Shown here piece by piece: positions 1-64,000 of a stretch of DNA of 64,000 nucleotides (positions are counted from its first letter, which is position 1; each line of letters starts with the position of its first letter). Location of the stretch: contig JAIQEU010000008.1 of the NCBI GenBank assembly GCA_020073665.1, positions 131,748 to 195,747 on the forward strand, read 5' to 3'. The stretch comes from Terriglobia bacterium. GTDB lineage: Bacteria > Acidobacteriota > Terriglobia > Terriglobales > Acidobacteriaceae. The notes beneath the pieces are model-generated. The model made no database searches. It worked only from the letters and a program-made list of their open reading frames with translations, and was not told the DNA's origin. Made by a program: the position numbers and the translations under genes.

Positions 1-58
1 AAAGAAGGTTTCCGAAGCCCGCCGTACCTCGGGCGGAACCAAGCTGGCGTAGGGCGGT

Positions 59-544
59 TCAGTCTCTCTTCGCCGGTTCGGCTCCTGCATCCTGGGGAAA
101 TGACTTGAAGGCCACCTCGCGTGATTTCGAGGTGGTCTTTTTGTTGGCATCGGTTTCGTTGTGGGTCAGCGTCCCCTTCAGCACGTAGTAGGCTTCGTCA
201 CCGGGGTTCTTTCCCTCTCCCCGCTCGATCGTGCCCTTGAATTCAAACCAGACGCCATGCACGGTGTCGGTGGTGAAGCTGATTTTGTTGCCGTCGAGCT
301 TACCCTGCTTGAAGAACTGGTCGAGAAACTGTCCCTTGTCACTCTCCAGGTCTCCGTAGCGGGACACGAAACCGGTGAGGCGTCCTTCATCCTCCACCGT
401 GACCTGTACGAATTCGCCATCCTGCAGGAAGGCGTACATGCCGGAATAGTCTTCCGACGCTTTGGCCGGCGGCGGCGTGGACGGGTTCTGTCCGGCCAGC
501 CACGAAGCGCTCAGCACCAGCAAAACCATCACCAATCTGTTCAT
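59..544 (-). CDS. Small secreted protein of unknown function
   Basis: This encodes 161 residues with an N-terminal signal peptide (hydrophobic residues 4-17, followed by a likely cleavage around AGQ). The mature part is acidic and contains alternating short strands with the pattern G-x-Y-x-F-L-x-D-G-E-F-V-Q-V near residue 35, which suggests a small beta-barrel or lipocalin-like fold. A strong GGGAGGAG ribosome-binding site lies just before the ATG. It is transcribed away from the tonB-like gene, and the two share the intergenic region from 545 on. I do not recognise a named family, and function is unknown. An export role is inferred only from the signal peptide. Confidence 0.7.
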   Translation of the reverse strand: MNRLVMVLLVLSASWLAGQNPSTPPPAKASEDYSGMYAFLQDGEFVQVTVEDEGRLTGFVSRYGDLESDKGQFLDQFFKQGKLDGNKISFTTDTVHGVWFEFKGTIERGEGKNPGDEAYYVLKGTLTHNETDANKKTTSKSREVAFKSFPQDAGAEPAKRD

Positions 545-724
545 ACTCCTCCCACCAGCCGTGCCTTAACCACAGTGTTCGACGTTCGCCATGCGTCGAA
601 GGTTGTAAGGGCCGGCAGCCAGCATCCTGGCAAGTTCATTGCTTTCAAAGCGTGAACGCTATTAGACCACGGAAGCCACCGTGGGATGAACTGCCGAATA
701 TGCTCGATCCCGGACTTGCAAGGC

Positions 725-730
725 TATAAT
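725..730 (+). promoter_or_regulatory. Perfect TATAAT -10 hexamer upstream of the TonB-family gene
   Basis: A perfect TATAAT lies 31 bases before the ATG at 761 and 64 bases before the ATG at 794. No good -35 hexamer is seen 16-18 bases upstream. If it is used, it excludes any start codon upstream of it and supports a start at 761 or 794. Confidence 0.4.
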
Positions 731-793
731 GAAACACTTCCTGCCGCTGCAGTGTGCCGCATGAAACAGGGCTCGGGGCGTGACGAATCCACG

Positions 794-2485
794 ATGAAGC
801 AATGGGCGAAGCCTGTCACGGCCCCCACTTTGCTGGTTCGCCTTGATCCCTGGCCCAAGGTATTTCTTCGCAACCTCGCGGATTTGATCTGGCCGCGGCG
901 GCAACCGCCGCTTCGACTCGTATCGCGCCCGGGACCCTTCTGGCCCGATGTCTTTGTCAGATCGCGTCTCCCGTGGCGCGGTCTTCTGGAGTCTGCCCTC
1001 TACCACGCGTTGGTTCTGGCCACCCTGTTGGGTCTCTCCGATGTGTGGCCGGTCCAGCCACAGATCGTCGCCCGATCTAGTTTCAGCCACGCGGACGTAA
1101 TCTACTACCCGGCTTCCGAATACCTTCCGCCGCTCAACACCGGTGGCGCTGAGCGCCCGCCGAAAAAGGGCGAACCCGAGTACGCGCCGCAGCCCATTAT
1201 CTCGGTGCCGCGTGAAGCGGATAACCGCACTCAAACCATCGTCACGCCGCCGGATATCAAGTTAAAGAACGACGTCCCCTTACCCAACATCGTGGCCTGG
1301 TCGCAGACTCCGTCGGCGCCTCTGGCCGCGACCGCACGCTCGGTGTCCGAGATGAAGCTGCCCACATTGCCGGCGCCGGTAGTTTCTCCCTCCCCGGAGG
1401 TCACCCAGACCGCAGCCCATCCCATTCCTTCCCTGCCGGAATCGGTGGTGGCGCCCCCACCCGCGCTCGAAGCCGCTGCCACGCAAAGGCTCGGGGACAT
1501 CACCATCGGACACCAAGAGGTGGTGCCGCCGGCGCCGCAGTTGCCAGTGGCGGAGCAACGCGCCGCAGCAACCATGGCGCGACAAAGTCTGGGGGGCGGT
1601 GCTGCCCTGGTGGTGCCGCCACCACCGCAAATCCAGGGCACTGGGACTCGCGATACTGGCGGAAAGCTGATCGCGCTTGGCATCCATCCGGTTGCACCCA
1701 CCGGGCCCATCGAGGTGCCGGCGGGGAACCGCCGAGGTGAGTTTGCCGCCACTCCCCAGGGCAAGCGCGGGGCCCCGGGAACGCCAGATGTTACCGGTGG
1801 CGGAGATAAGGGCACCGACGGGCATGCGGGAGGGGGCAACGGCGGCTCAAATGGCGCCGGCTCAGGCAACAACAAGAACGGCATTCCATCCGGGCTTTAC
1901 GTGGGCGCGGGGCCGCACGCTACGTCCACCGTGGGTGGAGGCTCAGGGGGCGATGGAACCGGCCATGCCAATGCATCGTCCAATTCGTCCGATCCCCGCC
2001 TGCTCGCCGATGCTTCCCCGCCTCGGGTCACGAGCATACCCGGCAAGCCCGCGACTGAGGTGCCGGAGGCCCGTGCTACTGATCTCGACAAGAAGGTCTT
2101 CGGCGATAAGAAGTTCTACTCCATGGCGTTGAATATGCCGAACCTGAACTCGGCGGGCGGCAGCTGGGTGATTCGTTTTGCCGAGTTGAAGGGGAGTGCC
2201 GACAAGGGCGAACTCACCGCACCCCTGGCCATCCAGAAGGTCGATCCCGCTTATCCGATCGAATTAATGCGGCGCAATGTGGGGGGCACGGTCTCGCTGT
2301 ACGCGGTCATCCGCAGCGACGGATCCGTGGGTGACGTGCGCGTGCTGCGCGGCGTCGATGATCAGCTGGACGAATTTGCTCGCACGGCGCTATCCCGCTG
2401 GCGCTTTCGTCCCGCAACCAAGAACGGCAGTCCGGTAGCCATCGAAGCCGTGGTGATGATTCCCTTTCGCCCAGTCCGATTCTGA
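794..2485 (+). CDS. TonB-family protein (energy transducer TonB C-terminal domain)
   Basis: The product is a 563-residue envelope protein. It has a short basic cytoplasmic N-terminus and one membrane segment (around residues 61-79, ALYHALVLATLLGL). A very long Pro/Ala/Gly-rich linker would span the periplasm, and the C-terminal TonB domain occupies roughly the last 85 residues (KVDPAYPIELMRRNVGG ... ARTALSRWRFRPATKNG). TonB C-terminal domains normally contact outer-membrane receptors or, in stand-alone paralogues, act in envelope stress roles. No exbB/exbD or receptor lies nearby, so its partner is unknown. The start could also be ATG 761. An upstream start at 686 would precede the TATAAT box and is less likely. 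The Gly-rich linker near residues 340-400 is low complexity. Confidence 0.8.
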   Translation: MKQWAKPVTAPTLLVRLDPWPKVFLRNLADLIWPRRQPPLRLVSRPGPFWPDVFVRSRLPWRGLLESALYHALVLATLLGLSDVWPVQPQIVARSSFSHADVIYYPASEYLPPLNTGGAERPPKKGEPEYAPQPIISVPREADNRTQTIVTPPDIKLKNDVPLPNIVAWSQTPSAPLAATARSVSEMKLPTLPAPVVSPSPEVTQTAAHPIPSLPESVVAPPPALEAAATQRLGDITIGHQEVVPPAPQLPVAEQRAAATMARQSLGGGAALVVPPPPQIQGTGTRDTGGKLIALGIHPVAPTGPIEVPAGNRRGEFAATPQGKRGAPGTPDVTGGGDKGTDGHAGGGNGGSNGAGSGNNKNGIPSGLYVGAGPHATSTVGGGSGGDGTGHANASSNSSDPRLLADASPPRVTSIPGKPATEVPEARATDLDKKVFGDKKFYSMALNMPNLNSAGGSWVIRFAELKGSADKGELTAPLAIQKVDPAYPIELMRRNVGGTVSLYAVIRSDGSVGDVRVLRGVDDQLDEFARTALSRWRFRPATKNGSPVAIEAVVMIPFRPVRF

Positions 2486-2490
2486 GGCAG

Positions 2491-2578
2491 ATCGCAGGCG
2501 GCAGGTCGCAGGCGGCAAAAGCCGCCCGACCTGAAAGTTAGGAACGAGAGGCCTGTCACCTGCCGCCTGCGACCTGGC
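2491..2578. terminator. Imperfect inverted repeat between convergent genes
   Basis: GCAGGCGGCAGGT near 2494 is answered by ACCTGCCGCCTGC near 2559, with a smaller GCGGC-AAAA-GCCGC hairpin in between. The repeat fills the gap between two convergent stop codons and could end transcription in both directions. There is no long T run, so a Rho-independent mechanism is uncertain. The unit resembles a dispersed short repeat. Confidence 0.4.
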
Positions 2579-2579
2579 T

Positions 2580-4808
2580 CTAGGCTTTTGCCGCCTTGCC
2601 TTCCAATGCGGCATAGATGGCGGGGTTCGAACATACTTCGAAGTAGCGGCCATCGGTCCAGCGCTGCAGAGAAAAAGTCCGCGGATCAATCTGCGGGATG
2701 CGGCTGCCTCTCACAATGACTCGGCGGAAGGTCCCGTTCCCCAGGGGAACCATGCCGGTGTGCAGTTGAAAATCCTCTTTCCCCCACAGCTCGGGCAGCT
2801 TGAGATGGCAAGGTTCGAGCGATATCTCCTGCTTTAGCCTGCCGAAAGCGGCCTCGCTCATGCGAATGCCATTCAAGTTGTAGTTCATGAGGAAATCCTC
2901 GGCGCTCTCCCCCGCGTCGGCGGCGCTGACCGTCTGAAACAGGTAAACGTTGAATGGGCTTCCCAGCGCTTCGATTGGTTTCCGGCCGCGTTTGCTGCAG
3001 GATGACAGGCGGTCACTTTCATTTAACGCGTCGGAGATCATGACCCGCTGCTCGCCGTCCATCAAGTACATGGGCGCCGAATCCTGGTAGGAAATGCCCA
3101 GGCCCAATTCCAGCCCCGGCAGGCCGGAGCGCTCCAGCAACTGGTTGTATCCGCGGACGATTTCGATGATTTCGCGCGCCAACACGCAGGCCCGGGCCAC
3201 GGCCAGGCTGGGTTCATCTTCCCGCTCCAGCAGCGCCAGGATAATGGCATCGCCTTCCAGGAACACTTTGCTGGCGTCATACTTGGACAGCAGCTTGTTT
3301 ACAGGGTCGTAAAAATTCAGACTGAAATAGGAGGCTGGATTCAGGCCCCGCTGCAACAGCGACCGGGTCAGGCGGGAGGAGTCGCGGACGTCGGCCTTGA
3401 TGACGACGTGGCGCACCACTTTCTCTTCTACCGGTTTCTGCTCTTCCGGCAGCAGGAACTCGTAGAGCGTGCCGTTCATGGCGGAGAGTTCGCGCATTTT
3501 GGCGTTGCCAATGAGGTTGACGCTGTCGAGCGCCCCGTTCAGCACCTCCAGCCGCCGCAGGTCGCGGTGAAAACGCAGGAAGTCACGTAGAAACCGCCCG
3601 GCCATTCTTGCCCGCTCGGCTCCGCGGCATCCAGCGACGCGATTGACCGCGGCTTGCAAGCTGTCCGAAGAGAGCTTGCCGTGCTCCTGGATCAGCTTGT
3701 ACACACGATCGCGTTCGTCGCGCAAGATCAATCCATTTTTCAATTGCTGCGGGTGGATGCGGGGCGAGTACTCCGTCAGCAGCGGCGCCACCTCGTAGGA
3801 AGCCACCACGTAATCCATGACACCTTCGCGCTCCAGGCATTCCAGCCAGGCCGCCAGCCGCGTCTTCTGGGCCCGCCCGTCGCTGGTGGAATCATCAGGG
3901 CTGCCTGAGCCTACCAATTCTTGCGCGTTCTCGGGTACGTTGAGCCAGGCGTCGAGCTTGCTTTCGTCCTGGGCGTCGGAGCCCAGCGCCAGCGATTGCA
4001 GGAACTCGCAGGCAATACGCCGGATGTTTGAAAACCGGTCCGGGTCGCGGTCGAAGTTGCCGAGCATGACGTAATGTTCCGCATTCAGGTAAGTGTCGCG
4101 ACCGTCTTCGGAGAAAACCAAGGGGTTCAAGAAAAGCCGGTATCGCTCTTCTCCCATATTTCCAAACAGGGAGCGCCGCATGCGCGCCAGGGTTTCTTTT
4201 TCGATTTCGCGGATGATGCGAAACAACTCCTGCCCGGTCTTGCGCAGGATGATCTTCTTGGCCACCTGGAACTCTGCGACCCGCTCGCGGTACTCCGCCG
4301 CTTTCTGCTGCCGCACCCCTTCGTAGCTCTTGAGCATGATGCGGCCACGCTCCAGGATCTGCGCGAACTGGGAACTCAGCTCAACCCGCAGGAACTTGAC
4401 AATTGCCACCCGGCCGAGAAAATCAACCGAGAGATTGCCCGCGGCCTTGGCCCGGTTCAGAGCCGATATGTGGACTTCCGCCAGCAAGGGCTTCAGATCG
4501 GAAAGTTCGGCCTGGGGACGTGCTTGGGATCGCGCCCCAGATCCTGACCCGATGAAATGATTGCCCAGCGCCTTCTCGGGTTCCTCCGCCTCCAACAGTC
4601 TTTCGATGTTGCCGTACCGGGTGATCAGCCGTGCAATCTGCAGCCTTCCCTGCTCCACGAACTTGGGCGTGAGGTGAACGTCGTGGCGAAGGTTATCAAT
4701 GCCAGGCTGCAGGCCCTCCAAAGACAGCGAAGGGCTATAGGCCGCCAGTTTCGGCGGTTCCATCTCCTCTGCTGAGGGCCCGAGTTTGAAAAAGGGGATG
4801 CGTGGCAT
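2580..4808 (-). CDS. Large protein with a class III nucleotidyl cyclase-like domain
   Basis: The product has 742 residues and no signal peptide. Residues 1-460 are mostly helical and unrecognised, with charged segments that could form coiled coils. From about residue 470 it resembles a class III adenylate/guanylate cyclase catalytic domain. It has ADVRDSSRLT at 472 (first metal Asp), FLEGDAIILAL about 45 residues later (second metal Asp), and DALNESDRL about 120 residues on, which matches the Asn...Arg transition-state motif. About 115 residues follow the cyclase-like part. The ATG at 4808 was chosen because the conserved-looking sequence begins there and it lies 14 bases after the stop of the TPR gene; an open frame continues upstream. 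Cyclic nucleotide synthesis is an inference from these residues only. Confidence 0.65.
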   Translation of the reverse strand: MPRIPFFKLGPSAEEMEPPKLAAYSPSLSLEGLQPGIDNLRHDVHLTPKFVEQGRLQIARLITRYGNIERLLEAEEPEKALGNHFIGSGSGARSQARPQAELSDLKPLLAEVHISALNRAKAAGNLSVDFLGRVAIVKFLRVELSSQFAQILERGRIMLKSYEGVRQQKAAEYRERVAEFQVAKKIILRKTGQELFRIIREIEKETLARMRRSLFGNMGEERYRLFLNPLVFSEDGRDTYLNAEHYVMLGNFDRDPDRFSNIRRIACEFLQSLALGSDAQDESKLDAWLNVPENAQELVGSGSPDDSTSDGRAQKTRLAAWLECLEREGVMDYVVASYEVAPLLTEYSPRIHPQQLKNGLILRDERDRVYKLIQEHGKLSSDSLQAAVNRVAGCRGAERARMAGRFLRDFLRFHRDLRRLEVLNGALDSVNLIGNAKMRELSAMNGTLYEFLLPEEQKPVEEKVVRHVVIKADVRDSSRLTRSLLQRGLNPASYFSLNFYDPVNKLLSKYDASKVFLEGDAIILALLEREDEPSLAVARACVLAREIIEIVRGYNQLLERSGLPGLELGLGISYQDSAPMYLMDGEQRVMISDALNESDRLSSCSKRGRKPIEALGSPFNVYLFQTVSAADAGESAEDFLMNYNLNGIRMSEAAFGRLKQEISLEPCHLKLPELWGKEDFQLHTGMVPLGNGTFRRVIVRGSRIPQIDPRTFSLQRWTDGRYFEVCSNPAIYAALEGKAAKA

Positions 4809-4822
4809 GTAGAAGTTTCGTC

Positions 4823-6295
4823 CTAGGGCTGCCGGTCCTGGCCCACCAGGCTGGCGCGGAACTGCGGCACCACCAGGGCCTGCTCGATAGTGGGCACGTT
4901 CAGCACCGCGAGTTTTCCGCCCAGCGAATCCGCCTGGGCGGTGGTTCCGGTGTGCCCATAAGCCTGCCACAACAGGCGCATGGAAAGCGGATCAGAAGAG
5001 TCCTCCTCCAGATGTGGAATTGCTTCAGCGTACTTGCCTTGCGCGGCCAACACTGCTCCAGCCGCGGCATGATACGAGAGTTGGACGATCTGGCTGCGGC
5101 TGTTCTGCGCCATGGTCTCCAGTTTCTTGACCGCATCCTGCGCCGGTTCTGTCGCCTGGGCTTCCGCGGCCCGGGTGGCCCGCACGCGCAACAGGCGGGC
5201 CATTTCCTCGTCCAGATCGCTGCGCGAGGTTCCGCGGTGCTCCTGCAAAGCTTGGTAGGCGGCGTCCAGATGCTTGATTGCCGCCTTGTAGTCGGGTTCA
5301 TACAGCGCCAGGCTTCGCTGCGCCTCGGCTTCCAGCACCGCCAGTCCGGCGTGGTGGGCATGTTTCGCCACTTCGCGGAGCGCGTGCTCGGCTTGTTTGC
5401 GGTTGTTGTCCCGGATCCAGGTCGCGGCCGACTGCAACTCGTACTCCACCTTCTCGCTCTCGCCCGGGGCGAACACGATGGCGCGCGCGTATTCGTCACG
5501 CGCGTCTTCTTCCTTTCCCATCACCGCATAGGTGTCGGCAACACCCAATTCCGAACCAAAATTGGGATCGATCTTGATGCTGATGCGGTACTGCTCCAGG
5601 GCCGCGTCGAACTTGCCGGCCAGGCGCAGAATCTCCCCATAGGAATCGTGCGGGTTGGGCTGATCTGGCTGCAGCGCAACGTAACGGTCCATCGCCGCAA
5701 ACCCTTTTTCGAAATCGCCGCTGAAGGCGTAGGCATAGCCGAGCTCGTTCAGCGCCGCCGGATAATCCGGATTCAGGGTCACCGCGCGTTCCAGCACCAT
5801 GATGGCTTGCGCGTATCGCTCCTTCCGTACCAGCCACCCTCCGGCAAGGAACGCCAACCGCTGGTCCCGCGGATACTCAGTCAACAGGTCATTCATGGCG
5901 GCTATCGCCGGCATGTAGTTATCTTCCTGTACTCCCGCCAGCCAACGGATCAGCAGCCGCTCCGCCGGCCTCACCCGCCCGGCAAGTTGCTTAGCACGCA
6001 GGCGCGTGGCTTCCTGCTCTTCGGGATCGCGGGTCAGGTGCGACAGCAGCATCAACGCCTGGGCAAACTTCGGGTCTGCCTTGGTCGCGGCGCGCAGTTC
6101 ATTCAAGGCGTCGGCGGTACGCAGGTACTCCAGGTTCTGCATCGCCTTCTCGAAGCGCCTGCGCGCGGTTGCCGAGGAGGTCGTGACCGGCAGGTTAGCG
6201 GAGATGTTTTTGTGCGCGCTCCCGGCCGGATTGGAATACGCGACACCGGCCGAGGACAAGACTGCAAGCAGGCAGGCACACCAAAGGTGACGCAT
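4823..6295 (-). CDS. Secreted TPR-repeat protein
   Basis: This is a 490-residue protein with an N-terminal signal peptide (LWCACLLAVLSSAGVAYS). It carries at least six tetratricopeptide repeats, recognisable by alternating A/L/Y/A positions such as ALNELGYAYAFSGDFEKGFAAMDRYVALQPD and LEQYRISIKIDPNFGSEL-type units. TPR arrays act as protein-protein scaffolds. A GAGGAGC ribosome-binding site precedes the ATG. It is the first gene of a two-gene minus-strand unit, with the cyclase-like gene starting 14 bases after its stop, so the two products may work together at the envelope. No enzymatic motif is visible. Confidence 0.8.
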   Translation of the reverse strand: MRHLWCACLLAVLSSAGVAYSNPAGSAHKNISANLPVTTSSATARRRFEKAMQNLEYLRTADALNELRAATKADPKFAQALMLLSHLTRDPEEQEATRLRAKQLAGRVRPAERLLIRWLAGVQEDNYMPAIAAMNDLLTEYPRDQRLAFLAGGWLVRKERYAQAIMVLERAVTLNPDYPAALNELGYAYAFSGDFEKGFAAMDRYVALQPDQPNPHDSYGEILRLAGKFDAALEQYRISIKIDPNFGSELGVADTYAVMGKEEDARDEYARAIVFAPGESEKVEYELQSAATWIRDNNRKQAEHALREVAKHAHHAGLAVLEAEAQRSLALYEPDYKAAIKHLDAAYQALQEHRGTSRSDLDEEMARLLRVRATRAAEAQATEPAQDAVKKLETMAQNSRSQIVQLSYHAAAGAVLAAQGKYAEAIPHLEEDSSDPLSMRLLWQAYGHTGTTAQADSLGGKLAVLNVPTIEQALVVPQFRASLVGQDRQP

Positions 6296-6431
6296 GCGCT
6301 CCTCGGAAACCGTTGATTTTTCTACTCATGCGGAGCGTAACACGCGCTCCGAGGGGGGCCAACGTTACCCAAGTTACCGCCGGAAGGTGTTGATTTTTGT
6401 ACGGATTGGCAGGCGTAGAGATTTTCCGTCC

Positions 6432-7616
6432 TCAGATCTTAAGGAAGATCCCCTTGCGCGACAGCACCCACATCGCCACCCAGCACATAAGCACATAGGT
6501 CAGCGCATAAAGCAGCGAGGCGTTGGGCGGACTGGCCAGCGGGGCGAACAGGCGTTGATAGATCTTCTCTTGCCAGGTCATCGTCGAACCGTCCGCCAAT
6601 CGCACCCCCATGCGATCGATCCAGTGGGCGATCATCTCGGCGAACACGTAGGCCGCGATTGGGTTCACGCCGAAGACCAGGAATGGTTTGGCCCAGCCGC
6701 GCCACTGCTGGATGTCCAGTATCCAGTAGCAGACCGCCAGCGCAACCGAGGCGAAGCCGGCGGTGAAGATCACGAAGGAGGGCGTCCACAGGTTCTTGTT
6801 GATCGGGAACCACGCATTCAGAATTTTGCCTGCGATCAGGCCAATCACTCCGAAGGCGACGAGGCCGAGCGCTTTTGTTTGCGGACTGCGCTCAGAACGG
6901 ATCCATCCGCCCGTCAGCACGCCCAGCAAACTGGTGGCGATCGCCGGGATGGTGCTGATCACGCCCTCGGGGTCGCGGGTGACGTCGTACAAATGGCCTA
7001 TCAGCAGCTTGCGATCGAGCCACGCTGCCAGGTTGCGGTTGGGATCAAGAAAGGGCATGTCGTGGGTCGGCACGCCGAAGCCGGGCACGGGAACAAAGCG
7101 CATAAGAAGCCAGTAGCCGGCCAGGCATCCGATAATGGTCAGCACCTGGCCGCGCCGGCTTGACCACAGCGCAACCAAGGCCGAGATGACGTAGCAGATA
7201 GCAATCCGCTGCAGCACGCCATACACGCGCCATGTGGACAACTGGTAGTGATTGGGGAATCCATTCAAAAACAGTCCGAGTGCAAACAGGATGGCGCCGC
7301 GGCGCAGCACGTGCAGCATCAGGTCACGCCGGGACTCGCCACGTTTCAGCCGTGACGCAAACGAATAGCTCATCGACACGCCAACGATGAACAGGAATGA
7401 CGGGAAGACCAAGTCGGTTGGCGTCCAGCCATTCCACTGGGCGTGCTTGAGCGGCCAGTAGGAAGACGGCTCGTCGCCGGCGTTGTTGACCAGGATCATC
7501 AACGCGATGGTCGCTCCCCGGAACAGATCGAGAGACATCAACCGTCCGGCCAGCCGCGGTGACGGCTGGGACGGCGCGGTAGTCGAACTCGAGTGTGTGG
7601 CCCAGGTCGCAGTCAT
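6432..7616 (-). CDS. NagX/heparan-alpha-glucosaminide N-acetyltransferase-like membrane protein
   Basis: The product has 394 residues and about ten membrane segments. The N-terminal RLMSLDLFRGATIALMILVNN motif, the WNGWTPTDLVFPSFLFIVGVSMSYS segment and VLQRIAICYVISAL are typical of the DUF5009/NagX family, which is related to human HGSNAT. Members transfer acyl groups to sugars across the membrane; bacterial NagX is linked to glucosamine or chitin-sugar use. The substrate here is inferred only from family. The start is 18 bases downstream of the creatininase-family stop, so the two are probably co-transcribed. An internal start at 7538 (MSLDLFRG) would remove a low-complexity leader and cannot be excluded. 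Confidence 0.85.
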   Translation of the reverse strand: MTATWATHSSSTTAPSQPSPRLAGRLMSLDLFRGATIALMILVNNAGDEPSSYWPLKHAQWNGWTPTDLVFPSFLFIVGVSMSYSFASRLKRGESRRDLMLHVLRRGAILFALGLFLNGFPNHYQLSTWRVYGVLQRIAICYVISALVALWSSRRGQVLTIIGCLAGYWLLMRFVPVPGFGVPTHDMPFLDPNRNLAAWLDRKLLIGHLYDVTRDPEGVISTIPAIATSLLGVLTGGWIRSERSPQTKALGLVAFGVIGLIAGKILNAWFPINKNLWTPSFVIFTAGFASVALAVCYWILDIQQWRGWAKPFLVFGVNPIAAYVFAEMIAHWIDRMGVRLADGSTMTWQEKIYQRLFAPLASPPNASLLYALTYVLMCWVAMWVLSRKGIFLKI

Positions 7617-7633
7617 GAAAGTGCTACGGCGTT

Positions 7634-8506
7634 CTACGGCCGCGTATCCAACGGGTGCTTGATCTTCTCGAAATATTCGTTTTGCAGCTTCAGGCCCTCC
7701 TGATCAGCTTTGACCGCTTGAATGGCTTTGACGATCGCATCCTGCCAGGACTTCATTTCATATTCGCCCAGTTCACGCGTGGCCAACCCGCCTTCTCCGG
7801 AATAGTGATTGGGGAAGCGAGCATACCACCAGATGGCGGTGTACAAAGCGTCGGGCAACTTGAGCCGGGCCTGATCGGCGCCCGACTCACTGGCTGCGCG
7901 ATCCAGGTGTACCAGGTCGGGACGGGAGATCATCATCTTGGCGGTTTCCGCTTCTCCCGCGTGCCAGTTGATGACCGTGCTCTTCTTCGGCGGACCGCCC
8001 GGCGGCGACTCGACCAGCCCCAACACGTAGACCACGTAGTCGCGCGGCTTCTCCAACTGCGTTTGAGCGAAGAACGGCAGCAGGTTTTCGTTGCCGCCGT
8101 GTCCATTCACGATGATGACCTTTTTGCAGCCGTTGCGAGCCATCTCGTCGGTGGTCTCCTGCAGCATTTCCAGCTGCAGGTGAGTGCTGTAGGCGATCGT
8201 GCCCGGCTCGTGCTGCGCTTCGAAAATCTGGCCGAAATAGTATTCCGGAAACACCACGGCAAATTCCTGTTCCGCCGCGTGCAAGGCTGCGTAGCGGACG
8301 TTCAGCAGATCGGTGCCCAGGGGCAGGTGCGGGCCGTGCTTTTCCAGGATTCCAAAGGGCAGCAGGCAGGTGCCCTGCGATTGCTGAATGGCGTGGCGGA
8401 AATCGTCCGCCGTCAGCTCCTCCCAGTGGACCGACAGTTTGACTTGTGTCCAGGCGGAGGCGGGGCAGAGCAGCAGGGCTATTAAAACGATTAGTGCATT
8501 GCGCAT
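7634..8506 (-). CDS. Secreted creatininase-family amidohydrolase
   Basis: The product has 290 residues with a signal peptide (ALIVLIALLLCPASAWTQ). It carries the metal-site signature of the creatininase family: GILEKHGPHLPLGTD near residue 48 and the VNGHGGNEN loop near residue 130. Members cleave amide or cyclic amide bonds with two metal ions (creatininase, formamide hydrolases, MftE-type). Export is unusual for creatininase itself, so the substrate is unknown. The ATG at 8506 is preceded by GGAG and begins a clean signal peptide. The open frame extends to 8617, but that extension would bury the signal. It is the first gene of a pair with the NagX-like gene. Confidence 0.85.
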   Translation of the reverse strand: MRNALIVLIALLLCPASAWTQVKLSVHWEELTADDFRHAIQQSQGTCLLPFGILEKHGPHLPLGTDLLNVRYAALHAAEQEFAVVFPEYYFGQIFEAQHEPGTIAYSTHLQLEMLQETTDEMARNGCKKVIIVNGHGGNENLLPFFAQTQLEKPRDYVVYVLGLVESPPGGPPKKSTVINWHAGEAETAKMMISRPDLVHLDRAASESGADQARLKLPDALYTAIWWYARFPNHYSGEGGLATRELGEYEMKSWQDAIVKAIQAVKADQEGLKLQNEYFEKIKHPLDTRP

Positions 8507-8664
8507 GGAAGGTTTCTCCGAGGGGCGCATTCTAGCACCAATCGCGACCTGGTTCAGCGGCCCCGCCGGATTTCTCGCTCTGAATCCGATTCGACCTTTG
8601 GTTACTCTCGTCACCATGTCTTGTCACCATTGTCAGGCTATGATCAGGGGGAAATGGGGCAGTC

Positions 8665-9597
8665 ATGAAAAAGCTGAACTTCCTGCTCTCGCTTACCAAC
8701 CACGACAACGACTACCAGATCGAGCAGGCAGCGGACGCGGAACGGGTGGCGCGCAAGCTCGGGGTCGACCTCACCATCATCACCGCCGACAACGACAGCA
8801 TCACTCAAAGCCAGCAACTGCTGAAGGTGATTCAGTCCCGTTCGGGCGCGCATCCCGACGCCATCATCTTTGAGCCGGTCGGAGGGACAGGCCTGCCCCA
8901 AGTGGCGCGGGCAGCCGCGGCGGCAGGCATCGGGTGGGTGGTGCTGAATCGCGACACCGAATACATCGCTGATCTCCGCAAGACATTCCAGGTTCCCATC
9001 TTTTCCATCACCTCGGACCACGAAGAAATCGGGCGCATTCAGGGCCAGCAACTGTCCGCACTGCTGCCCAAGGGTGGTTCCATCCTCTACATCGAAGGCC
9101 CCGGAGAGAGCCTGGCGGCCAAGCAACGCACCAGTGGAATGCACGAAACCAAGCCCGTCGATGTGCAAGTGAAAGCCATCCGCGGACAGTGGACCGAAGC
9201 CAGCGCCCACAAGGCCGTCAGTTCCTGGCTGCGTCTGTCCACATCTTTGGACGCGCGCATGGACCTGGTGGCGGCGCAGGATGACGGCATGGCCGTAGGC
9301 GCCAAGAAGGCGTTCCAGGAACTTCCCAACGGCGCCGCTCGAGACCGCTGGCTGAGTGTGCCATTTCTTGGGGTAGACGGTATGCCGAAGACCGGCCAAG
9401 CCTGGGTCCGCAGCGGCTTGCTGACCGCCACCATTGTGGTTCCAGCTAATGCCGGCAAGGCCTTGGAAATGCTGTCGCAAGCGGTCCACACCGGGGTGAT
9501 GCCACCTGAGCGCACGCTGACCGTGCCTATCTCCTATCCCGCACTGAACTCCTTGGGCCCGGCCCAAGCCGAGAAGGCTCGGCTGTTGTCGATCTAA
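8665..9597 (+). CDS. Periplasmic-binding-protein-like (LacI/sugar-binding fold) orphan
   Basis: This 310-residue protein has the type I periplasmic-binding fold (Peripla_BP_4-like). The opening strand KKLNFLLSLTNHDNDYQIEQA is followed by DAIIFEPVGGTGLPQVARAAAAAGIGWVVLNRD, GSILYIEGPGESLAAKQRTSGM and DLVAAQDDGMAVGAKKAF, which is the usual pattern of sugar ABC binding proteins. It has no signal peptide and no helix-turn-helix, and no ABC permease or ATPase is adjacent. It could be a cytoplasmic sensor or a binding protein that lost its export signal. The ligand is unknown. The ATG is preceded by GGGGCAG. Confidence 0.75.
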   Translation: MKKLNFLLSLTNHDNDYQIEQAADAERVARKLGVDLTIITADNDSITQSQQLLKVIQSRSGAHPDAIIFEPVGGTGLPQVARAAAAAGIGWVVLNRDTEYIADLRKTFQVPIFSITSDHEEIGRIQGQQLSALLPKGGSILYIEGPGESLAAKQRTSGMHETKPVDVQVKAIRGQWTEASAHKAVSSWLRLSTSLDARMDLVAAQDDGMAVGAKKAFQELPNGAARDRWLSVPFLGVDGMPKTGQAWVRSGLLTATIVVPANAGKALEMLSQAVHTGVMPPERTLTVPISYPALNSLGPAQAEKARLLSI

Positions 9598-9738
9598 CGG
9601 CCCGAAAAGCAAGCTGGCTACCGCGCAATTCCAAGAATTTCTCTTTCTCACAGTAGCTCGTGATCAACGTCACCGCTAACCACCGGCCCGTGGCGCGCGA
9701 TGGAGATGTCTCCCTTCCCTCAGACTAGGAGTATCCCC

Positions 9739-10278
9739 ATGACAAATCTTGCATTCCGCATCATCTCGCTGCTGTCGCTCCTCTTTCTAGCTCCGCCGGT
9801 CTGGTCTCAGGAAAACGCGGGAGCCGCAAAAGAAAATGTAACTGCCGACGCTGCGGCTCCGCTGATCAGCGGCGAATCCTTACCCAAGGGAGCTCGGTTG
9901 TTCGTCGCACCAATCCAGAACGGATTCGAGACCTATATCGTCGCGGGCCTTGAGAAGAAAAAGGTCCCGGTAGTTCTAGTCGCCGATCGTAGCAAAGCCG
10001 ACTACGAACTCAGCGGGCGGGTGGCCCGCCTCTGCGCCGCCATTGTAAGCCATCTGTATGAAAACGAGGGTGCCCCGCTCCTTGCGTTTCTTGCAAGGGG
10101 CGGGTGTGTGCGGCGTCACAGAACTTTCCTCCCTGGTGGCTCTACGATCCGCCCACAGGCCTCAAGGTCAGAAGCGACCCACGGCGCCGGAGACCGGCAC
10201 TTCATCCCTGGCAGTGGCTATCCGCGGTGGGCTTGGCTCGGTACACTCCGATGCCGTGATCTGGTCTTAGCCGGTTAG
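9739..10278 (+). pseudogene. Secreted-protein gene truncated by a REP-like element
   Basis: Codons 1 to about 91 (to 10012) look like a normal secreted protein. There is a signal peptide (FRIISLLSLLFLAPPVWSQ), then KGARLFVAPIQNGFETYIVAGLEKKKVPVVLVADRSKADYELSG, a pattern I associate with small acidobacterial exported proteins that continue for about 80 more residues. At 10013 the frame runs into a palindromic repeat, and the remaining 88 codons are Arg/Cys-rich and look like read-through of non-coding DNA. I therefore call it a truncated gene. A residual exported peptide could still be made. Confidence 0.6.
10013..10106 (+). repeat. REP-like element, copy A
   Basis: The element carries two palindromes: GGCGGGTGGCCCGCC at its start and an imperfect hairpin CCCGCTCCTTGC-loop-GCAAGGGGCGGG at its end, about 50 bases apart. 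It matches copy B (10331-10426) in inverted orientation over nearly its full length. It begins inside the coding sequence of the secreted-protein gene and ends its homology. Confidence 0.75.
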
Positions 10279-10330
10279 AACAGACGCGGCAGAAATATCG
10301 AATCAGGACGCCGGCCGCATAGCCAATGCC

Positions 10331-10426
10331 GGCACCCGCCCCTTGCAAAAAACGCAAGGAGCGGGGCACCCTCCCGAATTACCTTACGACTTATAATTCG
10401 CGCGCCAAGGGCGGGCCACCCGCCCG
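10331..10426 (-). repeat. REP-like element, copy B (inverted relative to A)
   Basis: The reverse complement starts with GGGCGGGTGGCCCGCCC and ends with CCCCGCTCCTTGCG-TTTTTTGCAAGGGGCGGG, as in copy A. The middle part is less conserved. The 224 bases between the two copies show no gene. The arrangement is like a BIME: two REPs facing each other. Confidence 0.75.
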
Positions 10427-10564
10427 TGGTGCTCGCAACTTCTCTTCTGGACTTTTATTTCAATTTCTGGCGCGCAACGTCGTGCTTTCCCACACACATC
10501 CAGTGCTGCCCTACCAACGGATGGGAGCAGGCGGACTCCGCCAAAGCGACTCGCTTAACGACCC

Positions 10565-11326
10565 CTAATGAGTTCTTCTTCGTCGCCAACCGCTCCACCA
10601 TGCTTGCAGGGCGGTTTGTGTCTCTTCGCTCCACCACCACGAGCCGACCTCAGCCAGTTCGTGATTGATATCTCGAGCAAACTGCCCGACGAGATCAGAT
10701 CGGGCTTGTCTGCGAGTCATCTCCATCGCAACTCGAGGGAGCACCAGCAGATCCTGGCACCACTTCAGCGCACGATCCACAACGTGCTCCATAGATACTA
10801 CCTCGTCTACTAGCCCCACGGCCGCTGCTTCGGACGGGGGCATCAGCAGGCCCGTCACAGCCAAGCGGTCCGCGTGACGAACACCGACGAGGCGCTGCAA
10901 TGCCGACAAAATCAACGGCGGTAGTGGCAATCCCAACGGCACCTCACTCAGGCCGATCTTCCAATCTCCCTTCGCGGCAACTCGCCAGTCGCAGAAAAGT
11001 GATAACGCCGTGCCAGACGCCAGAGCATGCCCCGTAATGGCGGCAGCAATAGGAATTGGTGAGGAGGCAAGAGCGCCCATCAACGCATAAAAATCATGCC
11101 AAAAGAGGTTCATCGACGGCCGGTCGAGCCTGAGCAGAATCTGCATGTCGAGCCCGGCCGAGAACATCCCCGGCACGCCCGAAAGCACCAGTGCGCGCTT
11201 GCCTTCCCGCGGGGCGGCTTCCACCGCCCTCAAAAGCACCTTGATCAGCTCAGGGGACAGCGCGTTCACCGGGGGTCGGTTCAACCGCAGCTCGCGAACT
11301 GCTTCATGCTCGAATGTAAGAATCAT
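10565..11326 (-). CDS. Enoyl-CoA hydratase/isomerase family protein
   Basis: This encodes 253 residues of the crotonase fold. MFSAGLDMQILLR (CoA-binding oxyanion loop, residues about 53-65) and ITGHALASGTALSLFCDWRVAAKGDWKIGLSEVPLGLPLP (second oxyanion region and active-site loop) are recognisable. The family hydrates or isomerises acyl-CoA thioesters. The usual catalytic Glu of the hydratases is replaced near the ASGTALSLFCDWR loop, while a Glu in GLSEV is kept, as in enoyl-CoA isomerases. The substrate is unknown, and no other beta-oxidation gene is nearby. Its ATG overlaps by four bases (ATGA) the end of a protein-kinase remnant. Confidence 0.85.
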   Translation of the reverse strand: MILTFEHEAVRELRLNRPPVNALSPELIKVLLRAVEAAPREGKRALVLSGVPGMFSAGLDMQILLRLDRPSMNLFWHDFYALMGALASSPIPIAAAITGHALASGTALSLFCDWRVAAKGDWKIGLSEVPLGLPLPPLILSALQRLVGVRHADRLAVTGLLMPPSEAAAVGLVDEVVSMEHVVDRALKWCQDLLVLPRVAMEMTRRQARSDLVGQFARDINHELAEVGSWWWSEETQTALQAWWSGWRRRRTH

Positions 11327-11541
11327 TGCTCGCCAAAATCATGAACGGTCAGAACGTCGGGGTGATTCAGGACCGCCAGCGCTCTTCTTGCCGGAATCGC
11401 CGAACACTCCAGGTGGCGAGACCATTGGGGGAGCAAGACTTTTGATCCGACCTCGCGATTCAGCAGCGTGTCCCGCGCACGATACAGCGTTCCCATGCCG
11501 CCCGTCCAAACGGCGCGATGATCGCGTATGATCCGAGTTTG
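11323..11541 (-). pseudogene. Remnant of a serine/threonine protein kinase N-lobe
   Basis: The translation reads TRIIRD..., then GGMGTLYRARDTLLNREVGSKVLLPQ, then RRALAVLNHPDVLTVHDFGEQ and stop. This is the glycine-rich loop, the strand with the ATP-binding Lys, and the region after helix C of a Pkn-type kinase, with part of helix C damaged. The catalytic loop, DFG and the whole C-lobe are missing. An open frame upstream to 11811 has no kinase character. The fragment is non-functional as a kinase and marks a rearrangement point. Confidence 0.7.
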
Positions 11542-11796
11542 CCGCCTGTGGAGGGAGCCATCTGTTTGCGCCATTATATGCCGATGGCAGGGCATCGCTG
11601 ATTTGGTACTAGTCCTTGCCCAGCTGCTGGCGGAGTGCGCCCACCTTTGGTAAGGAGGCAAGAAGGCGACCATAAAAATACCACTACGCTGGAATGGGCC
11701 CCCCAAGGCATGGCTCCGAAACTGACCACCATTTTGCTGTCCCAGATAAGTTAAACGCTCTCTCACCGTGCAGAACTGTGATAGAACCATCTCGGG

Positions 11797-12561
11797 ATGG
11801 AACGGCTGCAAAAGAGACTAAAGGGCTGGGACTTCGTCGAGTTGGCTTCCCTAGTTGATGCGCCCGACGAAATAACGGATTTGTGGGAAGAGCTGGGTCA
11901 GGAAAGAACCAAATTGGCAGCGAATCTGCGCCAGTTCAAGAAAGAAATAGCATCCCGTGAGGGCTCTGAGGCGATTTACTCGGACCATTTTATGATAGTT
12001 CATGTTCGGGTTTGTCAGATTCGACTGTCGAGTACATCGGTGTTTGCAAGGATTCATCTCGTCCCTTTCCATGGTGAAAGAGAATATATATGGCCGATCC
12101 CTCCTTCTTGGCCGATCGCCTGCTCCTGGCGACGATCGTGGCATTGTGACGAGCTACTGTGGATCGCGGGTGGTCGGAGGATGTTTTTTTCTCGGGACGT
12201 CATTGACGAGGTGACCGGCATTCGCGCCGCATTTCCGTATACCGACAAATTCGAGATTCACGACAAACACTTCTTTTCTATGCTTAAACCGCTCCAATCG
12301 TTCACAGAGCGAACGGCGTCGCATCGCCTGCAAAATGTCAACGAGATATTAAACAGAATCGAGGCGCACAAGCAGATACCCGCAAGTCTACGGACGGCGT
12401 TGCAGGACGTGCCCCCCTGTTTATCTTTTTTCTCTGATGCGATCAAGTTGTACGACTTTATCGACAAGGTTAAGTCGGAGGCGGGCAAGACCCTAACGGA
12501 CGGCGAAGCCGGTCAACTCATCCGCGAAGCCAACCTGGTTAGAAGGGTTTGGGATTACTAG
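11797..12561 (+). CDS. Unrecognised protein from an AT-richer segment
   Basis: This is a 254-residue open frame with no signal peptide and no family that I recognise. The N-terminal third is helical and charged (LWEELGQERTKLAANLRQFKKEI), the middle (residues about 70-125) is rich in Trp, Arg, Pro and Ile, and the C-terminal third is helical again (LQNVNEILNRIEAHKQI; IKLYDFIDKVKSEAGKTL). Its composition is AT-richer than the flanking genes, and no clear ribosome-binding site precedes the ATG. It lies in a stretch of remnants, so it may be a recent acquisition. The odd middle could reflect compensating frameshifts. Function is unknown. Confidence 0.45.
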   Translation: MERLQKRLKGWDFVELASLVDAPDEITDLWEELGQERTKLAANLRQFKKEIASREGSEAIYSDHFMIVHVRVCQIRLSSTSVFARIHLVPFHGEREYIWPIPPSWPIACSWRRSWHCDELLWIAGGRRMFFSRDVIDEVTGIRAAFPYTDKFEIHDKHFFSMLKPLQSFTERTASHRLQNVNEILNRIEAHKQIPASLRTALQDVPPCLSFFSDAIKLYDFIDKVKSEAGKTLTDGEAGQLIREANLVRRVWDY

Positions 12562-12987
12562 TCTGAGCGGGCGGGTGGCCCGTTCTCGCGCATTTTGTGC
12601 GCAAAGGCCTTAGGATTCCACACCTCATTTCGTGGGCAACTGTTGAAATAGTTCTTGCGAAGTAGGGCCAGGCGTTCACGATGAGTCTTAGCAGCCGGTT
12701 AGGTTCCTGAGCGCCTGCGCTCATCTCTTATTCCCGCGGCTTGGATCGGGAATCCGGGAGAGCCCGTTCAGATTATCCCGATATGGCACCAGTTCCTTGT
12801 TGAAATCCCGCGCACAAGCATTTTGTCGAACCCCTCCCATCCGGAAGGCCGGAAAATATAAGGGTGAGCCCCACGCCACCTAATAAGTGCGTGATACAGA
12901 ATTCGTTCTGGATTCTCGATCTCATACCGCAACCCGACGGACCTGAGCGCCGTGGGTACGCGGGGACAGGTGTCAACCAACAACACT
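12562..12987. other. Intergenic stretch with a partial REP-like element
   Basis: No gene is supported here. A half copy of the REP-like element (GCGGGCGGGTGGCCCG at about 12568-12583, followed by CGCGCATTTTGTGCGC, itself a small palindrome) starts immediately after the stop codon at 12561. The remainder shows no coding pattern. Confidence 0.5.
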
Positions 12988-13075
12988 AGCGGAAGACCTG
13001 AAAATCGGTGATGTCGTAGTCTTAAAGGCGGGCGCGACCGTGATGGGAACTGTGAGCCACGTTACGAAAGCTGGG
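12988..13075 (+). pseudogene. Remnant of a repeated exported beta-domain, fused in frame to the next gene
   Basis: In the frame of the following gene these bases read LAEDLKIGDVVVLKAGATVMG-TVSHVTKAG. This matches the end of the domain found twice in the product of 13660-15093 and once in that of 49691-50116 (compare RYRDLVVIPRETIVMGRVTKV). The N-terminal half of the domain is missing. It reads directly into the signal peptide of the 13076 gene without a stop, so automatic tools may call a start inside it (GTG 13040). Confidence 0.6.
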
Positions 13076-13657
13076 ATGAAGGGCAAGGCTCGTTTTTGCG
13101 GGATATGGGTATCGGTGCTCGTCCTTGGCGGGTCGGTGTGGCCGCAGTCGTCCACACCGCCCAGCGGCGACGCAAGCAATCCAGTGACCGCCTTCGTCTT
13201 CGTGCAGCGGACCCCGAGGCACGTCACGTACAGCAAATCCGAAGTGTTTCACAGCGTAGTGGATGACGTATTCTCCTACCTGGCCAGCAAGAATGTGGCG
13301 CTTGCCAAAGACGAGCTTGCTGGCCGGACCCACGCCGAAGACGAAATGCCGGTGTACACAGCCTTGAACATCGCGCGCGATGCCAATGCCACCTACCTGC
13401 TCTACCTGGTGGTGGACCGTCCCGCCCTCAAATGGATCAAAGTCACGGTGCGTTGTTACGATCTCTCTGGCAACCAGTTATGGGAAGCAAGTGCCGCCGA
13501 TGCCGGCGGGCTCACGGGCGGCCATGGACTGCGCGTGACCCTCGAGCGTCTGCACAAGCTGCTGGATAAGAGGCTGGGGCAGCCGGGCCTGCCGGTGATG
13601 AAGGCAGCCAACCAGCCTTCCCAGCCGCCTGTGGACCAGAAGCAGTCGTGGAGGTAG
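13076..13657 (+). CDS. Secreted protein of unknown function
   Basis: The product has 193 residues, with a basic start and signal peptide (MKGKARFCGIWVSVLVLGGSVWPQ). The mature part contains VVDDVFSYLASKNVALAKDEL, YTALNIARDANATYLLYLVVDRP and WIKVTVRCYDLSGNQLWE. These look like an alpha/beta domain of the kind used to combine duplicated lipoprotein-like units, but I know no named family. I chose the ATG at 13076 because it begins the signal peptide; the open frame upstream is a remnant of another domain. The stop overlaps the ribosome-binding region of the next gene, so the two are translated as a unit. Confidence 0.7.
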   Translation: MKGKARFCGIWVSVLVLGGSVWPQSSTPPSGDASNPVTAFVFVQRTPRHVTYSKSEVFHSVVDDVFSYLASKNVALAKDELAGRTHAEDEMPVYTALNIARDANATYLLYLVVDRPALKWIKVTVRCYDLSGNQLWEASAADAGGLTGGHGLRVTLERLHKLLDKRLGQPGLPVMKAANQPSQPPVDQKQSWR

Positions 13658-13659
13658 CC

Positions 13660-15093
13660 ATGCGAGGCATCATTGCAGTCGCGTTGCTCGCATCCGCCTG
13701 CTTGTTTCTGCCAGCGACGTATGCTCAGCAAAGGCCCAACCCGGGCGACTCTGGAGCCAGCGCCTCACCGGCACCGAGTCCTCATCTGATCTTGCGGGAA
13801 GGCACCGAAGTGCTGCTGAAGTACGCTGAGGCAGTGAATTCCCGTACCGCCCAAGAAGGCGACATGGTGGAATTTGTACTTGCGGAAGACTTGACAGTCG
13901 GCAACACCGTGATCGCCGAAGCCGGTTCGCGCGCGGTCGGTGCGGTGGTTCATACCAAGACCCCGGATGCAGGGGACAGTCCCGGTGAGCTGAACGTGCG
14001 TATGACTTTCCTGAAAGCCGGGAAGACCAAGGTACCGTTGCGGGGCACCACCGGACTGGTCGGCGATATCGGTGTCGTCCTTCGTGGCACGCCAGCCACG
14101 ATCGACCAGGCTACGACGGTGAAGGCCTCCGTGGCTGTAGACACCGAAGTGCAGCCGCTAAACCCGGTCAACTCGCTGGCGACAGCGGCTGCGATTGAAG
14201 TTCCCGCGGACCGGGTTCGACTGGCAAAAGGTAGAATCGTGCGGCTGATGGTGATCGAAACGGTTTCCTCGAAAACCGCAAAGGTGGGCGAGGCGGTGAA
14301 GCTGCAGGTGATCGACCCGGTCAAAGTCAGCGACCTGGTGGTAATCGCCAGCGAGGCGCCGGCATCGGGAACCATCACCGAGGTGCACCCCGCCAGCAGG
14401 GCGTGGCGCAAGGGTGGCGTGGTTCTACGCTTGGATTCCGTCACCCTGGTAAACCAACAACAAGTGGCGCTTGCGGCGGTGAACGCGGTTAAGGGTGGCG
14501 ATACGCAGGCCGCGTACGCCTGGACCCAGGCCATCGTCCAGAGCCAGGGGCTGGCGCTGCTCTTCCTGCCCTTCGCCCCACTGCAACACGGCCAGCAAGC
14601 CACGATCCCGAAGGGAGCCGTGATGGAAGCCACCACCGCCGGCGAGATTCTACTGGACCGCGCCAGCGTCGAAGCTTCGCAGCCACCGCCACCAGAAAAA
14701 AAGCAGGGACCCGCCTCGGCAACCATCTACTATCCCAAGGTTGGGGACATAAGCTCGGTCGAACTCTGGTGCGGTTCGATCAAGCTGGGGAAGTTGAAAC
14801 GAGGCCACAAGCTCACTGTCAGCCTGCCTCCGGGCAAGTACTGGTTCCGTGTTTTCAAGGGCGGGCGCTCGACCTTACTGGAAGCCAAGGAAGGTGGCGA
14901 ATACTACTTGCGCACAGAGGTCGAACCCCTCCCTTCGCTCTCTTCCAGATGGGAGTTCTCGCTGTCGCTCGTGGAACACGATATCGGCGAGGTCCAGGCT
15001 GGAGACACCAAGCCTCTTGAGAGCAAGAATGTGCCCGACATCTCCACCGTTGACCTTGCACAGTTGCAGGCAGATCCCAACGCGAAACACTGA
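13660..15093 (+). CDS. Secreted protein with duplicated beta-domain
   Basis: This 477-residue protein has a signal peptide (MRGIIAVALLASACLFLPATYAQ). Two homologous domains follow: residues about 45-130 (REGTEVLLKYAEAVNSRTAQEGDMVEF) and 190-270 (AKGRIVRLMVIETVSSKTAKVGEAVKL). Each has the pattern V-N-S-x-T-A-x-x-G-D-x-V-x-F, then V-V-I-A and a G-x-V motif. A hydrophobic segment (IVQSQGLALLFLPFAPL) and a C-terminal beta domain (SVELWCGSIKLGKLKRGHKLTVSLPPGKYWFRVF) complete it. GGAGG five bases before ATG 13660 fixes the start. The domain recurs in 49691-50116 and as a remnant at 12988. Function is unknown; it is probably a periplasmic or outer-membrane-associated protein. Confidence 0.7.
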   Translation: MRGIIAVALLASACLFLPATYAQQRPNPGDSGASASPAPSPHLILREGTEVLLKYAEAVNSRTAQEGDMVEFVLAEDLTVGNTVIAEAGSRAVGAVVHTKTPDAGDSPGELNVRMTFLKAGKTKVPLRGTTGLVGDIGVVLRGTPATIDQATTVKASVAVDTEVQPLNPVNSLATAAAIEVPADRVRLAKGRIVRLMVIETVSSKTAKVGEAVKLQVIDPVKVSDLVVIASEAPASGTITEVHPASRAWRKGGVVLRLDSVTLVNQQQVALAAVNAVKGGDTQAAYAWTQAIVQSQGLALLFLPFAPLQHGQQATIPKGAVMEATTAGEILLDRASVEASQPPPPEKKQGPASATIYYPKVGDISSVELWCGSIKLGKLKRGHKLTVSLPPGKYWFRVFKGGRSTLLEAKEGGEYYLRTEVEPLPSLSSRWEFSLSLVEHDIGEVQAGDTKPLESKNVPDISTVDLAQLQADPNAKH

Positions 15094-15160
15094 CCGCTGG
15101 CGCGAAACCCAGCCCGGAGCGGTTATAGTGAATCTTGTTCATCCTCGAACAGGAGAATCA

Positions 15161-15523
15161 ATGCCAACGTTGATCGCCCAACCCACCCGCATTCGCGCCG
15201 CCGGAACCAAACCCAAACTGATCGACGAGTACATCGGGCGGGTGAATTCAGAAACCTCCGTCGCCAGCGTCGCTCATATGCGCAGCCCGCAGGGTTGGGA
15301 GGAACCGGGACAGACTCCGGAGTTCGATGAGTTCACCGTGGTGCTGAAAGGGGCGCTGCGGGTGCGCCACCAAGGCGGCGAGCTCGACGTCAGCGCGGGC
15401 CAGGCGGTGATTGCTCATCGCGGCGAGTGGGTGCAATACTCAACGCCCGGCGTCGAGGGAGCGGAGTACATCGCGGTATGCGTGCCGGCGTTTGCCATGG
15501 CGACGGTGCATCGGGACGAGTAG
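15161..15523 (+). CDS. Cupin-domain protein
   Basis: The product has 120 residues with no signal peptide. The central part shows the double-stranded beta-helix pattern of cupin_2/EutQ-like proteins: PGQTPEFDEFTVVLKGALRVRHQGGELDVSAGQAVIAHRGEWVQYSTPGVEGAEYIAVCVPAF. In cupin motif 1 the usual metal His residues are mostly absent, since the segment reads EFDEFTVVLKG, so metal binding may be altered. AGGAG precedes the ATG at 15161. It stands alone after the secreted pair at 13.1-15.1 kb. The biochemical role is unknown. Confidence 0.75.
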   Translation: MPTLIAQPTRIRAAGTKPKLIDEYIGRVNSETSVASVAHMRSPQGWEEPGQTPEFDEFTVVLKGALRVRHQGGELDVSAGQAVIAHRGEWVQYSTPGVEGAEYIAVCVPAFAMATVHRDE

Positions 15524-15538
15524 CAGCGACGCCAGAAG

Positions 15539-15554
15539 TGTTCCGCGTGGAACA
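15539..15554. other. parS-like 16-bp palindrome
   Basis: TGTTCCGCGTGGAACA differs at one central position from the ParB site form TGTTCCACGTGGAACA. It lies in non-coding DNA just after the cupin gene. No parA or parB is in the window. A chance or regulatory palindrome is the alternative. Confidence 0.4.
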
Positions 15555-15654
15555 CTCCCATAGCGGCAAGCCGCTGAACAGATTGCAGTTAACCCATGGA
15601 TGCCGATATGTCGGCACCTGTTTCCTCAAGTGTTGGAGGCCTGGACTCCTAACG

Positions 15655-16598
15655 CTAGGGGTTCGAGTCGCTGCGGTACAGATCGGTACTCACATATTTC
15701 AAACCAGAGTCGATCATCAACGTGACCACTTTGGCGGTAGGCCCTAGTTTCTTTGCGACCCTGATCGCAGCGTGTACATTTCCACCGGAAGATGTGCCCG
15801 CAAATATGCCTTCCTTCCGGGCCAATGCTCTGGCCATATCTTTAGCGTCGGTGGTTTTGACCGACAAGATTTCATCTACAAGACTTGTGTCCCAAAGCGG
15901 CGGTGTGTAGCCAATACCGATGCCTTCAATGTCGTGAGCGCCAGGCTTGCCGCCCGATAACACGCAGGACTCCTCTGGTTCGACGGCGATTATTTTGATT
16001 TTCGGGTTATAGCGTTTTAAGACAGTTGCTACGCCACCCAAGGAGGCGGCGGTGCCCACCGATTGCACGAATGCGTCGACCCGACCATTGGTTTGATTCC
16101 AGATCTCTTCTCCGAGGGGAAAATAGCCGGCGATGCTGTCAGTATTATGCAGTTGGTTAGTCCAGTAAGTATTCGGTTCCAGACTCAGTTTCCTGGCACC
16201 TCGATCATGTCCAGGATCAACTGTTTAGTGATGCCCTGCCCGTCATAGGGAACTAGTGTCAGCTTCGCTCCAAACGCCACCATTTGATCCAGTTTTTCCT
16301 GACTGAATGCCTTCGAACTGACGACATGGATGCGGTAGCCCTTGGCAGCGCAAACCATCGCCAACGACGCCCCGGTAGTGCCACCAGTGTATTCCACAAG
16401 AGTAGAGCCAGCAGACAAGCGGCCGTCTTCTTCAGCCCGGGAAATCACTCCCAGCGCCATACGATCTTTCATGCTTCCGGTCGGATTTTGCCACTCAAGT
16501 TTGGCAAATATCTGCCCGCAGTTTGGCGGAACCAGCTTTTGAAGCTGCACTAAGGACGTGTTTCCAATAGAGCGCAAGATATTGCTGTCGATATTCAT
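15655..16598 (-). pseudogene. Cysteine synthase family gene broken by a one-base frameshift
   Basis: The first half (start 16598) reads NILRSIGNTSLVQLQKL...WQNPTGSMKDRMALG, with the PLP lysine in SMKDR and the TGGTTGASLA substrate loop, and stops at 16185. The second half reads LHNTDSIAGYFPLGEEIWNQ, then FVQSVGTAASLGGVATVL (phosphate loop), then EGIFAGTSSGGNVHAA to 15655. Adding one base in GAGGTGCCAGG (making GAGGTGGCCAGG on the coding strand, near 16197) restores one continuous reading frame of about 314 residues. This is either a real inactivating deletion or a sequence error. The intact family makes cysteine from O-acetylserine or a related substrate using PLP. The segment is AT-richer than its neighbours, and no cysE is adjacent. 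Confidence 0.8.
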
Positions 16599-16702
16599 GG
16601 TTGCTTCCCTTCCGGGGCCAGATACGGATCACAGGAAAACTTTAGGCCTCGGTGCTGTTTTTGGCTATAGGCAAGAACGCCATATTTAGTATCATTGTTG
16701 CC

Positions 16703-17662
16703 ATGCGTGTGGAAGTGCTTGTTCTTGACGGGGTTTTTGACTTGGGATTGTCGGCTGTGCTCGACGCGTTTCAGACGGCCAACGAACTGATTGAGATGGC
16801 CGGGCTCTCGGTGGCTCGATTTGAGGTCAGGATTGTGGGCGTGCGAAAAGCAGTCCGGACCGCTCAGGGCTTCAGCGTCCCGGTCCATCGTGTTGGCACG
16901 CGGACGCCCGACTGCGTGGTGGTGCCGGCAATCGGGTTCAAGATGCCCGGTCCGCTGGAGGCTGCCCTGGCCAGGCCGGATATTCGCGATGCCGCGGCTA
17001 CGCTTCAACAATGGGCCCGGCGCGGCGCACTGATGACGGCTGCCTGCATTGGAACTTTTGTGATGGCCGAGTCCGGCCTGCTCGACCATCATCACGCAAC
17101 TACGACGTGGTGGCTGGCGCCGCTGTTTCGCAAACGATATCCCAAGGTGCTGCTGGACGAATCGAACATGATCGTGAAATCCGGACGCTGCGTGACTGCG
17201 GGAGCGGCGCTGAGTCACATGGATCTTGCGCTGTGGCTGGTGCGAGGGGTCAGTCCGGAACTCGCGTCTATGACCGCGAAATATCTCATCGTGGATTCCA
17301 GGCCGTCGCAGTCTGCCTATGCCCTGACCGACCACCTGGTGCACTCTGACCCGGTGGTTCAGCGCTTCGAAAGTTGGGCGCGGGCACGGCTGACACATGG
17401 GTTTTCACTTGACCACGCGGCACGGACCGTGGGATCCAGCAAGAGAACACTGGCGCGCCACCTGCAGACCGTGCTGGGAAAATCACCGCTGGCGTACTTC
17501 CAGAGTTTGCGGGTGGAACGCGCGGTGCATCTGTTGAAGACCAGCAATGCGAGCGTCGATGAAGTTGCTACGCGGGTTGGATACACCGACGGCACAACCC
17601 TGCGAGTTCTTCTGCGGCGCCGACTCAACCTTGGAGTCAAGGAGATCAGGAGAGCTTCCTGA
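16703..17662 (+). CDS. GlxA-family AraC-type transcriptional regulator
   Basis: The product has 319 residues. The N-terminal half is a DJ-1/PfpI-like domain (MRVEVLVLDGVFDLGLSAVLDAFQTAN ... LMTAACIGTFVMAESGLLD), with Cys in the AACIG nucleophile-elbow position. The C-terminal third is a double helix-turn-helix of AraC type (FSLDHAARTVGSSKRTLARHLQTVLGKSPLAYFQSLRVERAVHLLK ... VATRVGYTDGTTLRVLLRRR). Such proteins usually activate neighbouring catabolic or amino-acid genes. It is divergent from the broken cysteine-synthase-like gene, which starts 104 bases away, and upstream of the Tat-exported protein, so either may be its target. An open frame reaches back to 16652, but ATG 16703 begins the conserved strand. 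Confidence 0.85.
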   Translation: MRVEVLVLDGVFDLGLSAVLDAFQTANELIEMAGLSVARFEVRIVGVRKAVRTAQGFSVPVHRVGTRTPDCVVVPAIGFKMPGPLEAALARPDIRDAAATLQQWARRGALMTAACIGTFVMAESGLLDHHHATTTWWLAPLFRKRYPKVLLDESNMIVKSGRCVTAGAALSHMDLALWLVRGVSPELASMTAKYLIVDSRPSQSAYALTDHLVHSDPVVQRFESWARARLTHGFSLDHAARTVGSSKRTLARHLQTVLGKSPLAYFQSLRVERAVHLLKTSNASVDEVATRVGYTDGTTLRVLLRRRLNLGVKEIRRAS

Positions 17663-17796
17663 GAGTGACAGGGGTGGCACAGCGGATGCCGGCGTGATCA
17701 ATTCGACAGTGATACCGCAGTGTCAGATTCAACTTGCCCTCAAGTTGGAGTTCTAGCCAACTTGGCCGTATTCTAAATTGAAATTTAAGGGAGGAC

Positions 17797-19383
17797 ATGA
17801 CTCCGATGCGGCGTAGAGATTTTCTAAAGAGTAGTGTCGCCGTTGCCGTAGCTGCCGAACTTGGAATCAGCAACGCGCAGGGAATGGTTCCCGCCCACGA
17901 CTGGGGAAAATACGATTTCGGCTCCGGTCCCACGGTGAACGATCGCCTCAATCAGGGGCCATTCCCTCAATACTCACCCGATGCCGTTATTCCTACTGAC
18001 GATGTGGTGATGACTACAACTCCTTCGGAAGACGTCGTGCCCAACTATGGCAAGGGGCTGGTCACCTACATCACAGCCGACATGGGCACCGAGGAAATCA
18101 AGTCAGACAATGTTCCCCGGGCGATTGAGGACCTAGTCCGATTTCCCTTGGGCCAGCAGCTCTACATCCGCCCGACGTGGAGGGAAGTTCAGCCCCGACC
18201 TGGACGTCTGGAGATGCCCGACTATCTGAAACTCGTTTTTGAATTGGCGAAGAAGAACAACAAGCGGGTCGGATTGCGGGTTCAGATGTGCGCGCCAGAC
18301 TATACCCACGAAGCGGCCCTCCCGGATTTTGTCCTGGACAAAGTGCCGAAAGTTGATCTGGTGCTTAGCGATCAGGAAAGCAGCGCTTCGGCGCAAAGAT
18401 ACCTGCAGAACCCGCATTCGCGTTATCAGCCCCGCTATGACCATCCTTTTTTCCAGCAGGCATTCAAAGAACTGGTTGGCCTGCTGGCGGCAGAATTCGA
18501 TGGCAACCCGCTCATCGAATTTGTCGATACCTTCATGTACGGTTTTTGGGGTGAAGGGCATACTTGGCCATTCGGCAACAATCCCTTCCCTGATTACCAG
18601 ACGGCAGAGCGCACCTGGACCGATATGCTCGAAGTCCAGCTCGAGCACTTTTCGAAGACCCCGCTGCTGACCAACACTCAACCAGACTACAGCCGGGTTG
18701 GCAATTCAGAACTGGTAGACCGCACGGTCCGCAGCAACAATTGGATTCGGAGTGACACCATCTTTATCGAGAACGAGCAGATTGAAGCGCTAAGTAACCG
18801 CCCGCCCTGGATCGCCGCGTTGCTGGAGCAGGGGCTCCCCGGTAAACCACCCGATCCCAGCGCTGCGTCTGAAGGGATATCCCCGGCAGAGAACATCATC
18901 GCTCATGTGATCGATGTGGGAGCGAATTACTGGTCACTTTGGAACTTTCACCAGATCAGCGCCAAGAACCTGATGAGCTACTACCAGGCTTATCCGGCAT
19001 GGTTCGAACGGATCAATCGCCGCATTGGCTATCGGGTGAGACCATCCTTCATCTGGAGCTACAAGGATGGCGGTTACCTGGGGCTGATCGTCGGCTTCGC
19101 AAATGATGGCATCGCAGGTGTGCCGGGCGTGCTCAGGGTGACCGTTGAGAGCCAGGACGGAAAAGCGCTCAAGAGCGGTTGCCTGGACGCCGGTTACCCG
19201 TTGCCGGGCAAGATTCGGCAGGCACAGTTTGTGCTGCCGAACCTGACAGATTGGAAAGGATTGAAACTTAGAGCTGAGATTGAGGTCAAGGGAATGCGCT
19301 ATCCGGTGCGGTGGGCTTGTCACCAGAAGCTGAACGACGATGGCTCGCTCACGCTGCGAGCCAACCTCCGTCAACAGGTCTAG
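17797..19383 (+). CDS. Tat-exported glycoside-hydrolase-like barrel protein
   Basis: The product has 528 residues. The N-terminus has a twin-arginine signal (MRRRDFLKSSVAVAVAAELG). The body resembles a (beta/alpha)8 barrel hydrolase: IRPTWREVQPRPGRLEMPDYLKLVFELAKKNNKRVGLRVQM, then EFVDTFMYGFWGEGHTWPF and FIENEQIEAL, each with an acidic residue where a catalytic Glu could sit, and a C-terminal beta domain (GVPGVLRVTVESQDGKALKSG). I cannot assign a GH family. GGGAGG lies five bases before the ATG. The gene follows the GlxA-type regulator in the same direction. Substrate specificity is unknown. Confidence 0.65.
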   Translation: MTPMRRRDFLKSSVAVAVAAELGISNAQGMVPAHDWGKYDFGSGPTVNDRLNQGPFPQYSPDAVIPTDDVVMTTTPSEDVVPNYGKGLVTYITADMGTEEIKSDNVPRAIEDLVRFPLGQQLYIRPTWREVQPRPGRLEMPDYLKLVFELAKKNNKRVGLRVQMCAPDYTHEAALPDFVLDKVPKVDLVLSDQESSASAQRYLQNPHSRYQPRYDHPFFQQAFKELVGLLAAEFDGNPLIEFVDTFMYGFWGEGHTWPFGNNPFPDYQTAERTWTDMLEVQLEHFSKTPLLTNTQPDYSRVGNSELVDRTVRSNNWIRSDTIFIENEQIEALSNRPPWIAALLEQGLPGKPPDPSAASEGISPAENIIAHVIDVGANYWSLWNFHQISAKNLMSYYQAYPAWFERINRRIGYRVRPSFIWSYKDGGYLGLIVGFANDGIAGVPGVLRVTVESQDGKALKSGCLDAGYPLPGKIRQAQFVLPNLTDWKGLKLRAEIEVKGMRYPVRWACHQKLNDDGSLTLRANLRQQV

Positions 19384-19434
19384 CCCATACTTTCGGTCGT
19401 CCCTGCGGGACTTCGAAAACCGCGAAAGGTGGGC
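19383..19434. terminator. Nested inverted repeat between convergent genes
   Basis: GCCC...CTTTCG at 19383-19395 pairs with CGAAAG...GGGC at 19423-19434, enclosing GTCCC-TGC-GGGAC. It begins at the stop of the Tat protein gene and faces the convergent 19503 gene, so it may act as a terminator or be another REP-like unit. No T run follows. Confidence 0.4.
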
Positions 19435-19502
19435 CACACGCCAAAGAAGACCAGACCGCTAGTCAGAATCTTAGTGACTCAGGCCGGAATTGCAGTGGCC
19501 AT

Positions 19503-19883
19503 TCATCGCGACACATTCTCAGCTGCGATCGCGTGGCATTTCGGGAGCTCCACGTAGCCGAGGGAACCAGCGTAGCAAAGACCGAGAATGATCGCGGTGG
19601 ATAGGACCAAACCCTGAATTAGTCTCGCAGCCGGAAGCGAAGATTCTCCGAGCGCGAGGTAAGCATCCTGCCCGGCGGGCACGACCGTTGAACTGGTGGC
19701 GGCGGGCTCCAGCCAACAGCGCACGATCGCAACGCTGGTGTCGCTGAATATCAGGGGCCATTCGGTTGGTTCGGCTGCTTCTGCCAACTCCAGCATCTCC
19801 GGCGCAAAACGTTCCCGGAATGCGCAGGGATAGAGTTGCAGCAAAAATCGGTAGGTGAAAAGCAGGCAGCGCCGAATACTCAT
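19503..19883 (-). CDS. Small membrane protein partnered with a PadR regulator
   Basis: This is a 126-residue protein. Its N-terminus has the pattern RCLLFTYRFLLQLYPCAFRERFAPEMLELAE, which I associate with acidobacterial permease-like proteins encoded after PadR regulators. One clear membrane segment (AARLIQGLVLSTAIILGLCYAGSLGYV) lies near the C-terminus. The start overlaps the PadR stop by four bases (ATGA), so the two are translationally coupled. It probably is an accessory or target of the regulator. Function is unknown. Confidence 0.6.
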   Translation of the reverse strand: MSIRRCLLFTYRFLLQLYPCAFRERFAPEMLELAEAAEPTEWPLIFSDTSVAIVRCWLEPAATSSTVVPAGQDAYLALGESSLPAARLIQGLVLSTAIILGLCYAGSLGYVELPKCHAIAAENVSR

Positions 19884-20221
19884 GCGTCCCCCTCGCCAAG
19901 GCGGCCTAGCCGCCTGCCAGCGACGGCAACGAATTGCCGCAAGCGCTGGATTTCGAGGCGCAGCGCCTGCTCTCCGCCAGGGGTCAGGCAGTACTCTCGC
20001 CGGGTGTTGCCGTCTTTTAATTTGCGTTCGGTCTCGCCCACTAAGCCTTGGGCCAGCAAGCGATCTAGATTTGCGTACAGGGTGCCGGGGCCCAGCCTGA
20101 AATTCCCCCCGGACTGCCGCTTGACCGATTGCATGATCCCATATCCATGCAAGTTAGACTCCGACAGCGCCAGAAGGATATGCAGGGCGGCGGACGATAG
20201 CGGCCTGTCCTTGACTTCCAT
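19880..20221 (-). CDS. PadR-family transcriptional regulator
   Basis: The product has 113 residues. The winged helix has the PadR signature: LSSAALHILLALSESNLHGYGIMQSVKRQSGGNFRLGPGTLYANLDRLLAQGLVGETERK, then RREYCLTPGGEQALRLEIQRL. It is a DNA-binding repressor that usually acts on its own promoter and on a neighbouring membrane-protein or hydrolase gene. ATG 20221 is preferred; an open frame continues to 20260 but would run through the operator-like palindrome at 20235-20253. The gene is divergent from the DinB/hydrolase fusion, whose start lies 84 bases away, so one operator could control both directions. Confidence 0.85.
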   Translation of the reverse strand: MEVKDRPLSSAALHILLALSESNLHGYGIMQSVKRQSGGNFRLGPGTLYANLDRLLAQGLVGETERKLKDGNTRREYCLTPGGEQALRLEIQRLRQFVAVAGRRLGRLGEGDA

Positions 20222-20234
20222 ATCGTAGTTTGAT

Positions 20235-20253
20235 ATATCACATTTCGATATAT
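20235..20253. promoter_or_regulatory. Inverted-repeat operator candidate for PadR
   Basis: TATATC-N7-GATATA is a perfect six-base inverted repeat, and the sequence around it is unusually AT-rich. It lies between the divergent PadR and DinB-fusion genes, 14 bases from the PadR start. PadR proteins bind palindromic AT-rich sites of this spacing, so it is the best operator candidate here. Confidence 0.55.
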
Positions 20254-20304
20254 ATGGCAAGACTTCCGGAAACCGCTAATTCCGGTACGTAGGAGAAATT
20301 TACC

Positions 20305-22086
20305 ATGTCGCGCTCTTCGCTTGCGTTCGTCGTGGTCACGTTGCTAACCGTCGCCGGGACCAGTCTCTACAGTCAGGGCCAATCGCAGAATCAACTTCCG
20401 AGTCCAGCGCGCTCTCGATCCGACGAGATGTTGGACAGGTGGAACGACATCGGGAACAAATTCATCGCCATGGCCCAGGACTTTCCTGAAGACAAGTACG
20501 ATTTCAAGGTGCAGAAAGACGAGCGCACCTTTGCCCAGAACCTTCTCCACGCCGCCGCACTGGATTTCGTCCTGATACGCAGGGTTTCCGGATCAAACCT
20601 CGGGCCCGACTTCGGCGAGGGCGACAACCCTTCACGTGACGTTTTCAAGACCAAGGCCGACGTGGTGAAGTTCGTGCAAGAGGCCGTCGCCGACGGAGCG
20701 CAAGTGATTCAACAGCAGGGCGACGCGGGGCTGGACAATACATCGAAATTTTTTGGGAACCGGCTGGCCCACAACTCCTCCATCTGGACGTTCGCCATCG
20801 AGCACAGTGGCGAGCACTACGGCCAGCTTGTGGTCTACTATCGCGCGAACAACCTGGTGCCGCCGGACTCGCGGCGGGATCAGGGACAACCGGCGCAGCA
20901 GCCGCCGGCGGCGCGGGTGGTTGACCTGAAGGCGGCGGACGGAACCATCCTGAAGGCCAGCTATTTTGCCGCGGCCAAGCCGGGTCCCGGCGTGTTGTTG
21001 TTTCATCAGAGCAACCGAACCCGCAAGTCGTGGGATGATGTGGCCACACAACTGGCGGTGGCTGGAATCAATACGCTTACGCTCGATCTGCGCGGATTTG
21101 GCGAAAGCGGCGGCACACGTTCTGGCAGGCTGACGGACGGCGACATTGACACAGCGTTGCAATACTTGGTTTCGCAGCCAGGGGTCAAGCGCGACGTTAT
21201 CGGCGTGGGAGGAGCCGGGTGGCTCGGCGTCATGGGTTCCGTCGATGTAGCGCGTCAACACCCTGCTGAGGTGAAATCCCTAGTATTGCTTTCCGGAGAG
21301 ACCCTCCAAGACGGCCTGCAATTCCTCCGGCAAGCGTCGCAACTGCCCGGGCTATTCGTCGTGGCCGACGACGACGAATACCCTCCCACGGTCGAGGCGA
21401 TGGGATGGCTCTACATCAACTCCTCCAGCCCGGGGAAGAAGTTCGTGCACTATTCGGCGGCACAAGACGCGCCCTGGATATGGTATGAAACCAGCGATGC
21501 CAGCAAAGTTCCCGCCAACGGCGGCCACGGAACCGACATGTTCAACGTTCATCCGGAGCTGCCCGGCATCATCGTGGATTGGCTTGTAACCACGCTGATT
21601 AAGACCCCGGGTCACGCGCCAGCGGACGCCTTGGCATCTGCGGCAACCCTCAATCAACTCTGGACGTCCGAAGGAGTCGCGCGCGTCACGCAGCAACTGA
21701 TGGAAGCCCGGCGGAGAGATCCCCAGGTGCAGTTGTGGCCGGAAGTTAACGTCGACATCATAGGTGCTGACCATTTGCGCGAAGGTGAGTCGGAGAGGAA
21801 GGCTGGCCAGTTGCGCGAGGCCAAGATACAGATAAACGCAGCGATCGAGATCTTCAAGCTCAACCTCCTCGCTTATCCGGACTCCGCGGACGCGCACTTT
21901 AACCTTGCCGATGCCTATTTGAAAGATGGACAGAAAGACCTGGCACGTCAGTACGCCGAAAAGGCACTGGCGATGCTGGATTCTCATGCGGCGCCTCTAT
22001 CGTCCTGGTCTGATACGGAGCAGCGGCGTGGTGAGATTCGTCGTGGCGTGCAGGAAGTACTCGAGAAGCTAAATGCGGCGCGCTGA
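20305..22086 (+). CDS. Secreted DinB-like / alpha-beta hydrolase / TPR fusion, nucleophile missing
   Basis: This 593-residue protein has an N-terminal signal segment (LAFVVVTLLTVAGTSLYSQ). Residues about 38-185 resemble a DinB four-helix domain (MLDRWNDIGNKFIAMAQDFPEDKYDFK ... EHSGEHYGQLVVYYR). Residues about 205-430 are an alpha/beta hydrolase of dienelactone-hydrolase type (GPGVLLFHQSNRTRKSWDDVA, LDLRGFGESGG, NGGHGTDMF). At the nucleophile elbow the sequence is GGAGWLG (302-308), with Gly305 where G-x-S-x-G families have Ser; the acid (D355-357) and His408 remain. Residues about 490-590 hold TPR units (ADAHFNLADAYLKDGQKDLARQYAEKAL). It is probably catalytically inactive. It is divergent from PadR and likely regulated by it. 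Confidence 0.75.
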   Translation: MSRSSLAFVVVTLLTVAGTSLYSQGQSQNQLPSPARSRSDEMLDRWNDIGNKFIAMAQDFPEDKYDFKVQKDERTFAQNLLHAAALDFVLIRRVSGSNLGPDFGEGDNPSRDVFKTKADVVKFVQEAVADGAQVIQQQGDAGLDNTSKFFGNRLAHNSSIWTFAIEHSGEHYGQLVVYYRANNLVPPDSRRDQGQPAQQPPAARVVDLKAADGTILKASYFAAAKPGPGVLLFHQSNRTRKSWDDVATQLAVAGINTLTLDLRGFGESGGTRSGRLTDGDIDTALQYLVSQPGVKRDVIGVGGAGWLGVMGSVDVARQHPAEVKSLVLLSGETLQDGLQFLRQASQLPGLFVVADDDEYPPTVEAMGWLYINSSSPGKKFVHYSAAQDAPWIWYETSDASKVPANGGHGTDMFNVHPELPGIIVDWLVTTLIKTPGHAPADALASAATLNQLWTSEGVARVTQQLMEARRRDPQVQLWPEVNVDIIGADHLREGESERKAGQLREAKIQINAAIEIFKLNLLAYPDSADAHFNLADAYLKDGQKDLARQYAEKALAMLDSHAAPLSSWSDTEQRRGEIRRGVQEVLEKLNAAR

Positions 22087-22157
22087 GGAAGGGCGTCCTA
22101 GCCTCGCGTGCGTGTCAGGAATGACTTTGCTGCCTCGGATTGAGGAGAAGCACTCGA

Positions 22158-23099
22158 ATGAAACCAACACGGATCTTCTGTTCGTTGGCAGGGCTCATAC
22201 TAAGTGCGGTGGCCTTGGGACAGACAGCGGTGCCCACGTCCCCCGTGGCGACTTCGGGGCGCGTGCCAGGCACCGTGTTTCGCGACTGCCCGGATTGCCC
22301 CGAGATGGTGGTGGTCCCGGCGGGCAGCTTTACCATGGGTTCGTCAGCGTCGGAGAAATCCTGGGCGGCGAGTCACGGTGGCAATCTGGAATCGGTTGCT
22401 GATGAATCGCCGCAACACCAGGTTTCGCTGCGATCGTTCGCATTGGGCAAGTACGATGTGACGCGCGGCGAATATGCGGCATTCGTTCGGGAGACAGGGT
22501 ATCCCGTCGGGGATGGATGTGGTCCTGATAGTTTCAAGTGGAACAAGCAAGCGGGCGTGAGTTGGCAGAATCCCGGATTCAGTCAGACCGAGCGTGGCCC
22601 GGTGGTGTGCGTCAGTTGGCAGGATGCGCGAGCCTATGTTGCCTGGCTGAATGGCAAGGTGCGTCGGCTGGTCTCGACCTCGGGTGACGACCCCTATCGC
22701 CTGCCCAGCGAATCGGAATGGGAATATGCGGCGCGGGCGGGGACGGCGACGCGGTTCTGGTGGGGTGATGACGACGGTGGTGCGTCCGGCCATGCCTGGT
22801 ACAAGGAAAATTCCGGCGGTCAAACTCATCCAGTGGGATCGAAGCCGGCGAACCCCTTCGGTCTTTACGACATGGTGGGCGATGTCTGGCAATGGACGGA
22901 GGATTGTTATGCGGACACATACGCCAATGCGCCCCCGGATGGGAGTGCAACCAAAGGGGGAAACGACTGCCTCCGCGTCGATCGGGGCGGCTCCTGGTTG
23001 TACCCTGCGTGGCTTCTCCGCTCAGCTACCCGCGAGAGGAACCCGGCTGACTACCGGGACGTCATTATGGGGTTCCGGCTGGCCAGGACGCTGCCGTGA
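22158..23099 (+). CDS. Secreted SUMF1/FGE-fold protein without catalytic cysteines
   Basis: The product has 313 residues with a signal peptide (RIFCSLAGLILSAVALGQ). It has the formylglycine-generating-enzyme fold: MVVVPAGSFTMGSS, VSLRSFALGKYDVTRGEYAAFVRETG, VCVSWQDARAYVAWLNG, YRLPSESEWEYAARAGT, GLYDMVGDVWQWTEDCY and RGGSWLYPAWLLRSATRE. In true sulfatase-activating enzymes the RGGSW motif is followed by two active-site cysteines; here the stretch is YPAWLL. It is therefore a binding or structural SUMF1 paralogue rather than a proven sulfatase activator. GGAGAAG precedes ATG 22158. It lies 71 bases after the DinB fusion, possibly in one transcript. Confidence 0.85.
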   Translation: MKPTRIFCSLAGLILSAVALGQTAVPTSPVATSGRVPGTVFRDCPDCPEMVVVPAGSFTMGSSASEKSWAASHGGNLESVADESPQHQVSLRSFALGKYDVTRGEYAAFVRETGYPVGDGCGPDSFKWNKQAGVSWQNPGFSQTERGPVVCVSWQDARAYVAWLNGKVRRLVSTSGDDPYRLPSESEWEYAARAGTATRFWWGDDDGGASGHAWYKENSGGQTHPVGSKPANPFGLYDMVGDVWQWTEDCYADTYANAPPDGSATKGGNDCLRVDRGGSWLYPAWLLRSATRERNPADYRDVIMGFRLARTLP

Positions 23100-23149
23100 A
23101 GCGGGGCTAATGTCCTGAATCTCCACCCCTTTACCTCTTGGGTGAGTTG

Positions 23150-23178
23150 CCCACCTTTGCGTTCATTGCAAAGGTGGG
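23150..23178. terminator. Perfect 11-bp hairpin between convergent genes
   Basis: CCCACCTTTGC (23150-23160) pairs perfectly with GCAAAGGTGGG (23168-23178) around a seven-base loop. The hairpin sits between two convergent stop codons and resembles the terminal palindrome of the REP-like element at 10 kb. It may serve as a bidirectional terminator, though there is no clear T run. Confidence 0.55.
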
Positions 23179-23202
23179 GAGTATGGAGTGCCAGGGTTTT
23201 TG

Positions 23203-24252
23203 CTACGGAATAAATTCGTATGCGCCTAAGTCTGGGAGCGCAATCCCGTCGCCGTTGCCATCGACCACGCGCTGGTGACCGAGGAAGTCGGTGGGCGGCA
23301 GGTGCGGGACCGAAAGCGTCCCTGCGTCAATCGCCGGGGACGTAGACTGCAGCTGGAAATTGTGGTGAGTGAAATCGACAAACACGGGGTCCACTGAGAT
23401 ATTGCCGTTCTGACCCGTCTGGTCGGCAATGCCGAAATAGTTGGTGGTGTTCTGGAACACCAAGTTGTTGGTCCAGGTTGGCTCGTTGCCGGCACTAAGG
23501 AAGTCCACTTCGAGCCCCATCTGGTTCCCGTAAATCAGATTGTTCAGGTAGAGCTGGGTGGAGGTCGGCACCCGGGCATCCATCCGCACGCCCACGCTGT
23601 TGTTGATGATGGTGTTGTTGGCGATCACCGGGGCATTGCCGGTAGGCAGCGTCATGTTGACCGCGCGGCAGGGATTGTTCACGAAAATGTTGTTGATGAT
23701 AATCGGCGCAGAGGTGTTCACGAAGCTGACCACGCCGGAGAGGAACTGAGTGTCGCAGGTATTGTTCAGGAAGGTATTGCGTTCGATTACCGGCGAAGCG
23801 TTATTTCCACCGATCCCCGCGCCAAAGCCTCCTGAGCCTTCGGCATTGTTGCGGAAGGTGTTGCCGATGATGGTGGGGGAAGCAAGCCCCAGCATCACTC
23901 CCGCGCCGAACGAGGCGCTGCCATGCTGAATGGTGAATCCCATCAGCACTGACTTTGGCCCCTCGCCGCTGCCAAAGTTGACCACCGTATTGATGTTGCC
24001 GCCGTCGATGATGGTCCGGCCCGGGCCGCTCATGCTCCGCACTTTGATGGCTTTGCCGTGAAAGTCAATGTTCTCTTTGTAAGTTCCGGGCGCGACTAAA
24101 ACCACGTCGCCGTTCACAGCGGCGTCAATTCCCGCCTGGATGGTTGGCTGGTCTGCCGGTACATGGATGGTGGTTGCACTCACTGGCAGCAGAGCCGCAA
24201 GGACGACGAGAGCGGGGAGCAGAATGAAGCTGGGGAGCCTGGACCAACGCAT
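23203..24252 (-). CDS. Secreted right-handed parallel beta-helix protein
   Basis: The product has 349 residues with a signal peptide (SFILLPALVVLAALLPVSA). The sequence consists of short repeated rungs rich in N-N and I-I pairs, for example TIIGNTFRNNAEG, PVIERNTFLNNTCD, PIIINNIFVNNPC, APVIANNTIINNSVG and LYLNNLIYGNQMG. It opens with IHVPADQPTIQAGIDAAVNGDVVLVAPGTYKENIDF, typical of pectin-lyase-like/DUF1565 parallel beta-helix proteins. No catalytic residues of a polysaccharide lyase can be assigned, so it could be a carbohydrate-active or adhesive surface protein. GGAGGAAGT before ATG 24252 fixes the start. Confidence 0.8.
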   Translation of the reverse strand: MRWSRLPSFILLPALVVLAALLPVSATTIHVPADQPTIQAGIDAAVNGDVVLVAPGTYKENIDFHGKAIKVRSMSGPGRTIIDGGNINTVVNFGSGEGPKSVLMGFTIQHGSASFGAGVMLGLASPTIIGNTFRNNAEGSGGFGAGIGGNNASPVIERNTFLNNTCDTQFLSGVVSFVNTSAPIIINNIFVNNPCRAVNMTLPTGNAPVIANNTIINNSVGVRMDARVPTSTQLYLNNLIYGNQMGLEVDFLSAGNEPTWTNNLVFQNTTNYFGIADQTGQNGNISVDPVFVDFTHHNFQLQSTSPAIDAGTLSVPHLPPTDFLGHQRVVDGNGDGIALPDLGAYEFIP

Positions 24253-24395
24253 ACTTCCTCCGAAGAACGCTTGCCACGAAACCGTGGATTCAACCAAACT
24301 ACGGGCCAAGATTGTGGTGGCATTACCGCTCGCATGTCAAGATGCAATGATTTGCGGCTTTGAGCGGAGCGGGGGCACACAGACGTCCGGAGTTA

Positions 24396-24436
24396 TGTGT
24401 CGAAGGCCAGCGCTCCTGGCCGGCGGGGCGCCGGTG
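24396..24436. repeat. GC-rich hairpin pair (GGCCAGCGCTCCTGGCC / CCGGCGGGGCGCCGG)
   Basis: The segment contains GGCCAGCG-CTC-CTGGCC followed by a GCCGGCGGGGCGCCGG palindrome. Read on the minus strand it resembles the GCCGGCG-TCC-CGCCGGC hairpin at 38713-38729 and may belong to the same dispersed family. Confidence 0.35.
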
Positions 24437-24444
24437 TTATCAGG

Positions 24445-24471
24445 AAAAAGGGGCACGCCGAGGCGTGCCCC
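24445..24471 (-). terminator. Rho-independent terminator of the recJ-lpt-rpoN-hpf run
   Basis: On the minus strand GGGGCACGCC pairs with GGCGTGCCCC (ten base pairs, a very short loop) and is followed directly by TTTTT. It lies 32 bases after the hpf stop codon. Confidence 0.85.
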
Positions 24472-24502
24472 GAAGCCAAGAGCTAATGGCTACGAGCTGC
24501 TC

Positions 24503-25096
24503 TTACGGCGCTTCGATCAGTTCCATCTTCCCGTCGCGGGTGCGATGCAGCACCATCACTTTGCCTTTGGGATCGCGGAACACGAATACGTCGCGATCGC
24601 GGAAGTGGGCTTCCTTGATGGCTTCCTCAAGCGTCATGGGTCGCAGGGCAACGGCCTCGTCGGAATGCACCAGGTGTACTTCCGTGGTCTTAGCCACCGC
24701 GGGATATTTGTGCACCACGATAGGCACGGCGGTGTCTTCGGTCAGGCCGACCGCCGGCTGCGGGGTTTCCTGCGCGGCGTCGCCGTTGAACTTGCGTCCG
24801 GCGGCGCGCTTCTTGGTGCGCCAGCGGGTTTTGTGGCGGACGGCTTGCTTCTCCAGGTGGTCGAGGGCTTCGCCGACCGCGGCTTTCATGGTGCCGGCCT
24901 GGGCCAGTCCGACCAGAGGGCCGTTGCGCGGGCTGATGGTGATTTCGGCCTTGTGACGATGTTTCTCTACCGCCAGGACGACCTTGGTTTCAAATTTGTC
25001 AGCTAGGATTTTGCGGATTTTTGCGATGCCGGTTTCAACTTCTTTGCGGATGGCAGGTGTGATTTCGTATTGACGGCCGGTGTATTCCACGTTCAT
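24503..25096 (-). CDS. hpf: Ribosome hibernation promoting factor, long form
   Basis: The product has 197 residues. The N-terminal domain (MNVEYTGRQYEITPAIRKEVETGIAKIRKIL ... HRHKAEITISPRNG) is the S30AE/YfiA fold that binds the decoding site of the 30S subunit. A variable linker follows, and the C-terminal domain (TEVHLVHSDEAVALRPMTLEEAIKEAHFRDRDVFVFRDPKGKVMVLHRTRDGKMELIE) mediates 100S dimer formation in long-form HPF. GGAGGGGGC precedes ATG 25096. It follows rpoN in the same direction, as in the classic proteobacterial lptB-rpoN-hpf order, and precedes a strong terminator. It should act in stationary phase or stress. Confidence 0.93.
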   Translation of the reverse strand: MNVEYTGRQYEITPAIRKEVETGIAKIRKILADKFETKVVLAVEKHRHKAEITISPRNGPLVGLAQAGTMKAAVGEALDHLEKQAVRHKTRWRTKKRAAGRKFNGDAAQETPQPAVGLTEDTAVPIVVHKYPAVAKTTEVHLVHSDEAVALRPMTLEEAIKEAHFRDRDVFVFRDPKGKVMVLHRTRDGKMELIEAP

Positions 25097-25162
25097 GAGC
25101 GCCCCCTCCTGAATCATTCTTGGCGATATAATCGGGCACTGCATTGGAACAAGTCAGCTCAC

Positions 25163-25222
25163 CTCAGAGGCTAAAGCCCGCATGGAAGCAGCTTCATCGG
25201 CACGACTGAAGTCGTGCCCTAC
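25163..25222. repeat. Dispersed double-hairpin repeat, copy 1
   Basis: GGC-TAAA-GCC (25169-25178) and GGCACGAC-TGAA-GTCGTGCC (25199-25218) are separated by about 20 bases. The second copy at 36500-36565 has the same layout. It sits between hpf and rpoN. Confidence 0.75.
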
Positions 25223-25243
25223 CCGTTGGTGAACACCTTTTCT

Positions 25244-27028
25244 TCACTTCTTCACTCTGCGCTGGTGGGTAGACGGGATGCGCATGTCTTCCCGGTACTT
25301 CGCAACCGTGCGGCGAGTGACCTGGATACCCTGCGACTGGAGGATGCGGGTGATCTGCTCGTCGGTCAACGGCCGGGAGGGATCTTCTTCCTCGATAAGC
25401 TTCTTGACCCGGCGCTTCAGGATCAGCAACGAAGTGTTGCCGCCTTCGGGGCCGTTCACGCTCTCGCTGAAGAAATAACGCAGTTCGAATACGCCTTGCG
25501 GAGTGTGCGCGTACTTGTTGGCCACCGCACGACTGACGGTGGAAGGATGCACGCCGATTTCTTCGGCCACCTCCTTGATCATCATGGGCTTCAGCTGGTC
25601 GATGCCCTTTTCCAGAAAATCCTCCTGGCGGGCCAGGATGGCGTAGCAGACCTTCATGATGGTCTGCTTGCGCTGTTCGATGTTCTTGATCAGCTGGATA
25701 GCGCTCTTGTAGCGCTCCTTGACGTAGTTGCGGGTGTCCTTGTCGTTGGTGTCCTTGGTGAGCAGGCGCTTGTAGGCCGGGTTGAGTCGGAGTTGCGGGA
25801 CGTCCTCCTCATTCATGATCACCAGCCATTCGTCGCCGTGCTTCACGAAAGCGACGTCGGGCTCGATCAGGCGCGGCTGACTCTTGTTGTAGCGCAGTCC
25901 CGGACGGGGGTCGAGGGTGCGGATGTAGTCCAGCGCCGGCTGCACTGCTTCGATGGGGCGGCCGATGGCCTTGGCAATTTCCTTGTGCTGCTTCAGTTGC
26001 AGCGCGCGCAGGTGCTGGTCCACGATTGCAACTGCATCCGCAAGCACTTGTGCGGTAGTTTCCCCATTGCCATTCTTGTGGAGGGCGAGTTGCTGCTGGT
26101 GATAGCGCAACTGGTAAAGGAGGCAGTCCCGCAGATCGCGGCAAGCCACTCCCGACGGATCCATCTGGCGCACGATTTCGATGGCTTCATGAAGGTCCGC
26201 AAGTTTGAAACTGGGTTGAAACACGGGGTGCGGGGCGGGGCTTGGGGCCGGCTTGGCGGTTGGTTCCACGCCCGGCACTTCCGGAGCGGGCGCCACAGCG
26301 GTCGCCGCGCCGCCCAGGCTGGGCTCTGAACTGCCGCCGTCGTTGTTCCAATCCGTGACCCGAACGGAATCGAATCCGGGCTCATCGTCCAAGTCCACCC
26401 TAGCTTCGTCGGCGGATGCCTCCAGACCCAGGGCGGTCGCTTCCTTCACCACCTTCTCGACGAAGGTGGCATCCACCTCGGGCGGAGCCGGAGGCGCCAC
26501 GCCCAGCAACTCATCGTCGCTGGCGATCAGGTATCCGTCCTCATTCAGGTTGCCGATAACCAACTCGGCGGCTTCGCGCACTTCCGGACGCACCGGGATG
26601 GCACCCAGCTGCCAAGTGAGGTGATCGGTCAGATTGCCAGGCTTGGATAGAAAGTTCTCGAACGAGGGCCGCTCGATTTCTTCCATTTCGCCGGGGCTAC
26701 GATACCCGGGATCCAGGTATTCCTGGAAGAACGAGCCAAAATCAATTTCCTCGAAGGGATCTTTTTTCTCGGGCGCGGTGAGCGGGCTCTCTTCGGTCGC
26801 CGCCGCCACGGTCCGGTCGCGCTCTTCTTCGCGCCGGTTTACGTCATCCAGCAAGGGAACCGAGTCTTCCAGTTCCTCCAGAACCGGATTCTCCACCATC
26901 TCGGCGGTGATCATGTCCTTGAGCTCAATCTTGTTGAGCGCCAGGACGCTGACCATCTGCACCAGGCCTGGGGTCAGAATCTGTCTCTGCGAAACCTTCA
27001 GATGCAGCTTGGGTTGCAACAACACCAT
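25244..27028 (-). CDS. rpoN: RNA polymerase sigma-54 factor
   Basis: The product has 594 residues. Region I (LQPKLHLKVSQRQILTPGLVQMVSVLALNKIELKDMI) binds activator-modified polymerase. An acidic, Pro-rich region II with an unusually long insert (residues about 155-265) follows, then the core-binding part, the helix-turn-helix (EVAEEIGVHPSTVSRAVANKYAHTPQGVFELRYFFS) and the RpoN box RRTVAKYRED near residue 573, which contacts the -24 element. Sigma-54 requires AAA+ activators for open complex formation; none is in the window. The gene lies downstream of lptB and upstream of hpf. The last residues QRRVKK are basic. Confidence 0.95.
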   Translation of the reverse strand: MVLLQPKLHLKVSQRQILTPGLVQMVSVLALNKIELKDMITAEMVENPVLEELEDSVPLLDDVNRREEERDRTVAAATEESPLTAPEKKDPFEEIDFGSFFQEYLDPGYRSPGEMEEIERPSFENFLSKPGNLTDHLTWQLGAIPVRPEVREAAELVIGNLNEDGYLIASDDELLGVAPPAPPEVDATFVEKVVKEATALGLEASADEARVDLDDEPGFDSVRVTDWNNDGGSSEPSLGGAATAVAPAPEVPGVEPTAKPAPSPAPHPVFQPSFKLADLHEAIEIVRQMDPSGVACRDLRDCLLYQLRYHQQQLALHKNGNGETTAQVLADAVAIVDQHLRALQLKQHKEIAKAIGRPIEAVQPALDYIRTLDPRPGLRYNKSQPRLIEPDVAFVKHGDEWLVIMNEEDVPQLRLNPAYKRLLTKDTNDKDTRNYVKERYKSAIQLIKNIEQRKQTIMKVCYAILARQEDFLEKGIDQLKPMMIKEVAEEIGVHPSTVSRAVANKYAHTPQGVFELRYFFSESVNGPEGGNTSLLILKRRVKKLIEEEDPSRPLTDEQITRILQSQGIQVTRRTVAKYREDMRIPSTHQRRVKK

Positions 27029-27044
27029 GGTTCGACCTAGTCGT

Positions 27045-27103
27045 CCGTCATCTGTCGTCAGTCGTCAGCAACTCGTTATAAGCTGACGACGGACGACTGA
27101 AAT
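27045..27103. repeat. Inverted repeat between lptB and rpoN
   Basis: AGTCGTCCGTC...GTCGTCAGC near 27037-27071 is answered by GCTGACGACGGACGACT near 27082-27098. It fills most of the gap between the lptB stop and the rpoN start and may be another member of the small dispersed-repeat set or an mRNA processing hairpin. Confidence 0.45.
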
Positions 27104-27105
27104 TT

Positions 27106-27834
27106 TCATACCAGCGAGAAACTCTCGCCCAGGTACACCCGCCGTACCTCGGGATCGCTGCCCAACTGCTCGGGCGTCCCCTGGCGGAAAATGCGTCCTT
27201 CGTTAATGATGTAGGCCCGGTCGGTCACCGACAGGGTCTCGCGTACGTTGTGATCCGTGATCAGCAAGCCGATGCCGCTGGCTTTCATATCACTGATAAT
27301 CTTCTGCAAATCCAGCACCGCAATCGGGTCAATCCCGGAAAACGGTTCATCCAGCAGGATGAACGCCGGACTGATGCAGAGGGCGCGGGCAATCTCGACC
27401 CGCCGCCGCTCTCCCCCGGACAGCGCGTATCCGCGATTCTGGCGGATATGCTCCAAACCCAACTGGTCGATCAGCTTCTCCATCCGTTCCCGGCGTTCAT
27501 GCCAGGAAATAGGCTGCGCCTCCAGCACCGCCAGGATGTTTTCCTCAACGGTCAGCTTTCTGAACACAGACGCTTCCTGGGGGAGATAGCTGATGCCGAA
27601 CTGGCGCGCCCGCAGGTACATGGGCACGTCCGTAATATCCTCGTCGTCCAGCAGCACGCGGCCTGTGTCAGGGGGTATCAGGCCTACGATGGCGTAAAAG
27701 GAAGTGGTCTTGCCGGCGCCGTTAGGTCCAAGTAAACCAACGACTTCGCCCTGCCCCACGCGAATACTCACACCATTTACGACCCGCCGCCCGCGGTAAG
27801 ACTTGCCGATCTCATCGGTGGCCAGCGTATGCAT
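27106..27834 (-). CDS. lptB: LPS export ABC transporter ATP-binding protein
   Basis: The product has 242 residues. The Walker A motif GPNGAGKT is at 36-43, the Q-loop Gln near 87, the signature LSGGERRR at 139-146, Walker B FILLDEP at 159-165 and the switch His in ITDHNVRE near 196. LptB drives lipopolysaccharide extraction from the inner membrane with LptF/LptG, which are not in this window. The ATG directly follows the stop of the lptC/lptA fusion, and rpoN follows downstream. The conserved gene order and full length leave little doubt. Confidence 0.95.
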
Positions 27835-30093
27835 TTATCGTGCCACTCGCGTTTGGGTGACAGTAGGGGAAGTGCCGTTCCCTTCCACCAGCACCCTATC
27901 ATCGCGTCTAAAGAAAGTCAACGAAACCCCGGTAATCTTGCCATGTTCGGCATCAAAAATGCTGGGGGTTCCGCCGGTCAACACGAATTTGTCTTCCGCG
28001 GCGGTATAGACCATCTGGTCGCCGGTGGCACGGCGGTTCGGCTGGGTGACCAGGACCTGCCCTTTGGCGACAATCCTGTCGAGCTGGCCAACCTTGCCAA
28101 GAACGTTGTTGCCAGTCGCTTGTCCTCGCGCCTGCAGGAAAACGTCCATTTGATTGGCGGTCACGGTGGCGTCTTCGGCCTTGGCCAAAACGCCAGTTTC
28201 GAAGTGGGCGATGCGCTCGTTGTCGGTATAGGTGAGTCGCGCCGACGTGATGGTGACCAGCGTCGGCTTGCCGGTCTTGTCGGTCTGCAAGAACACCGTC
28301 GATACCGGTTGCGCTTGTGTCCCTGCCGCCGTGACTGAGCGGCGTCCGCGGTCGAACTCTATGGAGGGAGCGCGGACGACGTTTGCGTCCTGCCACAGGC
28401 GGGCATCTCCGGTGTACTGGGCTATCGCCGGAGTGCGATGGGCCGTCATGTTGCGGGCGGTTACGTGGATGGGCGACGAAGAGGCCAGCAGCGCCCCACC
28501 CGGTTGTGGCTTCAGGTCACTATAAGTGCTCTTCACGTCGCCGTCGGCGAAAGCGTCGCCGGTGCTGCGGTTCACGCGCATGGTGTGCGCGGTGGTCGTC
28601 ATGCCGCCTTCCACCACCCGGGGCGAGCCTTCAAGCACCAGCATCTGGTCGGCAGGGGTGTAACGGGCGCGGTCAGCCCAAGCTTTGCGATCCCCATCGC
28701 TGTAGGCGAGGTTTCCCTGCTGCACGATGGACTCAATTCCAGTGCCGGGACGAAAGGAGGCATCGAGCGTGTCGCTGCTGCTGGTGCGGTCCGGCTGGCC
28801 GGGATTGCTGCTGGTAACGTGAGCACCAGGCGCACCGTGCATCGAGGCCAGACGGCCAAGTTGGTCGAATTGGGCTTTAAACCTGGCTGCGGTCACGAGT
28901 GTCTGCTGACCGGCGTGGCCTCCGGCAGGCCGGATGGCAATCTGCGGGTTCACTCCCAGGGTTTCCGCCCGCTCGAGCCGGCGCCCCCCGGCGAGGAAGA
29001 AGTCCAGAGCAGGCGCTGTGACCTCCAGTTCCTGGGCATTCGCGGACTGGGCAGAGGGTTTCTGCAGTTGGAGCAGTTTGACGTTATCCTCGGCGTGAAC
29101 CTTGGAGACCAGGTTCTTCCCCACAAAATCGAGCACTACGCGGCCAGCATCGGCTTGCATGGGCTGGGGTCCGGATCGATCGACGTGGACGTTGCCCGTC
29201 AGAATAGCGGTCCGCACCGTGTCCTTCTGCTCGCCGACCAGTAACTCCAGTTGGGCAGCCCGCACATTGGCCGGTTCCGGCCCTTGCGTGTCAATTTGCA
29301 CATTCCCGTTGGCCACGACGCGCTGCAGATTGTTGTCCTGCGTCAGAAAGAGCGTTGCCTTCTCGGCCGCGATCTTACGCGAAGGGCTCAGAACCCTAGG
29401 CTGGTCCAGCACCACCGCCCGTGGAGTCTTGGTAATGACGCCGCGAGCCGCCGTAACCGTGGCGGGAGTGGAGCCGTTGAACACGATGTTGACCTGCGAA
29501 TGCATGGTCAGGAGGTTAGTTTTGCCCACATAGCTCACGCCCACGGCTGATCCGCTCGCCTGTGGAATACGGAACTCGACTTTCTGTTCCGTCCTGGCGT
29601 CACCAGTCTTCTGGTTAAACACCAGGCCGCTGGTTTGCAGGTGGATGGGGTTTTTCAGTTCTTTGGGCGGCGCCTGGTCCGGCTTGGTGAGGCCCTCGGG
29701 ATTGGCTTCCAGATCGATCTGCACTTCACCCTTGGCGGTCACGTCCCCGGAGCGCGGGTCGTACTCAAAATCGGCGCCGTAAATCTGGTCGAAACGGCTG
29801 GAATCGCGTCCGTAAAGGGTAATGGTGACATCGTGCAACTCGGTGCGCCCACCCTCTTTGAACTGGATTGCCTTGCTGGCCTGGATCTTGAAGATAGACC
29901 GCCCTTGCTCGGACCGGGATACAGTGAAGCCCTGCGCCGTCTGCTGCACCTGAATATCGAGCTTGCCAGTGACTTCGCTGAGAGTGTTGCGGACCCGCCA
30001 CTTGGCATACAGATACACTCCCGCCACCACCAGCACCAGAGCGATGGCGCCGATCGCAAACCAGCGGCGAAGGCGGGAGACCTGAATGGGCAT
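27835..30093 (-). CDS. LptC/LptA (OstA-like) fusion for LPS transport
   Basis: The product has 752 residues. A single N-terminal anchor (WFAIGAIALVLVVAGVYLYAKWR) and the next about 150 residues resemble LptC (SRSEQGRSIFKIQASKAIQFKEGGRTELHDVTITLYG). After that come several OstA/LptA-type beta-jellyroll units, for example AAEKATLFLTQDNNLQRVVANGNVQIDTQG and ADAGRVVLDFVGKNLVSKVHAEDNVKLL near 260-340, and MDVFLQARGQATGNNVLGKVGQLDRIVAKGQVLVTQPNRRATGDQMVYTAAEDKFVLTGG near the end. Such a protein could form the LptC base and part of the periplasmic LptA bridge in one chain. It is immediately followed by lptB. LptC is usually about 190 residues and LptA about 185, so this is far longer than the sum. 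Confidence 0.85.
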   Translation of the reverse strand: MPIQVSRLRRWFAIGAIALVLVVAGVYLYAKWRVRNTLSEVTGKLDIQVQQTAQGFTVSRSEQGRSIFKIQASKAIQFKEGGRTELHDVTITLYGRDSSRFDQIYGADFEYDPRSGDVTAKGEVQIDLEANPEGLTKPDQAPPKELKNPIHLQTSGLVFNQKTGDARTEQKVEFRIPQASGSAVGVSYVGKTNLLTMHSQVNIVFNGSTPATVTAARGVITKTPRAVVLDQPRVLSPSRKIAAEKATLFLTQDNNLQRVVANGNVQIDTQGPEPANVRAAQLELLVGEQKDTVRTAILTGNVHVDRSGPQPMQADAGRVVLDFVGKNLVSKVHAEDNVKLLQLQKPSAQSANAQELEVTAPALDFFLAGGRRLERAETLGVNPQIAIRPAGGHAGQQTLVTAARFKAQFDQLGRLASMHGAPGAHVTSSNPGQPDRTSSSDTLDASFRPGTGIESIVQQGNLAYSDGDRKAWADRARYTPADQMLVLEGSPRVVEGGMTTTAHTMRVNRSTGDAFADGDVKSTYSDLKPQPGGALLASSSPIHVTARNMTAHRTPAIAQYTGDARLWQDANVVRAPSIEFDRGRRSVTAAGTQAQPVSTVFLQTDKTGKPTLVTITSARLTYTDNERIAHFETGVLAKAEDATVTANQMDVFLQARGQATGNNVLGKVGQLDRIVAKGQVLVTQPNRRATGDQMVYTAAEDKFVLTGGTPSIFDAEHGKITGVSLTFFRRDDRVLVEGNGTSPTVTQTRVAR

Positions 30094-30123
30094 TTGGGTT
30101 CAGTTTACTTGATGCCGCGCGGA

Positions 30124-30162
30124 GAGTACCGGGTTGCGAGCACCGGGTTGCGAGTAAACCCA
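30124..30162. repeat. Short tandem ACCGGGTTGCGAG repeat
   Basis: Two near-identical copies of ACCGGGTTGCGAG lie back to back between recJ and the lptC/lptA fusion. The unit resembles the GAGTACCGAGTACCGAG family found at 33.2, 33.7 and 35.8 kb. Confidence 0.5.
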
Positions 30163-30179
30163 GACCGTGGAGGCGGTTC

Positions 30180-32030
30180 CTAATTAGCCTGCGGAGAAAC
30201 CGAGCGCGTCCCGGCCTCCTCTGCGTCCGCTGTGTCCCCTGCGGTTTTCATTTGGCTCCTGAAGTCACGCAGCGAGAGTTCCAACCCGCCGTAGTCAGGA
30301 TGGTCATTGTAGTCGAGAGAGAAGGCGATATCGAGGTTGTCGCCGGGAAGCAGCTGCGCTTGCTGGAAGCGGTCTGCCATGTGCCAGCCGAGGGCATTGA
30401 ACGCGATGGCGCCGCGCCAGTTGTCCGGCGTCGATTGCGATTTGACTGGCGCTGCCAGCTTGAGCTTCACATGCTTGTCTTTCATCACCCGCGCCGGCGC
30501 CATTAGCCGCACGCTTTGGGCCACAAAGACCGGTTCCGGATTCGCCATGCCAAACGGTTCCAGTTGGCGCAGTGCTTGAAACAGCTCGGGCGTGATGTCG
30601 CCGAGGGTCAGCTCAGCGTCGAAACGCAGCCCGGGTTCGAAGTCGGCCAGGGTCAGGCGAGAGCGCGCATAGGTGTCCAAGTGGGCACGCAACTCGGGCA
30701 GCCGCGAGGTTGGCAAGGCAAAGCCCACCGCGTGGGCGTGGCCGCCGTAGCGGGTGAACAGGCCGGCACAGGATTCCAGCGCGTTAAGCAGATGAAACGC
30801 GGGGATGGACCGGCCCGAGCCGTGCGCTTCTTCGCCTTCGTGGGAGACCACCAGGGCGGGGCGGCCGTAGCGCTCGACCACCCGCGTCGCGGTAATGCCA
30901 ATTACCCCGCGGTGCCAGCCGTCGCCGTCGATCACTAAACAAAAGGCGTCCAGCAACGCGGGAGTCTGCTCGACGCGCTGCTGAATGGCGTCGAGAATGC
31001 GGCGTTCTTCCTGCTGGCGCTCGGCGTTGAGCAGATCGAGCCGGTTGGCAATCTCGCGGGCGCGCGCCGGGTCTTTCACGCTGAACAACTCAATGACGTC
31101 GCGGGCAACGTCCATGCGTCCGGCAGCATTCAGGCGAGGCGCGATGCGGAACCCGATCTCACCTGCGGTTGGCGGACGCGAAGTTGGAACCTGTGCGACC
31201 TCGAGTAAGGCGCGCAGGCCGGGGTTTACCGGAGAACGCAAGCCCTCGAGTCCAAGCCGGGCAAAAACGCGGTTCTCGCCGGTGAGCGGAACCGCATCGG
31301 CAATGGTGGCAATGGCCACCACCTTCATGAACGACATCAGCAGGCGGGACTGGTCTTTTTCGGGCAAGCGCCGTTCCATCAGGCCCTGGGCCATCTTGAA
31401 CGCCACCCCCGCGCCGCATAGCGCCTTGCAGGGATATTCGCAACCGGGCTGGTTGGGATTGACCACGGCGAGGGCTGCAGGGACTCCGTCTTGCCCGGGC
31501 AGATGGTGATCGGTCACGATCAGGTCGAGGCCCAGGCGGCGGACAGTTTCGGCGGCAGCGAAGGCGCGGATGCCGGTGTCCACACTGATGATGAGCCGCG
31601 TGCCGGCGGCAGCGGCGCGCTCGATCACGTCGTCCTTCATGCCGTAACCTTCGCGGATGCGGTGCGGCACGTGGAAGTCGGCACTTCCTCCACAGCGTTC
31701 GATGGCAGTCTTGAGGATGACAATCGCGGTGGTGCCGTCCACGTCGTAATCGCCGTAGATCAGGATGCCTTCCTTGCGCTCAATCGCCGCTTCCAGCCGG
31801 TCGAGCGCGGCTTTCATGCCGGCCATCGCGTAAGGCGAGTGCAGGTGCGACAGCGAAGGCCTGAGGAAACGTTCCGCCGTGTCGATGTCGGCTATCCCGC
31901 GCATCACCAGCAGACGGGCAAGAGTGGCGGAGAGACCGGGAGCAGCCAAGTCAAGCGCAGGGTGGGCACGCAGCTGGGCGGACAGAGCCTCGACCTGGGC
32001 AGGATCGGCGGACTTGGGGAGCCACTTCAT
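30180..32030 (-). CDS. recJ: Single-stranded-DNA-specific exonuclease RecJ
   Basis: The product has 616 residues. The DHH phosphoesterase motifs are visible: GDYDVDGT at 93-100, a metal Asp in SVDTGI near 151, TDHHLPG near 173-179 and, later, RYGGHAHAVGFAL (DHHA1 domain). RecJ degrades single-stranded DNA 5' to 3' in recombination and mismatch or base-excision repair. It is the first gene of the minus-strand run recJ - lptC/lptA - lptB - rpoN - hpf. The last about 23 residues (TAGDTADAEEAGTRS) are encoded by a copy of a dispersed CACAGAGGACAC-type repeat rather than by conserved RecJ sequence. Confidence 0.93.
   Translation of the reverse strand: MKWLPKSADPAQVEALSAQLRAHPALDLAAPGLSATLARLLVMRGIADIDTAERFLRPSLSHLHSPYAMAGMKAALDRLEAAIERKEGILIYGDYDVDGTTAIVILKTAIERCGGSADFHVPHRIREGYGMKDDVIERAAAAGTRLIISVDTGIRAFAAAETVRRLGLDLIVTDHHLPGQDGVPAALAVVNPNQPGCEYPCKALCGAGVAFKMAQGLMERRLPEKDQSRLLMSFMKVVAIATIADAVPLTGENRVFARLGLEGLRSPVNPGLRALLEVAQVPTSRPPTAGEIGFRIAPRLNAAGRMDVARDVIELFSVKDPARAREIANRLDLLNAERQQEERRILDAIQQRVEQTPALLDAFCLVIDGDGWHRGVIGITATRVVERYGRPALVVSHEGEEAHGSGRSIPAFHLLNALESCAGLFTRYGGHAHAVGFALPTSRLPELRAHLDTYARSRLTLADFEPGLRFDAELTLGDITPELFQALRQLEPFGMANPEPVFVAQSVRLMAPARVMKDKHVKLKLAAPVKSQSTPDNWRGAIAFNALGWHMADRFQQAQLLPGDNLDIAFSLDYNDHPDYGGLELSLRDFRSQMKTAGDTADAEEAGTRSVSPQAN
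30190..30250. repeat. CACAGAGG-type dispersed repeat inside the recJ 3' end
   Basis: CCTCCTCTGCGTCCGCTGTGTCCCCTGCGGTT is a diverged copy of the CCTCTGTGTCCTCTGTGGTT-type element seen at 57774-57806 and 58519-58591. It lies in the recJ coding sequence and supplies its C-terminal tail. Confidence 0.55.
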
Positions 32031-32101
32031 GGATGGTTAATGGTCGATTCTAGATGTGAAATCGCCCGATGACCCGATGGCCAGAGTCGCCCGATGCGAC
32101 G

Positions 32102-32578
32102 CTACGGTTCTTCGTCCTGGTCGGGCTCGTCGATGGGCATCCCCCCGAAATCCTCCGCCAGTTCCACCAGGCGCTGGTAGCGGTCGTACCATTCGGTGGA
32201 GGCTTCGTAGACCAGCATGACGCCCTGGTGAGCGAACCCCAGCTGCACGAATCCGGTCTTGCCGATGTAGGTGCGCAGCCAGCGCGCGTCCTCCATGTCC
32301 TCGTCGTTGGTAAACTCGTTATTGCCCAGGCGCTGCACCAGCTTGTCGAACTCTTCCCGCTGGAACAGCCACGCGTCCATGGTGAGGAAGGGCGCCCCTG
32401 CCGCCTTGGCGAGTTCCACAAAATCTTTCCAGCCGTCCGGGTTGTCCCCTGGTTTCCACAAGATGCTCTGCACTTCTTCGTAGTCAATGTAGCCGGGGAA
32501 ACGGCGCATGCCGTGGCCTTCGATGAAGGCCACCATGTCGTCTTTGAGGCCGGAGAGATCGTCAGGCTGCGGGGACAT
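32102..32578 (-). CDS. Acidic cytoplasmic protein of unknown function
   Basis: The product has 158 residues with no signal peptide or membrane segment. It is acidic and rich in aromatic residues (GYIDYEEVQSILWKPGDNPDGWKDFVELAKAAGAPFLTMDAWLFQREEFDKL ... GKTGFVQLGFAHQGVMLVYEASTEWYDRYQRLVELAEDFGG). I do not recognise a family. It lies upstream of recJ in the same direction, 71 bases before it, and divergent from the DUF507 pair. Codon use fits the neighbouring core genes, so it is likely a real lineage-specific gene. Confidence 0.7.
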   Translation of the reverse strand: MSPQPDDLSGLKDDMVAFIEGHGMRRFPGYIDYEEVQSILWKPGDNPDGWKDFVELAKAAGAPFLTMDAWLFQREEFDKLVQRLGNNEFTNDEDMEDARWLRTYIGKTGFVQLGFAHQGVMLVYEASTEWYDRYQRLVELAEDFGGMPIDEPDQDEEP

Positions 32579-32707
32579 TAAGGGGCTCTCGGTAATTCTG
32601 CATTGTATGACTTTTTGGGGAAGAAGCGGGGAGCTTTTGGCTTCCAGCTTTCAGCCCGGCCCGCTGTGCTACACTACTGGTTTCATTCAGGACATTCGAT
32701 CCGCACC

Positions 32708-32986
32708 ATGCTGCTTTCCAAAGAATATGTGGGCTACCTGGCCCGCGAAGTCACCAAGAAACTGATCGCCGGGGAATTCATCGAGACCAAGGAACCCGCC
32801 AAGGTCACGGAGAAGGTCCACGCGGCCATGCTGGAAGAGATGTCGCTCGAGGACCGCATCCACGACGAGGTTCGCGTCATCCTGGAGGCTTACTCCGAAG
32901 AAATGCGCCAGAGCGGCGCCAACTACCAGGAGATGTTCCGCAAGGTCAAGAGCGAACTGGTGCGCAAATATAAGGCGGTGCTGTGA
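32708..32986 (+). CDS. DUF507 family protein, first of a tandem pair
   Basis: The product has 92 residues and is all helical: MLLSKEYVGYLAREVTKKLIAGEFIETKEPAKVTEKVHAAMLEEMSLEDRIHDEVRVILEAYSEEMRQSGANYQEMFRKVKSELVRKYKAVL-type DUF507 pattern. The function of DUF507 is not established. ATG 32708 is chosen because the family begins with M-x-L-S; the open frame upstream is not conserved. The second family member starts inside its stop codon, so the two are translationally coupled and may form a heterodimer. Confidence 0.85.
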   Translation: MLLSKEYVGYLAREVTKKLIAGEFIETKEPAKVTEKVHAAMLEEMSLEDRIHDEVRVILEAYSEEMRQSGANYQEMFRKVKSELVRKYKAVL

Positions 32987-33258
32987 GAGTCAGCCGCGAC
33001 AAAGTGAACAAAGTGGCGCACGTGATCAGCGACGCGCTGGCCGAAATGGACGAAGTGGATTTCGTAGAAGACCGCAATACCATCCGCCTGGAAGCTCGAA
33101 AGATTCTCGAAGACCTGCTCAATCAGGAAGAGAAAATCGACCTGGCCGCCCGCGCCAAGATCGAGAACCAGAAGCGCACCATCCTGGAAGGCAGCCAGGA
33201 GTGGGACATCTTGTATCGGAAATATTACAACGAAGAAGTGAAAAAACTGGGGATGTAG
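32983..33258 (+). CDS. DUF507 family protein, second of a tandem pair
   Basis: The product has 91 residues and is all helical (SRDKVNKVAHVISDALAEMDEVDFVEDRNTIRLEARKILEDLLNQEEKIDLAARAKI). It uses GTG as start codon within GTGA, overlapping the stop of the first DUF507 gene by four bases. It is a paralogue of that protein but diverged, with a distinctive SQEWDILYRKYYNEEVKKL C-terminus. Tandem pairs with this overlap suggest obligate partnership. Its 3' end overlaps the antisense 3' end of the four-helix-bundle gene. Confidence 0.85.
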   Translation: MRVSRDKVNKVAHVISDALAEMDEVDFVEDRNTIRLEARKILEDLLNQEEKIDLAARAKIENQKRTILEGSQEWDILYRKYYNEEVKKLGM

Positions 33259-33631
33259 TACCGAGTACCCAGTACCGAGTACCGAGCAAAACCTTATCGG
33301 GCTTGCGCCAGTGACTCTTACCAATCAGTGAGTTCGTGAGACCACTGAGAGTGCGACTGAGTTCGTCGATCTGTTTCAGGAAGATTTCAATCTGCTCGTC
33401 GGCAGCATATTTTTGCCTTTGCGCGATCAGAAGCTGGGTTTCAAGTTCGGCGAGTGAACCGCGCGCGTGGCGCAGGAAATGCAGAAATTCCCCATTGTTG
33501 AAATGAGCTTGCCCTTCCGCAATATTGCTCGGGATTGATACTGCTGCGCGCCTGATCTGGTCAGTAAGGCTGTAAACCTCCCGCTTGGGAAAGTTGTCGG
33601 TAGCCTCGTATATTCCAGCCACCAAGTCCAT
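33119..33631 (-). CDS. Four-helix-bundle protein (23S rRNA intervening-sequence-protein type), damaged ends
   Basis: The product has 170 residues as read. Residues 1-105 are the four-helix-bundle/IVP family: LTDQIRRAAVSIPSNIAEGQAHFNNGEFLHFLRHARGSLAELETQLLIAQRQK. In-frame codons upstream (FKELIAWQKA) match the usual N-terminus but have no start codon before a stop at 33680, so the natural start is lost or noncanonical. The C-terminal 50 residues (GTRYWVLGTTSPVF...) come from the STEY-type repeat and then run antisense into the DUF507 gene. Members occur inside 23S rRNA genes or as orphan proteins; function is unclear. It may be decaying. Confidence 0.6.
   Translation of the reverse strand: MDLVAGIYEATDNFPKREVYSLTDQIRRAAVSIPSNIAEGQAHFNNGEFLHFLRHARGSLAELETQLLIAQRQKYAADEQIEIFLKQIDELSRTLSGLTNSLIGKSHWRKPDKVLLGTRYWVLGTTSPVFSLLRCNISDTRCPTPGCLPGWCASGSRSWRGRPGRFSLPD
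33257..33287. repeat. GTACCGA repeat cluster 1
   Basis: AGTACCGAGTACCCAGTACCGAGTACCGAG-type tandem heptamers begin at the stop of the second DUF507 gene. They also encode the GTRYWVLGT segment of the antisense four-helix-bundle reading frame. Confidence 0.7.
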
Positions 33632-33679
33632 CGCCTTCTGCCAAGCGATCAGTTCCTTAAATAGTGTCCGGCCATTTCG

Positions 33680-35188
33680 CTATCGCTCGGTACTTGGCAC
33701 CGGCAACTCGGTACTGGTTTTCTCTCGGTACTCGGTACTAGGTACTCGGTACTTCTTCTCTTTCATGGCAAGCAATTTCTGGTGCATCGTCACGGCGGCC
33801 TTGCGGGCGGCGGCCACTGCGGTCACCACCAGGTCCGCGCCGCGGACGTTGTCACCAGCAGCGTAAAGATCCTCGCGTGACGTGACTCCGGTCTCCTCGG
33901 TCTCGACGATGACTGAGCCCCACTTGGTGGTCTTCAGATTGGGGGTGGTTTCGGGGATATCGGTCTCCGGACTGTACCCAATCGCCAGCGCTACGGTGTC
34001 GCAGTCGATGATGAAGTTCGAGCCTTCAATGGGAACCGGCGAGCGGCGACCCTTGGCGTCGGGGGCACCCAGCCTCATGCGAATGCATTCGGCAGCCTTC
34101 ACATTCCCTTGTTCGTCGCCGATGAACTTCACCGGCGCGGTCAGCCACTCGAATTGCACGCCCTCTTCCACTGCATTGATGCGCTCCTCGTAACGACCGG
34201 GCATCTCGACTTCGCTGCGGCGGTAAACGCAATACACCTTGGCGTCGGGATTCAACCGGCGGGCGGTGCGCACACAATCCATGGCCGTGTCCCCGCCTCC
34301 GATCACAATCGTGACTCCGGTGTGGTGGGGCTTGGGATCAGGCAAATTGCGCCAGACCTCGGGCAGCAACTCAGGTTCCAGGTTGCCGCGCACCAGGTAC
34401 TCGGTCGCCTGGTAGACATTCTTCAGCGTGTCCTCTCCGGGGACCTTCATCTCCCCGCCCTTGATCGCGCCATAGCCCAGGAAAACCAGGTCGATTCCCT
34501 GCTTGAAAAAATCTTCGACCGGATTCTCCTTGCCCACGCGGTAATTGCACACGAACCGGACGCCCATTTCTTCCAGGTAGTGGATCTTGGAAAACACGAT
34601 GTCCTTATTCAGTTTGAAGCCGGGAATGCCGTAGAGCAGCAGACCTCCGGGATACGGCCACATGTCGTACACCACCACTTCGTGGCCGCGTACCGCAAGT
34701 TCTTCGGCTACTGCCAGTCCGGCGGGGCCAGCGCCCACCACGGCCGCTTTCATCCCGGTGGGAGCGGCTTTCTCCCGCAAGGGATAGCCATAGTTCTTGC
34801 GTACGTAGTCCACCACGAAGGCTTCCAGCTTGCCAATACAGACTGCAGGATTGCGGGGAACGACCACGCAGGAACCCTCGCACTGCTTTTCCTGAGGGCA
34901 GATGCGACCGCAGACGTCGGGGAAATTTGAGGTCTCCATGAACTTGAGGGCGGCGCCGACGAAGTCGCCCTGGCCGAGCAGGAATAGGGCAGCGGGAATG
35001 TCGTTGTGCAGGGGGCAGCCCTTGCTGCACGGGGCGTGGTCGCAGTACAGGCAGCGTTGGGCCTGCTCGATCGCCATTTCCGGCGTGTAGGCCTGCGACA
35101 CCTCGTTGAAGTTATGGACGCGTTCCTGTGGATCCTGCTTGGGCGGCTTCACCGCCTCAATTTTGAAGCGCTGACGACGGTTGATCAT
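33680..35188 (-). CDS. GltD-like NAD(P)-dependent glutamate synthase small subunit
   Basis: The product has 502 residues. An N-terminal Fe-S region (CLYCDHAPCSKGCP near residues 45-58; CGRICPQEKQCEGSC near 90-104) is followed by an FAD-binding GAGPAGLAVAEELAVRGHEV site near 150, the GIPGFKLNKDIV loop, an NADPH-binding GGGDTAMDCVRTARR segment near 290 and a C-terminal DLYAAGDNVRGADLVVTAVAAAR motif. GltD passes electrons from NADPH to GltB; homologues also pair with other oxidoreductases. No gltB is in the window, so the partner is unknown. GGAGGGGC precedes ATG 35188. The last about 25 residues (YRVPSTEYREKTSTELPVPSTER) are encoded by GTACCGA-type repeats. Confidence 0.85.
   Translation of the reverse strand: MINRRQRFKIEAVKPPKQDPQERVHNFNEVSQAYTPEMAIEQAQRCLYCDHAPCSKGCPLHNDIPAALFLLGQGDFVGAALKFMETSNFPDVCGRICPQEKQCEGSCVVVPRNPAVCIGKLEAFVVDYVRKNYGYPLREKAAPTGMKAAVVGAGPAGLAVAEELAVRGHEVVVYDMWPYPGGLLLYGIPGFKLNKDIVFSKIHYLEEMGVRFVCNYRVGKENPVEDFFKQGIDLVFLGYGAIKGGEMKVPGEDTLKNVYQATEYLVRGNLEPELLPEVWRNLPDPKPHHTGVTIVIGGGDTAMDCVRTARRLNPDAKVYCVYRRSEVEMPGRYEERINAVEEGVQFEWLTAPVKFIGDEQGNVKAAECIRMRLGAPDAKGRRSPVPIEGSNFIIDCDTVALAIGYSPETDIPETTPNLKTTKWGSVIVETEETGVTSREDLYAAGDNVRGADLVVTAVAAARKAAVTMHQKLLAMKEKKYRVPSTEYREKTSTELPVPSTER
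33683..33752. repeat. GTACCGA repeat cluster 2, forming the gltD 3' end
   Basis: CTCGGTACT-type units recur at least five times with spacers (GGCACCGGCAACTCGGTACT, CTCGGTACTCGGTACTAGG). The cluster is translated as repeated V-P-S-T-E in the gltD frame and ends exactly at its stop codon. Confidence 0.75.
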
Positions 35189-35386
35189 CTCGCGCCCCTC
35201 CTTCAGACTTGGCCGGTGCTGGCAAGGACCCAAGGCAGGCAACTCACCCTGGTTCCACCCTGTACCAAGATGCCTTGGGCTTGGCACGTCTGGCTGTGTC
35301 TTAGATCACAAGCGCTGGTGACTTGTGCACCCGGGCTGGGATAATGGCCTCAGGCTCTGGGCTTTAGGACTTTCGGCGAGGACTGG

Positions 35387-36478
35387 TTGGCGCAGATCAG
35401 CCAAATCACGGCGTTGGTAAAGGCGGCGGCCCGGGAAGCCGGGTTCGAACTGGCCGGCATCGCCCCGGTCCGCGACTTTCCGGAACTCGGCCACTTCCCG
35501 GACTGGATCGCTTCCGGCCATGCCGGCGACATGAAGTACATGGAGGCGCGCGACCAGAACGGCAGTCTGAAGCGTGCTTCGCTCAAGGCTGCGGTCCCCT
35601 GGGCACGCAGCGTGATAGTTTGCGCCATCAACTACAACACCGATCAGGCGTACTCGACCACGTTCCACGATCCGGACCGGGGATGGATTTCCCGTTACGC
35701 CTGGAGTCGCGAAGACTACCACGAAGCGGTGCTGCGGCGGCTGCGCATGGTCGAGGGCCGCATGCGGAAGGGGGCGAGTACCGAGTACCGAGCATCGAGT
35801 ACCGAGCAAGAGATTCAAACCCGCTGCTACGTCGATACCGGCCCACTCGTGGAGCGCGTCTATGCCAAGTACGCGGGCGTAGGCTGGATCGGGAAGAATA
35901 CCTGCATCCTGAACCAGCAGCAGGGCTCGTGGCTCTTTCTCGGAGTAATTCTGAGCTCGCTCGAACTGGAAGCTGATGTCCCGGCTCCGGACCGCTGCGG
36001 CAGTTGCACGCGCTGCATTGACGCCTGCCCCACCGACGCCTTGATTGCGCCTTACCAGCTCGACTCCAGAAAGTGCATTTCCTATCTCACCATCGAGAAA
36101 CGGGGCACCATTCCTGAGCAATTGCGCGAGGGCATGGGGCGGCACCTGTTCGGCTGCGACATCTGCCAGGACGTGTGCCCGTGGAACCGTAAGGCTCCCG
36201 CCACCTCGGCGCCGGAATTTCAGCCGCGCGAAGGATTGGTCAATCCTGCCCTGGATTGGCTGGCGGAGATGACCGCGGACGAGTTCCGCGAGAGGTTTCG
36301 CGGATCGCCGCTGCGGCGGGCCAAGCGCAGCGGCTTGCGGCGGAATGCCGTGACCGCCATGGGCAACAGCGGGAACCGCGATTTCCTGCCCTTGCTGGAG
36401 AAATTGGCTGCGGACGACGATCCGCTGGTCGCGGAGAGCGCGCGATGGGCGGAGAAGAAGCTGCGGACCGAGTCGTAG
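35387..36478 (+). CDS. queG: Epoxyqueuosine reductase
   Basis: The product has 363 residues. The N-terminal domain (ISQITALVKAAAREAGFELAGIAPVRDF ... GDMKYMEAR) and central IGKNTCILNQQQGSWLFLGVIL are typical of QueG. The two [4Fe-4S] motifs CGSCTRCIDACPTDAL and CDICQDVCPWNR follow, and a HEAT-like C-terminus completes the protein. QueG reduces epoxyqueuosine to queuosine in tRNA using cobalamin. The likely start is TTG 35387, with GAGGA just upstream; no better ATG exists before the conserved region. Residues about 129-142 (ASTEYRASSTEQE) come from a GTACCGA-type repeat inserted in frame in a linker before the conserved RCYVDTGPL motif. Confidence 0.92.
   Translation: MAQISQITALVKAAAREAGFELAGIAPVRDFPELGHFPDWIASGHAGDMKYMEARDQNGSLKRASLKAAVPWARSVIVCAINYNTDQAYSTTFHDPDRGWISRYAWSREDYHEAVLRRLRMVEGRMRKGASTEYRASSTEQEIQTRCYVDTGPLVERVYAKYAGVGWIGKNTCILNQQQGSWLFLGVILSSLELEADVPAPDRCGSCTRCIDACPTDALIAPYQLDSRKCISYLTIEKRGTIPEQLREGMGRHLFGCDICQDVCPWNRKAPATSAPEFQPREGLVNPALDWLAEMTADEFRERFRGSPLRRAKRSGLRRNAVTAMGNSGNRDFLPLLEKLAADDDPLVAESARWAEKKLRTES
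35775..35811. repeat. GTACCGA repeat cluster 3, in frame inside queG
   Basis: GAGTACCGAGTACCGAGC followed by ATCGAGTACCGAGC is inserted in the queG coding sequence without breaking the frame. It is the same unit as at 33257 and 33683. Confidence 0.8.
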
Positions 36479-36499
36479 CTGGACGCAGAATGCTAAACC

Positions 36500-36565
36500 T
36501 CAGCGGCTAAAGTCGTGCTCATCTGCGTCACTCTTGGCACGGCTGAAGCCGTGCCCTGCCCAAAC
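36500..36565. repeat. Dispersed double-hairpin repeat, copy 2
   Basis: CGGC-TAAA-GTCG and, about 20 bases later, GGCACGGC-TGAA-GCCGTGCC (36536-36555), followed by CTGCCC. It matches copy 1 at 25163-25222. Two stem positions differ in a compensatory way. It lies between queG and the peptidase-like gene. Confidence 0.75.
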
Positions 36566-36707
36566 CTACGCGAGTCGAAATCTTGCACTTCGCTGTCATG
36601 CCGTTCGTCCCCTGCCGCAGTGGTAGCCGGCGGGACGCACGGCGCTACCGCCTCCTCCCCCGCTTCCGTGGTAGCATTCTCCCCATTCCAAGTCTGGTCT
36701 GCTCGGC

Positions 36708-38711
36708 ATGATCATGGCCCGTGGTTACGCGTTCCTGCGTCGGTTCCTTCCCGCTTTTCTGCTCTGCGGATTGCTGGTGTCTTCTCCCTCGCCGGCTTCG
36801 AACACCGAGCCGCAGTGGATCCGGGTGAGTTCGACTCATTTCTCCGTTCTTACCAACGCCGGTGAGAAGAAGGGCCGCCTGGTCGCTTTCCGGTTCGAGC
36901 AGATGCGCTCCGTCTTCAGTCTGTTGCTGATGAAAACCCGGGTCAACATGCCGCAACCGCTGGAGATCATCGCCCTCAAGAGCGACAAGGAATACGCGCA
37001 GATCGCGCCCATTCGCCAGGGACAACCCGTTGCCGCTCCCGGGTTCTTTCTGCCCGGCGAAGATCGCAATTTCATTGTGCTGAATCTTTTTGAAGACGAC
37101 AGCTGGCGGGCCGTGACCCACGAATTCGCGCACCTGCTGCTGTATTACAACTACCCGGCCACCCCGGGATGGTTTGACGAAGGCTTTGCCGAGTACTTTG
37201 CCAGCATCCGCCTGGACAACAAGTTCGTGCAGTTGGGCGCCGATCCCGAGCTCAGGTCGGCATGGCGTGAAGACCTGTTCGGGGACCAGAGCGAGACCCG
37301 CAATCCCCCCAAGTCGCTGACCGAGTTGCTGAGCGGGCCGGTGTGGCTGCCTTGGCCCGACCTGTTCACCATGCGGCACGACACGTCCGGATTCCAGGAA
37401 GGTACGCACCATACCCTGTTCTACGCGCAGTCCTGGATGGTGGTGCACTACCTGATCAACCAGAACAAGCTCTCCCAGACCGGAACTTATTTCGACCTGG
37501 TGGAGAACCAGAAACTGCCGGTGGAGCAGGCCATTCAGCAGGCCTACGGCATGAGCGTCGCTCAATTTGATCAGGCAGTGAAAGACTACTTTCATTCGCT
37601 CACCCCCCTGCAGCAGGCGCAGGACAACGCTAAACAGTCGGCCACCGACAATCCTGGGGGCGAAACCCGTCAGTTCGCCACGCCGGTCGGGCCCGACGAT
37701 GTCGGCGCGAGCGTGCAGGCGGTATCGGATACCGACGGGCCGGCGTTGGTGGCGGAAGCAGCCTTGCGTTTGCCGGAACGGCGCGAGCAGGCTTTGAAAA
37801 CGCTTGAGGGCATTGCCAACCAGCCCAAGGTGCAGAGCGTGATTGCCCACCGCGCACTGGCCTGGGCCCATATGGACAAGAAAGAGTTCGAGGCCGCCAC
37901 CGAGGAACTGGGCAAGGCCATGGAAGCCGATAACCGGGATCCGTGGGCGCGTTATGAACTGGCGCTGGTGAAATTTCACGCCGCCCAAGCGAGCGGGCAG
38001 CCGTTCCAGGGCCTTTCCAACATGATGCAGGACTTGCGGGCGGTGCTCGACGTCTATCCCGACTTTGCCGAAGCCTACGCCATGCTGGCGATGGCGCGGG
38101 TAGAAGGCGGCGGAATCAACTCGGCCCTGGAATCCATACGAGCGGCCATCGCGCTCAGCCCTCGCAATGAACGCTACCTGGTAACACTGGCGCAAATCTA
38201 CATCGCCGACAAAAAATGGGACGCGGCCCAGGCACTGCTCGAACGCCTGAAGGCCAGCCAGAACCCGCAAATCTCGAGCACTGCTCGCAAATACCTGGAA
38301 GACCTGCCAACCTTGAAGAAGTATGGACTTTTGCCGCAGCAGAAGACGGAGGCCGGGCAAGCCCAAGTACCCGCACCGCCGTCCGCGCGGCCATCGGCGG
38401 AACCGGGGCCCCAGAAAGAAGAAGCGGCAAGCCAGGACAATCCGCCGCCCGCCGAACCGCAACCCGATCGACGTCCGGTCCACTTCCTGAAAGGCAAACT
38501 GGTGAGCGTGGACTGTACCCAGGCGCCGGGAGCGCTCTTGACCATCTCCACCGGAAAGCAGACGATGAAGCTGCGCACCGCAGATTACAAGGCGCTGCTG
38601 CTGATCGGCGCCGACGTGTTTTCCTGCAGCTGGAGCAATCGCCTGGTCGCGGTCAACTACAAAGCCGGAGGCAAGGCGGACGGAGATCTGGTGTCGCTGG
38701 AGCTTCAGTAG
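36708..38711 (+). CDS. Secreted peptidase MA-like (gluzincin) protein with TPR repeats
   Basis: The product has 667 residues with a signal peptide (FLRRFLPAFLLCGLLVSSPSPA). Residues about 36-290 form a peptidase MA-like/DUF1570 domain with an intact zinc motif THEFAH (H138, E139, H142) and a likely third ligand in WFDEGFAEYFAS about 20 residues later. Residues about 340-560 contain TPR units (EFEAATEELGKAMEADNRDPWARYELALVKF; AALESIRAAIALSPRNERYLVTLAQIYIADKKWDAAQALL-type). A Pro/Glu-rich linker and a C-terminal beta domain (FLKGKLVSVDCTQAPGALLTISTG) follow. It is a probable envelope metalloprotease; the substrate is unknown. It is followed after 27 bases by the Kdo hydroxylase gene. Confidence 0.82.
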   Translation: MIMARGYAFLRRFLPAFLLCGLLVSSPSPASNTEPQWIRVSSTHFSVLTNAGEKKGRLVAFRFEQMRSVFSLLLMKTRVNMPQPLEIIALKSDKEYAQIAPIRQGQPVAAPGFFLPGEDRNFIVLNLFEDDSWRAVTHEFAHLLLYYNYPATPGWFDEGFAEYFASIRLDNKFVQLGADPELRSAWREDLFGDQSETRNPPKSLTELLSGPVWLPWPDLFTMRHDTSGFQEGTHHTLFYAQSWMVVHYLINQNKLSQTGTYFDLVENQKLPVEQAIQQAYGMSVAQFDQAVKDYFHSLTPLQQAQDNAKQSATDNPGGETRQFATPVGPDDVGASVQAVSDTDGPALVAEAALRLPERREQALKTLEGIANQPKVQSVIAHRALAWAHMDKKEFEAATEELGKAMEADNRDPWARYELALVKFHAAQASGQPFQGLSNMMQDLRAVLDVYPDFAEAYAMLAMARVEGGGINSALESIRAAIALSPRNERYLVTLAQIYIADKKWDAAQALLERLKASQNPQISSTARKYLEDLPTLKKYGLLPQQKTEAGQAQVPAPPSARPSAEPGPQKEEAASQDNPPPAEPQPDRRPVHFLKGKLVSVDCTQAPGALLTISTGKQTMKLRTADYKALLLIGADVFSCSWSNRLVAVNYKAGGKADGDLVSLELQ

Positions 38712-38712
38712 C

Positions 38713-38729
38713 GCCGGCGTCCCGCCGGC
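38713..38729. repeat. GCCGGCG-TCC-CGCCGGC hairpin
   Basis: A seven-base perfect stem with a TCC loop lies between the stop at 38711 and the Kdo hydroxylase start at 38739. It resembles a common small dispersed hairpin and may affect expression of the downstream gene. Confidence 0.45.
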
Positions 38730-38738
38730 CACAGAATC

Positions 38739-39650
38739 ATGTCTTGGATTGAGATCAAAGACTATCGCGCCGGCGGTTGGGAACCGAATACCAACGCGGA
38801 CGCGCGTTCCTTCCACTACTGCCGGCAGCTGGAGCAGGGACAGATCCTGTTCTTCCCGCAGCCGCCATTTCAGCTGCCGCTGGAAGATTCCAGCTATCTC
38901 ATCAGCCAGCCGCAGACCGATTCCCGGCTACATAAGAACATTTCTTACCGTCCGGAAACCGACCTGCTGCGCGGGTTTGGCGGCGGCCGCGAGGACGAAA
39001 AACGAGTCCGTGGCATCATGCGCAGCTACTCGTCGCAGGTGACTGAGTTTGTCTCTACGTTCCTGGCACCCTACGCCAACAAACTGCAGCGCGACTACGC
39101 CAGCTTTCGTCCCCTGGAAGAAGAAGGCCGCGACCTGCCACTGCACAAGCGCAATGACTTGCTGCACGTGGACGCGTTCCCCAGTCGTCCCACGTGCGGC
39201 GGACGGATACTGCGCGTGTTCACCAACCTGAATCCATCCAAAGGACGCCTCTGGCTCACAGGCCAGCGCTTCCCCGCCCTCGCCGAACGCTACGCGAAGC
39301 CTGCCGGACTGGAAACCATCGTGGCCTCGGGCACGCGCCGTGGCGTGATGCACGCGCTGCACGCGGTGGGACTGCCTGTGGCCGACCGCTCCGCCTACGA
39401 CGAATTCATGCTGCACTTTCACGACTACTTAAAAGAAAACACCGAATTCCAGCAGAGCCGCGACAAAGAGCGCATCGAATTCCCTCCCCTGGCCACGTGG
39501 CTGGTGTTCACCGACGGCGTGCCCCACGCTGCCTTGTCGGGCCAGTACGCTATGGAACAGACGTTCATCGTGCCTGCGGGGGCGCTGGTCTCCCGGGAAG
39601 ATGCGCCGATTGCGGTGCTGGAGAGAATCTGCGGTCGGAAAATGGCCTGA
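38739..39650 (+). CDS. kdoO: Kdo hydroxylase (Fe(II)/2-oxoglutarate dioxygenase)
   Basis: The product has 303 residues of the Kdo_hydroxy family. A central NDLLHVDAFPSRPTCGGRILRVFTNLNP contains the H-x-D pair of the facial triad, and PHAALSGQYAMEQTFIVP near the C-terminus supplies the distal His region. KdoO oxidises Kdo in lipid A-core to Ko, which alters outer-membrane stability. No other LPS-core gene is adjacent, but lptC/lptA and lptB lie 9-11 kb away. There is no signal peptide, as in known KdoO proteins, which act at the cytosolic face. The short gap to the upstream peptidase gene suggests co-transcription. Confidence 0.85.
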   Translation: MSWIEIKDYRAGGWEPNTNADARSFHYCRQLEQGQILFFPQPPFQLPLEDSSYLISQPQTDSRLHKNISYRPETDLLRGFGGGREDEKRVRGIMRSYSSQVTEFVSTFLAPYANKLQRDYASFRPLEEEGRDLPLHKRNDLLHVDAFPSRPTCGGRILRVFTNLNPSKGRLWLTGQRFPALAERYAKPAGLETIVASGTRRGVMHALHAVGLPVADRSAYDEFMLHFHDYLKENTEFQQSRDKERIEFPPLATWLVFTDGVPHAALSGQYAMEQTFIVPAGALVSREDAPIAVLERICGRKMA

Positions 39651-39958
39651 AGTCCGCAACGAGCAATTAGCCTGTCGCGCCCCTCGGCGATGATGGAAGC
39701 ATTCAAGCTGCCGGGTGCGGCTATTGGAGAAGCAAAGCCGCGAAAGCTTCTCCTGAGCCTCACCTTGACCGACGAGAGTGGGAGCACCCGCAATTGTGTG
39801 TTTTTCATCCGCGGGGCTGCGTCGCCACAGTTCTGGAAGACGCTGGAAGCCAAGACGCGGCCGCGGTGTCATCTTTGAATCCGAAGAGGCCCGCAAAGCG
39901 GCTCAGACCGCAGAGTAAGCCAGAGGCCCACGTAGCCTGGGGTGTCCCGACAGCGTCC
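39651..39958. other. Intergenic stretch with one doubtful short reading frame
   Basis: A 62-codon frame at 39690-39878 (MMEAFKLPGAAIGEAKPRKLL ... FIRGAASPQFWKTLEAK) has a protein-like look and high GC at third positions, but no ribosome-binding site or family is evident. It may be the 3' remnant of a lost gene. A TTAGCC-containing AATTAG motif near 39664 resembles small repeats at 42650 and 52500. Nothing else is visible. Confidence 0.3.
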
Positions 39959-40699
39959 TTACTGCCCAAACACCCCGAACGCTCCCTGCGTCTGTATCCC
40001 GCCCTGCAGCCATCCTGAGCCGAGATTATTCGAGAACGGTCGTTGCCTTTCGAAGAAGTTGTCGTTCCACACGTCCCACGTGCCCTGGTTGTTGTTGGTG
40101 GTGCGAAGGACAATCCAGTAATGAGTGCCCTTGGTGATTGGGATTCCGCCAGTCACCTTGGCCGTCTGGAGCGTGCAGCAGGTTCCAAACGTGGGCAGGT
40201 TGCTAAAGATCCAGCTATGCAGCGGTTTTCCCGGAAGGCCTGCTGCGTCCTCATTCAAGCTAAGAATCACTGTGTTCGGACCCTGGACGTAGGTCACGCC
40301 AACCTGAATTTCGGTCACGGTGTGATCGGCGTCGGGCGTGAATCCGCTAGCCAGCCATTCGGGATAAGGCATGCCGGGAACATTGCGGCCAAGAACGCCA
40401 GAGCCCGCAATAGGGTTGTAGGTGCTGCCGCCAACTCCCAGGTTGCTGTAGATGGTGACCAGTCCGGCCGCGTGCGGCGTGGCCGGGGTAATGACCGGCG
40501 ACGGAGCTTTCAGCAAAATCGTGGTTCTTCCGCCGTTTAGGACGGCTATGCCATCGTTACGGTCCTGGGCCGGTGCTGCCAAGCCGGCGAGCACTAGCAT
40601 CGCACATAGAAGCTGCCGCAGAGCCGGTGTGTTGCCGTAGCGCCGACGACCCACCGGCAACTGGGGAAATAGGACCGGGGTCGAGAGTTTGATTTTCAT
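39959..40699 (-). CDS. Secreted beta-rich protein of unknown function
   Basis: The product has 246 residues. A long basic N-terminus precedes a signal segment (LRQLLCAMLVLAGLAAPAQ). The mature part looks like a jelly-roll: VTIYSNLGVGGSTYNPIAGSGVLG, HTVTEIQVGVTYVQGPNTVILSLNEDAAGLPGKPLHSWIFSNLPTF and GTHYWIVLRTTNNNQGTWDVWNDN. This pattern is common in secreted proteins with choice-of-anchor domains in Acidobacteriota. GGAGGAAGG directly precedes the ATG. No anchor motif is seen at the C-terminus. The gene is alone between the kdoO region and an SDR gene. Confidence 0.7.
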   Translation of the reverse strand: MKIKLSTPVLFPQLPVGRRRYGNTPALRQLLCAMLVLAGLAAPAQDRNDGIAVLNGGRTTILLKAPSPVITPATPHAAGLVTIYSNLGVGGSTYNPIAGSGVLGRNVPGMPYPEWLASGFTPDADHTVTEIQVGVTYVQGPNTVILSLNEDAAGLPGKPLHSWIFSNLPTFGTCCTLQTAKVTGGIPITKGTHYWIVLRTTNNNQGTWDVWNDNFFERQRPFSNNLGSGWLQGGIQTQGAFGVFGQ

Positions 40700-40765
40700 C
40701 CTTCCTCCGCGAGGTAGAGTTTTATCACAAGCCGACTTAGATATTCGCGGGTGGTCCGCTCACCC

Positions 40766-41779
40766 TCAAAACCAATCCGGAAAAATCAGTTCGACCAGGC
40801 CGGGGACCCAGTAGGAATAAAACCGCTCATCGCAGATTTTGTACTTCCCGTACTTCTTCCGGGCATAGTTGCCCCAGTGCGGCTGGATGCCGTCGAGGTC
40901 GGTAAATCCGTACTCGCGGGCCAGGGCCCAGGAACTGAAGACACGGCCGCTCTTGGTTCTCACTTTCGGATCTGACGCCAGCGCTACCACCGCCCGGCCG
41001 ATGTACCTGGGTGATTCTGAGACCATGAAATCGTTGGGCGCGTCGTTCTGGCTTCCGCTGTTCTGGTCTTTGTTCTGGGCCTTCGCTACATCCCGCCAAT
41101 TGGCCTCGGTGACGCCAAAATGTTCCAGCACGCTTTCCGAACGCAAGAAGCCCGGAGTCAACGCCACCGAGGTAATGCCTCGTTTGCGCAGCTCGCGGGC
41201 CATGGCGAAGGCCAGCCGTATGACAGAAATCTTCACCAGGTCATAGAAAAGGTTGCCGCGGTAGTAAAAAGCGTCACCATCGGTGATTTCAAAAATAATT
41301 CCTCGGTCGCGGCCCAACATCAGCGGAACGGCGTAGTGGGAAGTGATGATGTGCGAATGGACGGCCTGCTGCAGCATGCCAAGGCCATTCTCGAGGTTGA
41401 CGGTCCAGAAGGGCTTGCCCCATTCCGTGATCGCGTCGCCGCCCCAGATGTCATTGACCAGGATGTCCAGCCCCTTGTGCCGACGTTTGATGAGGGCAAC
41501 CAGCTTTTTCACTTCCGCTGGCTGGGTATGATCGACTCTCACGGCAATGCCGCGCCCGCCGGCTGCGGTGACCAGTTCGGCGGTTTCTTCGATGGTTTCG
41601 GAGCGGCCGGGTGTGGGGCGACGTTCCTGGGTGCGTTTTCGCGAACTGCGGCCGGTGCAGTAAACCGTGGCGCCTGCCTCGCCCAGTGCGATGGCGATGC
41701 CGCGTCCCGCGCCGCGGGTGGCTCCAGCCACCAGCGCGATCTTGTCTTGCAATACTTTCTTCGGCTTAGCCATTGCCAT
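40766..41779 (-). CDS. Short-chain dehydrogenase/reductase
   Basis: The product has 337 residues. The Rossmann motif GATRGAGRG is at 19-27, VDHTQPAEVKKLVALI lies in the middle, and the active-site Tyr and Lys are in the FYDLVKIS segment. The normal N-N-A-G motif is changed to VNDIWGG. The C-terminus is long (FTDLDGIQPHWGNYARKKYGK), about 80 residues more than a classical SDR. The substrate is unknown. The frame begins ATG-GCA-ATG, so the start could be either of two adjacent codons. It lies alone, divergent from the following DUF4440-like gene. Confidence 0.85.
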   Translation of the reverse strand: MAMAKPKKVLQDKIALVAGATRGAGRGIAIALGEAGATVYCTGRSSRKRTQERRPTPGRSETIEETAELVTAAGGRGIAVRVDHTQPAEVKKLVALIKRRHKGLDILVNDIWGGDAITEWGKPFWTVNLENGLGMLQQAVHSHIITSHYAVPLMLGRDRGIIFEITDGDAFYYRGNLFYDLVKISVIRLAFAMARELRKRGITSVALTPGFLRSESVLEHFGVTEANWRDVAKAQNKDQNSGSQNDAPNDFMVSESPRYIGRAVVALASDPKVRTKSGRVFSSWALAREYGFTDLDGIQPHWGNYARKKYGKYKICDERFYSYWVPGLVELIFPDWF

Positions 41780-41917
41780 TCACCGGTGCACATAATATCA
41801 AGATAGGATCAGGTAACCACGCTTTCCGCGCACGTTGCGAAAAGCCCGAGCGAGCTTTTCCTTTGTCTCCATGGTGGTGGTACAACATGACAGGTTGAGG
41901 TCCGGGGAAGGAAACAA

Positions 41918-42637
41918 ATGATACCTGTACTGTTGCTGCTTGCCGCGCTCCTGGCCAGTCCGCAAACCGCCGCACCATCTGCCGACCAGGTGACCGCCTT
42001 GCTGCGCGCCAAGGACCAGGCGTTGCTCGATGCGATCGCTCCCGGCGACACCAAGACCTGGGATGCCGCCCTGGCCGACGGTGCCGTTTACGTGGACGAA
42101 AACGGTGAGACCATCCCCCGAGCGGAGTACCTGAAGCAGCTCACGCCGTTGCCCGCGGGCGCGTCAGGCACCATCAAGATCAGCCAGTACTCAGCGACGC
42201 TTTACGGCGACGTCGCCACCGTGATTCACACCGACGACGAAGTAGAGAACTACCACGGCGAAACCCTGCACGCACAGTATCTGACCAGCGAAACCTGGCA
42301 GAAGACGGGCGACGACTGGAAGCTCCTGCTGGTGCACACCTATGCGGTCCAACACGACCCGCCAGCGGTGAAGCTGGCTCCGCAGGATCTCGACGCCTAC
42401 GCCGGACGCTATGCTGCCGGCGACCTGGTGTACACCATTCGCCGCGACGGCGACCACCTTGTGGGGACGCGCGAAGGCCGTCCTCCTGTCACCTTGAGCG
42501 CTGAATTGCGTGATGTGTTCTTCATCGTGGGCCAACCCCGCACGCGAAAAATATTCCAGCGCAATGGCGAAGACAAAGTGACCGGGTTCGTGGATCGCCG
42601 CGAGGGGGTTGATCTGGTGTGGACGCGGGTCAAGTGA
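41918..42637 (+). CDS. Secreted SnoaL/DUF4440-like protein
   Basis: The product has 239 residues with a signal peptide (VLLLLAALLASPQTAA). Residues about 25-145 follow the cone-shaped NTF2/DUF4440 pattern: LLRAKDQALLDAIAPGDTKTWDAALADGAVYVDENGETIPRAEYLKQL, then SATLYGDVATVIHTDDEV and SETWQKTGDDWKLLLVHTYA. The C-terminal about 75 residues form a separate beta domain (LDAYAGRYAAGDLVYTIRRDGDHLVGTREGRPPVTL), similar to a DUF3471-type domain found after beta-lactamase-like or NTF2 domains. Binding of a small molecule is plausible; no activity can be assigned. Confidence 0.75.
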   Translation: MIPVLLLLAALLASPQTAAPSADQVTALLRAKDQALLDAIAPGDTKTWDAALADGAVYVDENGETIPRAEYLKQLTPLPAGASGTIKISQYSATLYGDVATVIHTDDEVENYHGETLHAQYLTSETWQKTGDDWKLLLVHTYAVQHDPPAVKLAPQDLDAYAGRYAAGDLVYTIRRDGDHLVGTREGRPPVTLSAELRDVFFIVGQPRTRKIFQRNGEDKVTGFVDRREGVDLVWTRVK

Positions 42638-42920
42638 GTCCAGAAGGGTTAATTGCTAACTACTAATTGCTGCATTCCCGGTGGTGAAACCAAGGTAATG
42701 CCCCAAACCCTGTGCACTGTGCTACACTGTGTTTGCGCTTACAGACCACGGTTGTGTGGTGCGGCTCTTTTGAGTTCAGGAATTGATTCCGAGGATTCCC
42801 GCCTTCGTCCCCTCCGTAAGTTTTCAGCGTAATTACCAAGACTGGTAAACACGAGTTGTTGTGCCGCCCTCCAAGGGTGCGCGCCGCGATCAATTCCACC
42901 AGACAGAAAGCAAGTTAGAT

Positions 42921-44153
42921 TTGAAGAATTTCACAGAGTTGCCGATCTGCGCCTATTTGCAGGAGCAGTTGTCGGCCCACAGTTTTTCCATACCCACACC
43001 CGTGCAGGCTGCCGCCATTCCTCCCGCCCTTGAGGGCAAAGACGTGCTGGCCACGGCCCAGACCGGAACCGGCAAGACGCTCGCCTTCCTGCTCCCAATG
43101 ATGGAGCAGATGCTCAAGCAATTCCGGCCAGGGATCGAAGCCCTGATCCTGGTTCCCACGCGGGAACTGGCCATGCAGATCGTCGAGCAATACGACGCGC
43201 TGCGCGGCTCGAAACTGCCGCCCGCAGCCCTGGTGGTTGGAGGCCTCTCCGAGAGACCGCAGCTTACCGCGATCCGCCGGGCGCGCGTGATCGTCGCTAC
43301 CCCCGGCAGGCTCGAGGATTTCCTCGGCCGCAAACTGGTCGACTTCCGTACCATTCGCATGCTGGTGCTCGATGAAGCTGATCGCATGATGGACATGGGG
43401 TTCATCCCGGCCATCCGCCGCATTGCGGCTCTTCTTCCGAAGAACCGTCAGACCATGTGCTTCTCGGCGACGCTGGAAGCCTCGGTCGCGCACCTGGTAC
43501 AGGACTACATGCGGACGCCGGTACGGGTCGCATTGGGCTCGGTGCTGAAGCCCTCAGAAAACGTTCAAGTGCAGGCTTTCGAAGTTCCGGCAGGACAGAA
43601 GCAGGAGATACTGGAGCGGTTGCTGTCGAAAGAAACCGGGCGATGCCTGGTGTTTGCGCGGACCAAGCGCGGCACCGAGCGTCTGGCCCGGCGGTTGGCC
43701 CGCGAGGGATTCACGGCAGCCATGATTCACGGCGACCGTTCGCAATCTCAGCGGACTGCCGCTCTCAGCGGGTTTCAGCAGGGACGTTTCCAGGTGCTGG
43801 TCGCGACTGACCTGGCCTCGCGTGGCATTCACGTCGAGGATATTGCGCACGTCATCAATTACGACCTGCCGCAGGTGGCGGAAGATTTCATCCACCGGGT
43901 AGGCCGTACCGGACGTGCCGGTGAGCAGGGCCTTGCGTCGACGCTGTTCGATCGCGAACAACGGTCGGAGTTGCGGCAACTGGAGCGCACGCTGGGGATT
44001 CGTATGGAACTGAAGTGTCCCGATGGCTATTTTTCGGCAAATCCCGGACCGGAGAGAGAGAAGAAGAACCTCTCGTCACCCCAGCCTCGGACCGTTACCT
44101 CCCGGAGCACGATTGTTCCGCTCCCCGGAGAAGTCTTCCAGAACGCTAACTGA
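42921..44153 (+). CDS. DEAD-box RNA helicase
   Basis: The product has 410 residues. Motifs in order are the Q motif (FTELPICAYLQEQLSAHSFSIPTPVQAAAIP), I AQTGTGKT, Ia PTRELAMQ, Ib TPGR, II DEAD, III SAT, IV LVFARTKRGTERL, V ATDLASRGIHVEDIAHVINYD and VI HRVGRTGRAG. It unwinds RNA duplexes with ATP, probably in ribosome assembly or at low temperature. The start is unsure: TTG 42921 fits the family length, while GTG 42861 would add 20 residues. A cold-shock protein gene lies just downstream on the other strand, and a terminator follows the stop. Confidence 0.92.
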   Translation: MKNFTELPICAYLQEQLSAHSFSIPTPVQAAAIPPALEGKDVLATAQTGTGKTLAFLLPMMEQMLKQFRPGIEALILVPTRELAMQIVEQYDALRGSKLPPAALVVGGLSERPQLTAIRRARVIVATPGRLEDFLGRKLVDFRTIRMLVLDEADRMMDMGFIPAIRRIAALLPKNRQTMCFSATLEASVAHLVQDYMRTPVRVALGSVLKPSENVQVQAFEVPAGQKQEILERLLSKETGRCLVFARTKRGTERLARRLAREGFTAAMIHGDRSQSQRTAALSGFQQGRFQVLVATDLASRGIHVEDIAHVINYDLPQVAEDFIHRVGRTGRAGEQGLASTLFDREQRSELRQLERTLGIRMELKCPDGYFSANPGPEREKKNLSSPQPRTVTSRSTIVPLPGEVFQNAN

Positions 44154-44177
44154 TCAAGTGTCAGGTCGAAGACGATG

Positions 44178-44206
44178 GGCTGCTACCTCAGGGAGCAGCC
44201 TTTTTT
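44178..44206 (+). terminator. Rho-independent terminator of the DEAD-box helicase gene
   Basis: GGCTGCT (44178-44184) pairs with AGCAGCC (44194-44200), followed by TTTTTT. It lies 25 bases after the helicase stop. Confidence 0.85.
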
Positions 44207-44230
44207 CGTTTTATTCGAACAGCCCCCAGT

Positions 44231-44261
44231 AAAAAAACCCTCCCAGGGGAAACTGGGAGGG
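44231..44261 (-). terminator. Rho-independent terminator of the cold-shock gene
   Basis: On the minus strand CCCTCCCAG pairs with CTGGGAGGG around a six-base loop and is followed by TTTTTTT. It lies 19 bases after the csp stop codon. Confidence 0.88.
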
Positions 44262-44279
44262 TCCAGGAAGCAGAATGGC

Positions 44280-44486
44280 TCAGGCAGCGCGCACGACGTT
44301 GGCTGCCTGGAAGCCCTTGGGGCCTTTCAGCAGATCGAATTCCACGGTCTCGCCCTCGTTCAGCGTGCGGTAACCGTTCTCCTGGATGGCGGAGAAATGT
44401 ACGAAGACATCCTCTCCGGTGGAGCGTTGGATGAAACCATAACCCTTAGCCCCGTTGAACCACTTAACTGTGCCCTTCTCTCTCAC
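44280..44486 (-). CDS. Cold-shock protein (CspA family)
   Basis: The product has 68 residues and is a full-length single cold-shock domain. RNP1 is KGYGFIQ and RNP2 is VFVHF; the start [15 protein letters not shown] and the end [11 protein letters not shown] are typical. CSD proteins bind single-stranded RNA and melt secondary structure. The start codon is GTG, with AAAGGAG seven bases upstream. The gene ends in a strong terminator and is convergent with the DEAD-box helicase gene, a pair that would fit cold adaptation. A 17-base palindrome lies 54 bases upstream of the start. Confidence 0.95.
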
Positions 44487-44929
44487 AAAGAACTCCTTTC
44501 GACTCTGCTCAGTGATTTATCGTTCCGCACCCTTTGTTGAAGTTCGAACTTCGAACTACCCCCTCAAAGGAGACGGACGCACAACTGCCGATGTCTCATG
44601 CCCGAGCGAAGCGGCGCCAACAAGAAAGGCTCCTGAGTTTTGCGCCGTGTTGCGGGGAGAGTGCGGCGCAAAGCTCCGGAGCCTGTCGTGCTTGACCGAG
44701 TTTCGACTGCTTGCACAAAACATCAACCCAACACGTGGACGTCGCTGCTCATCCGGCCTCAGCGAGCAACAGATAATATGCAGGAAATCGGGTTTCTGGC
44801 AAGAGGAGAAATGAGGTCAAAGCTCCTAGAGTCATGGACTTGGGCGTCAAATATCTTGACCGGCAGTCATGCCAGCCTGGGGTACGGGCGGCTCCGCACC
44901 CGCCGGATTTGTTGCAAGTCTCTGATAAT
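44487..44929. other. Long divergent intergenic region upstream of csp and the BrkB-like gene
   Basis: About 440 bases contain no supported gene. It should hold the csp promoter and leader and the promoter of the YihY-like gene. The only distinct structure is the palindrome at 44541-44557. An AACAGATAATATG motif near 44768 and a CTGATAATATG motif at 44922 share AT-rich cores, the latter forming the start of the BrkB-like gene. Confidence 0.4.
44541..44557. promoter_or_regulatory. Perfect palindrome upstream of the cold-shock gene
   Basis: AGTTCGAA-C-TTCGAACT is an 8-1-8 inverted repeat 54 bases upstream of the csp start. It could be a repressor operator or a hairpin in the leader. Confidence 0.45.
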
Positions 44930-45805
44930 ATGGGAGAAATCGTGGTCAATCCTCCTTCCATTCTGACCGTGCCGGTAGCCCGGCCAAAGGCTGCGCCCTA
45001 CTCCGGGCTGGTCCGTTCCACGGTGAAATATTTGTTACGCACCGAGGTACATACGTTTGCATTTTCGGTCGCCGCCAATGCAATCCTGTCGTTCTTCCCG
45101 TTCGTGCTGCTGCTGTTGATGCTCATCCGCCGGGTGATCCACTCGCGCGTGATGTACGACGTGGTGGTGCAACTGCTGCGCGACTACCTGCCGGCGGGGC
45201 AGGACTTCGTGATCCGCAATCTGAACGCTCTGGTGGAAGCGCGGCAACGCGCGCAGGTGGCGTCGCTGCTGATCCTGCTGGTGACCTCGACCGGAACCTT
45301 CATGCCGCTCGAAGTAGCGCTGAACCGTATCTGGCGCTTTCCCAATAACCGCTCCTACCTGGGAAACCAACTGGTTTCGCTGGGCCTGGCCTTCGGCTGC
45401 GGAGTTTTAGCCCTGACGTCGATCGCCCTGACGGCGGGCAACGTCGCCTTGTTGGGATCGGTGTTGCACGGCCACGGCGCCTTAGTGGTTCGCATGGTTG
45501 GCTTCCTGGTCATGAAGACCTTCGCTATCACCGCCAGCATCGCCATCTTCTTCCTCATCTACTGGCTGTTGCCCAATGGCAAGGTTCCGGCGCGGGCCGT
45601 GCTGCCGACCGCGGTGATCATGGGCTTGCTCTCGGAAAGCTTGAAGTACGCCTATATCCTGGCGCTGCCCCGGCTGAATTTTCAGGAAGTATACGGGCCG
45701 TTCGCCTTGTCCGTCAGCTTGATGTTCTGGGCATTCCTGTCGGGATTGCTCCTGCTGACGGGTGCACACTTGTCGGCCGAGCTGCACGGGCGGCACATAG
45801 CCTGA
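44930..45805 (+). CDS. YihY/BrkB-family membrane protein
   Basis: The product has 291 residues and about six membrane segments. AFSVAANAILSFFPFVLLLLMLI near residue 40, LVTSTGTFMPLEVALNRIW near 125 and LLPNGKVPARAVLPTAVIMGLLSESLKYAYILALPRLNFQEVYGPFALSVSLMFWAFLSGLLLLTGAHLSAEL at the end are family hallmarks. The family is often misnamed ribonuclease BN; its members are inner-membrane proteins of uncertain role. ATG 44930 is preferred, although an in-frame ATG at 44834 exists. The usual WAASISYYTLLSLFPL motif is changed to VAANAILSFFPFV. Confidence 0.85.
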   Translation: MGEIVVNPPSILTVPVARPKAAPYSGLVRSTVKYLLRTEVHTFAFSVAANAILSFFPFVLLLLMLIRRVIHSRVMYDVVVQLLRDYLPAGQDFVIRNLNALVEARQRAQVASLLILLVTSTGTFMPLEVALNRIWRFPNNRSYLGNQLVSLGLAFGCGVLALTSIALTAGNVALLGSVLHGHGALVVRMVGFLVMKTFAITASIAIFFLIYWLLPNGKVPARAVLPTAVIMGLLSESLKYAYILALPRLNFQEVYGPFALSVSLMFWAFLSGLLLLTGAHLSAELHGRHIA

Positions 45806-45943
45806 TCGGCTGTTCCCTTTCAGGAATACCGTTATTTCATCACATACTTTCGTGACTGCCGGCACAGCCCAATCGTTGCTCTCTCTCTAGCATCGAACTA
45901 CTCCCCGTCCCAGGCTGGCCTCGGAATCTCAGCGAGGCGCGCC

Positions 45944-46486
45944 ATGCCATCCTTCCGCAAATTTTTCTGGCTGATTCTAGTTCTCTTGCTCAGTTTGCAT
46001 CCCGTCCTGAACGCGCAGCCCGCCGCGCGGCCTGGACGCTCCAGTTCCCCCACGCTGGGGCAGTTGACCCGGAAGGCGGGTTACGTCTTCGACGGCACGG
46101 TCTTGTCGGTGGTCCGGGTCGGCACACCCCATGACGTGCCGGCCGTGCAAATCACGTTCCGCATAGAACGTGGAATCCGTGGAACCCAAACCGGGCAACT
46201 GCTGACGGTGCGCGAGTGGGCGGGACTGTGGGAATCCGGAGAACGTTATCGGCCCGGGGAACGCGTTCTGTTGTTTCTTTATCCACCCAGCAAGCTGGGC
46301 CTGACCAGCCCAGTGGGTGGAGCCTTGGGCCGGTTCGCGGTCGATGCCAGGGGATTCGTCAATATGCAGCCTGGGCGAGGAGAGGCACTACCCGCCAGCT
46401 CCTCGGTGGAGCCGCAATCCCGGGGCAGACACCGCCTGCGTACAGCCGATTTTGCCCGCGCGATTCAGCGATCGCAGGAGGAGTAG
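45944..46486 (+). CDS. Secreted protein of unknown function
   Basis: The product has 180 residues with a signal peptide (FFWLILVLLLSLHPVLNAQ). The mature part has an OB-like beta pattern: LGQLTRKAGYVFDGTVLSVVRVGTPHDVPAVQITFRIERGIRGTQTGQLLTVREWAGLW, then YRPGERVLLFLYPPSKLGLTSPVGG. This resembles small domains found near surface-exposed proteases in Acidobacteriota, but I know no family name. It ends two bases before the start of the 1054-residue matrixin-like gene, whose AGGAGGAG ribosome-binding site lies inside its last codons, so the two are clearly one unit and probably exported together. Confidence 0.75.
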   Translation: MPSFRKFFWLILVLLLSLHPVLNAQPAARPGRSSSPTLGQLTRKAGYVFDGTVLSVVRVGTPHDVPAVQITFRIERGIRGTQTGQLLTVREWAGLWESGERYRPGERVLLFLYPPSKLGLTSPVGGALGRFAVDARGFVNMQPGRGEALPASSSVEPQSRGRHRLRTADFARAIQRSQEE

Positions 46487-46488
46487 CC

Positions 46489-49400
46489 ATGGCGACTCAT
46501 TTCCGCTTTCATCGCTCAGCCGTTACAGAGGTAAAGTCAAACCCTCTCACCACGGTACACACTGGCCGCAGGCAACCCACCCTTCCACTGCTCATCCGCG
46601 GCTTTTGGCCGGTGGTGTACGCGCTCATCCTGGTACTGCTTCTGTTGACCTTCCTGGTGGAATTGGCGCGGGCCGGCGGGCCGCACTACGTCGCGGGCAC
46701 CAGCTACTTCGATCCTGCCACCAAGGGCACCGCAGTGACCTGGGCCCGGGGAGCAGTCACCTACTACACCGACCAGGGCGACTTGGGCCCGCTGCTTCCC
46801 CAAGCCAGCGCCGATGCCTTTGTGGCCGACGCCTTCAGCCGCTGGACGTCCATCCCAATGGCGGCGGTCTCAGCCACGCGTGCCGGACATCTCGCCGAGG
46901 ACGTCAGCGGCGCCAACGTGATCGTGAACATCGACGGCTCCATCAGTATGCCGAGCGATATCTTGCCCGGCGCGGTGGGCACACCGGTCGGCATTGTCTA
47001 CGACGCCGACGGCAAGGTCATTGATGCGCTCCTCGGCCTGGGTGCAGGAGGCTCCGACTACTGTTTCACCAATGCCGTCGTAGGCGGCCCCGACAATCTC
47101 AGCCCCAGCGCAAACTTCCTGCATGCCCTGGTGATCCTCAATGGAAACTGCGCGCAGACTAACAACCAGCTTGCGGACCTGAAGTACCGCATAGTTCGCC
47201 TGCTGGGCCGCGTGCTGGGGCTCGACTGGTCACAGGTGAACCTGAACGTTCAGACGCGCAATCCCGTCCCGGCCCCGGAAGACTACGCCGGCTTCAGCAT
47301 CATGCATGCGCTTGACCTGGTCAGTTGTGTTCCCATCTCTGCGTGTTATGCCAACGCCGATCAGCCCAAGATGGATGACCGTGCGGCGCTCGCCCGCCTC
47401 TATCCGGTGACCGCGCAGAACCAGTCCAATTTTCCGAGCAAGCAGCTGTTCTCCGAAAACACGATTCGCATTCATGGCTCGGTCCGCTTTATGGACGCCA
47501 GCGGGCAACCCGCTCAGTCCATGCAGGGCGTGAACGTGGTGGCACGCTGGGTTGACCCTGCCACCGGAAAAGCCTCGCGAACCACGGCCGCTTCCGCGGT
47601 CTCCGGTTCTCTGTTCTGTGGCAATGCCGGAAATCCAGTGAATGGTCTTACTGACAGCTCCGGCCAGCCTTTCAATCAATACGGTTCGGATGATCCGACG
47701 GTTGAGGGATTCTTTGACCTCGCCGGATTGGAAATTCCCAACGGGGCAAACAGCGCACAGTACCAGCTGAGCGTGGAAGCCCTGGATCCCTTTTGGTCAC
47801 AGGCCGTGGGCCCGTATGGCCCCTGGCAAGTGCAGCCCTCGGGCGCAGCGCAGCCGATCCTGGTGACGGTGAGCGCGGGTGGCGACCTTCAGCAGGACAT
47901 CCTGATGTCGGCGAGTGCTGCCGATACGCAGGACGCGTTCGGGCCGCAAGGGTACGCCACCCCCGCGCCCGTCCCCACGCCTGGATACTGGCTGGGAACG
48001 CTTTCCGGCTACGGCAACGCCGACTACTTCTGGTTCACCGGGCAAAACTATCGCACCATGTCGGTGGAGGTAACAGCGCTGGATGCGGCAGGCACCCCTT
48101 CGCAAGACAAAGCGCTGCCGGTGATAGGTATATGGGCGCTAGCCGATCCCGAAGGAACGATCGCTCCCGCCCAAACGCCTCTGGCCTTCAACTCCTCGAC
48201 CTTCGGGATGAGTCGCCTGGATGCGATCCTGCTGGCCAACGGCAGCTTTCGCATCGGCATCTCCGACTACCGCGGCGACGGGCGCCCCGATTTCCGCTAT
48301 CAGGCCCGCGTCTTATATGGCGATTCGGTCACTCCGGTTCGCGCCAGCGTGGGCGGCGGCACGGCTCTCGCCATCAAGGGGATCGGATTTCGCTCCGGGA
48401 ATACGGTTAGCGTCGCCAACCTGGCCACTCCAGGGTTGGCGCTATCTCCAAACCAGATCATCGTCACGGCGCCGGCGCTGGCGGACGGAATTCAGAACGT
48501 CATGTTGAATGACCCGGTCACCGGTTCGGCGTCGGTCATGAGCAACGTGCTTACCTACGGCGCCGGGCCGACCGACATGATCAAGCTGATCGCGGGAACG
48601 AATCCCCAGACTCCAGTCGGCGCTGAGGCGGCCAACCCGATCCGCATCGGTGCTTACACCTATGACGGATCCACCCCCGTGGGGGGAGCGAGTGTGGCCC
48701 TGAGCGCGATCCCGGCTGTGGCTTTCGCGGCCTGCGGCGGCGCCTCCAGTTGCACCCTGCTGACCGATGAGAGCGGAGAAGTCTCCACCCGCGTTACCGT
48801 GCTCGCTGCCGGCACCATGACCATCACCGCCCAACTGGCTCCTGCTTCCTATACTCCGGCGAAGTCGGTGCAGACCACGCTGCAAGGCACATCGTCAGCG
48901 CTGGACTTCGCTCTGGCGGCGCCGTATGCGTTTGTTGCCCAGGGAGCCACGCTCGATGCATCCATTTCCGGACGCGTGCTGGCCAACGGCGTTCCGCTGA
49001 GCGGGCGCACCGTGAACTTCCAAGTGGCAAAGGGGGCGGGCACGCTCAGCGCTGCCAATGCCAACACCGATGTCAACGGATACGCGAATACCAGTTTGCA
49101 TCTCTCGGCGCTGGCGTCCGATGTGCAAGTGAGCGCCTGCGTTCAGCCCGGAAGCACTCCGTGCCAGAGCTTTTACGTAACTGCAGTCCCTAATTCGCAA
49201 CTGGCGCTGGAAGCTGTAGCCAATACTGTCCAGGTCATGCCGGTGGGACACAATTTCCAACCGGTCACGGTGCGCGTAACCGATTCTGCGCTGGTGCCGA
49301 ACCCGGTGCGTGGCGCCACCGTGGTCTTTCAATCCCTAGTCGGGCGGTGGACTCACGCCTCGCCTATTCAGTGGACCGTAGGAGACACCGTCATCACCCG

Positions 49401-49653
49401 AACTCCCATGCCCGTCATCCTGTCCTCCTCGCAGGTTTCCGTGCCGTCCGACGCCAACGGCCTGGCGACCCTACAACCCTCCACCGGCGGCATTGCCGGA
49501 GCGGTGGAGATTCAGGGCACGGCCACCACCGGGGTGAGCACCCTGCCATTTGAACTTCAGTCGTTCGCGGCGGCACAGGACGCGCTGCGGGATGTCACGG
49601 TGCATCGTGACTCGGCTCCTTGCGAACACCGGAACTCTGCGCTGTGCTGGTAG
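46489..49653 (+). CDS. Large secreted protein with degenerate matrixin-like domain and Ig-like repeats
   Basis: The product has 1054 residues. A signal/anchor (VVYALILVLLLLTFLVELARA) is followed by a matrixin-like domain (VTYYTDQGDLGPLLPQASADAFVADAFSRWTSIPMAAVSA). Where active M10 peptidases have HExxHxxGxxH, this protein has RLLGRVLGLDW (R237, L238, R241, G244, W247), so all three zinc His and the catalytic Glu are gone. A carboxypeptidase-regulatory-like region (residues about 320-470), a pre-peptidase-like beta domain (470-610), an IPT/TIG domain (about 613-695) and three bacterial Ig-like domains follow. It is probably a surface-binding protein. The RBS AGGAGGAG precedes ATG 46489. The preceding secreted gene is its operon partner. 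Confidence 0.8.
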   Translation: MATHFRFHRSAVTEVKSNPLTTVHTGRRQPTLPLLIRGFWPVVYALILVLLLLTFLVELARAGGPHYVAGTSYFDPATKGTAVTWARGAVTYYTDQGDLGPLLPQASADAFVADAFSRWTSIPMAAVSATRAGHLAEDVSGANVIVNIDGSISMPSDILPGAVGTPVGIVYDADGKVIDALLGLGAGGSDYCFTNAVVGGPDNLSPSANFLHALVILNGNCAQTNNQLADLKYRIVRLLGRVLGLDWSQVNLNVQTRNPVPAPEDYAGFSIMHALDLVSCVPISACYANADQPKMDDRAALARLYPVTAQNQSNFPSKQLFSENTIRIHGSVRFMDASGQPAQSMQGVNVVARWVDPATGKASRTTAASAVSGSLFCGNAGNPVNGLTDSSGQPFNQYGSDDPTVEGFFDLAGLEIPNGANSAQYQLSVEALDPFWSQAVGPYGPWQVQPSGAAQPILVTVSAGGDLQQDILMSASAADTQDAFGPQGYATPAPVPTPGYWLGTLSGYGNADYFWFTGQNYRTMSVEVTALDAAGTPSQDKALPVIGIWALADPEGTIAPAQTPLAFNSSTFGMSRLDAILLANGSFRIGISDYRGDGRPDFRYQARVLYGDSVTPVRASVGGGTALAIKGIGFRSGNTVSVANLATPGLALSPNQIIVTAPALADGIQNVMLNDPVTGSASVMSNVLTYGAGPTDMIKLIAGTNPQTPVGAEAANPIRIGAYTYDGSTPVGGASVALSAIPAVAFAACGGASSCTLLTDESGEVSTRVTVLAAGTMTITAQLAPASYTPAKSVQTTLQGTSSALDFALAAPYAFVAQGATLDASISGRVLANGVPLSGRTVNFQVAKGAGTLSAANANTDVNGYANTSLHLSALASDVQVSACVQPGSTPCQSFYVTAVPNSQLALEAVANTVQVMPVGHNFQPVTVRVTDSALVPNPVRGATVVFQSLVGRWTHASPIQWTVGDTVITRTPMPVILSSSQVSVPSDANGLATLQPSTGGIAGAVEIQGTATTGVSTLPFELQSFAAAQDALRDVTVHRDSAPCEHRNSALCW

Positions 49654-49690
49654 GGTAAGACCCCGGTCTCAACCCGCCCGGGAGGTCGCC

Positions 49691-50116
49691 ATGGTTCGCC
49701 TGCTATTGTCCGCGTGCTCCCTGGTTCTAGCTTGCACCATTCTTTCCCCAGCTCAGGATCAGAGTCAGCCCACTGGGCCGCCCAAGAACATCGAAGCGCA
49801 AAAGGCACCGGTCAAGGTGCCTACCGTACCTGTGCTGGCAGATGGCACACCGGTGTTTCTGAAGTTGCTGGATACCGTGAACGCGCAAGAGGCAAAGGTC
49901 GGCGACCCTGTGAAATTCATGGTTACCACCAACGTACGGTATCGTGATCTGGTGGTGATTCCGCGGGAGACCATCGTGATGGGCCGGGTCACTAAGGTGC
50001 AACCAGCGCGCCGCATGATAGAGGCGACTTCGAAGCCGGTCACGGATAAGGACTACTGGAACTCTCCCAGCAAATGCACACCGTTGCCGGCGGAGCCAGT
50101 TTCACAAGGCAAGTGA
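49691..50116 (+). CDS. Secreted single-copy beta-domain protein, possibly truncated
   Basis: The product has 141 residues with a signal peptide (LLLSACSLVLACTILSPAQ). One domain (ADGTPVFLKLLDTVNAQEAKVGDPVKFMVTTNVRYRDLVVIPRETIVMGRVTKVQPARR) is homologous to the two domains of the 13660-15093 protein. After ARRMIEATSKPV the sequence (DKDYWNSPSKCTPLPAEPVSQGK) loses the expected pattern, so the 3' part may be missing. GGGAGG precedes the ATG. It lies 37 bases after the large matrixin-like gene and may be its operon partner. Confidence 0.65.
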   Translation: MVRLLLSACSLVLACTILSPAQDQSQPTGPPKNIEAQKAPVKVPTVPVLADGTPVFLKLLDTVNAQEAKVGDPVKFMVTTNVRYRDLVVIPRETIVMGRVTKVQPARRMIEATSKPVTDKDYWNSPSKCTPLPAEPVSQGK

Positions 50117-50219
50117 ACGGCCAGAGTGTGGCGCGGGCACACCTGTCTCACAGCGGCTTGCTCCGCGGCCAACGGCATTCCACCTCAGATCGGCGGACAA
50201 GAGTGTCCGCCCCACACCA

Positions 50220-52328
50220 TCATTTCTTCACCCACTGGTCCACCCAGTCGTTCACCGTCTTGTACCAGAGCTGAGAGTTCTGCGGTTTCAGCACCCAGTG
50301 TCCTTCGTCGGGGAAATAGAGCATCTTCGACGGGACTTTCATGCGCTGTAGCGTCGTGAACAGCTCCAGGCCTTCCGAGACGTCCAGGCGATAGTCTCTC
50401 TGGCTGTGGATGACCAGCGTCGGCGTCTTGAAATTCGGCGCCGCCAAGTGAGGCGACCATTTGCGGTACAGCTCGCGGCTGGTCCAGGGAGTGCCCTTGA
50501 ACTCCCACTCGTTGAACCACAATTCTTCCGTCGTACCCCATGCCGAGTCGGCGTTGAACATGCCGTCATGCGACACCAGGCACTTGAAACGGTTGGTGTG
50601 GCCCAGTATCCAGTTGACCGCATACCCGCCGTAGCTTGCGCCCAGCGCGCACTCCCGGTCTTTGTCGATGAACGGATACGTCTTCTCGGCATAGTCCAGG
50701 CCTTTCATCAGGTCTTCAAAGACCTTGCCGCCCCAGTCGCCGTTGATGTCGTCAATGAACTTCTGGCCATATCCGGTCGAGCCGCGCGGATTGATAGTTA
50801 CAACCACGTAGCCGTTGGCGGCAAACAGCTCGGGGTTCCAACGATACGACCAGTCGTCACCCCACGCACCTTGTGGCCCGCCGTGAATGAGGAATTTCAC
50901 GGGATACTTGTGGTTGGGATCGAAGTTGGGCGGCTTGACCAGAAAACCTTCGACCTTGGCGCCCTCCGCGCCGGTAAACCAGAACGGCTCCAGCGGCGAC
51001 ATCGCGACCTGGGTCAGCACTTCGTCATTCAAGTGAATCAGCGGATCGATCATCGAGTTTCCAACCCGGGCTTTGTAGATTTCATTGGGCCACTGCACCG
51101 ACATGCGGGTGAATAGCAGTACCGCTCCTCGGCCAGTGACAGCTATGTCGTCGTTGAAACCGCCTACCATCTGCTTGGGCGCTCCGCCCCTGACATCGAG
51201 CGCGAAGATCGGCGATTCCCCCTTGTCTTCCGCGCTGAAATACAGTCCGGCGGAGTCCGGAGACCAGGTGTAGGTTCCCACCCAGCGGTCGAAACTCTCG
51301 GTCAGATTCTTTTTCTCCCCCGTGGCGCGGTCATACAGCATCAGCCGGAAGCGATCACTCTCATATCCGGGGCGCTGCTGCGCGCGATAGGCAATGTACT
51401 TGCCGTCAGGCGAATAGAGAGGAGTCGAGTCGCCGGCGGGATTGTCGGATGTAATGTTCTTCGCTGGGCCGCCATCAACCGGGACGATCCACAGATCGTT
51501 GTTGGTGGAGGTAGCCTCGACTTTGTCGTGGTTCGAGGTGTAACAGATTTCCTTGCCGTCGGGCGAGAAAGCGTAGTCGTCCTGGCCACCCAGGCTGAAC
51601 ACCGGCGAGTCATAATCGCCGGGTGTGAGGTCCAGGGCCGGTCCGGCCCCAATTGCAGAGGTCACGGTTTGTGGCATGTCCTCGAATGTTGGGCTCGGCA
51701 GTGAAGCGGAAACCACAAAAATGTGGCTGCGCTTGCCTTCCCTGTAAGCGTTCCAGTGGCGATAGAGCAGGCGCGTGAAGATCTGCGCTTTCACCATGGA
51801 CTTGCTGGCTTCATCCACCTTCTTCGCATTACAGGTGATTTCGTCCGCGGGCGCACCGTCGCACTCGGGATACACGTCCGAGGTGAAGAGGATGTTTTTG
51901 CCATCGGGCGACCAGATTTCGCCACCCGCTTCAGTCGGGATGCCCGTCAGTCTGTGGACAGCCGTCACCGTCCCCTTGGCGCCGTCGAACCCAGCGATCC
52001 AAACCTGTGAGCCCAATGTCTTGGTCGAGAGAAAAGCAAAGCTCTTCCCATCCGGCGCCCAGCGCGGGCGGTCGGCATCCTGGTCGGCAATGATTTCTCT
52101 GGCATCGCCGCCGGCGATCGGGACCACCCAAACATGCGGAGTCTTCGTATTGGCCTGCAGATTCACATCCACCGCGCTGAACAGCACCCACTTGCCATCC
52201 GGCGACGGCACCGGTTCGGCCACGCGCTTCAGGGCCATCATGTCCTCAAAGGTAAAAGGGTGAGGGCCCTGCGCAAATACGGGAAGAACGCAAAGCAACA
52301 CAAAGATGATCAGCAACAAACGACGCAT
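50220..52328 (-). CDS. Secreted S9 family prolyl oligopeptidase-like peptidase
   Basis: The product has 702 residues with a signal peptide (RLLLIIFVLLCVLPVFAQ). A seven-bladed propeller of WD/PD40-type (SPDGKWVLFSAVDV, APDGKSFAFLS, SPDGKNILFTSDV, SPDGKEICYTSNHD, SPDGKYIAYRAQ) is followed by the catalytic alpha/beta hydrolase with GASYGGYAVNW (nucleophile Ser), an Asp in SQRDYRLDVSEG and the His in DEGHWV. S9C-like peptidases cleave dipeptides or acylated peptides; this one should act in the periplasm. GGAGGCACATC precedes ATG 52328. It is transcribed alone. Confidence 0.9.
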   Translation of the reverse strand: MRRLLLIIFVLLCVLPVFAQGPHPFTFEDMMALKRVAEPVPSPDGKWVLFSAVDVNLQANTKTPHVWVVPIAGGDAREIIADQDADRPRWAPDGKSFAFLSTKTLGSQVWIAGFDGAKGTVTAVHRLTGIPTEAGGEIWSPDGKNILFTSDVYPECDGAPADEITCNAKKVDEASKSMVKAQIFTRLLYRHWNAYREGKRSHIFVVSASLPSPTFEDMPQTVTSAIGAGPALDLTPGDYDSPVFSLGGQDDYAFSPDGKEICYTSNHDKVEATSTNNDLWIVPVDGGPAKNITSDNPAGDSTPLYSPDGKYIAYRAQQRPGYESDRFRLMLYDRATGEKKNLTESFDRWVGTYTWSPDSAGLYFSAEDKGESPIFALDVRGGAPKQMVGGFNDDIAVTGRGAVLLFTRMSVQWPNEIYKARVGNSMIDPLIHLNDEVLTQVAMSPLEPFWFTGAEGAKVEGFLVKPPNFDPNHKYPVKFLIHGGPQGAWGDDWSYRWNPELFAANGYVVVTINPRGSTGYGQKFIDDINGDWGGKVFEDLMKGLDYAEKTYPFIDKDRECALGASYGGYAVNWILGHTNRFKCLVSHDGMFNADSAWGTTEELWFNEWEFKGTPWTSRELYRKWSPHLAAPNFKTPTLVIHSQRDYRLDVSEGLELFTTLQRMKVPSKMLYFPDEGHWVLKPQNSQLWYKTVNDWVDQWVKK

Positions 52329-52675
52329 GATGTGCCTCCGCAAACCGGTAAGTGTAAACCATCCCGAAGGAAGCGGATGTGACGGCGCGCAGGGCAGGCG
52401 TTGGCAATTAGCACTTGGCACTTAGCCTCATCAGCGGAGCGGCAGGTATAGCCCACCACAATCCCGATCAGATCGCCCAGATTCTGAAATGGCTACGGCT
52501 AATTGCTAGCTGCTAATTTCTACTCGCCCAGCAACCCCGACCCTCCCGTTGCATCTAATCAACAGGCAGAACTGCAGCCCCCTGTGTCTGGCCCACTGAG
52601 CGGAGAGGGTGCGGGCATTGGGGGCTGTGGGGATTCAGCCGCTTTCGCGGCCGGGTTTTCGTTACACTAATCCAC
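52329..52675. other. Divergent intergenic region with short AT-rich repeats
   Basis: About 350 bases with no gene. CAATTAGCACTTGGCACTTAGCC near 52410 and CTAATTGCTAGCTGCTAATTTC near 52499 are small repeated words also seen at 42650-42675 (TTAATTGCTAACTACTAATTGC) and 39664. It should contain promoters of the S9 peptidase and of the 52676 gene. Confidence 0.4.
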
Positions 52676-53518
52676 ATGAGATCTTTTATGCGTTTCGCTT
52701 TCGTCCTGCTGGCGGCCGCCGCCCTGTTGGGGCCACTCTCGTTGCGGGCTGCCGCTGACGAAGGACCGCTCGACAAGTCAGAGCCCAAGGGCATCACCTC
52801 GGAGGAAATCATCCAGCGTTTTGCCACCAAGGAAAAGGAGTTCAAAGAGGCGCGCGACCAGTACACCTACCGGCAATCGGTGAAGGTGCAGACCGTCGAG
52901 GGCGACACCGTGGACGGCGAATACCAGGAAGTTTTCGATGTGGTCTTTGATGACCAGCGGAAACGTGTGGAAAATGTAGTGTTTGCGCCGCAGAACTCGC
53001 TGGTCAGAATCCAGATGTCGCCCGAGGATCTGGATGACATCCGCCACCGGCTGCCGTTCGTCCTGACTAGCGACGAAGTCGGCGAATACCAGATCCTCTA
53101 CGTTGGACAGCAGCAAGAAGACGAACTGCATTGCTACGTTTTTGATATCGCCCCCAAAGAGATCGTTGGGAAAAAGCGTTATTTCCAGGGCCGCATCTGG
53201 GTGGATGATCGCGATTTCCAGGTGGTGAAGACTTACGGCAAGACCGTACCGGATATCCGCAAGAAAAAGGGCCAAGAAAATCTGTTCCCCAAGTTCACCA
53301 CCTGGCGCGAACAGATCGATGGCAAATACTGGTTCCCTACCTACACCAAGGCTGACGACGAGCTGCATTTCTCGAACGGCGATGTTCACATCCGCGAAAT
53401 CGTGAAGTACGAGAACTACAAACGGTTCGGCTCCAACGTGAAGATCACCTACGAAGGCAAAGAAGTCCCGAAAGGCGAGCAGAAGCCGGACCAGCCGCAA
53501 CCACCGCCGCAAAAATAA
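52676..53518 (+). CDS. Secreted protein with lipoprotein-carrier-like fold
   Basis: The product has 280 residues with a signal peptide (RFAFVLLAAAALLGPLSLRAAA). It is beta-rich with many short strands: DQYTYRQSVKVQTVEGDTVDGEYQEVFDVVFDDQRKRVENVVF, DELHCYVFDIAPKEIVGKKRYFQGRIWVDDRDFQVVKTYGK and TTWREQIDGKYWFPTYTKADDELHFSNGDVHIREIVKYENYKRFG. The alternation and the ...GRIWVDDRDFQVVK motif are like LolA/LolB or MucB-type outer-membrane proteins. Function is unknown. The gene is followed by a terminator hairpin. Confidence 0.75.
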   Translation: MRSFMRFAFVLLAAAALLGPLSLRAAADEGPLDKSEPKGITSEEIIQRFATKEKEFKEARDQYTYRQSVKVQTVEGDTVDGEYQEVFDVVFDDQRKRVENVVFAPQNSLVRIQMSPEDLDDIRHRLPFVLTSDEVGEYQILYVGQQQEDELHCYVFDIAPKEIVGKKRYFQGRIWVDDRDFQVVKTYGKTVPDIRKKKGQENLFPKFTTWREQIDGKYWFPTYTKADDELHFSNGDVHIREIVKYENYKRFGSNVKITYEGKEVPKGEQKPDQPQPPPQK

Positions 53519-53553
53519 GTTTCGGGTTTCTAGTTTCGGGATCGGACAAACCA

Positions 53554-53579
53554 AAGGCCGCGGGTTTCCCCGCGGCCTT
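53554..53579. terminator. Hairpin terminator between convergent genes
   Basis: AAGGCCGCGG (53554-53563) pairs perfectly with CCGCGGCCTT (53570-53579) around a six-base loop, between the stop of the 52676 gene and the convergent HNH gene. CACATTTT follows on the plus strand. Confidence 0.7.
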
Positions 53580-53610
53580 CACATTTTCTGGAAACACTAG
53601 AAACGGGGAA

Positions 53611-54222
53611 CTAGTAAAACAAATATTTCCGCCACTTGTCATCCGACCGTCCCATCAGGCGCATGATGTGACGGCTGGTGTGCAAATTGAAGGCGCGCGG
53701 CTCGCGCGTCAGCTTCATGCCTGCCTCGGGTGGGAACTGGTTTCCCTTGCGCCGGTTGCAGGGATGGCAGCAGGCCACCAGGTTCTCCCAGGTGGAGGCG
53801 CCGCCGCGGGAGCGGGGGACTACGTGATCGAGCGTCAACTCGCTCGAGGGCAACACTTCTCCGCAGTACTGGCAGGTGTTGCGGTCGCGCAGCAGGATGT
53901 TCTTCCGCGAGAGTGCGCGGCTCTGGTGCGGGATGCGACGGTACTCCAGCAAGCGAATCACCGAGGGCACCCGTACCGCCAGGCGTGCCGCGTGCAGGAA
54001 GTGGCCATTCTCCTCCTCGGTCATGGCGACGCCCTTCAGGACCAGCACGATGGCGCGTCGCGCCGCGCAGACGTTGATGGGCTCATAGGACGCGTTCAAC
54101 ACCAGCACGGGTGCGTGCAACGCATAACCGTCGCCGTCCTGGTGGACCATGCCCAGCACCGACGGAGGCGGCGTATGGGGCCGGCCCATCCCGCCCATCG
54201 AGTTGTTCCACTTTCCTGACAT
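53611..54222 (-). CDS. HNH endonuclease family protein
   Basis: The product has 203 residues. The C-terminal half holds the HNH module: [64 protein letters not shown], with zinc-knuckle Cys pairs (CQYC, CCHPC) and the D-H-V-V-P catalytic core. The N-terminal half ([26 protein letters not shown]) is conserved in this chromosomal HNH group, whose members are usually stand-alone with no known restriction partner. The frame contains two further possible start Met codons near its beginning. It is followed downstream only by the terminator, and comF lies upstream 12 bases away in the same direction. Confidence 0.85.
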
Positions 54223-54233
54223 ACAAACTTGAC

Positions 54234-55067
54234 CTACCCGTGAGCTGCCATGCTCTGGCGGTCTTCCACCTCAAGATCCAGCTCAACATGGCCGGCTTCA
54301 TGCTTCAGGGTCCGGGCAACCGTGGCAACCCAGACCTTCGATGCCCCGGCGCGCCGCAGAACCCGCGCACATTCTGAAACTGTTGTCCCCGTCGTAAACA
54401 CGTCGTCGACGAGCAGGATTTCCCGTTCCGTAACTTGGTTCAGCCCGGCCACCGCGAATGCGCCGCGCATGTTTTCTCGCCGCTGATGCTGCGTGAGTCC
54501 AATCTGGGATTGGGTCTCGCGCTGGCGCAGCAGCAGGTTCGAGCTCAGGACAAACCGGTTTCCCGCCGGCTTCAGTTTCAGCGCAGCATGGGCAATCATC
54601 TCGGACTGGTTGAATCCCCGCTGCCGCAGCTTGCGTGCGTGCAAAGGCACCGGTACCACCAGCACCGAATCACCCAGGTAAGGCTCCAGACCGGAGACGA
54701 CCTCCGCCAGCATACGTCCCAGCACGTTGGCCGCGGGACGCACCCCGTCATACTTCAGCAAATGAATCAGTTCCCGCAGTCCGCCGTCGTAGCTGCCGTA
54801 GGCCATCGCCCGCGAGAAAGGCGGCTCCATGCGCTGGCACAGCCCACAGCGGGGCTCCCCGTTCTCCCCCACGAAGGCGTAAGCACTCACCAGGAGCTCA
54901 CCGCAGATGGAGCAGACGCCGCCGGCAATCGGACGCATCGCCGACAGGCATTCTTCGCAAACTGGAAGCCGGGAAATGTTGACCAGGGGGACGCCGCAAA
55001 GACGACAATCGGAGGGGAACAGGGTGGCGAACAGGCTTTCTGCGATCACGCTCACCCGAGAGACCAA
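54234..55067 (-). CDS. comF: ComF family phosphoribosyltransferase-like protein
   Basis: The product has 277 residues. An N-terminal zinc-binding part (CRLCGVPL...CEECLSAM and CSICGELL...CGLC) precedes a type I PRTase fold with [23 protein letters not shown] and the PRPP loop [13 protein letters not shown] near residue 220. ComF proteins act in uptake and processing of transforming DNA, perhaps near ComFA or PriA. The tail ends [22 protein letters not shown]. Its stop lies 12 bases from the HNH gene. Whether natural competence exists here cannot be told from the window. Confidence 0.88.
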
Positions 55068-55231
55068 CGAACTGGGCTTGGCTACATCTTTGGTCCCGGT
55101 AGCCCGAGTTGGGTACCTGCTACTGCTGAAGACGTCCCTCCCTCGCTCAGGCCGGTGCTACGGGGGCTCCAACCCGACGAATTCACCTCAGTATAGCGGC
55201 CAGTCGTCCCGCAGCGCAATCGGCCGTATCT

Positions 55232-55438
55232 TCAGGCAGCGGCACGGTGGGGTAGTCCAGGCTCTCGCTCCCGAACCTCCACGAATATGGTTCGGTAATA
55301 CCTGCGGAAGCAGTCGCCACAGCGTACCGGCCTCAAAAGCAGCACCGGCAGGACGTATTTTTCCAGCAGCGTCCTGGGGCGGGAGCGGAACCCGACCGAA
55401 CTGCCACAGTCTTGACATTGAAACTGCTTAGACAGCAT
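55232..55438 (-). CDS. Small zinc-ribbon-like protein
   Basis: The product has 68 residues starting at ATG 55438 (an open frame continues to 55519). Two Cys pairs, CQDCGS near residue 8 and CGDC near residue 42, flank a conserved basic stretch (RSRPRTLLEKYVLPVLLLRPVRCG). This suggests a two-pair zinc ribbon with a short hydrophobic segment, possibly membrane-associated. Similar small Cys-pair proteins are common in Acidobacteriota. AAGAGG precedes the chosen start. It lies upstream of comF on the same strand but 165 bases away. Confidence 0.6.
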   Translation of the reverse strand: MLSKQFQCQDCGSSVGFRSRPRTLLEKYVLPVLLLRPVRCGDCFRRYYRTIFVEVREREPGLPHRAAA

Positions 55439-55666
55439 CGGCTGGTTACCTCTTGCGGCCAGAGAATACTTGTTCGGGATAATCATAACAAACCCGAACG
55501 CGCCAAAAAAGTTCTGCATCTCACTATTAACGCGGGGCTAACATACCAGCCGGCAAGGATTTGCAGGCAGCCGGTGTCCGCTGCACTTGTAAAGAAGGTA
55601 GGGCGCGTGTTAACGTGCGCCGTCTTGCCCTATGATTAGCCAGCACTTATCACGAGGATTCCACCC

Positions 55667-57727
55667 ATGAGCGCTTCTACTACCGCAAAGCCTCCAGAGG
55701 CTCCCAAGAAGTTCCGCCCCTACGTGCCCGAGACCATGGAGATGAAGGAATTCACCTTCCGGGCCGTCTTCATTGGATTGGTGATGACCGGAATCCTCGG
55801 CTCCGCCAACGCATATCTGGGCCTGCGGGCCGGGATGACCATCGCCGCCACCTACCCAGCAGCCGTCATCGGCATGGCGCTGTTGAAACTGATGAAAGGC
55901 TCCCTGCTGGAAGAGAACATTGCGCGAACCGTGGGCTCGATCGGCGAATCGGTCGCCGCGGGCGCGGTCTTCACCATTCCCGCCTTCGTCATGGCGGGGC
56001 TGTGGCCCGGACTCACCAGCGACAAGTACTGGAATTCAGTGGCGCTGATGGTGATCGGCGGCACGCTCGGCATTCTCTTCGTGACCCTGTTGCGCCGTGT
56101 GATGGTCGAGGATCCCGAGCTTCCCTTCCCCGAATCTGTCGCCGCCTCCGAGATCCACAAAGCCGGGCAGCAGGGCTCCAGGGCCGCGAAGATCCTGTTT
56201 GCCAACATGGGGTTCGGCGGCCTCATGTACCTGCTGGGCGCGATCAACGTTTTCAATCCCAGCAACACCTTCCACATCACTATCAGCGATTTGGGAAAGA
56301 AGCTGCTGCTGCGCACCGGGACAAATCCGAACGTCGCAACTACCATCACCGGCGGTGCAACCCTGTTCAATGCGCCGGACATCAGCCCCGCCTACCTCGG
56401 CGTGGGCTATATTATTGGGCCGCGGTTGGCGGCGTTGAACTTCGCTGGAGGCGTGCTCGCCTGGGGCCTGCTGGTTCCACTCCTCACTTTCACCCTCGGG
56501 CCCTATATCCAAGCGGGGATGCCGGCGGGCCAGGCGATCTCCTGGGATCTGCTGGCTGGTGCGATCTATTTTTCCATCGTCCGCCCCATCGCAGTCGGTG
56601 GAATGCTTGTAGGCGCTACCTACACGCTCTTCAAGATGCGCAAGCAGCTTGGGGTGGGCATGGCACGCGCGGTGTCTGATCTGAAAAAGTCCGCGGCTGC
56701 ACACGCCGCCAGCAACCGCACCGAGCGCGACCTGAACGCGAAAGCCGTATTCGCCGGTGTGGCTGTAGTGCTGGTGGCGATGATCTTCCTGTACCACTAC
56801 TTCATTTCCAGTGCAGGAAACCTTTCGAGCACTCAAGTTCTGACCGGCGCCGTCGTGGCCGCGGTGGTCATGGTCATCCTCGGTTTCTTCTTCGCCGCGG
56901 TCTCCGGCAACCTGGTGGGCATGATCGGTTCCTCCAACAACCCGGTTTCCGGGCTGACGCTGTGCACGCTAGTGGTGGCCGCCCTGCTCATGGTCGCGCT
57001 GGGCGTTTCGGGCACCGGCGGAGTCGCCGCCGTGCTGGGAGTCGCAGCGGTCGTTTGTGTCTCATCCGCTGTCGCCGGCGAGATGCTGCAGGATTTGAAA
57101 GTCGGTCACATTCTTGGTGGTACGCCGGCCAAGATGCAGATCGGCGACCTGTTTGGCATCGTGGTCGCGTCACTAGTCTTGTTCTTTCCTCTTGCCGTGC
57201 TGGACAAGGCCTATCACTTCGGGACACCTGCTCTCCCCGCCCCACAAGCCGGCCTCATGGCGATGCTGTCCAAAGGCATTGTGGGCGGAGACATGGCCTG
57301 GCCCCTAGTGATCGTCGGAATCCTGTTGGGCTGCGCCATGATCATGATCGAAGTGAAGAGTGTGATGCTCTTCGCCGTGGGCATGTATCTGCCGCTGGGA
57401 ACGACGTTCGCGATTTTCATAGGTGGCATCATCCGCTGGGTCACGGACAGGTTGCGCGACAAGCGCGGCTTGAATGATGCGCAAAAGGCCCGGGTTGAGA
57501 ATGCCGGCGTGTTAACCGCTTCCGGCTTGATCGCCGGTGAAGCGCTGTGCGGACTGGTCATCGCCGGCCTGGTGGGATCGGGCCACGACGTCGCGCTGTT
57601 CAAGTGGACGGTGCCCATCTGGGTTTCGGCGATCGCGCTGTTGGTGTTGGTGGCCGTCATGGTGCGCGTACCGCTGGCCAACGCCGGACGGCCCGAGGAT
57701 CCGGCGCCACCGACCGCCATCATGTAG
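55667..57727 (+). CDS. OPT family oligopeptide transporter
   Basis: The product has 686 residues with about 15 membrane segments. FRAVFIGLVMTGILGSANAYLGLRAGMTIAATYPAAVIGMALLKL at the start, IARTVGSIGESVAAGAVFTIPAF, FPESVAASEIHKAGQQG, and SGNLVGMIGSSNNPVSGLTL are hallmarks of bacterial OPT transporters. OPT proteins import peptides or metal-chelating siderophores with protons. No binding protein or peptide-processing gene is adjacent, though a POT transporter lies 1.2 kb downstream. The ATG follows GAGGATTCCACCC. The N-terminal 25 residues are hydrophilic and Lys/Pro-rich. Confidence 0.9.
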   Translation: MSASTTAKPPEAPKKFRPYVPETMEMKEFTFRAVFIGLVMTGILGSANAYLGLRAGMTIAATYPAAVIGMALLKLMKGSLLEENIARTVGSIGESVAAGAVFTIPAFVMAGLWPGLTSDKYWNSVALMVIGGTLGILFVTLLRRVMVEDPELPFPESVAASEIHKAGQQGSRAAKILFANMGFGGLMYLLGAINVFNPSNTFHITISDLGKKLLLRTGTNPNVATTITGGATLFNAPDISPAYLGVGYIIGPRLAALNFAGGVLAWGLLVPLLTFTLGPYIQAGMPAGQAISWDLLAGAIYFSIVRPIAVGGMLVGATYTLFKMRKQLGVGMARAVSDLKKSAAAHAASNRTERDLNAKAVFAGVAVVLVAMIFLYHYFISSAGNLSSTQVLTGAVVAAVVMVILGFFFAAVSGNLVGMIGSSNNPVSGLTLCTLVVAALLMVALGVSGTGGVAAVLGVAAVVCVSSAVAGEMLQDLKVGHILGGTPAKMQIGDLFGIVVASLVLFFPLAVLDKAYHFGTPALPAPQAGLMAMLSKGIVGGDMAWPLVIVGILLGCAMIMIEVKSVMLFAVGMYLPLGTTFAIFIGGIIRWVTDRLRDKRGLNDAQKARVENAGVLTASGLIAGEALCGLVIAGLVGSGHDVALFKWTVPIWVSAIALLVLVAVMVRVPLANAGRPEDPAPPTAIM

Positions 57728-57773
57728 CAGTAGTCCGTGGCCAGTTGTCAGTTGCCAGAGGAACCGGCATTCG

Positions 57774-57806
57774 CCCGGGTTCCTCTGGGTCCTCTGTGGT
57801 TAAATC
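57774..57806. repeat. CACAGAGG-type dispersed repeat
   Basis: GGTTCCTCTGGGTCCTCTGTGGTTAAATCC belongs to the family of CCTCTGTGG repeats, with other copies at 58519-58591 and, diverged, in the recJ 3' end. It lies just before the yggS gene. Confidence 0.6.
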
Positions 57807-57813
57807 CTTCTTG

Positions 57814-58518
57814 ATGTCCATGGTCGAGAACATAGCTCTGGTCCGCGAGCGCATCACCACTGCCGCGCGGCGTGCCGGGCGGGAGCCGAATGAAATCGCT
57901 CTCATGGCGGTCAGCAAGACGTTCCTTCCCGAGCGCATCCGCGAGGCCTACCACGCGGGGTTGCGGCTGTTCGGGGAAAACCGGGTGCAGGAGTTTTCAG
58001 AAAAGGCCACCGCGCTAGTCGATCTTCCCGACGCGCGATGGCACCTGATTGGGCACCTGCAGAGCAACAAAGCCAGAAAAGCCGCGGAACTGTTCGTGGC
58101 GGTGGATTCGGTCGATTCTCTGCGCCTGGCGGAAAAACTCAACGCCGCTGCCCAGTCTCTCGGCAAGAAGCTGGCAGTGCTGATCGAGGTCAACGTCGGC
58201 GGCGAGGCAGCAAAGAGCGGAGTTGCGCCCGGATCGCCCGATCTGGAAGACCTGCTGCGCGCCGCGCCTAGCCTTGAGCATCTCGAAGTTCGCGGGCTAA
58301 TGACTGTGCCCCCTTTTACCGACGATCCCCAAGGGGCACGGCCCTACTTCCGCAAGCTGCGCGAACTACGCGACCAGATCGCCGCCCGGAAACTTCCTGC
58401 GGTTGGCATGGAAGTGCTCTCAATGGGCATGTCGCACGATTTCGAAGTCGCGATTGAAGAGGGTTCGACTTGTGTGCGAGTGGGGACAGCGATTTTTGGG
58501 GAAAGAGCTAAGACTTGA
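57814..58518 (+). CDS. YggS family pyridoxal-phosphate homeostasis protein
   Basis: The product has 234 residues. The PLP-binding Lys is in the LMAVSKTF motif near residue 36, followed by LRLFGENRVQEF, WHLIGHLQSNKAR, VLIEVNVGGEAAKSG, VRGLMTVPP and the C-terminal MEVLSMGMSHDFEVAIEEGSTCVRVGTAIFG, all diagnostic of YggS/PROSC. It buffers PLP and keeps amino-acid pools balanced. The start is ATG 57814 (or 57820). It opens the operon yggS - yggU - POT - alkD-like, with an 84-base spacer containing a CACAGAG palindrome. Confidence 0.92.
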   Translation: MSMVENIALVRERITTAARRAGREPNEIALMAVSKTFLPERIREAYHAGLRLFGENRVQEFSEKATALVDLPDARWHLIGHLQSNKARKAAELFVAVDSVDSLRLAEKLNAAAQSLGKKLAVLIEVNVGGEAAKSGVAPGSPDLEDLLRAAPSLEHLEVRGLMTVPPFTDDPQGARPYFRKLRELRDQIAARKLPAVGMEVLSMGMSHDFEVAIEEGSTCVRVGTAIFGERAKT

Positions 58519-58591
58519 CCACAGAGACAGAGAGGCACAGAGAAAACCAGAATTTGTTCCCAAATTCCTCTCTGTCTCTGTGACTCTGTGG
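58519..58591. repeat. CACAGAG inverted repeat between yggS and yggU
   Basis: CCACAGAGACAGAGAGGCACAGAG is answered by CTCTCTGTCTCTGTGACTCTGTGG about 25 bases later. The inverted repeat starts one base after the yggS stop and ends 11 bases before the yggU start. Confidence 0.75.
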
Positions 58592-58602
58592 TGGAAAAAA
58601 GA

Positions 58603-58902
58603 ATGGTCGAAGTTCGAGACACTCCGTCGGGCGTTACCTTTGCAGTCAAGATCCATCCCCGTGCGAAGAAGAACGCTATCACCGGCGAACTGGGTGACGC
58701 GCTTAAAGTGGCCCTCACCGCCCCACCGGTCGACGGCAAAGCCAACGACGCCTGCATCGAATTCTTTGCAAATCTTTTGAAGGTGCCGCGTTCCTCCGTT
58801 ACTATTGCCTCCGGCCAGACCAGCCGGAACAAGGTGATTCGCGTGGCAGGGTTGTCGGCGGAGGAGTTAACCAGGCGGTTGAACATGAGGAGCCACTCTT
58901 GA
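58603..58902 (+). CDS. DUF167 (YggU) family protein
   Basis: The product has 99 residues with the DUF167 pattern: TFAVKIHPRAKKNAITGELGDALKVALTAPPVDGKANDACIEFFANLLKVPRSSVTIASGQTSRNKVIRVAGL. It is an alpha/beta protein often encoded next to yggS/yggT; its role is not firmly known. The frame could begin at GTG 58588, but ATG 58603 begins the conserved part. Its stop overlaps the POT transporter start by four bases (TTGA). Confidence 0.88.
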   Translation: MVEVRDTPSGVTFAVKIHPRAKKNAITGELGDALKVALTAPPVDGKANDACIEFFANLLKVPRSSVTIASGQTSRNKVIRVAGLSAEELTRRLNMRSHS

Positions 58903-60290
58903 GCTTTTCCCAGCGCTTCCACGAGATTCGTACCGGCTTCGAGCGGCCCTTCTGGGTCGCCAACATCACGGAAATCTTCGAGCGCCTTTCTTACTACGGG
59001 GCATTTGCGTCGCTTGCCCTCTACCTGCAAGAGCGTCTGAATTTTTCCACCGAGCAGACCGGCACTTTGACCGGCATCTTCGGGGGCATGGTGTGGTTCC
59101 TCGCCATCTTCGGCGGGGCCGCCGCCGACCGTCTCGGCTTCCGCCGCGCCCTTTCGATGGCATACCTGATCCTGGCCGCAGCATATTTCCTGATCGGCTC
59201 CATCGGGGCGTCGTGGCTGGCGCCGCTGCGCAATGCCGTACCGCTTGGTCTGTTTGTGGGTTGCATTCTTATGCTTCCCGCACTCGGCATCTCGCTGGTG
59301 AAGCCCTGCGTGGTGGGCACCACGGCTCGAGCTTCCAAAGAAAACGTGCGCTCCATCGGATATTCGATTTACTACACCATGGTCAACATCGGCGGCGCCG
59401 CCGGGCCCTACTTTGCTTCCTGGGCCCATCGCCACTTGGGTGTTGAGAATGTCTATCGGGTCGCGGCAATCGGCGTGTTCGCCATGTTTTTTGTGGTGGT
59501 GCTCTTCTTCCGGGAGCCGCGCAAGGCCGGGGACGCGCCTCCGCCCTCGATTGCAACCGTGGCGCGGAATTTCTGCGTGGTCGTGGGCAATTACCGGCTG
59601 GTTCTGCCGGTGTTAGGGATCGCGCTGCTGCTACGCATCGCCATGTGGCTCTACCCGTTCACCGCGCCCTGGTGGATTTGGGTCGGGCTGCTGCTGCTGG
59701 TGCTTGCCGGAATCAGCAAGTTCATGTGGTTCCTAGTGCTGTTCACTGGCTACTGGGTGGTGTTCTGGCAGCAGTACATCAGTTTGCCCGGTTACATCCA
59801 CGGGTACATCAATGCCAAAGCAGACGTTGAGCTCATCTTGGTGACCGACGGCCTTACCGTAATCTGTCTCACCCTGGCGGTGAATTTCCTGACCCGTAAG
59901 ATTCCCGCGTTTCAAGCTGTCATCCTGGGCACCTTGATCACCTCGGTCTCGTGGCTGATCCTCGCTTTCAAGCCAACCATCTGGGGCGCCGTCATTTCGC
60001 TGTTTGTCCTGGCTCTGGGCGAGATCATCCAGTCCCCGCGATACTACGAATACATTTCCCGACTGGCGCCGCCCGGCCAACAGGGGACGTACATGGGCTT
60101 CGCCTTTCTTCCCATCGGCATCGGCTCACTCATCGGCGGCTGGTTCGGCGGCACGCTCGCTCACCATTTCGGAGAAGTCACGCACCAGCCGGAGCGCATG
60201 TGGTGGGTGGTGACCGCGGTGGGCGTGGCCACGGCGGCGCTGCTGTGGGTGTACGATCGCAAGGTGAGAGCTAAGAGTGCGGCTGCCTGA
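58899..60290 (+). CDS. POT/MFS proton-dependent oligopeptide transporter
   Basis: The product has 463 residues with 12-14 membrane segments. The N-terminus FWVANITEIFERLSYYGAFASLALYLQERLNFS is the E-x-x-E-R-F-x-Y-Y-like signature of the POT family (here EIFERLSYYG), followed by GGAAADRLGFRRALSMAYLILAAAY and GYSIYYTMVNIGGAAGPYFASW. It imports di- or tripeptides with protons. The start codon is TTG within TTGA, overlapping the yggU stop, so the genes are translationally coupled. Length is typical. Confidence 0.85.
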   Translation: MSFSQRFHEIRTGFERPFWVANITEIFERLSYYGAFASLALYLQERLNFSTEQTGTLTGIFGGMVWFLAIFGGAAADRLGFRRALSMAYLILAAAYFLIGSIGASWLAPLRNAVPLGLFVGCILMLPALGISLVKPCVVGTTARASKENVRSIGYSIYYTMVNIGGAAGPYFASWAHRHLGVENVYRVAAIGVFAMFFVVVLFFREPRKAGDAPPPSIATVARNFCVVVGNYRLVLPVLGIALLLRIAMWLYPFTAPWWIWVGLLLLVLAGISKFMWFLVLFTGYWVVFWQQYISLPGYIHGYINAKADVELILVTDGLTVICLTLAVNFLTRKIPAFQAVILGTLITSVSWLILAFKPTIWGAVISLFVLALGEIIQSPRYYEYISRLAPPGQQGTYMGFAFLPIGIGSLIGGWFGGTLAHHFGEVTHQPERMWWVVTAVGVATAALLWVYDRKVRAKSAAA

Positions 60291-60306
60291 CCACTGACTA
60301 CCGCAA

Positions 60307-61035
60307 ATGCCCCGACGCAAACTCACTCCCGTCTATATCGCCGCCCACATTCGCCGCGTCCTCAAAGACGGCGGCTCCGCGCCGCATGCGGAAGGCGTGC
60401 AGCACTTCTTCAAAGAAGAGATCCAATCCCGCGGGTGGTACACCGGTGAATTGCGCAAGGTAGCAGTGCGATTTCGGCGCGCCATTCGCAAAGAGGCGGG
60501 CCTTGACTTTCTGGTGCGAGTTGCTGACCAGCTCTTCTCCGGCCGGGTTCTGGAAGAAAAAACCTTCGCAGTCCTGATGCTGGAAACACTCGTCGCTGAG
60601 TTCGGCGACGCCGAGTTCAAGTTGTTCGAGTCCTGGCTGGACCGAGTCACCAGTTGGGCGGATCACGATGCCCTGGTGCATTACCTGATCGCACCCCTGG
60701 TCGTTGCCAGGCCAGCACGAACCAACCACCTGTTTCGCTGGGCCAGATCGCGAGACCGCTGGCATCGCCGGGCGGCTTGCGTTGGCCTGATTCAAGGGAC
60801 GCGACAGAAGATGTTCTTTCCCGAAATCACCCGGCTATCTTATCGGCTGCTGGGCGACGAGGATGACATGGTGCAGAAGGGATTGGGCTGGCTGCTGCGG
60901 GAAACGGCAAAGGCCGATCCCAAACGCACGCTGCCCTATCTGCTGCGTATTCAAAAGCGGGCCCCGCGGCTGGTACTAAGAACCGCGTGCGAGACTTTGC
61001 CTCCGGCCAGCCGAAAGAAGGTCCTGGCGGCATGA
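60307..61035 (+). CDS. DNA alkylation repair (AlkD/HEAT-like) protein
   Basis: The product has 242 residues and is all helical. VQHFFKEEIQSRGWYTGELRKVAVRFRR, FAVLMLETLVAEFG, FESWLDRVTSWADHDALVHYLIAPLV, RWHRRAACVGLI, LLGDEDDMVQKGLGWLLRETAKADPKRTLPYLLRI and ACETLPPASR form the HEAT repeats of the AlkD family, whose members release 3-methyladenine or 7-methylguanine without flipping the base. The typical W-x-x-R-D (here WADHD) and final KGLGWLLRE motifs are present. It is 17 bases after the POT gene and overlaps the following small gene by four bases. Confidence 0.87.
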   Translation: MPRRKLTPVYIAAHIRRVLKDGGSAPHAEGVQHFFKEEIQSRGWYTGELRKVAVRFRRAIRKEAGLDFLVRVADQLFSGRVLEEKTFAVLMLETLVAEFGDAEFKLFESWLDRVTSWADHDALVHYLIAPLVVARPARTNHLFRWARSRDRWHRRAACVGLIQGTRQKMFFPEITRLSYRLLGDEDDMVQKGLGWLLRETAKADPKRTLPYLLRIQKRAPRLVLRTACETLPPASRKKVLAA

Positions 61036-61244
61036 ACCGCCTGAACCTCTTCGGGCTGTTCGCTGTCACCGCCATGCTATTTTGTTATGCCCTCGAAGAG
61101 CGTGGCCGGGGGTTCATCCTGGGCTTCGCGGCCGCGTGCGCTCTGGGTTCCATCTACGGTTTTCTTCAAGGGGCTTGGCCGTTCGGGTTGGTCGAGGCGG
61201 TGTGGGCGGTGGTGGCAGTGCGTCGCTGGTGGCTCAAGGCGTAA
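61032..61244 (+). CDS. Small two-helix membrane protein
   Basis: The product has 70 residues with two membrane segments (LFGLFAVTAMLFCYAL and GFILGFAAACALGSIYGFLQGAWPFGLVEAVWAVVAVRRW). It begins with ATG inside the stop codon of the AlkD-like gene (ATGA), so translation is coupled. I recognise no named family, although the AVWAVVAVRRWW ending is common in small membrane proteins of this type. Function is unknown. Confidence 0.7.
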   Translation: MNRLNLFGLFAVTAMLFCYALEERGRGFILGFAAACALGSIYGFLQGAWPFGLVEAVWAVVAVRRWWLKA

Positions 61245-61321
61245 TCGAACTGAGTCCGGCGGTCGCCCCGCGGGCATAATTCGCAGAAATTACCGCGGTT
61301 GTTTACAATAGTCACTTGCCC

Positions 61322-62488
61322 ATGAACCTTCCAGCCATTCAAGCGGCACTGCGCGAGCGCAATATCGACGCCTGGCTCTTCTACGATCATCATCATCGCG
61401 ACGCCATCGCCTACCACGTCCTGGGACTTCCGGAAGGCCTGATGGTCACGCGCCGCTGGTACTACCTGATTCCTGCCCAAGGCGAACCGGTCAAGCTGGT
61501 TCACAAGATTGAAGCGGGCCACCTAGACACCCTCCCCGGATCGAAGCGGCAATATGCGGCGTGGCAGGAGTTGTTCGACAACATCAAGGCCATGCTGGCC
61601 TCATACCGCGACATCGCCATGCAGTACTCCCCGAACAACATTGTTTTCACGGTGTCGCTGGTGGACGGCGGCACGGTCGAAATGATGCGGGCCCTGGGGA
61701 AGAATGTGGTCAGTTCTGCCGACCTGGTGGCGCAGTTCGAGGCGACTTTCACCGACGAGCAAATCAAGACCCACTTCGCGGCGCGCGATGCGATCGACGC
61801 CATTACCTCCGCAGCCTTCCAGGAGATCGGGCGGCGGGTGCGCAACGGCGGTACCAGCGAGCATGCGATACAGCAGTGGATCCTCGAAGCCTTCCGCCGC
61901 GAGAACCTGGTGACTGACGATTACCCGGTGGTCGCGGTCAACGCCAACAGCGGAAATCCCCATTACGAGCCGCACGCCGAAGGTTCGGCGCCGATCCGCG
62001 AGGGAGATTTTGTTCTGCTCGACATCTGGGCCAAGAAAAACACGCCTGGCGCGGTGTACTACGACATCACCTGGACGGGTTTTGTCGGCCAGGCTCCATC
62101 CGGCCGCATGCGCGAAGTTTTCAACGTAGTCCGACAGGGACGCGACAAGGGCGTAAAGACGGTACTGGACGCGGTGGCTGCGGGCCGCAGCATCGCCGGG
62201 TGGGAGGTTGATCGCGCGGTACGCGATCACATCAAGAACGCCGGATTCGGTGAATATTTCATTCACCGCACGGGTCACTCCATCGGCACTGACGTGCATG
62301 CCAACGGCGCCAACATGGACGACCTTGAAATCCATGATGAGCGCCGCATCCTTCCCAACTCCTGCTTCTCGATTGAGCCGGGCGTTTACCTGCCCGAGTT
62401 CGGCGTGCGCAGCGAGGTGAATGTGCTGGTGCGAACCAAGGCCGCCGAAGTTACGGGTAAAATACAGACTGAGATCGTAACCATCTGA
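61322..62488 (+). CDS. M24 family Xaa-Pro aminopeptidase-like protein
   Basis: The product has 388 residues. The N-terminal creatinase-like domain (IQAALRERNIDAWLFYDHHHRDAIAYHVLGL) is followed by the pita-bread fold with the metal ligands in LLDIWAKKN...YYDITWTGF, HRTGHSIGTDVHANGANMD, ILPNSCFSIEPGVYLPEFGVRSEVNVLV. It removes an N-terminal residue before Pro or is a related M24 hydrolase; the D-x-W instead of D-x-G motif suggests a family variant. A TTG at 61316 is the alternative start. The N-terminal YDHHHRD is unusual. It is followed directly by a DUF6677-like gene. Confidence 0.9.
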   Translation: MNLPAIQAALRERNIDAWLFYDHHHRDAIAYHVLGLPEGLMVTRRWYYLIPAQGEPVKLVHKIEAGHLDTLPGSKRQYAAWQELFDNIKAMLASYRDIAMQYSPNNIVFTVSLVDGGTVEMMRALGKNVVSSADLVAQFEATFTDEQIKTHFAARDAIDAITSAAFQEIGRRVRNGGTSEHAIQQWILEAFRRENLVTDDYPVVAVNANSGNPHYEPHAEGSAPIREGDFVLLDIWAKKNTPGAVYYDITWTGFVGQAPSGRMREVFNVVRQGRDKGVKTVLDAVAAGRSIAGWEVDRAVRDHIKNAGFGEYFIHRTGHSIGTDVHANGANMDDLEIHDERRILPNSCFSIEPGVYLPEFGVRSEVNVLVRTKAAEVTGKIQTEIVTI

Positions 62489-62908
62489 ATGGCGAATCCT
62501 TCCGCAAGTAAGCCGTCGCCGAAACCAGAATCACAGCCCGCCACCATGATGTCGGTAGTGGCGCCGGCGGTCGGTTGGCTGATTCCCGGCGCCGGCCACC
62601 TGATCCAGAAACGCTGGACGCGCGGTTTGCTGCTCATGGCTTCGGTGGTCACCATGTTTGTGCTGGGGCTGCTGACCCAGGGCCGGATCTACAGCATGAA
62701 CGGCGGGGATATTCTCGACATTCTCGGGTTCGTCGGAGACGTAGGCGCGGGCGGACTTTATATCGTGACCCGGACCATGGACTGGGGCCACGGCGCCATC
62801 GCGCACGCCACGGCGGATTACGGAACCAAGTTTCTGATTGTTTCGGGCTTGCTGAATTTTATCTGCGTGGCCGACGCCTATCACATCGCTATCGGGAAGA
62901 AGCCATGA
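62489..62908 (+). CDS. DUF6677-like membrane protein
   Basis: The product has 139 residues. After a low-complexity Ser/Pro/Lys leader, VVAPAVGWLIPGAGHLIQKRWTRGLLLMASVVTMFVLGLLTQGRIYS contains the PG-x-G-x-x-x-x-x-x-x-R-G motif of TM2-type/DUF6677 proteins, and two to three more membrane segments follow (FLIVSGLLNFICVADAYHIAIG). The ATG abuts the stop of the peptidase gene. The 62905 gene overlaps its stop. Function is unknown. Confidence 0.75.
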   Translation: MANPSASKPSPKPESQPATMMSVVAPAVGWLIPGAGHLIQKRWTRGLLLMASVVTMFVLGLLTQGRIYSMNGGDILDILGFVGDVGAGGLYIVTRTMDWGHGAIAHATADYGTKFLIVSGLLNFICVADAYHIAIGKKP

Positions 62909-63087
62909 CCCTAGAACTATCCCACTTCAGCGCCGCCTTGTTGTTTTCTCTATTCGCTTCGGTGGTGTTCGGCATCACCCAGCGCAGTACTGCCCGCGAG
63001 CAGGTGAAATATGGCCTCTATTGTTTCGTGATGTTCGTGGGTGGCGTGTTCGCCGCCGGCTGGGTCATGTGGCTGTTGCGGCACTAG
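62905..63087 (+). CDS. Small membrane protein at the operon end
   Basis: The product has 60 residues with two membrane segments (LSHFSAALLFSLFASVVFGI and YGLYCFVMFVGGVFAAGWVMWLLR). The ATG overlaps the DUF6677 stop by four bases (ATGA). Small two-helix proteins of this kind following DUF6677 genes are frequent. It ends the plus-strand operon; the hairpin at 63136 follows. Confidence 0.7.
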   Translation: MTLELSHFSAALLFSLFASVVFGITQRSTAREQVKYGLYCFVMFVGGVFAAGWVMWLLRH

Positions 63088-63135
63088 CCTTGCGCTTTCT
63101 CAGAGCTGTTCAGGCTTGATCTTGTAGCCCCCCGT

Positions 63136-63162
63136 GGGACGCCGAATAAAACCCGGCGTCCC
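63136..63162. terminator. GGGACGCCG hairpin between convergent genes
   Basis: GGGACGCCG (63136-63144) pairs perfectly with CGGCGTCCC (63154-63162). It lies between the stop of the small membrane gene and the convergent partial gene. No T run follows, so it may be a REP-like unit acting as a bidirectional terminator. Confidence 0.5.
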
Positions 63163-63200
63163 CCGGTGAGCCTTTCGGCCGTAAAAACGTGGGTCCCGCC

Positions 63201-64000
63201 TTACTGCAGCTCGAAAGCTCCGTTCACGTCTGGACTCGTGCTACCCCAGAAATAACCCTTATTAGGAGAGACCAGGTAGAGCGTCATATCGGCCATTCCC
63301 CCTCCCGGAGAATTGACGGTAACCGTGGTCTGCCCATTGGCCGTCACCACATAGGTCCCATTGACCGCGATGTTGGTGATGCTTCCCGGTTCGCTTAGGT
63401 CTTCAATGCCAAAAGTGTCCCCGTCCCCGAGAAATACCATCTGGCCCAGGAAGGTGAGATCGCTTTCGCCGGTTTCGGCTGCGCTGAATTTGAAATCTCC
63501 ATTCAGCGAGTCGGCCGCGAAAGTTGCGCCCGGCCCCGGGTGCTGCAACTCGGCTGTACCGCTGGAAGCCCGAGGGTCATTGGACTGCAGCACGTACATT
63601 TTCTCGGCGGACAGCACGTAGACGATGAAGTCGCGGCCACCGTGATCGGTTGCCTCGTGCAAGGTGCCCCGGCCGTCGGCTGCGACCGTAAGGGTGCCGC
63701 CGGTGACCGTGAGGACCACGCCGCTGTCCTGGTTCTGCACGCCGTCCAGCACACTGCTACCCGAAACATCAAACTGGCCCAGGATCCAGAAGCGGCCCCG
63801 GGTCCCGTCTCTTTCGAGCAGCAACACGTAGCCACCTGCCGCAGAAAGTGAAGGGCTGGTCTGCTTCTCGGCGACCCCAGCCAGGGCATCGGTCGGATCG
63901 ATGTCGATGATGTTCAGCTTGTTTGCATTGACCACGTAGTAAACGTAATTCGCACCATCCAGGCTTCCGGTGGCGCGTCCGGTCGCAGGATCGACCGCGC
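63201..64000 (-). CDS. C-terminal part of a repeat-rich secreted protein
   Basis: The reading frame is open from beyond 64000 to the stop at 63201, giving at least 266 codons. It consists of repeats of about 90-110 residues ending in Y-x-V-x-x-N-K-x-x...D-P-x-x-x-x-G-x-x-E-x-Q, seen as YYVVNANKLNIIDIDPTDALAGVAEKQ, YVLSAEKMYVLQSNDPRASSGTAELQ and YLVSPNKGYFWGSTSPDVNGAFELQ. Each unit carries an F-x-L-G-Q-F/M-like beta motif. Such arrays are common in acidobacterial extracellular proteins. The N-terminus and any signal peptide are outside the window. Confidence 0.8.
   Translation of the reverse strand, partial: AVDPATGRATGSLDGANYVYYVVNANKLNIIDIDPTDALAGVAEKQTSPSLSAAGGYVLLLERDGTRGRFWILGQFDVSGSSVLDGVQNQDSGVVLTVTGGTLTVAADGRGTLHEATDHGGRDFIVYVLSAEKMYVLQSNDPRASSGTAELQHPGPGATFAADSLNGDFKFSAAETGESDLTFLGQMVFLGDGDTFGIEDLSEPGSITNIAVNGTYVVTANGQTTVTVNSPGGGMADMTLYLVSPNKGYFWGSTSPDVNGAFELQ

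Follow-up and report, generated by a model that had tools for sequence, protein, structure and literature searches.

A stretch of 64,000 nucleotides from a Terriglobia bacterium (contig JAIQEU010000008.1), hereafter the window, raises the question of how short heptamer repeats came to lie in and beside its protein-coding genes. The preliminary description of this DNA placed GTACCGA-type repeats in three coding sequences. Their presence at these sites is confirmed far beyond chance: TRF returned period-7 arrays at 33257-33286 (+), 33724-33753 (-) and 35775-35806 (+), and a 17-mer search allowing up to two mismatches gave nine places in the window, all inside three AGTACCN arrays, against a mean of 0.01 places in 100 shuffles. 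The exact sequence GAGTACCGAGTACCGAG occurs a single time in the window, at 35776, the remaining places being one or two bases off, often at the seventh position (AGTACCN). A genome-wide count of AGTACCNAGTACCNAG, with one mismatch allowed, gives 127 places; its reversed control gives none.

Table 1. Features of the heptamer arrays and associated genes in the window
Feature	Position	Strand	Remarks
Gene-less inverted pair	27039..27100		GTCGTC heptamer family; its PF05635 gene is on another contig (L003)
Whole element	33257..33753	.	About 500 bp, lodged between DUF507 and gltD
Left arm	33257..33287	+	About 4.3 AGTACCN heptamers
Four-helix-bundle domain	33320..33658	-	Profile matches: PF05635 (23S_rRNA_IVP), TIGR02436
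Right arm	33683..33753	-	Reverse complement of left arm; 30-bp core 33724-33753 plus degenerate units
gltD-like glutamate synthase small subunit	33680..35188	-	Last ~23 codons from right arm
Solo AGTACCN array	35775..35811	+	In frame, in a variable linker of queG (35387-36478)

Two of these arrays form inverted arms enclosing a minus-strand PF05635 gene (Table 1). The first unit of the left arm overlaps the stop codon of DUF507 (TAG/TACC), and the core of the right arm holds 4.3 units with 91% matches (TRF), from which degenerate, spaced units reach to about 33683. The encoded protein matches PF05635 over the full length of the profile (E 5e-38) and TIGR02436 above its cut-off; the bAvd and DivGenRetAVD profiles match the same protein below theirs. 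The predicted RNA fold of 33250-33760 (z = -6.35) is closed by a stem of about 30 bp, formed by the two arms. Since the first two arrays are inverted round the PF05635 gene, and the same anatomy recurs at all five PF05635 genes found in this genome, the repeats are the ends of one element, and not units that invaded genes singly. The earlier reading of three invaded coding sequences stands insofar as neither gltD nor queG has the unit as a native part, as discussed below; that two of the three arrays are inverted ends had gone unseen.

Besides gltD and DUF507, three open reading frames of at least 80 aa overlap the element, and when these were searched against Pfam a match was obtained in the PF05635 frame only (none for 33585-33866 (+) or 32923-33324 (-)). 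Thus, no enzyme was recognised among such frames overlapping 33257-33753, and no recombinase or transposase domain was found in the window element. The PF05635 frame is open from 33679 down to 33122, and its first in-frame ATG/GTG/TTG, at 33631, falls inside the conserved first helix and would cut it; none of these codons occurs in that frame between the in-frame TAG of gltD and the helix. For this reason the window copy, complete in its domain, may be decayed, or else may be translated by another route. This frame does run through the left array, as had been described, but the profile is matched in full before the array is reached, so that the wording by which the repeat "replaces" the C-terminus of the four-helix-bundle gene is loose.

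The claims on gltD and queG fared better. The right arm encodes an extra C-terminal tail of gltD (YRVPSTEYREKTSTELPVPSTER, followed by the stop codon), whereas the three closest orthologues examined end about 18-21 residues earlier, after MRETRVTA, MRARKQVRST and MLARRTA; the array as gltD C-terminus (33683-33752) is upheld. One of those three relatives (G004) carries an array of a related unit, AGTACT, on the 3' side of gltD, whose first unit overlaps the last codons of the gene and which forms an inverted pair without a gene. The array in queG is borne out as an in-frame stretch, ASTEYRASSTEQ, and is a solo copy; at this linker position, the queG sequences printed for relatives have other residues and other lengths. 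Relatives of both genes thus differ here, and the same residues without the nucleotide repeat were not found in them. Judged from these comparisons, the AGTACCN unit is foreign to gltD and queG.

On the other hand, the proposal that the repeat persists in coding use because it stays free of stops does not hold. In 800 kb of the genome, with coding calls from our simple codon-usage gene model, 18 of 32 heptamer arrays are intergenic although 84% of this DNA is coding by the same model; four straddle a gene end, and only 10 are coding. The openness of the unit follows from arithmetic, as seven leaves a remainder of one over three and the three same-strand frames therefore read one cyclic heptapeptide. 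The variant TAGTACC has a stop, and other elements use TAG units, such as TAGTGGC in locus L041.

The five PF05635 genes found in this genome all lie between inverted heptamer arrays by eye, with five different units (GTCGTCN, AGTACCN, AGCAACT, AGCTCTT and AATTTGT), and four of them pass a strict test that requires both arms to be periodic and reverse-complementary; the fifth (L005) is clear by eye only. The survey was extended to 29 further loci of relatives (PF05635 is present in 44 of 61 genomes), to the best 80 of 582 confirmed loci from other species, one genome per species, to 57 loci on IMG/VR contigs, viral by database membership, and to nine (H1-H8, H24) of 28 plasmid records; loci with <150 bp on either side were dropped (1/80 from other species, 1/57 viral). 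The strict test was passed by 23/34 loci of the genome and its relatives and 44/79 of other species, and by 30/56 viral and 9/9 plasmid loci, two sets in which near-duplicate contigs (e.g., L269-L271 with L305, L207/L208, L210/L211) make counts and p values overstate independence. It failed at 11/34, 35/79 and 26/56 loci, respectively, and it misses some arms visible by eye, as at L005 and L128. Among controls, it was passed by 0/30 queG flanks and 2/30 nuoE flanks: one of the latter (L320) belongs to six nuoE loci that truly adjoin a PF05635 element, and the other (L341) is a GC-rich period-6 sequence. Passing loci include some from Planctomycetes, Clostridia, Gammaproteobacteria, Ignavibacteria, Desulfobia, Elusimicrobia, Gemmatimonadetes, Chloroflexi and one Falkowbacterium; the archaeal loci L149 and L182, the latter with just 81 bp on its left, failed, and one query of INPHARED phages gave no match. 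Period-7 flank scores of at least 11 were reached on 40/79 left and 46/80 right flanks, compared with 8/150 flanks taken 600-900 bp away; period 8 came next (6 left and 3 right flanks), other periods being rare. A gene between inverted heptamer arms is the general anatomy of PF05635 loci.

From this anatomy, together with the gene-less copies described below, we consider it probable that the arrays are parts of a small insertion element with an autonomous PF05635 form, gene-less hairpins and solo arrays. It would be a mobile element without a transposase, related to the 23S rRNA intervening sequences (IVSs), whose mode of movement we infer. In its autonomous form, one PF05635 gene would have an array of about four to five heptamers on each side, the two arrays being inverted, with the heptamer varying from element to element and the two arms of each element matching; the non-autonomous forms would be gene-less inverted hairpins and solo arrays, settling mostly at gene-gene boundaries and often abutting stop and start codons. 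A ring of five PF05635 subunits would read the unit along single-stranded RNA or DNA, at about one heptamer per subunit, and this putative binding would keep both arms alike and allow same-unit arrays to spread in trans, with cutting and joining supplied by a host or other enzyme; neither movement of the element nor a cut-and-join chemistry was observed. The structural relatives 2GSC and 2RLD list five chains each in the PDB, and the reference entry for Xcc0516 is titled 'five four-helix bundles'. Arms of four to five units beside a ring of five subunits suggest, by analogy with the triplets of TRAP, that each subunit reads one unit of a single strand; this step is the weakest part of the model.

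The arms themselves agree well with one another. Where both could be called, they are reverse-complementary at 101 of 112 loci and match in direct orientation at 11, against 467 reverse-complementary cases among 3764 pairings of arms from different loci. Reading inward, G exceeds C in 86 of the 101 loci, and 106 of 202 arms are 4.x units long (median, 4.4). PF05635 identity correlates with unit similarity in the acidobacterial (r 0.37) and viral (r 0.50) sets (p 0.001 each), this and all other statistics being computed ignoring phylogeny; across phyla the correlation is weak with kinship thus ignored (r 0.156, p 0.007; r 0.149, p 0.014 once unit GC is removed), and shared ancestry, instead of binding, might produce it. 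The two arms of one orthologous locus have changed together, from AGCTCTT (L006, G000) to CGCTCTC (L222, G025) or the reverse, and therefore something keeps the arms matched.

Dispersed arrays point the same way, in part. In the 800 kb of the genome, 22 period-7 arrays score at least 13, compared with none in one second-order Markov simulation, and at a lower threshold 16 of the 32 arrays correspond in their unit to one of the genome's five PF05635 elements. Four units were counted in 61 genomes after subtraction of the arms; in the 30 genomes with a sampled PF05635 locus (mostly the best-scoring one only, and with 3-4 positives per unit), counts were higher where PF05635 arms matched, for AGTACC (AUC 0.94, p 0.0038), AGTTTC (0.86, p 0.0076), AGTTCT (0.75, p 0.048) and AGTGGC (1.00, p 0.0002). 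There are many exceptions. Where no sampled locus has matching arms, there are AGTACC matches in G003 (32) and G006 (54), AGTTCT matches in G006 (57) and G029 (33), and AGTTTC matches in G018 (71; its arms are CGTTTC), G029 (58), G025 (41) and G001 (27); conversely, some genomes with matching arms have few arrays beyond them, namely one of AGTTTC for L252 (G028), and none (G001) or two (G004) of AGTTCT. Such cases may be due to loss of the gene after spread, to genes outside our sample or to one helper serving several units. The dispersed heptamers of a genome are therefore partially linked to the heptamers of its PF05635 genes.

The same observations bear on a first alternative, according to which an unrelated transposase acting in trans, of the IS200/IS605 or RAYT-like kind, moves both the hairpins and the PF05635 elements, the gene being cargo or an accessory. 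Inverted single-strand hairpins do resemble the substrates of such enzymes, the window element has no recombinase domain of its own, and a TnpB gene lies near both Trichormus plasmid copies. Nevertheless, the arms have a period in common and not a sequence: a single genome contains elements with different units, and one transposase specific for one sequence would leave this unexplained. Moreover, the unit goes with the PF05635 protein and also, exceptions aside, with the genome that carries it. We regard this alternative as unlikely.

The insertion of PF05635 elements, as we prefer to read it, shows at junctions where related genomes differ. Sorting the nuoD-nuoE junction of 30 relatives by eye, on sequence that shows long gaps at their ends only, gives six with PF05635 sequence and arms (G000, G004, G005, G007, G011 and G014, with partial domains in G007 and G014), four with gene-less paired arms (G003, G010, G021, G037), two with remnants (G018, G046), 10 that are tight or array-free (gaps of 0-85 bp) and eight with other sequence, for which no PF05635 match is listed. 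The gene-less pairs differ in unit (ATTTGTG, an 8-mer, AGGTACC-like and AGTGGCT), and so seem to have reached this one junction independently. On plasmids, where the flanks are more alike, Anabaena 90 has a four-helix-bundle gene between cas6 and cas4 where Dolichospermum UHCC 0315A has none (aligned parts 99% identical), although the 245-bp Dolichospermum junction shows absence and not a clean pre-insertion site, since other sequence replaces the gene. Pseudanabaena galeata also has a PF05635 gene at cas6-cas4, and ABRG5-3 none there. The site between an integrase and the next gene that is filled in Calothrix NIES-22 is empty, with a 3-bp gap, in Tolypothrix 7601 (91%), Aulosira and N. carneum (90-91% identical overall). 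Likewise, nrdB-nrdA is filled in N. edaphicum and lacks the gene in Calothrix NIES-4105 (85%), and a secretion operon is filled in Calothrix 7716 compared with two NIES-4105 plasmids (89-90%). By eye, the insertions in these filled and empty pairs sit between genes, a few bases seem replaced, and no clear target-site duplication is visible. Presence and absence at orthologous sites is thus seen in elements of the same kind, and not in the window's own copy, at which no empty site was seen and where the relatives' neighbours beyond gltD differ. Four-helix-bundle genes listed among the strain-unique genes of one Arthrospira (PMC8700078) fit such variation. Several elements are shared at orthologous loci across genera, and many copies are therefore old.

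These junctions tell against a second alternative, in which the arms punctuate operons, as hairpins for termination, processing or stability, and protect or regulate the gene between them and the neighbouring mRNAs without being mobile. Many arms do lie between co-directional genes in operon-like order, some persist at orthologous loci, and the predicted folds are strong, both for the window element and for the gene-less nuoD-nuoE version of G003 (z -7.09), the solo queG array having no such fold (z 1.80). However, an immobile hairpin would not be present and absent at junctions with 85-99% identity in the aligned flanks, nor lie as a solo array inside genes, and a hairpin needs no 7-base period. 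Immobile punctuation seems to us rather improbable.

A third possibility, a retroelement akin to the diversity-generating ones, would have the four-helix-bundle protein act as Avd and a reverse transcriptase print the heptamers. PF05635 resembles Avd, as the sub-threshold profile matches indicate, tandem short units recall templated addition, and RVT_1, found in 19 of 61 genomes, is present in the array-rich G003, G006, G021, G028 and G029. Yet RVT_1 was not found in six array-rich genomes, i.e., our own (G000) and G001, G010, G018, G023 and G025; an obligatory Avd-type reverse transcriptase is disfavoured, and this origin is very improbable. Polymerase slippage, finally, probably adjusts array copy number, in line with varying lengths and a few very long arrays (L058, L132), but as a sufficient cause of the arrays, taken as ordinary simple-sequence repeats, it is ruled out by the inverted pairing of matched, polar arms round one gene family, by dispersal to unrelated sites, by the period-7 excess in the 800 kb (22 against none in the one simulation) and by the strict test against its controls, and hardly deserves credence.

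The small insertion element with a PF05635 gene and heptamer ends, if correctly recognised, would matter in two respects. PF05635 proteins are widespread and have, to our knowledge, no established function, and the heptamer ends of their elements may explain the scattered heptamer repeats of several phyla; if both are one system, both questions become testable, as the arms of each gene predict its binding sequence. It would also explain PF05635 genes inside operons, including CRISPR-Cas (cas6-cas4 in Anabaena 90 and Pseudanabaena galeata), where such a gene could wrongly pass for a Cas-associated one. More tentatively, and as a possibility rather than an expectation, these elements might form a separate class of enzyme-less prokaryotic mobile element, in which a pentameric protein reads its own heptamer and arrays spread at gene boundaries, the rRNA IVSs and the heptamers of Cyanobacteria, Xanthomonas and Beggiatoaceae being special cases or debris.

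Among known systems, DNA transposons and MITEs share presence and absence at orthologous sites with other elements of this kind, and differ in that the window element encodes no recognised transposase or recombinase. REPINs are inverted short hairpins that spread non-autonomously beside RAYT helper genes; in our case, the helper would be a four-helix bundle for which no catalytic domain is known, and heptamers in tandem take the place of the tagged palindrome. TRAP, the trp RNA-binding attenuation protein, is a ring that binds regularly spaced triplets along single-stranded RNA; its fold is unrelated to the four-helix bundle, and it serves as an analogy only for the hypothetical binding of the unit by a PF05635 ring. 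Diversity-generating retroelements have in Avd a related four-helix-bundle protein, a homology already discussed (PMC10053308), and differ by their reverse transcriptase, which is missing from the window element and, as RVT_1, was not found in this genome.

Closer likenesses are found among heptamer repeats, some of which go by the name STRR. Published heptamer repeats are short 7-mer arrays, mostly intergenic, some in inverted pairs and of unexplained origin, and those of Xanthomonas most often have four units; our genome shows the same pattern, with most of its arrays between genes or at gene ends (18 and 4 of 32). TAACTGA is reported from Beggiatoaceae, Cyanobacteria and Bacteroidetes, with horizontal transmission suggested 'but no mechanism is evident' (PMC4679880), and GGGAATC from Xanthomonas and GGGGA(C/T)T from Nostoc, with citation of heptanucleotides in Calothrix PCC 7601 (PMC4692102); 'four helix' is absent from the available text of both papers, and 'S23' from that of the former. 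Four published heptamers were sought in the sampled PF05635 loci, 20-kb pieces excluded: only GTGATTA, a heptamer cited for H. pylori, lies in an arm (L157), TAACTGA dimers (L273, L277) and GGGAATC (L164) lie outside arms, and GGGGA(C/T)T is in none. Among the open-licence papers searched, none was found that links PF05635 genes with heptamer repeats.

The nearest relative is the IVS of 23S rRNA. That of Coxiella burnetii measures 428 nt, contains an S23 gene and is closed by a terminal inverted-repeat stem of 28 bp; it is called selfish, its origin is unclear, and RNase III cuts it in vitro (PMC4990558). The window element likewise encodes a PF05635/S23 protein and has terminal inverted repeats that form a predicted closing stem; it differs in lying between DUF507 and gltD and not in a 23S rRNA helix, and in having arms of tandem heptamers, which also occur dispersed in the genome in gene-less and solo form.

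Because a PF05635 (23S_rRNA_IVP) gene of genome G015 lies, by its coordinates (G015:C8:15574-16410), on the opposite side of nuoE from the nuoD-nuoE junction, which is empty in that genome, the nuo operon may serve as a recurrent target. The junction also varies in the period of its arms, as orthologous sites carry period 7 in one locus (L007) versus period 8 in another (L242); arms with a period of 8 or 9 were found at L062, L063, L242, L226, L236 and L237. Heptamer arrays of more than 10 units adjoin the PF05635 genes at L058, L132 and L054, and the left and right arrays of L058 run in the same direction, not inverted.

Additional repeats in the window

Positions	Form	Unit
27039-27100	gene-less inverted pair of heptamer arrays, short loop	GTCGTC
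57728-57758	stretch of period 7	CAGTAGTCCGTGGCCAGTTGTCAGTTGCCAG
58520-58590	two 8-mer arrays, mutually inverted	CACAGAGA / CTCTGTGA

The GTCGTC heptamer also flanks a PF05635 gene on a different contig (L003). The 8-mer pair apparently represents a further hairpin family, of period 8, and the CAGTAGTCCGTGGCCAGTTGTCAGTTGCCAG stretch is possibly a degenerate solo array. Next to the window's own element, the DUF507 match (32603-33258) is divided between two overlapping frames (32603-32986 and 32983-33258). Elsewhere in this genome (G000:C6:3004-3065, in L343), an adjacent pair of heptamer arrays with differing units lies within a single predicted 3.4-kb gene, and AGTACC arrays, with the unit of the window's own element, are also present farther along.

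Type I-D CRISPR operons of two distant cyanobacteria carry PF05635 genes (L214 and L402) at the cas6|cas4 junction, where neighbourhood surveys may take them for a Cas-associated gene.
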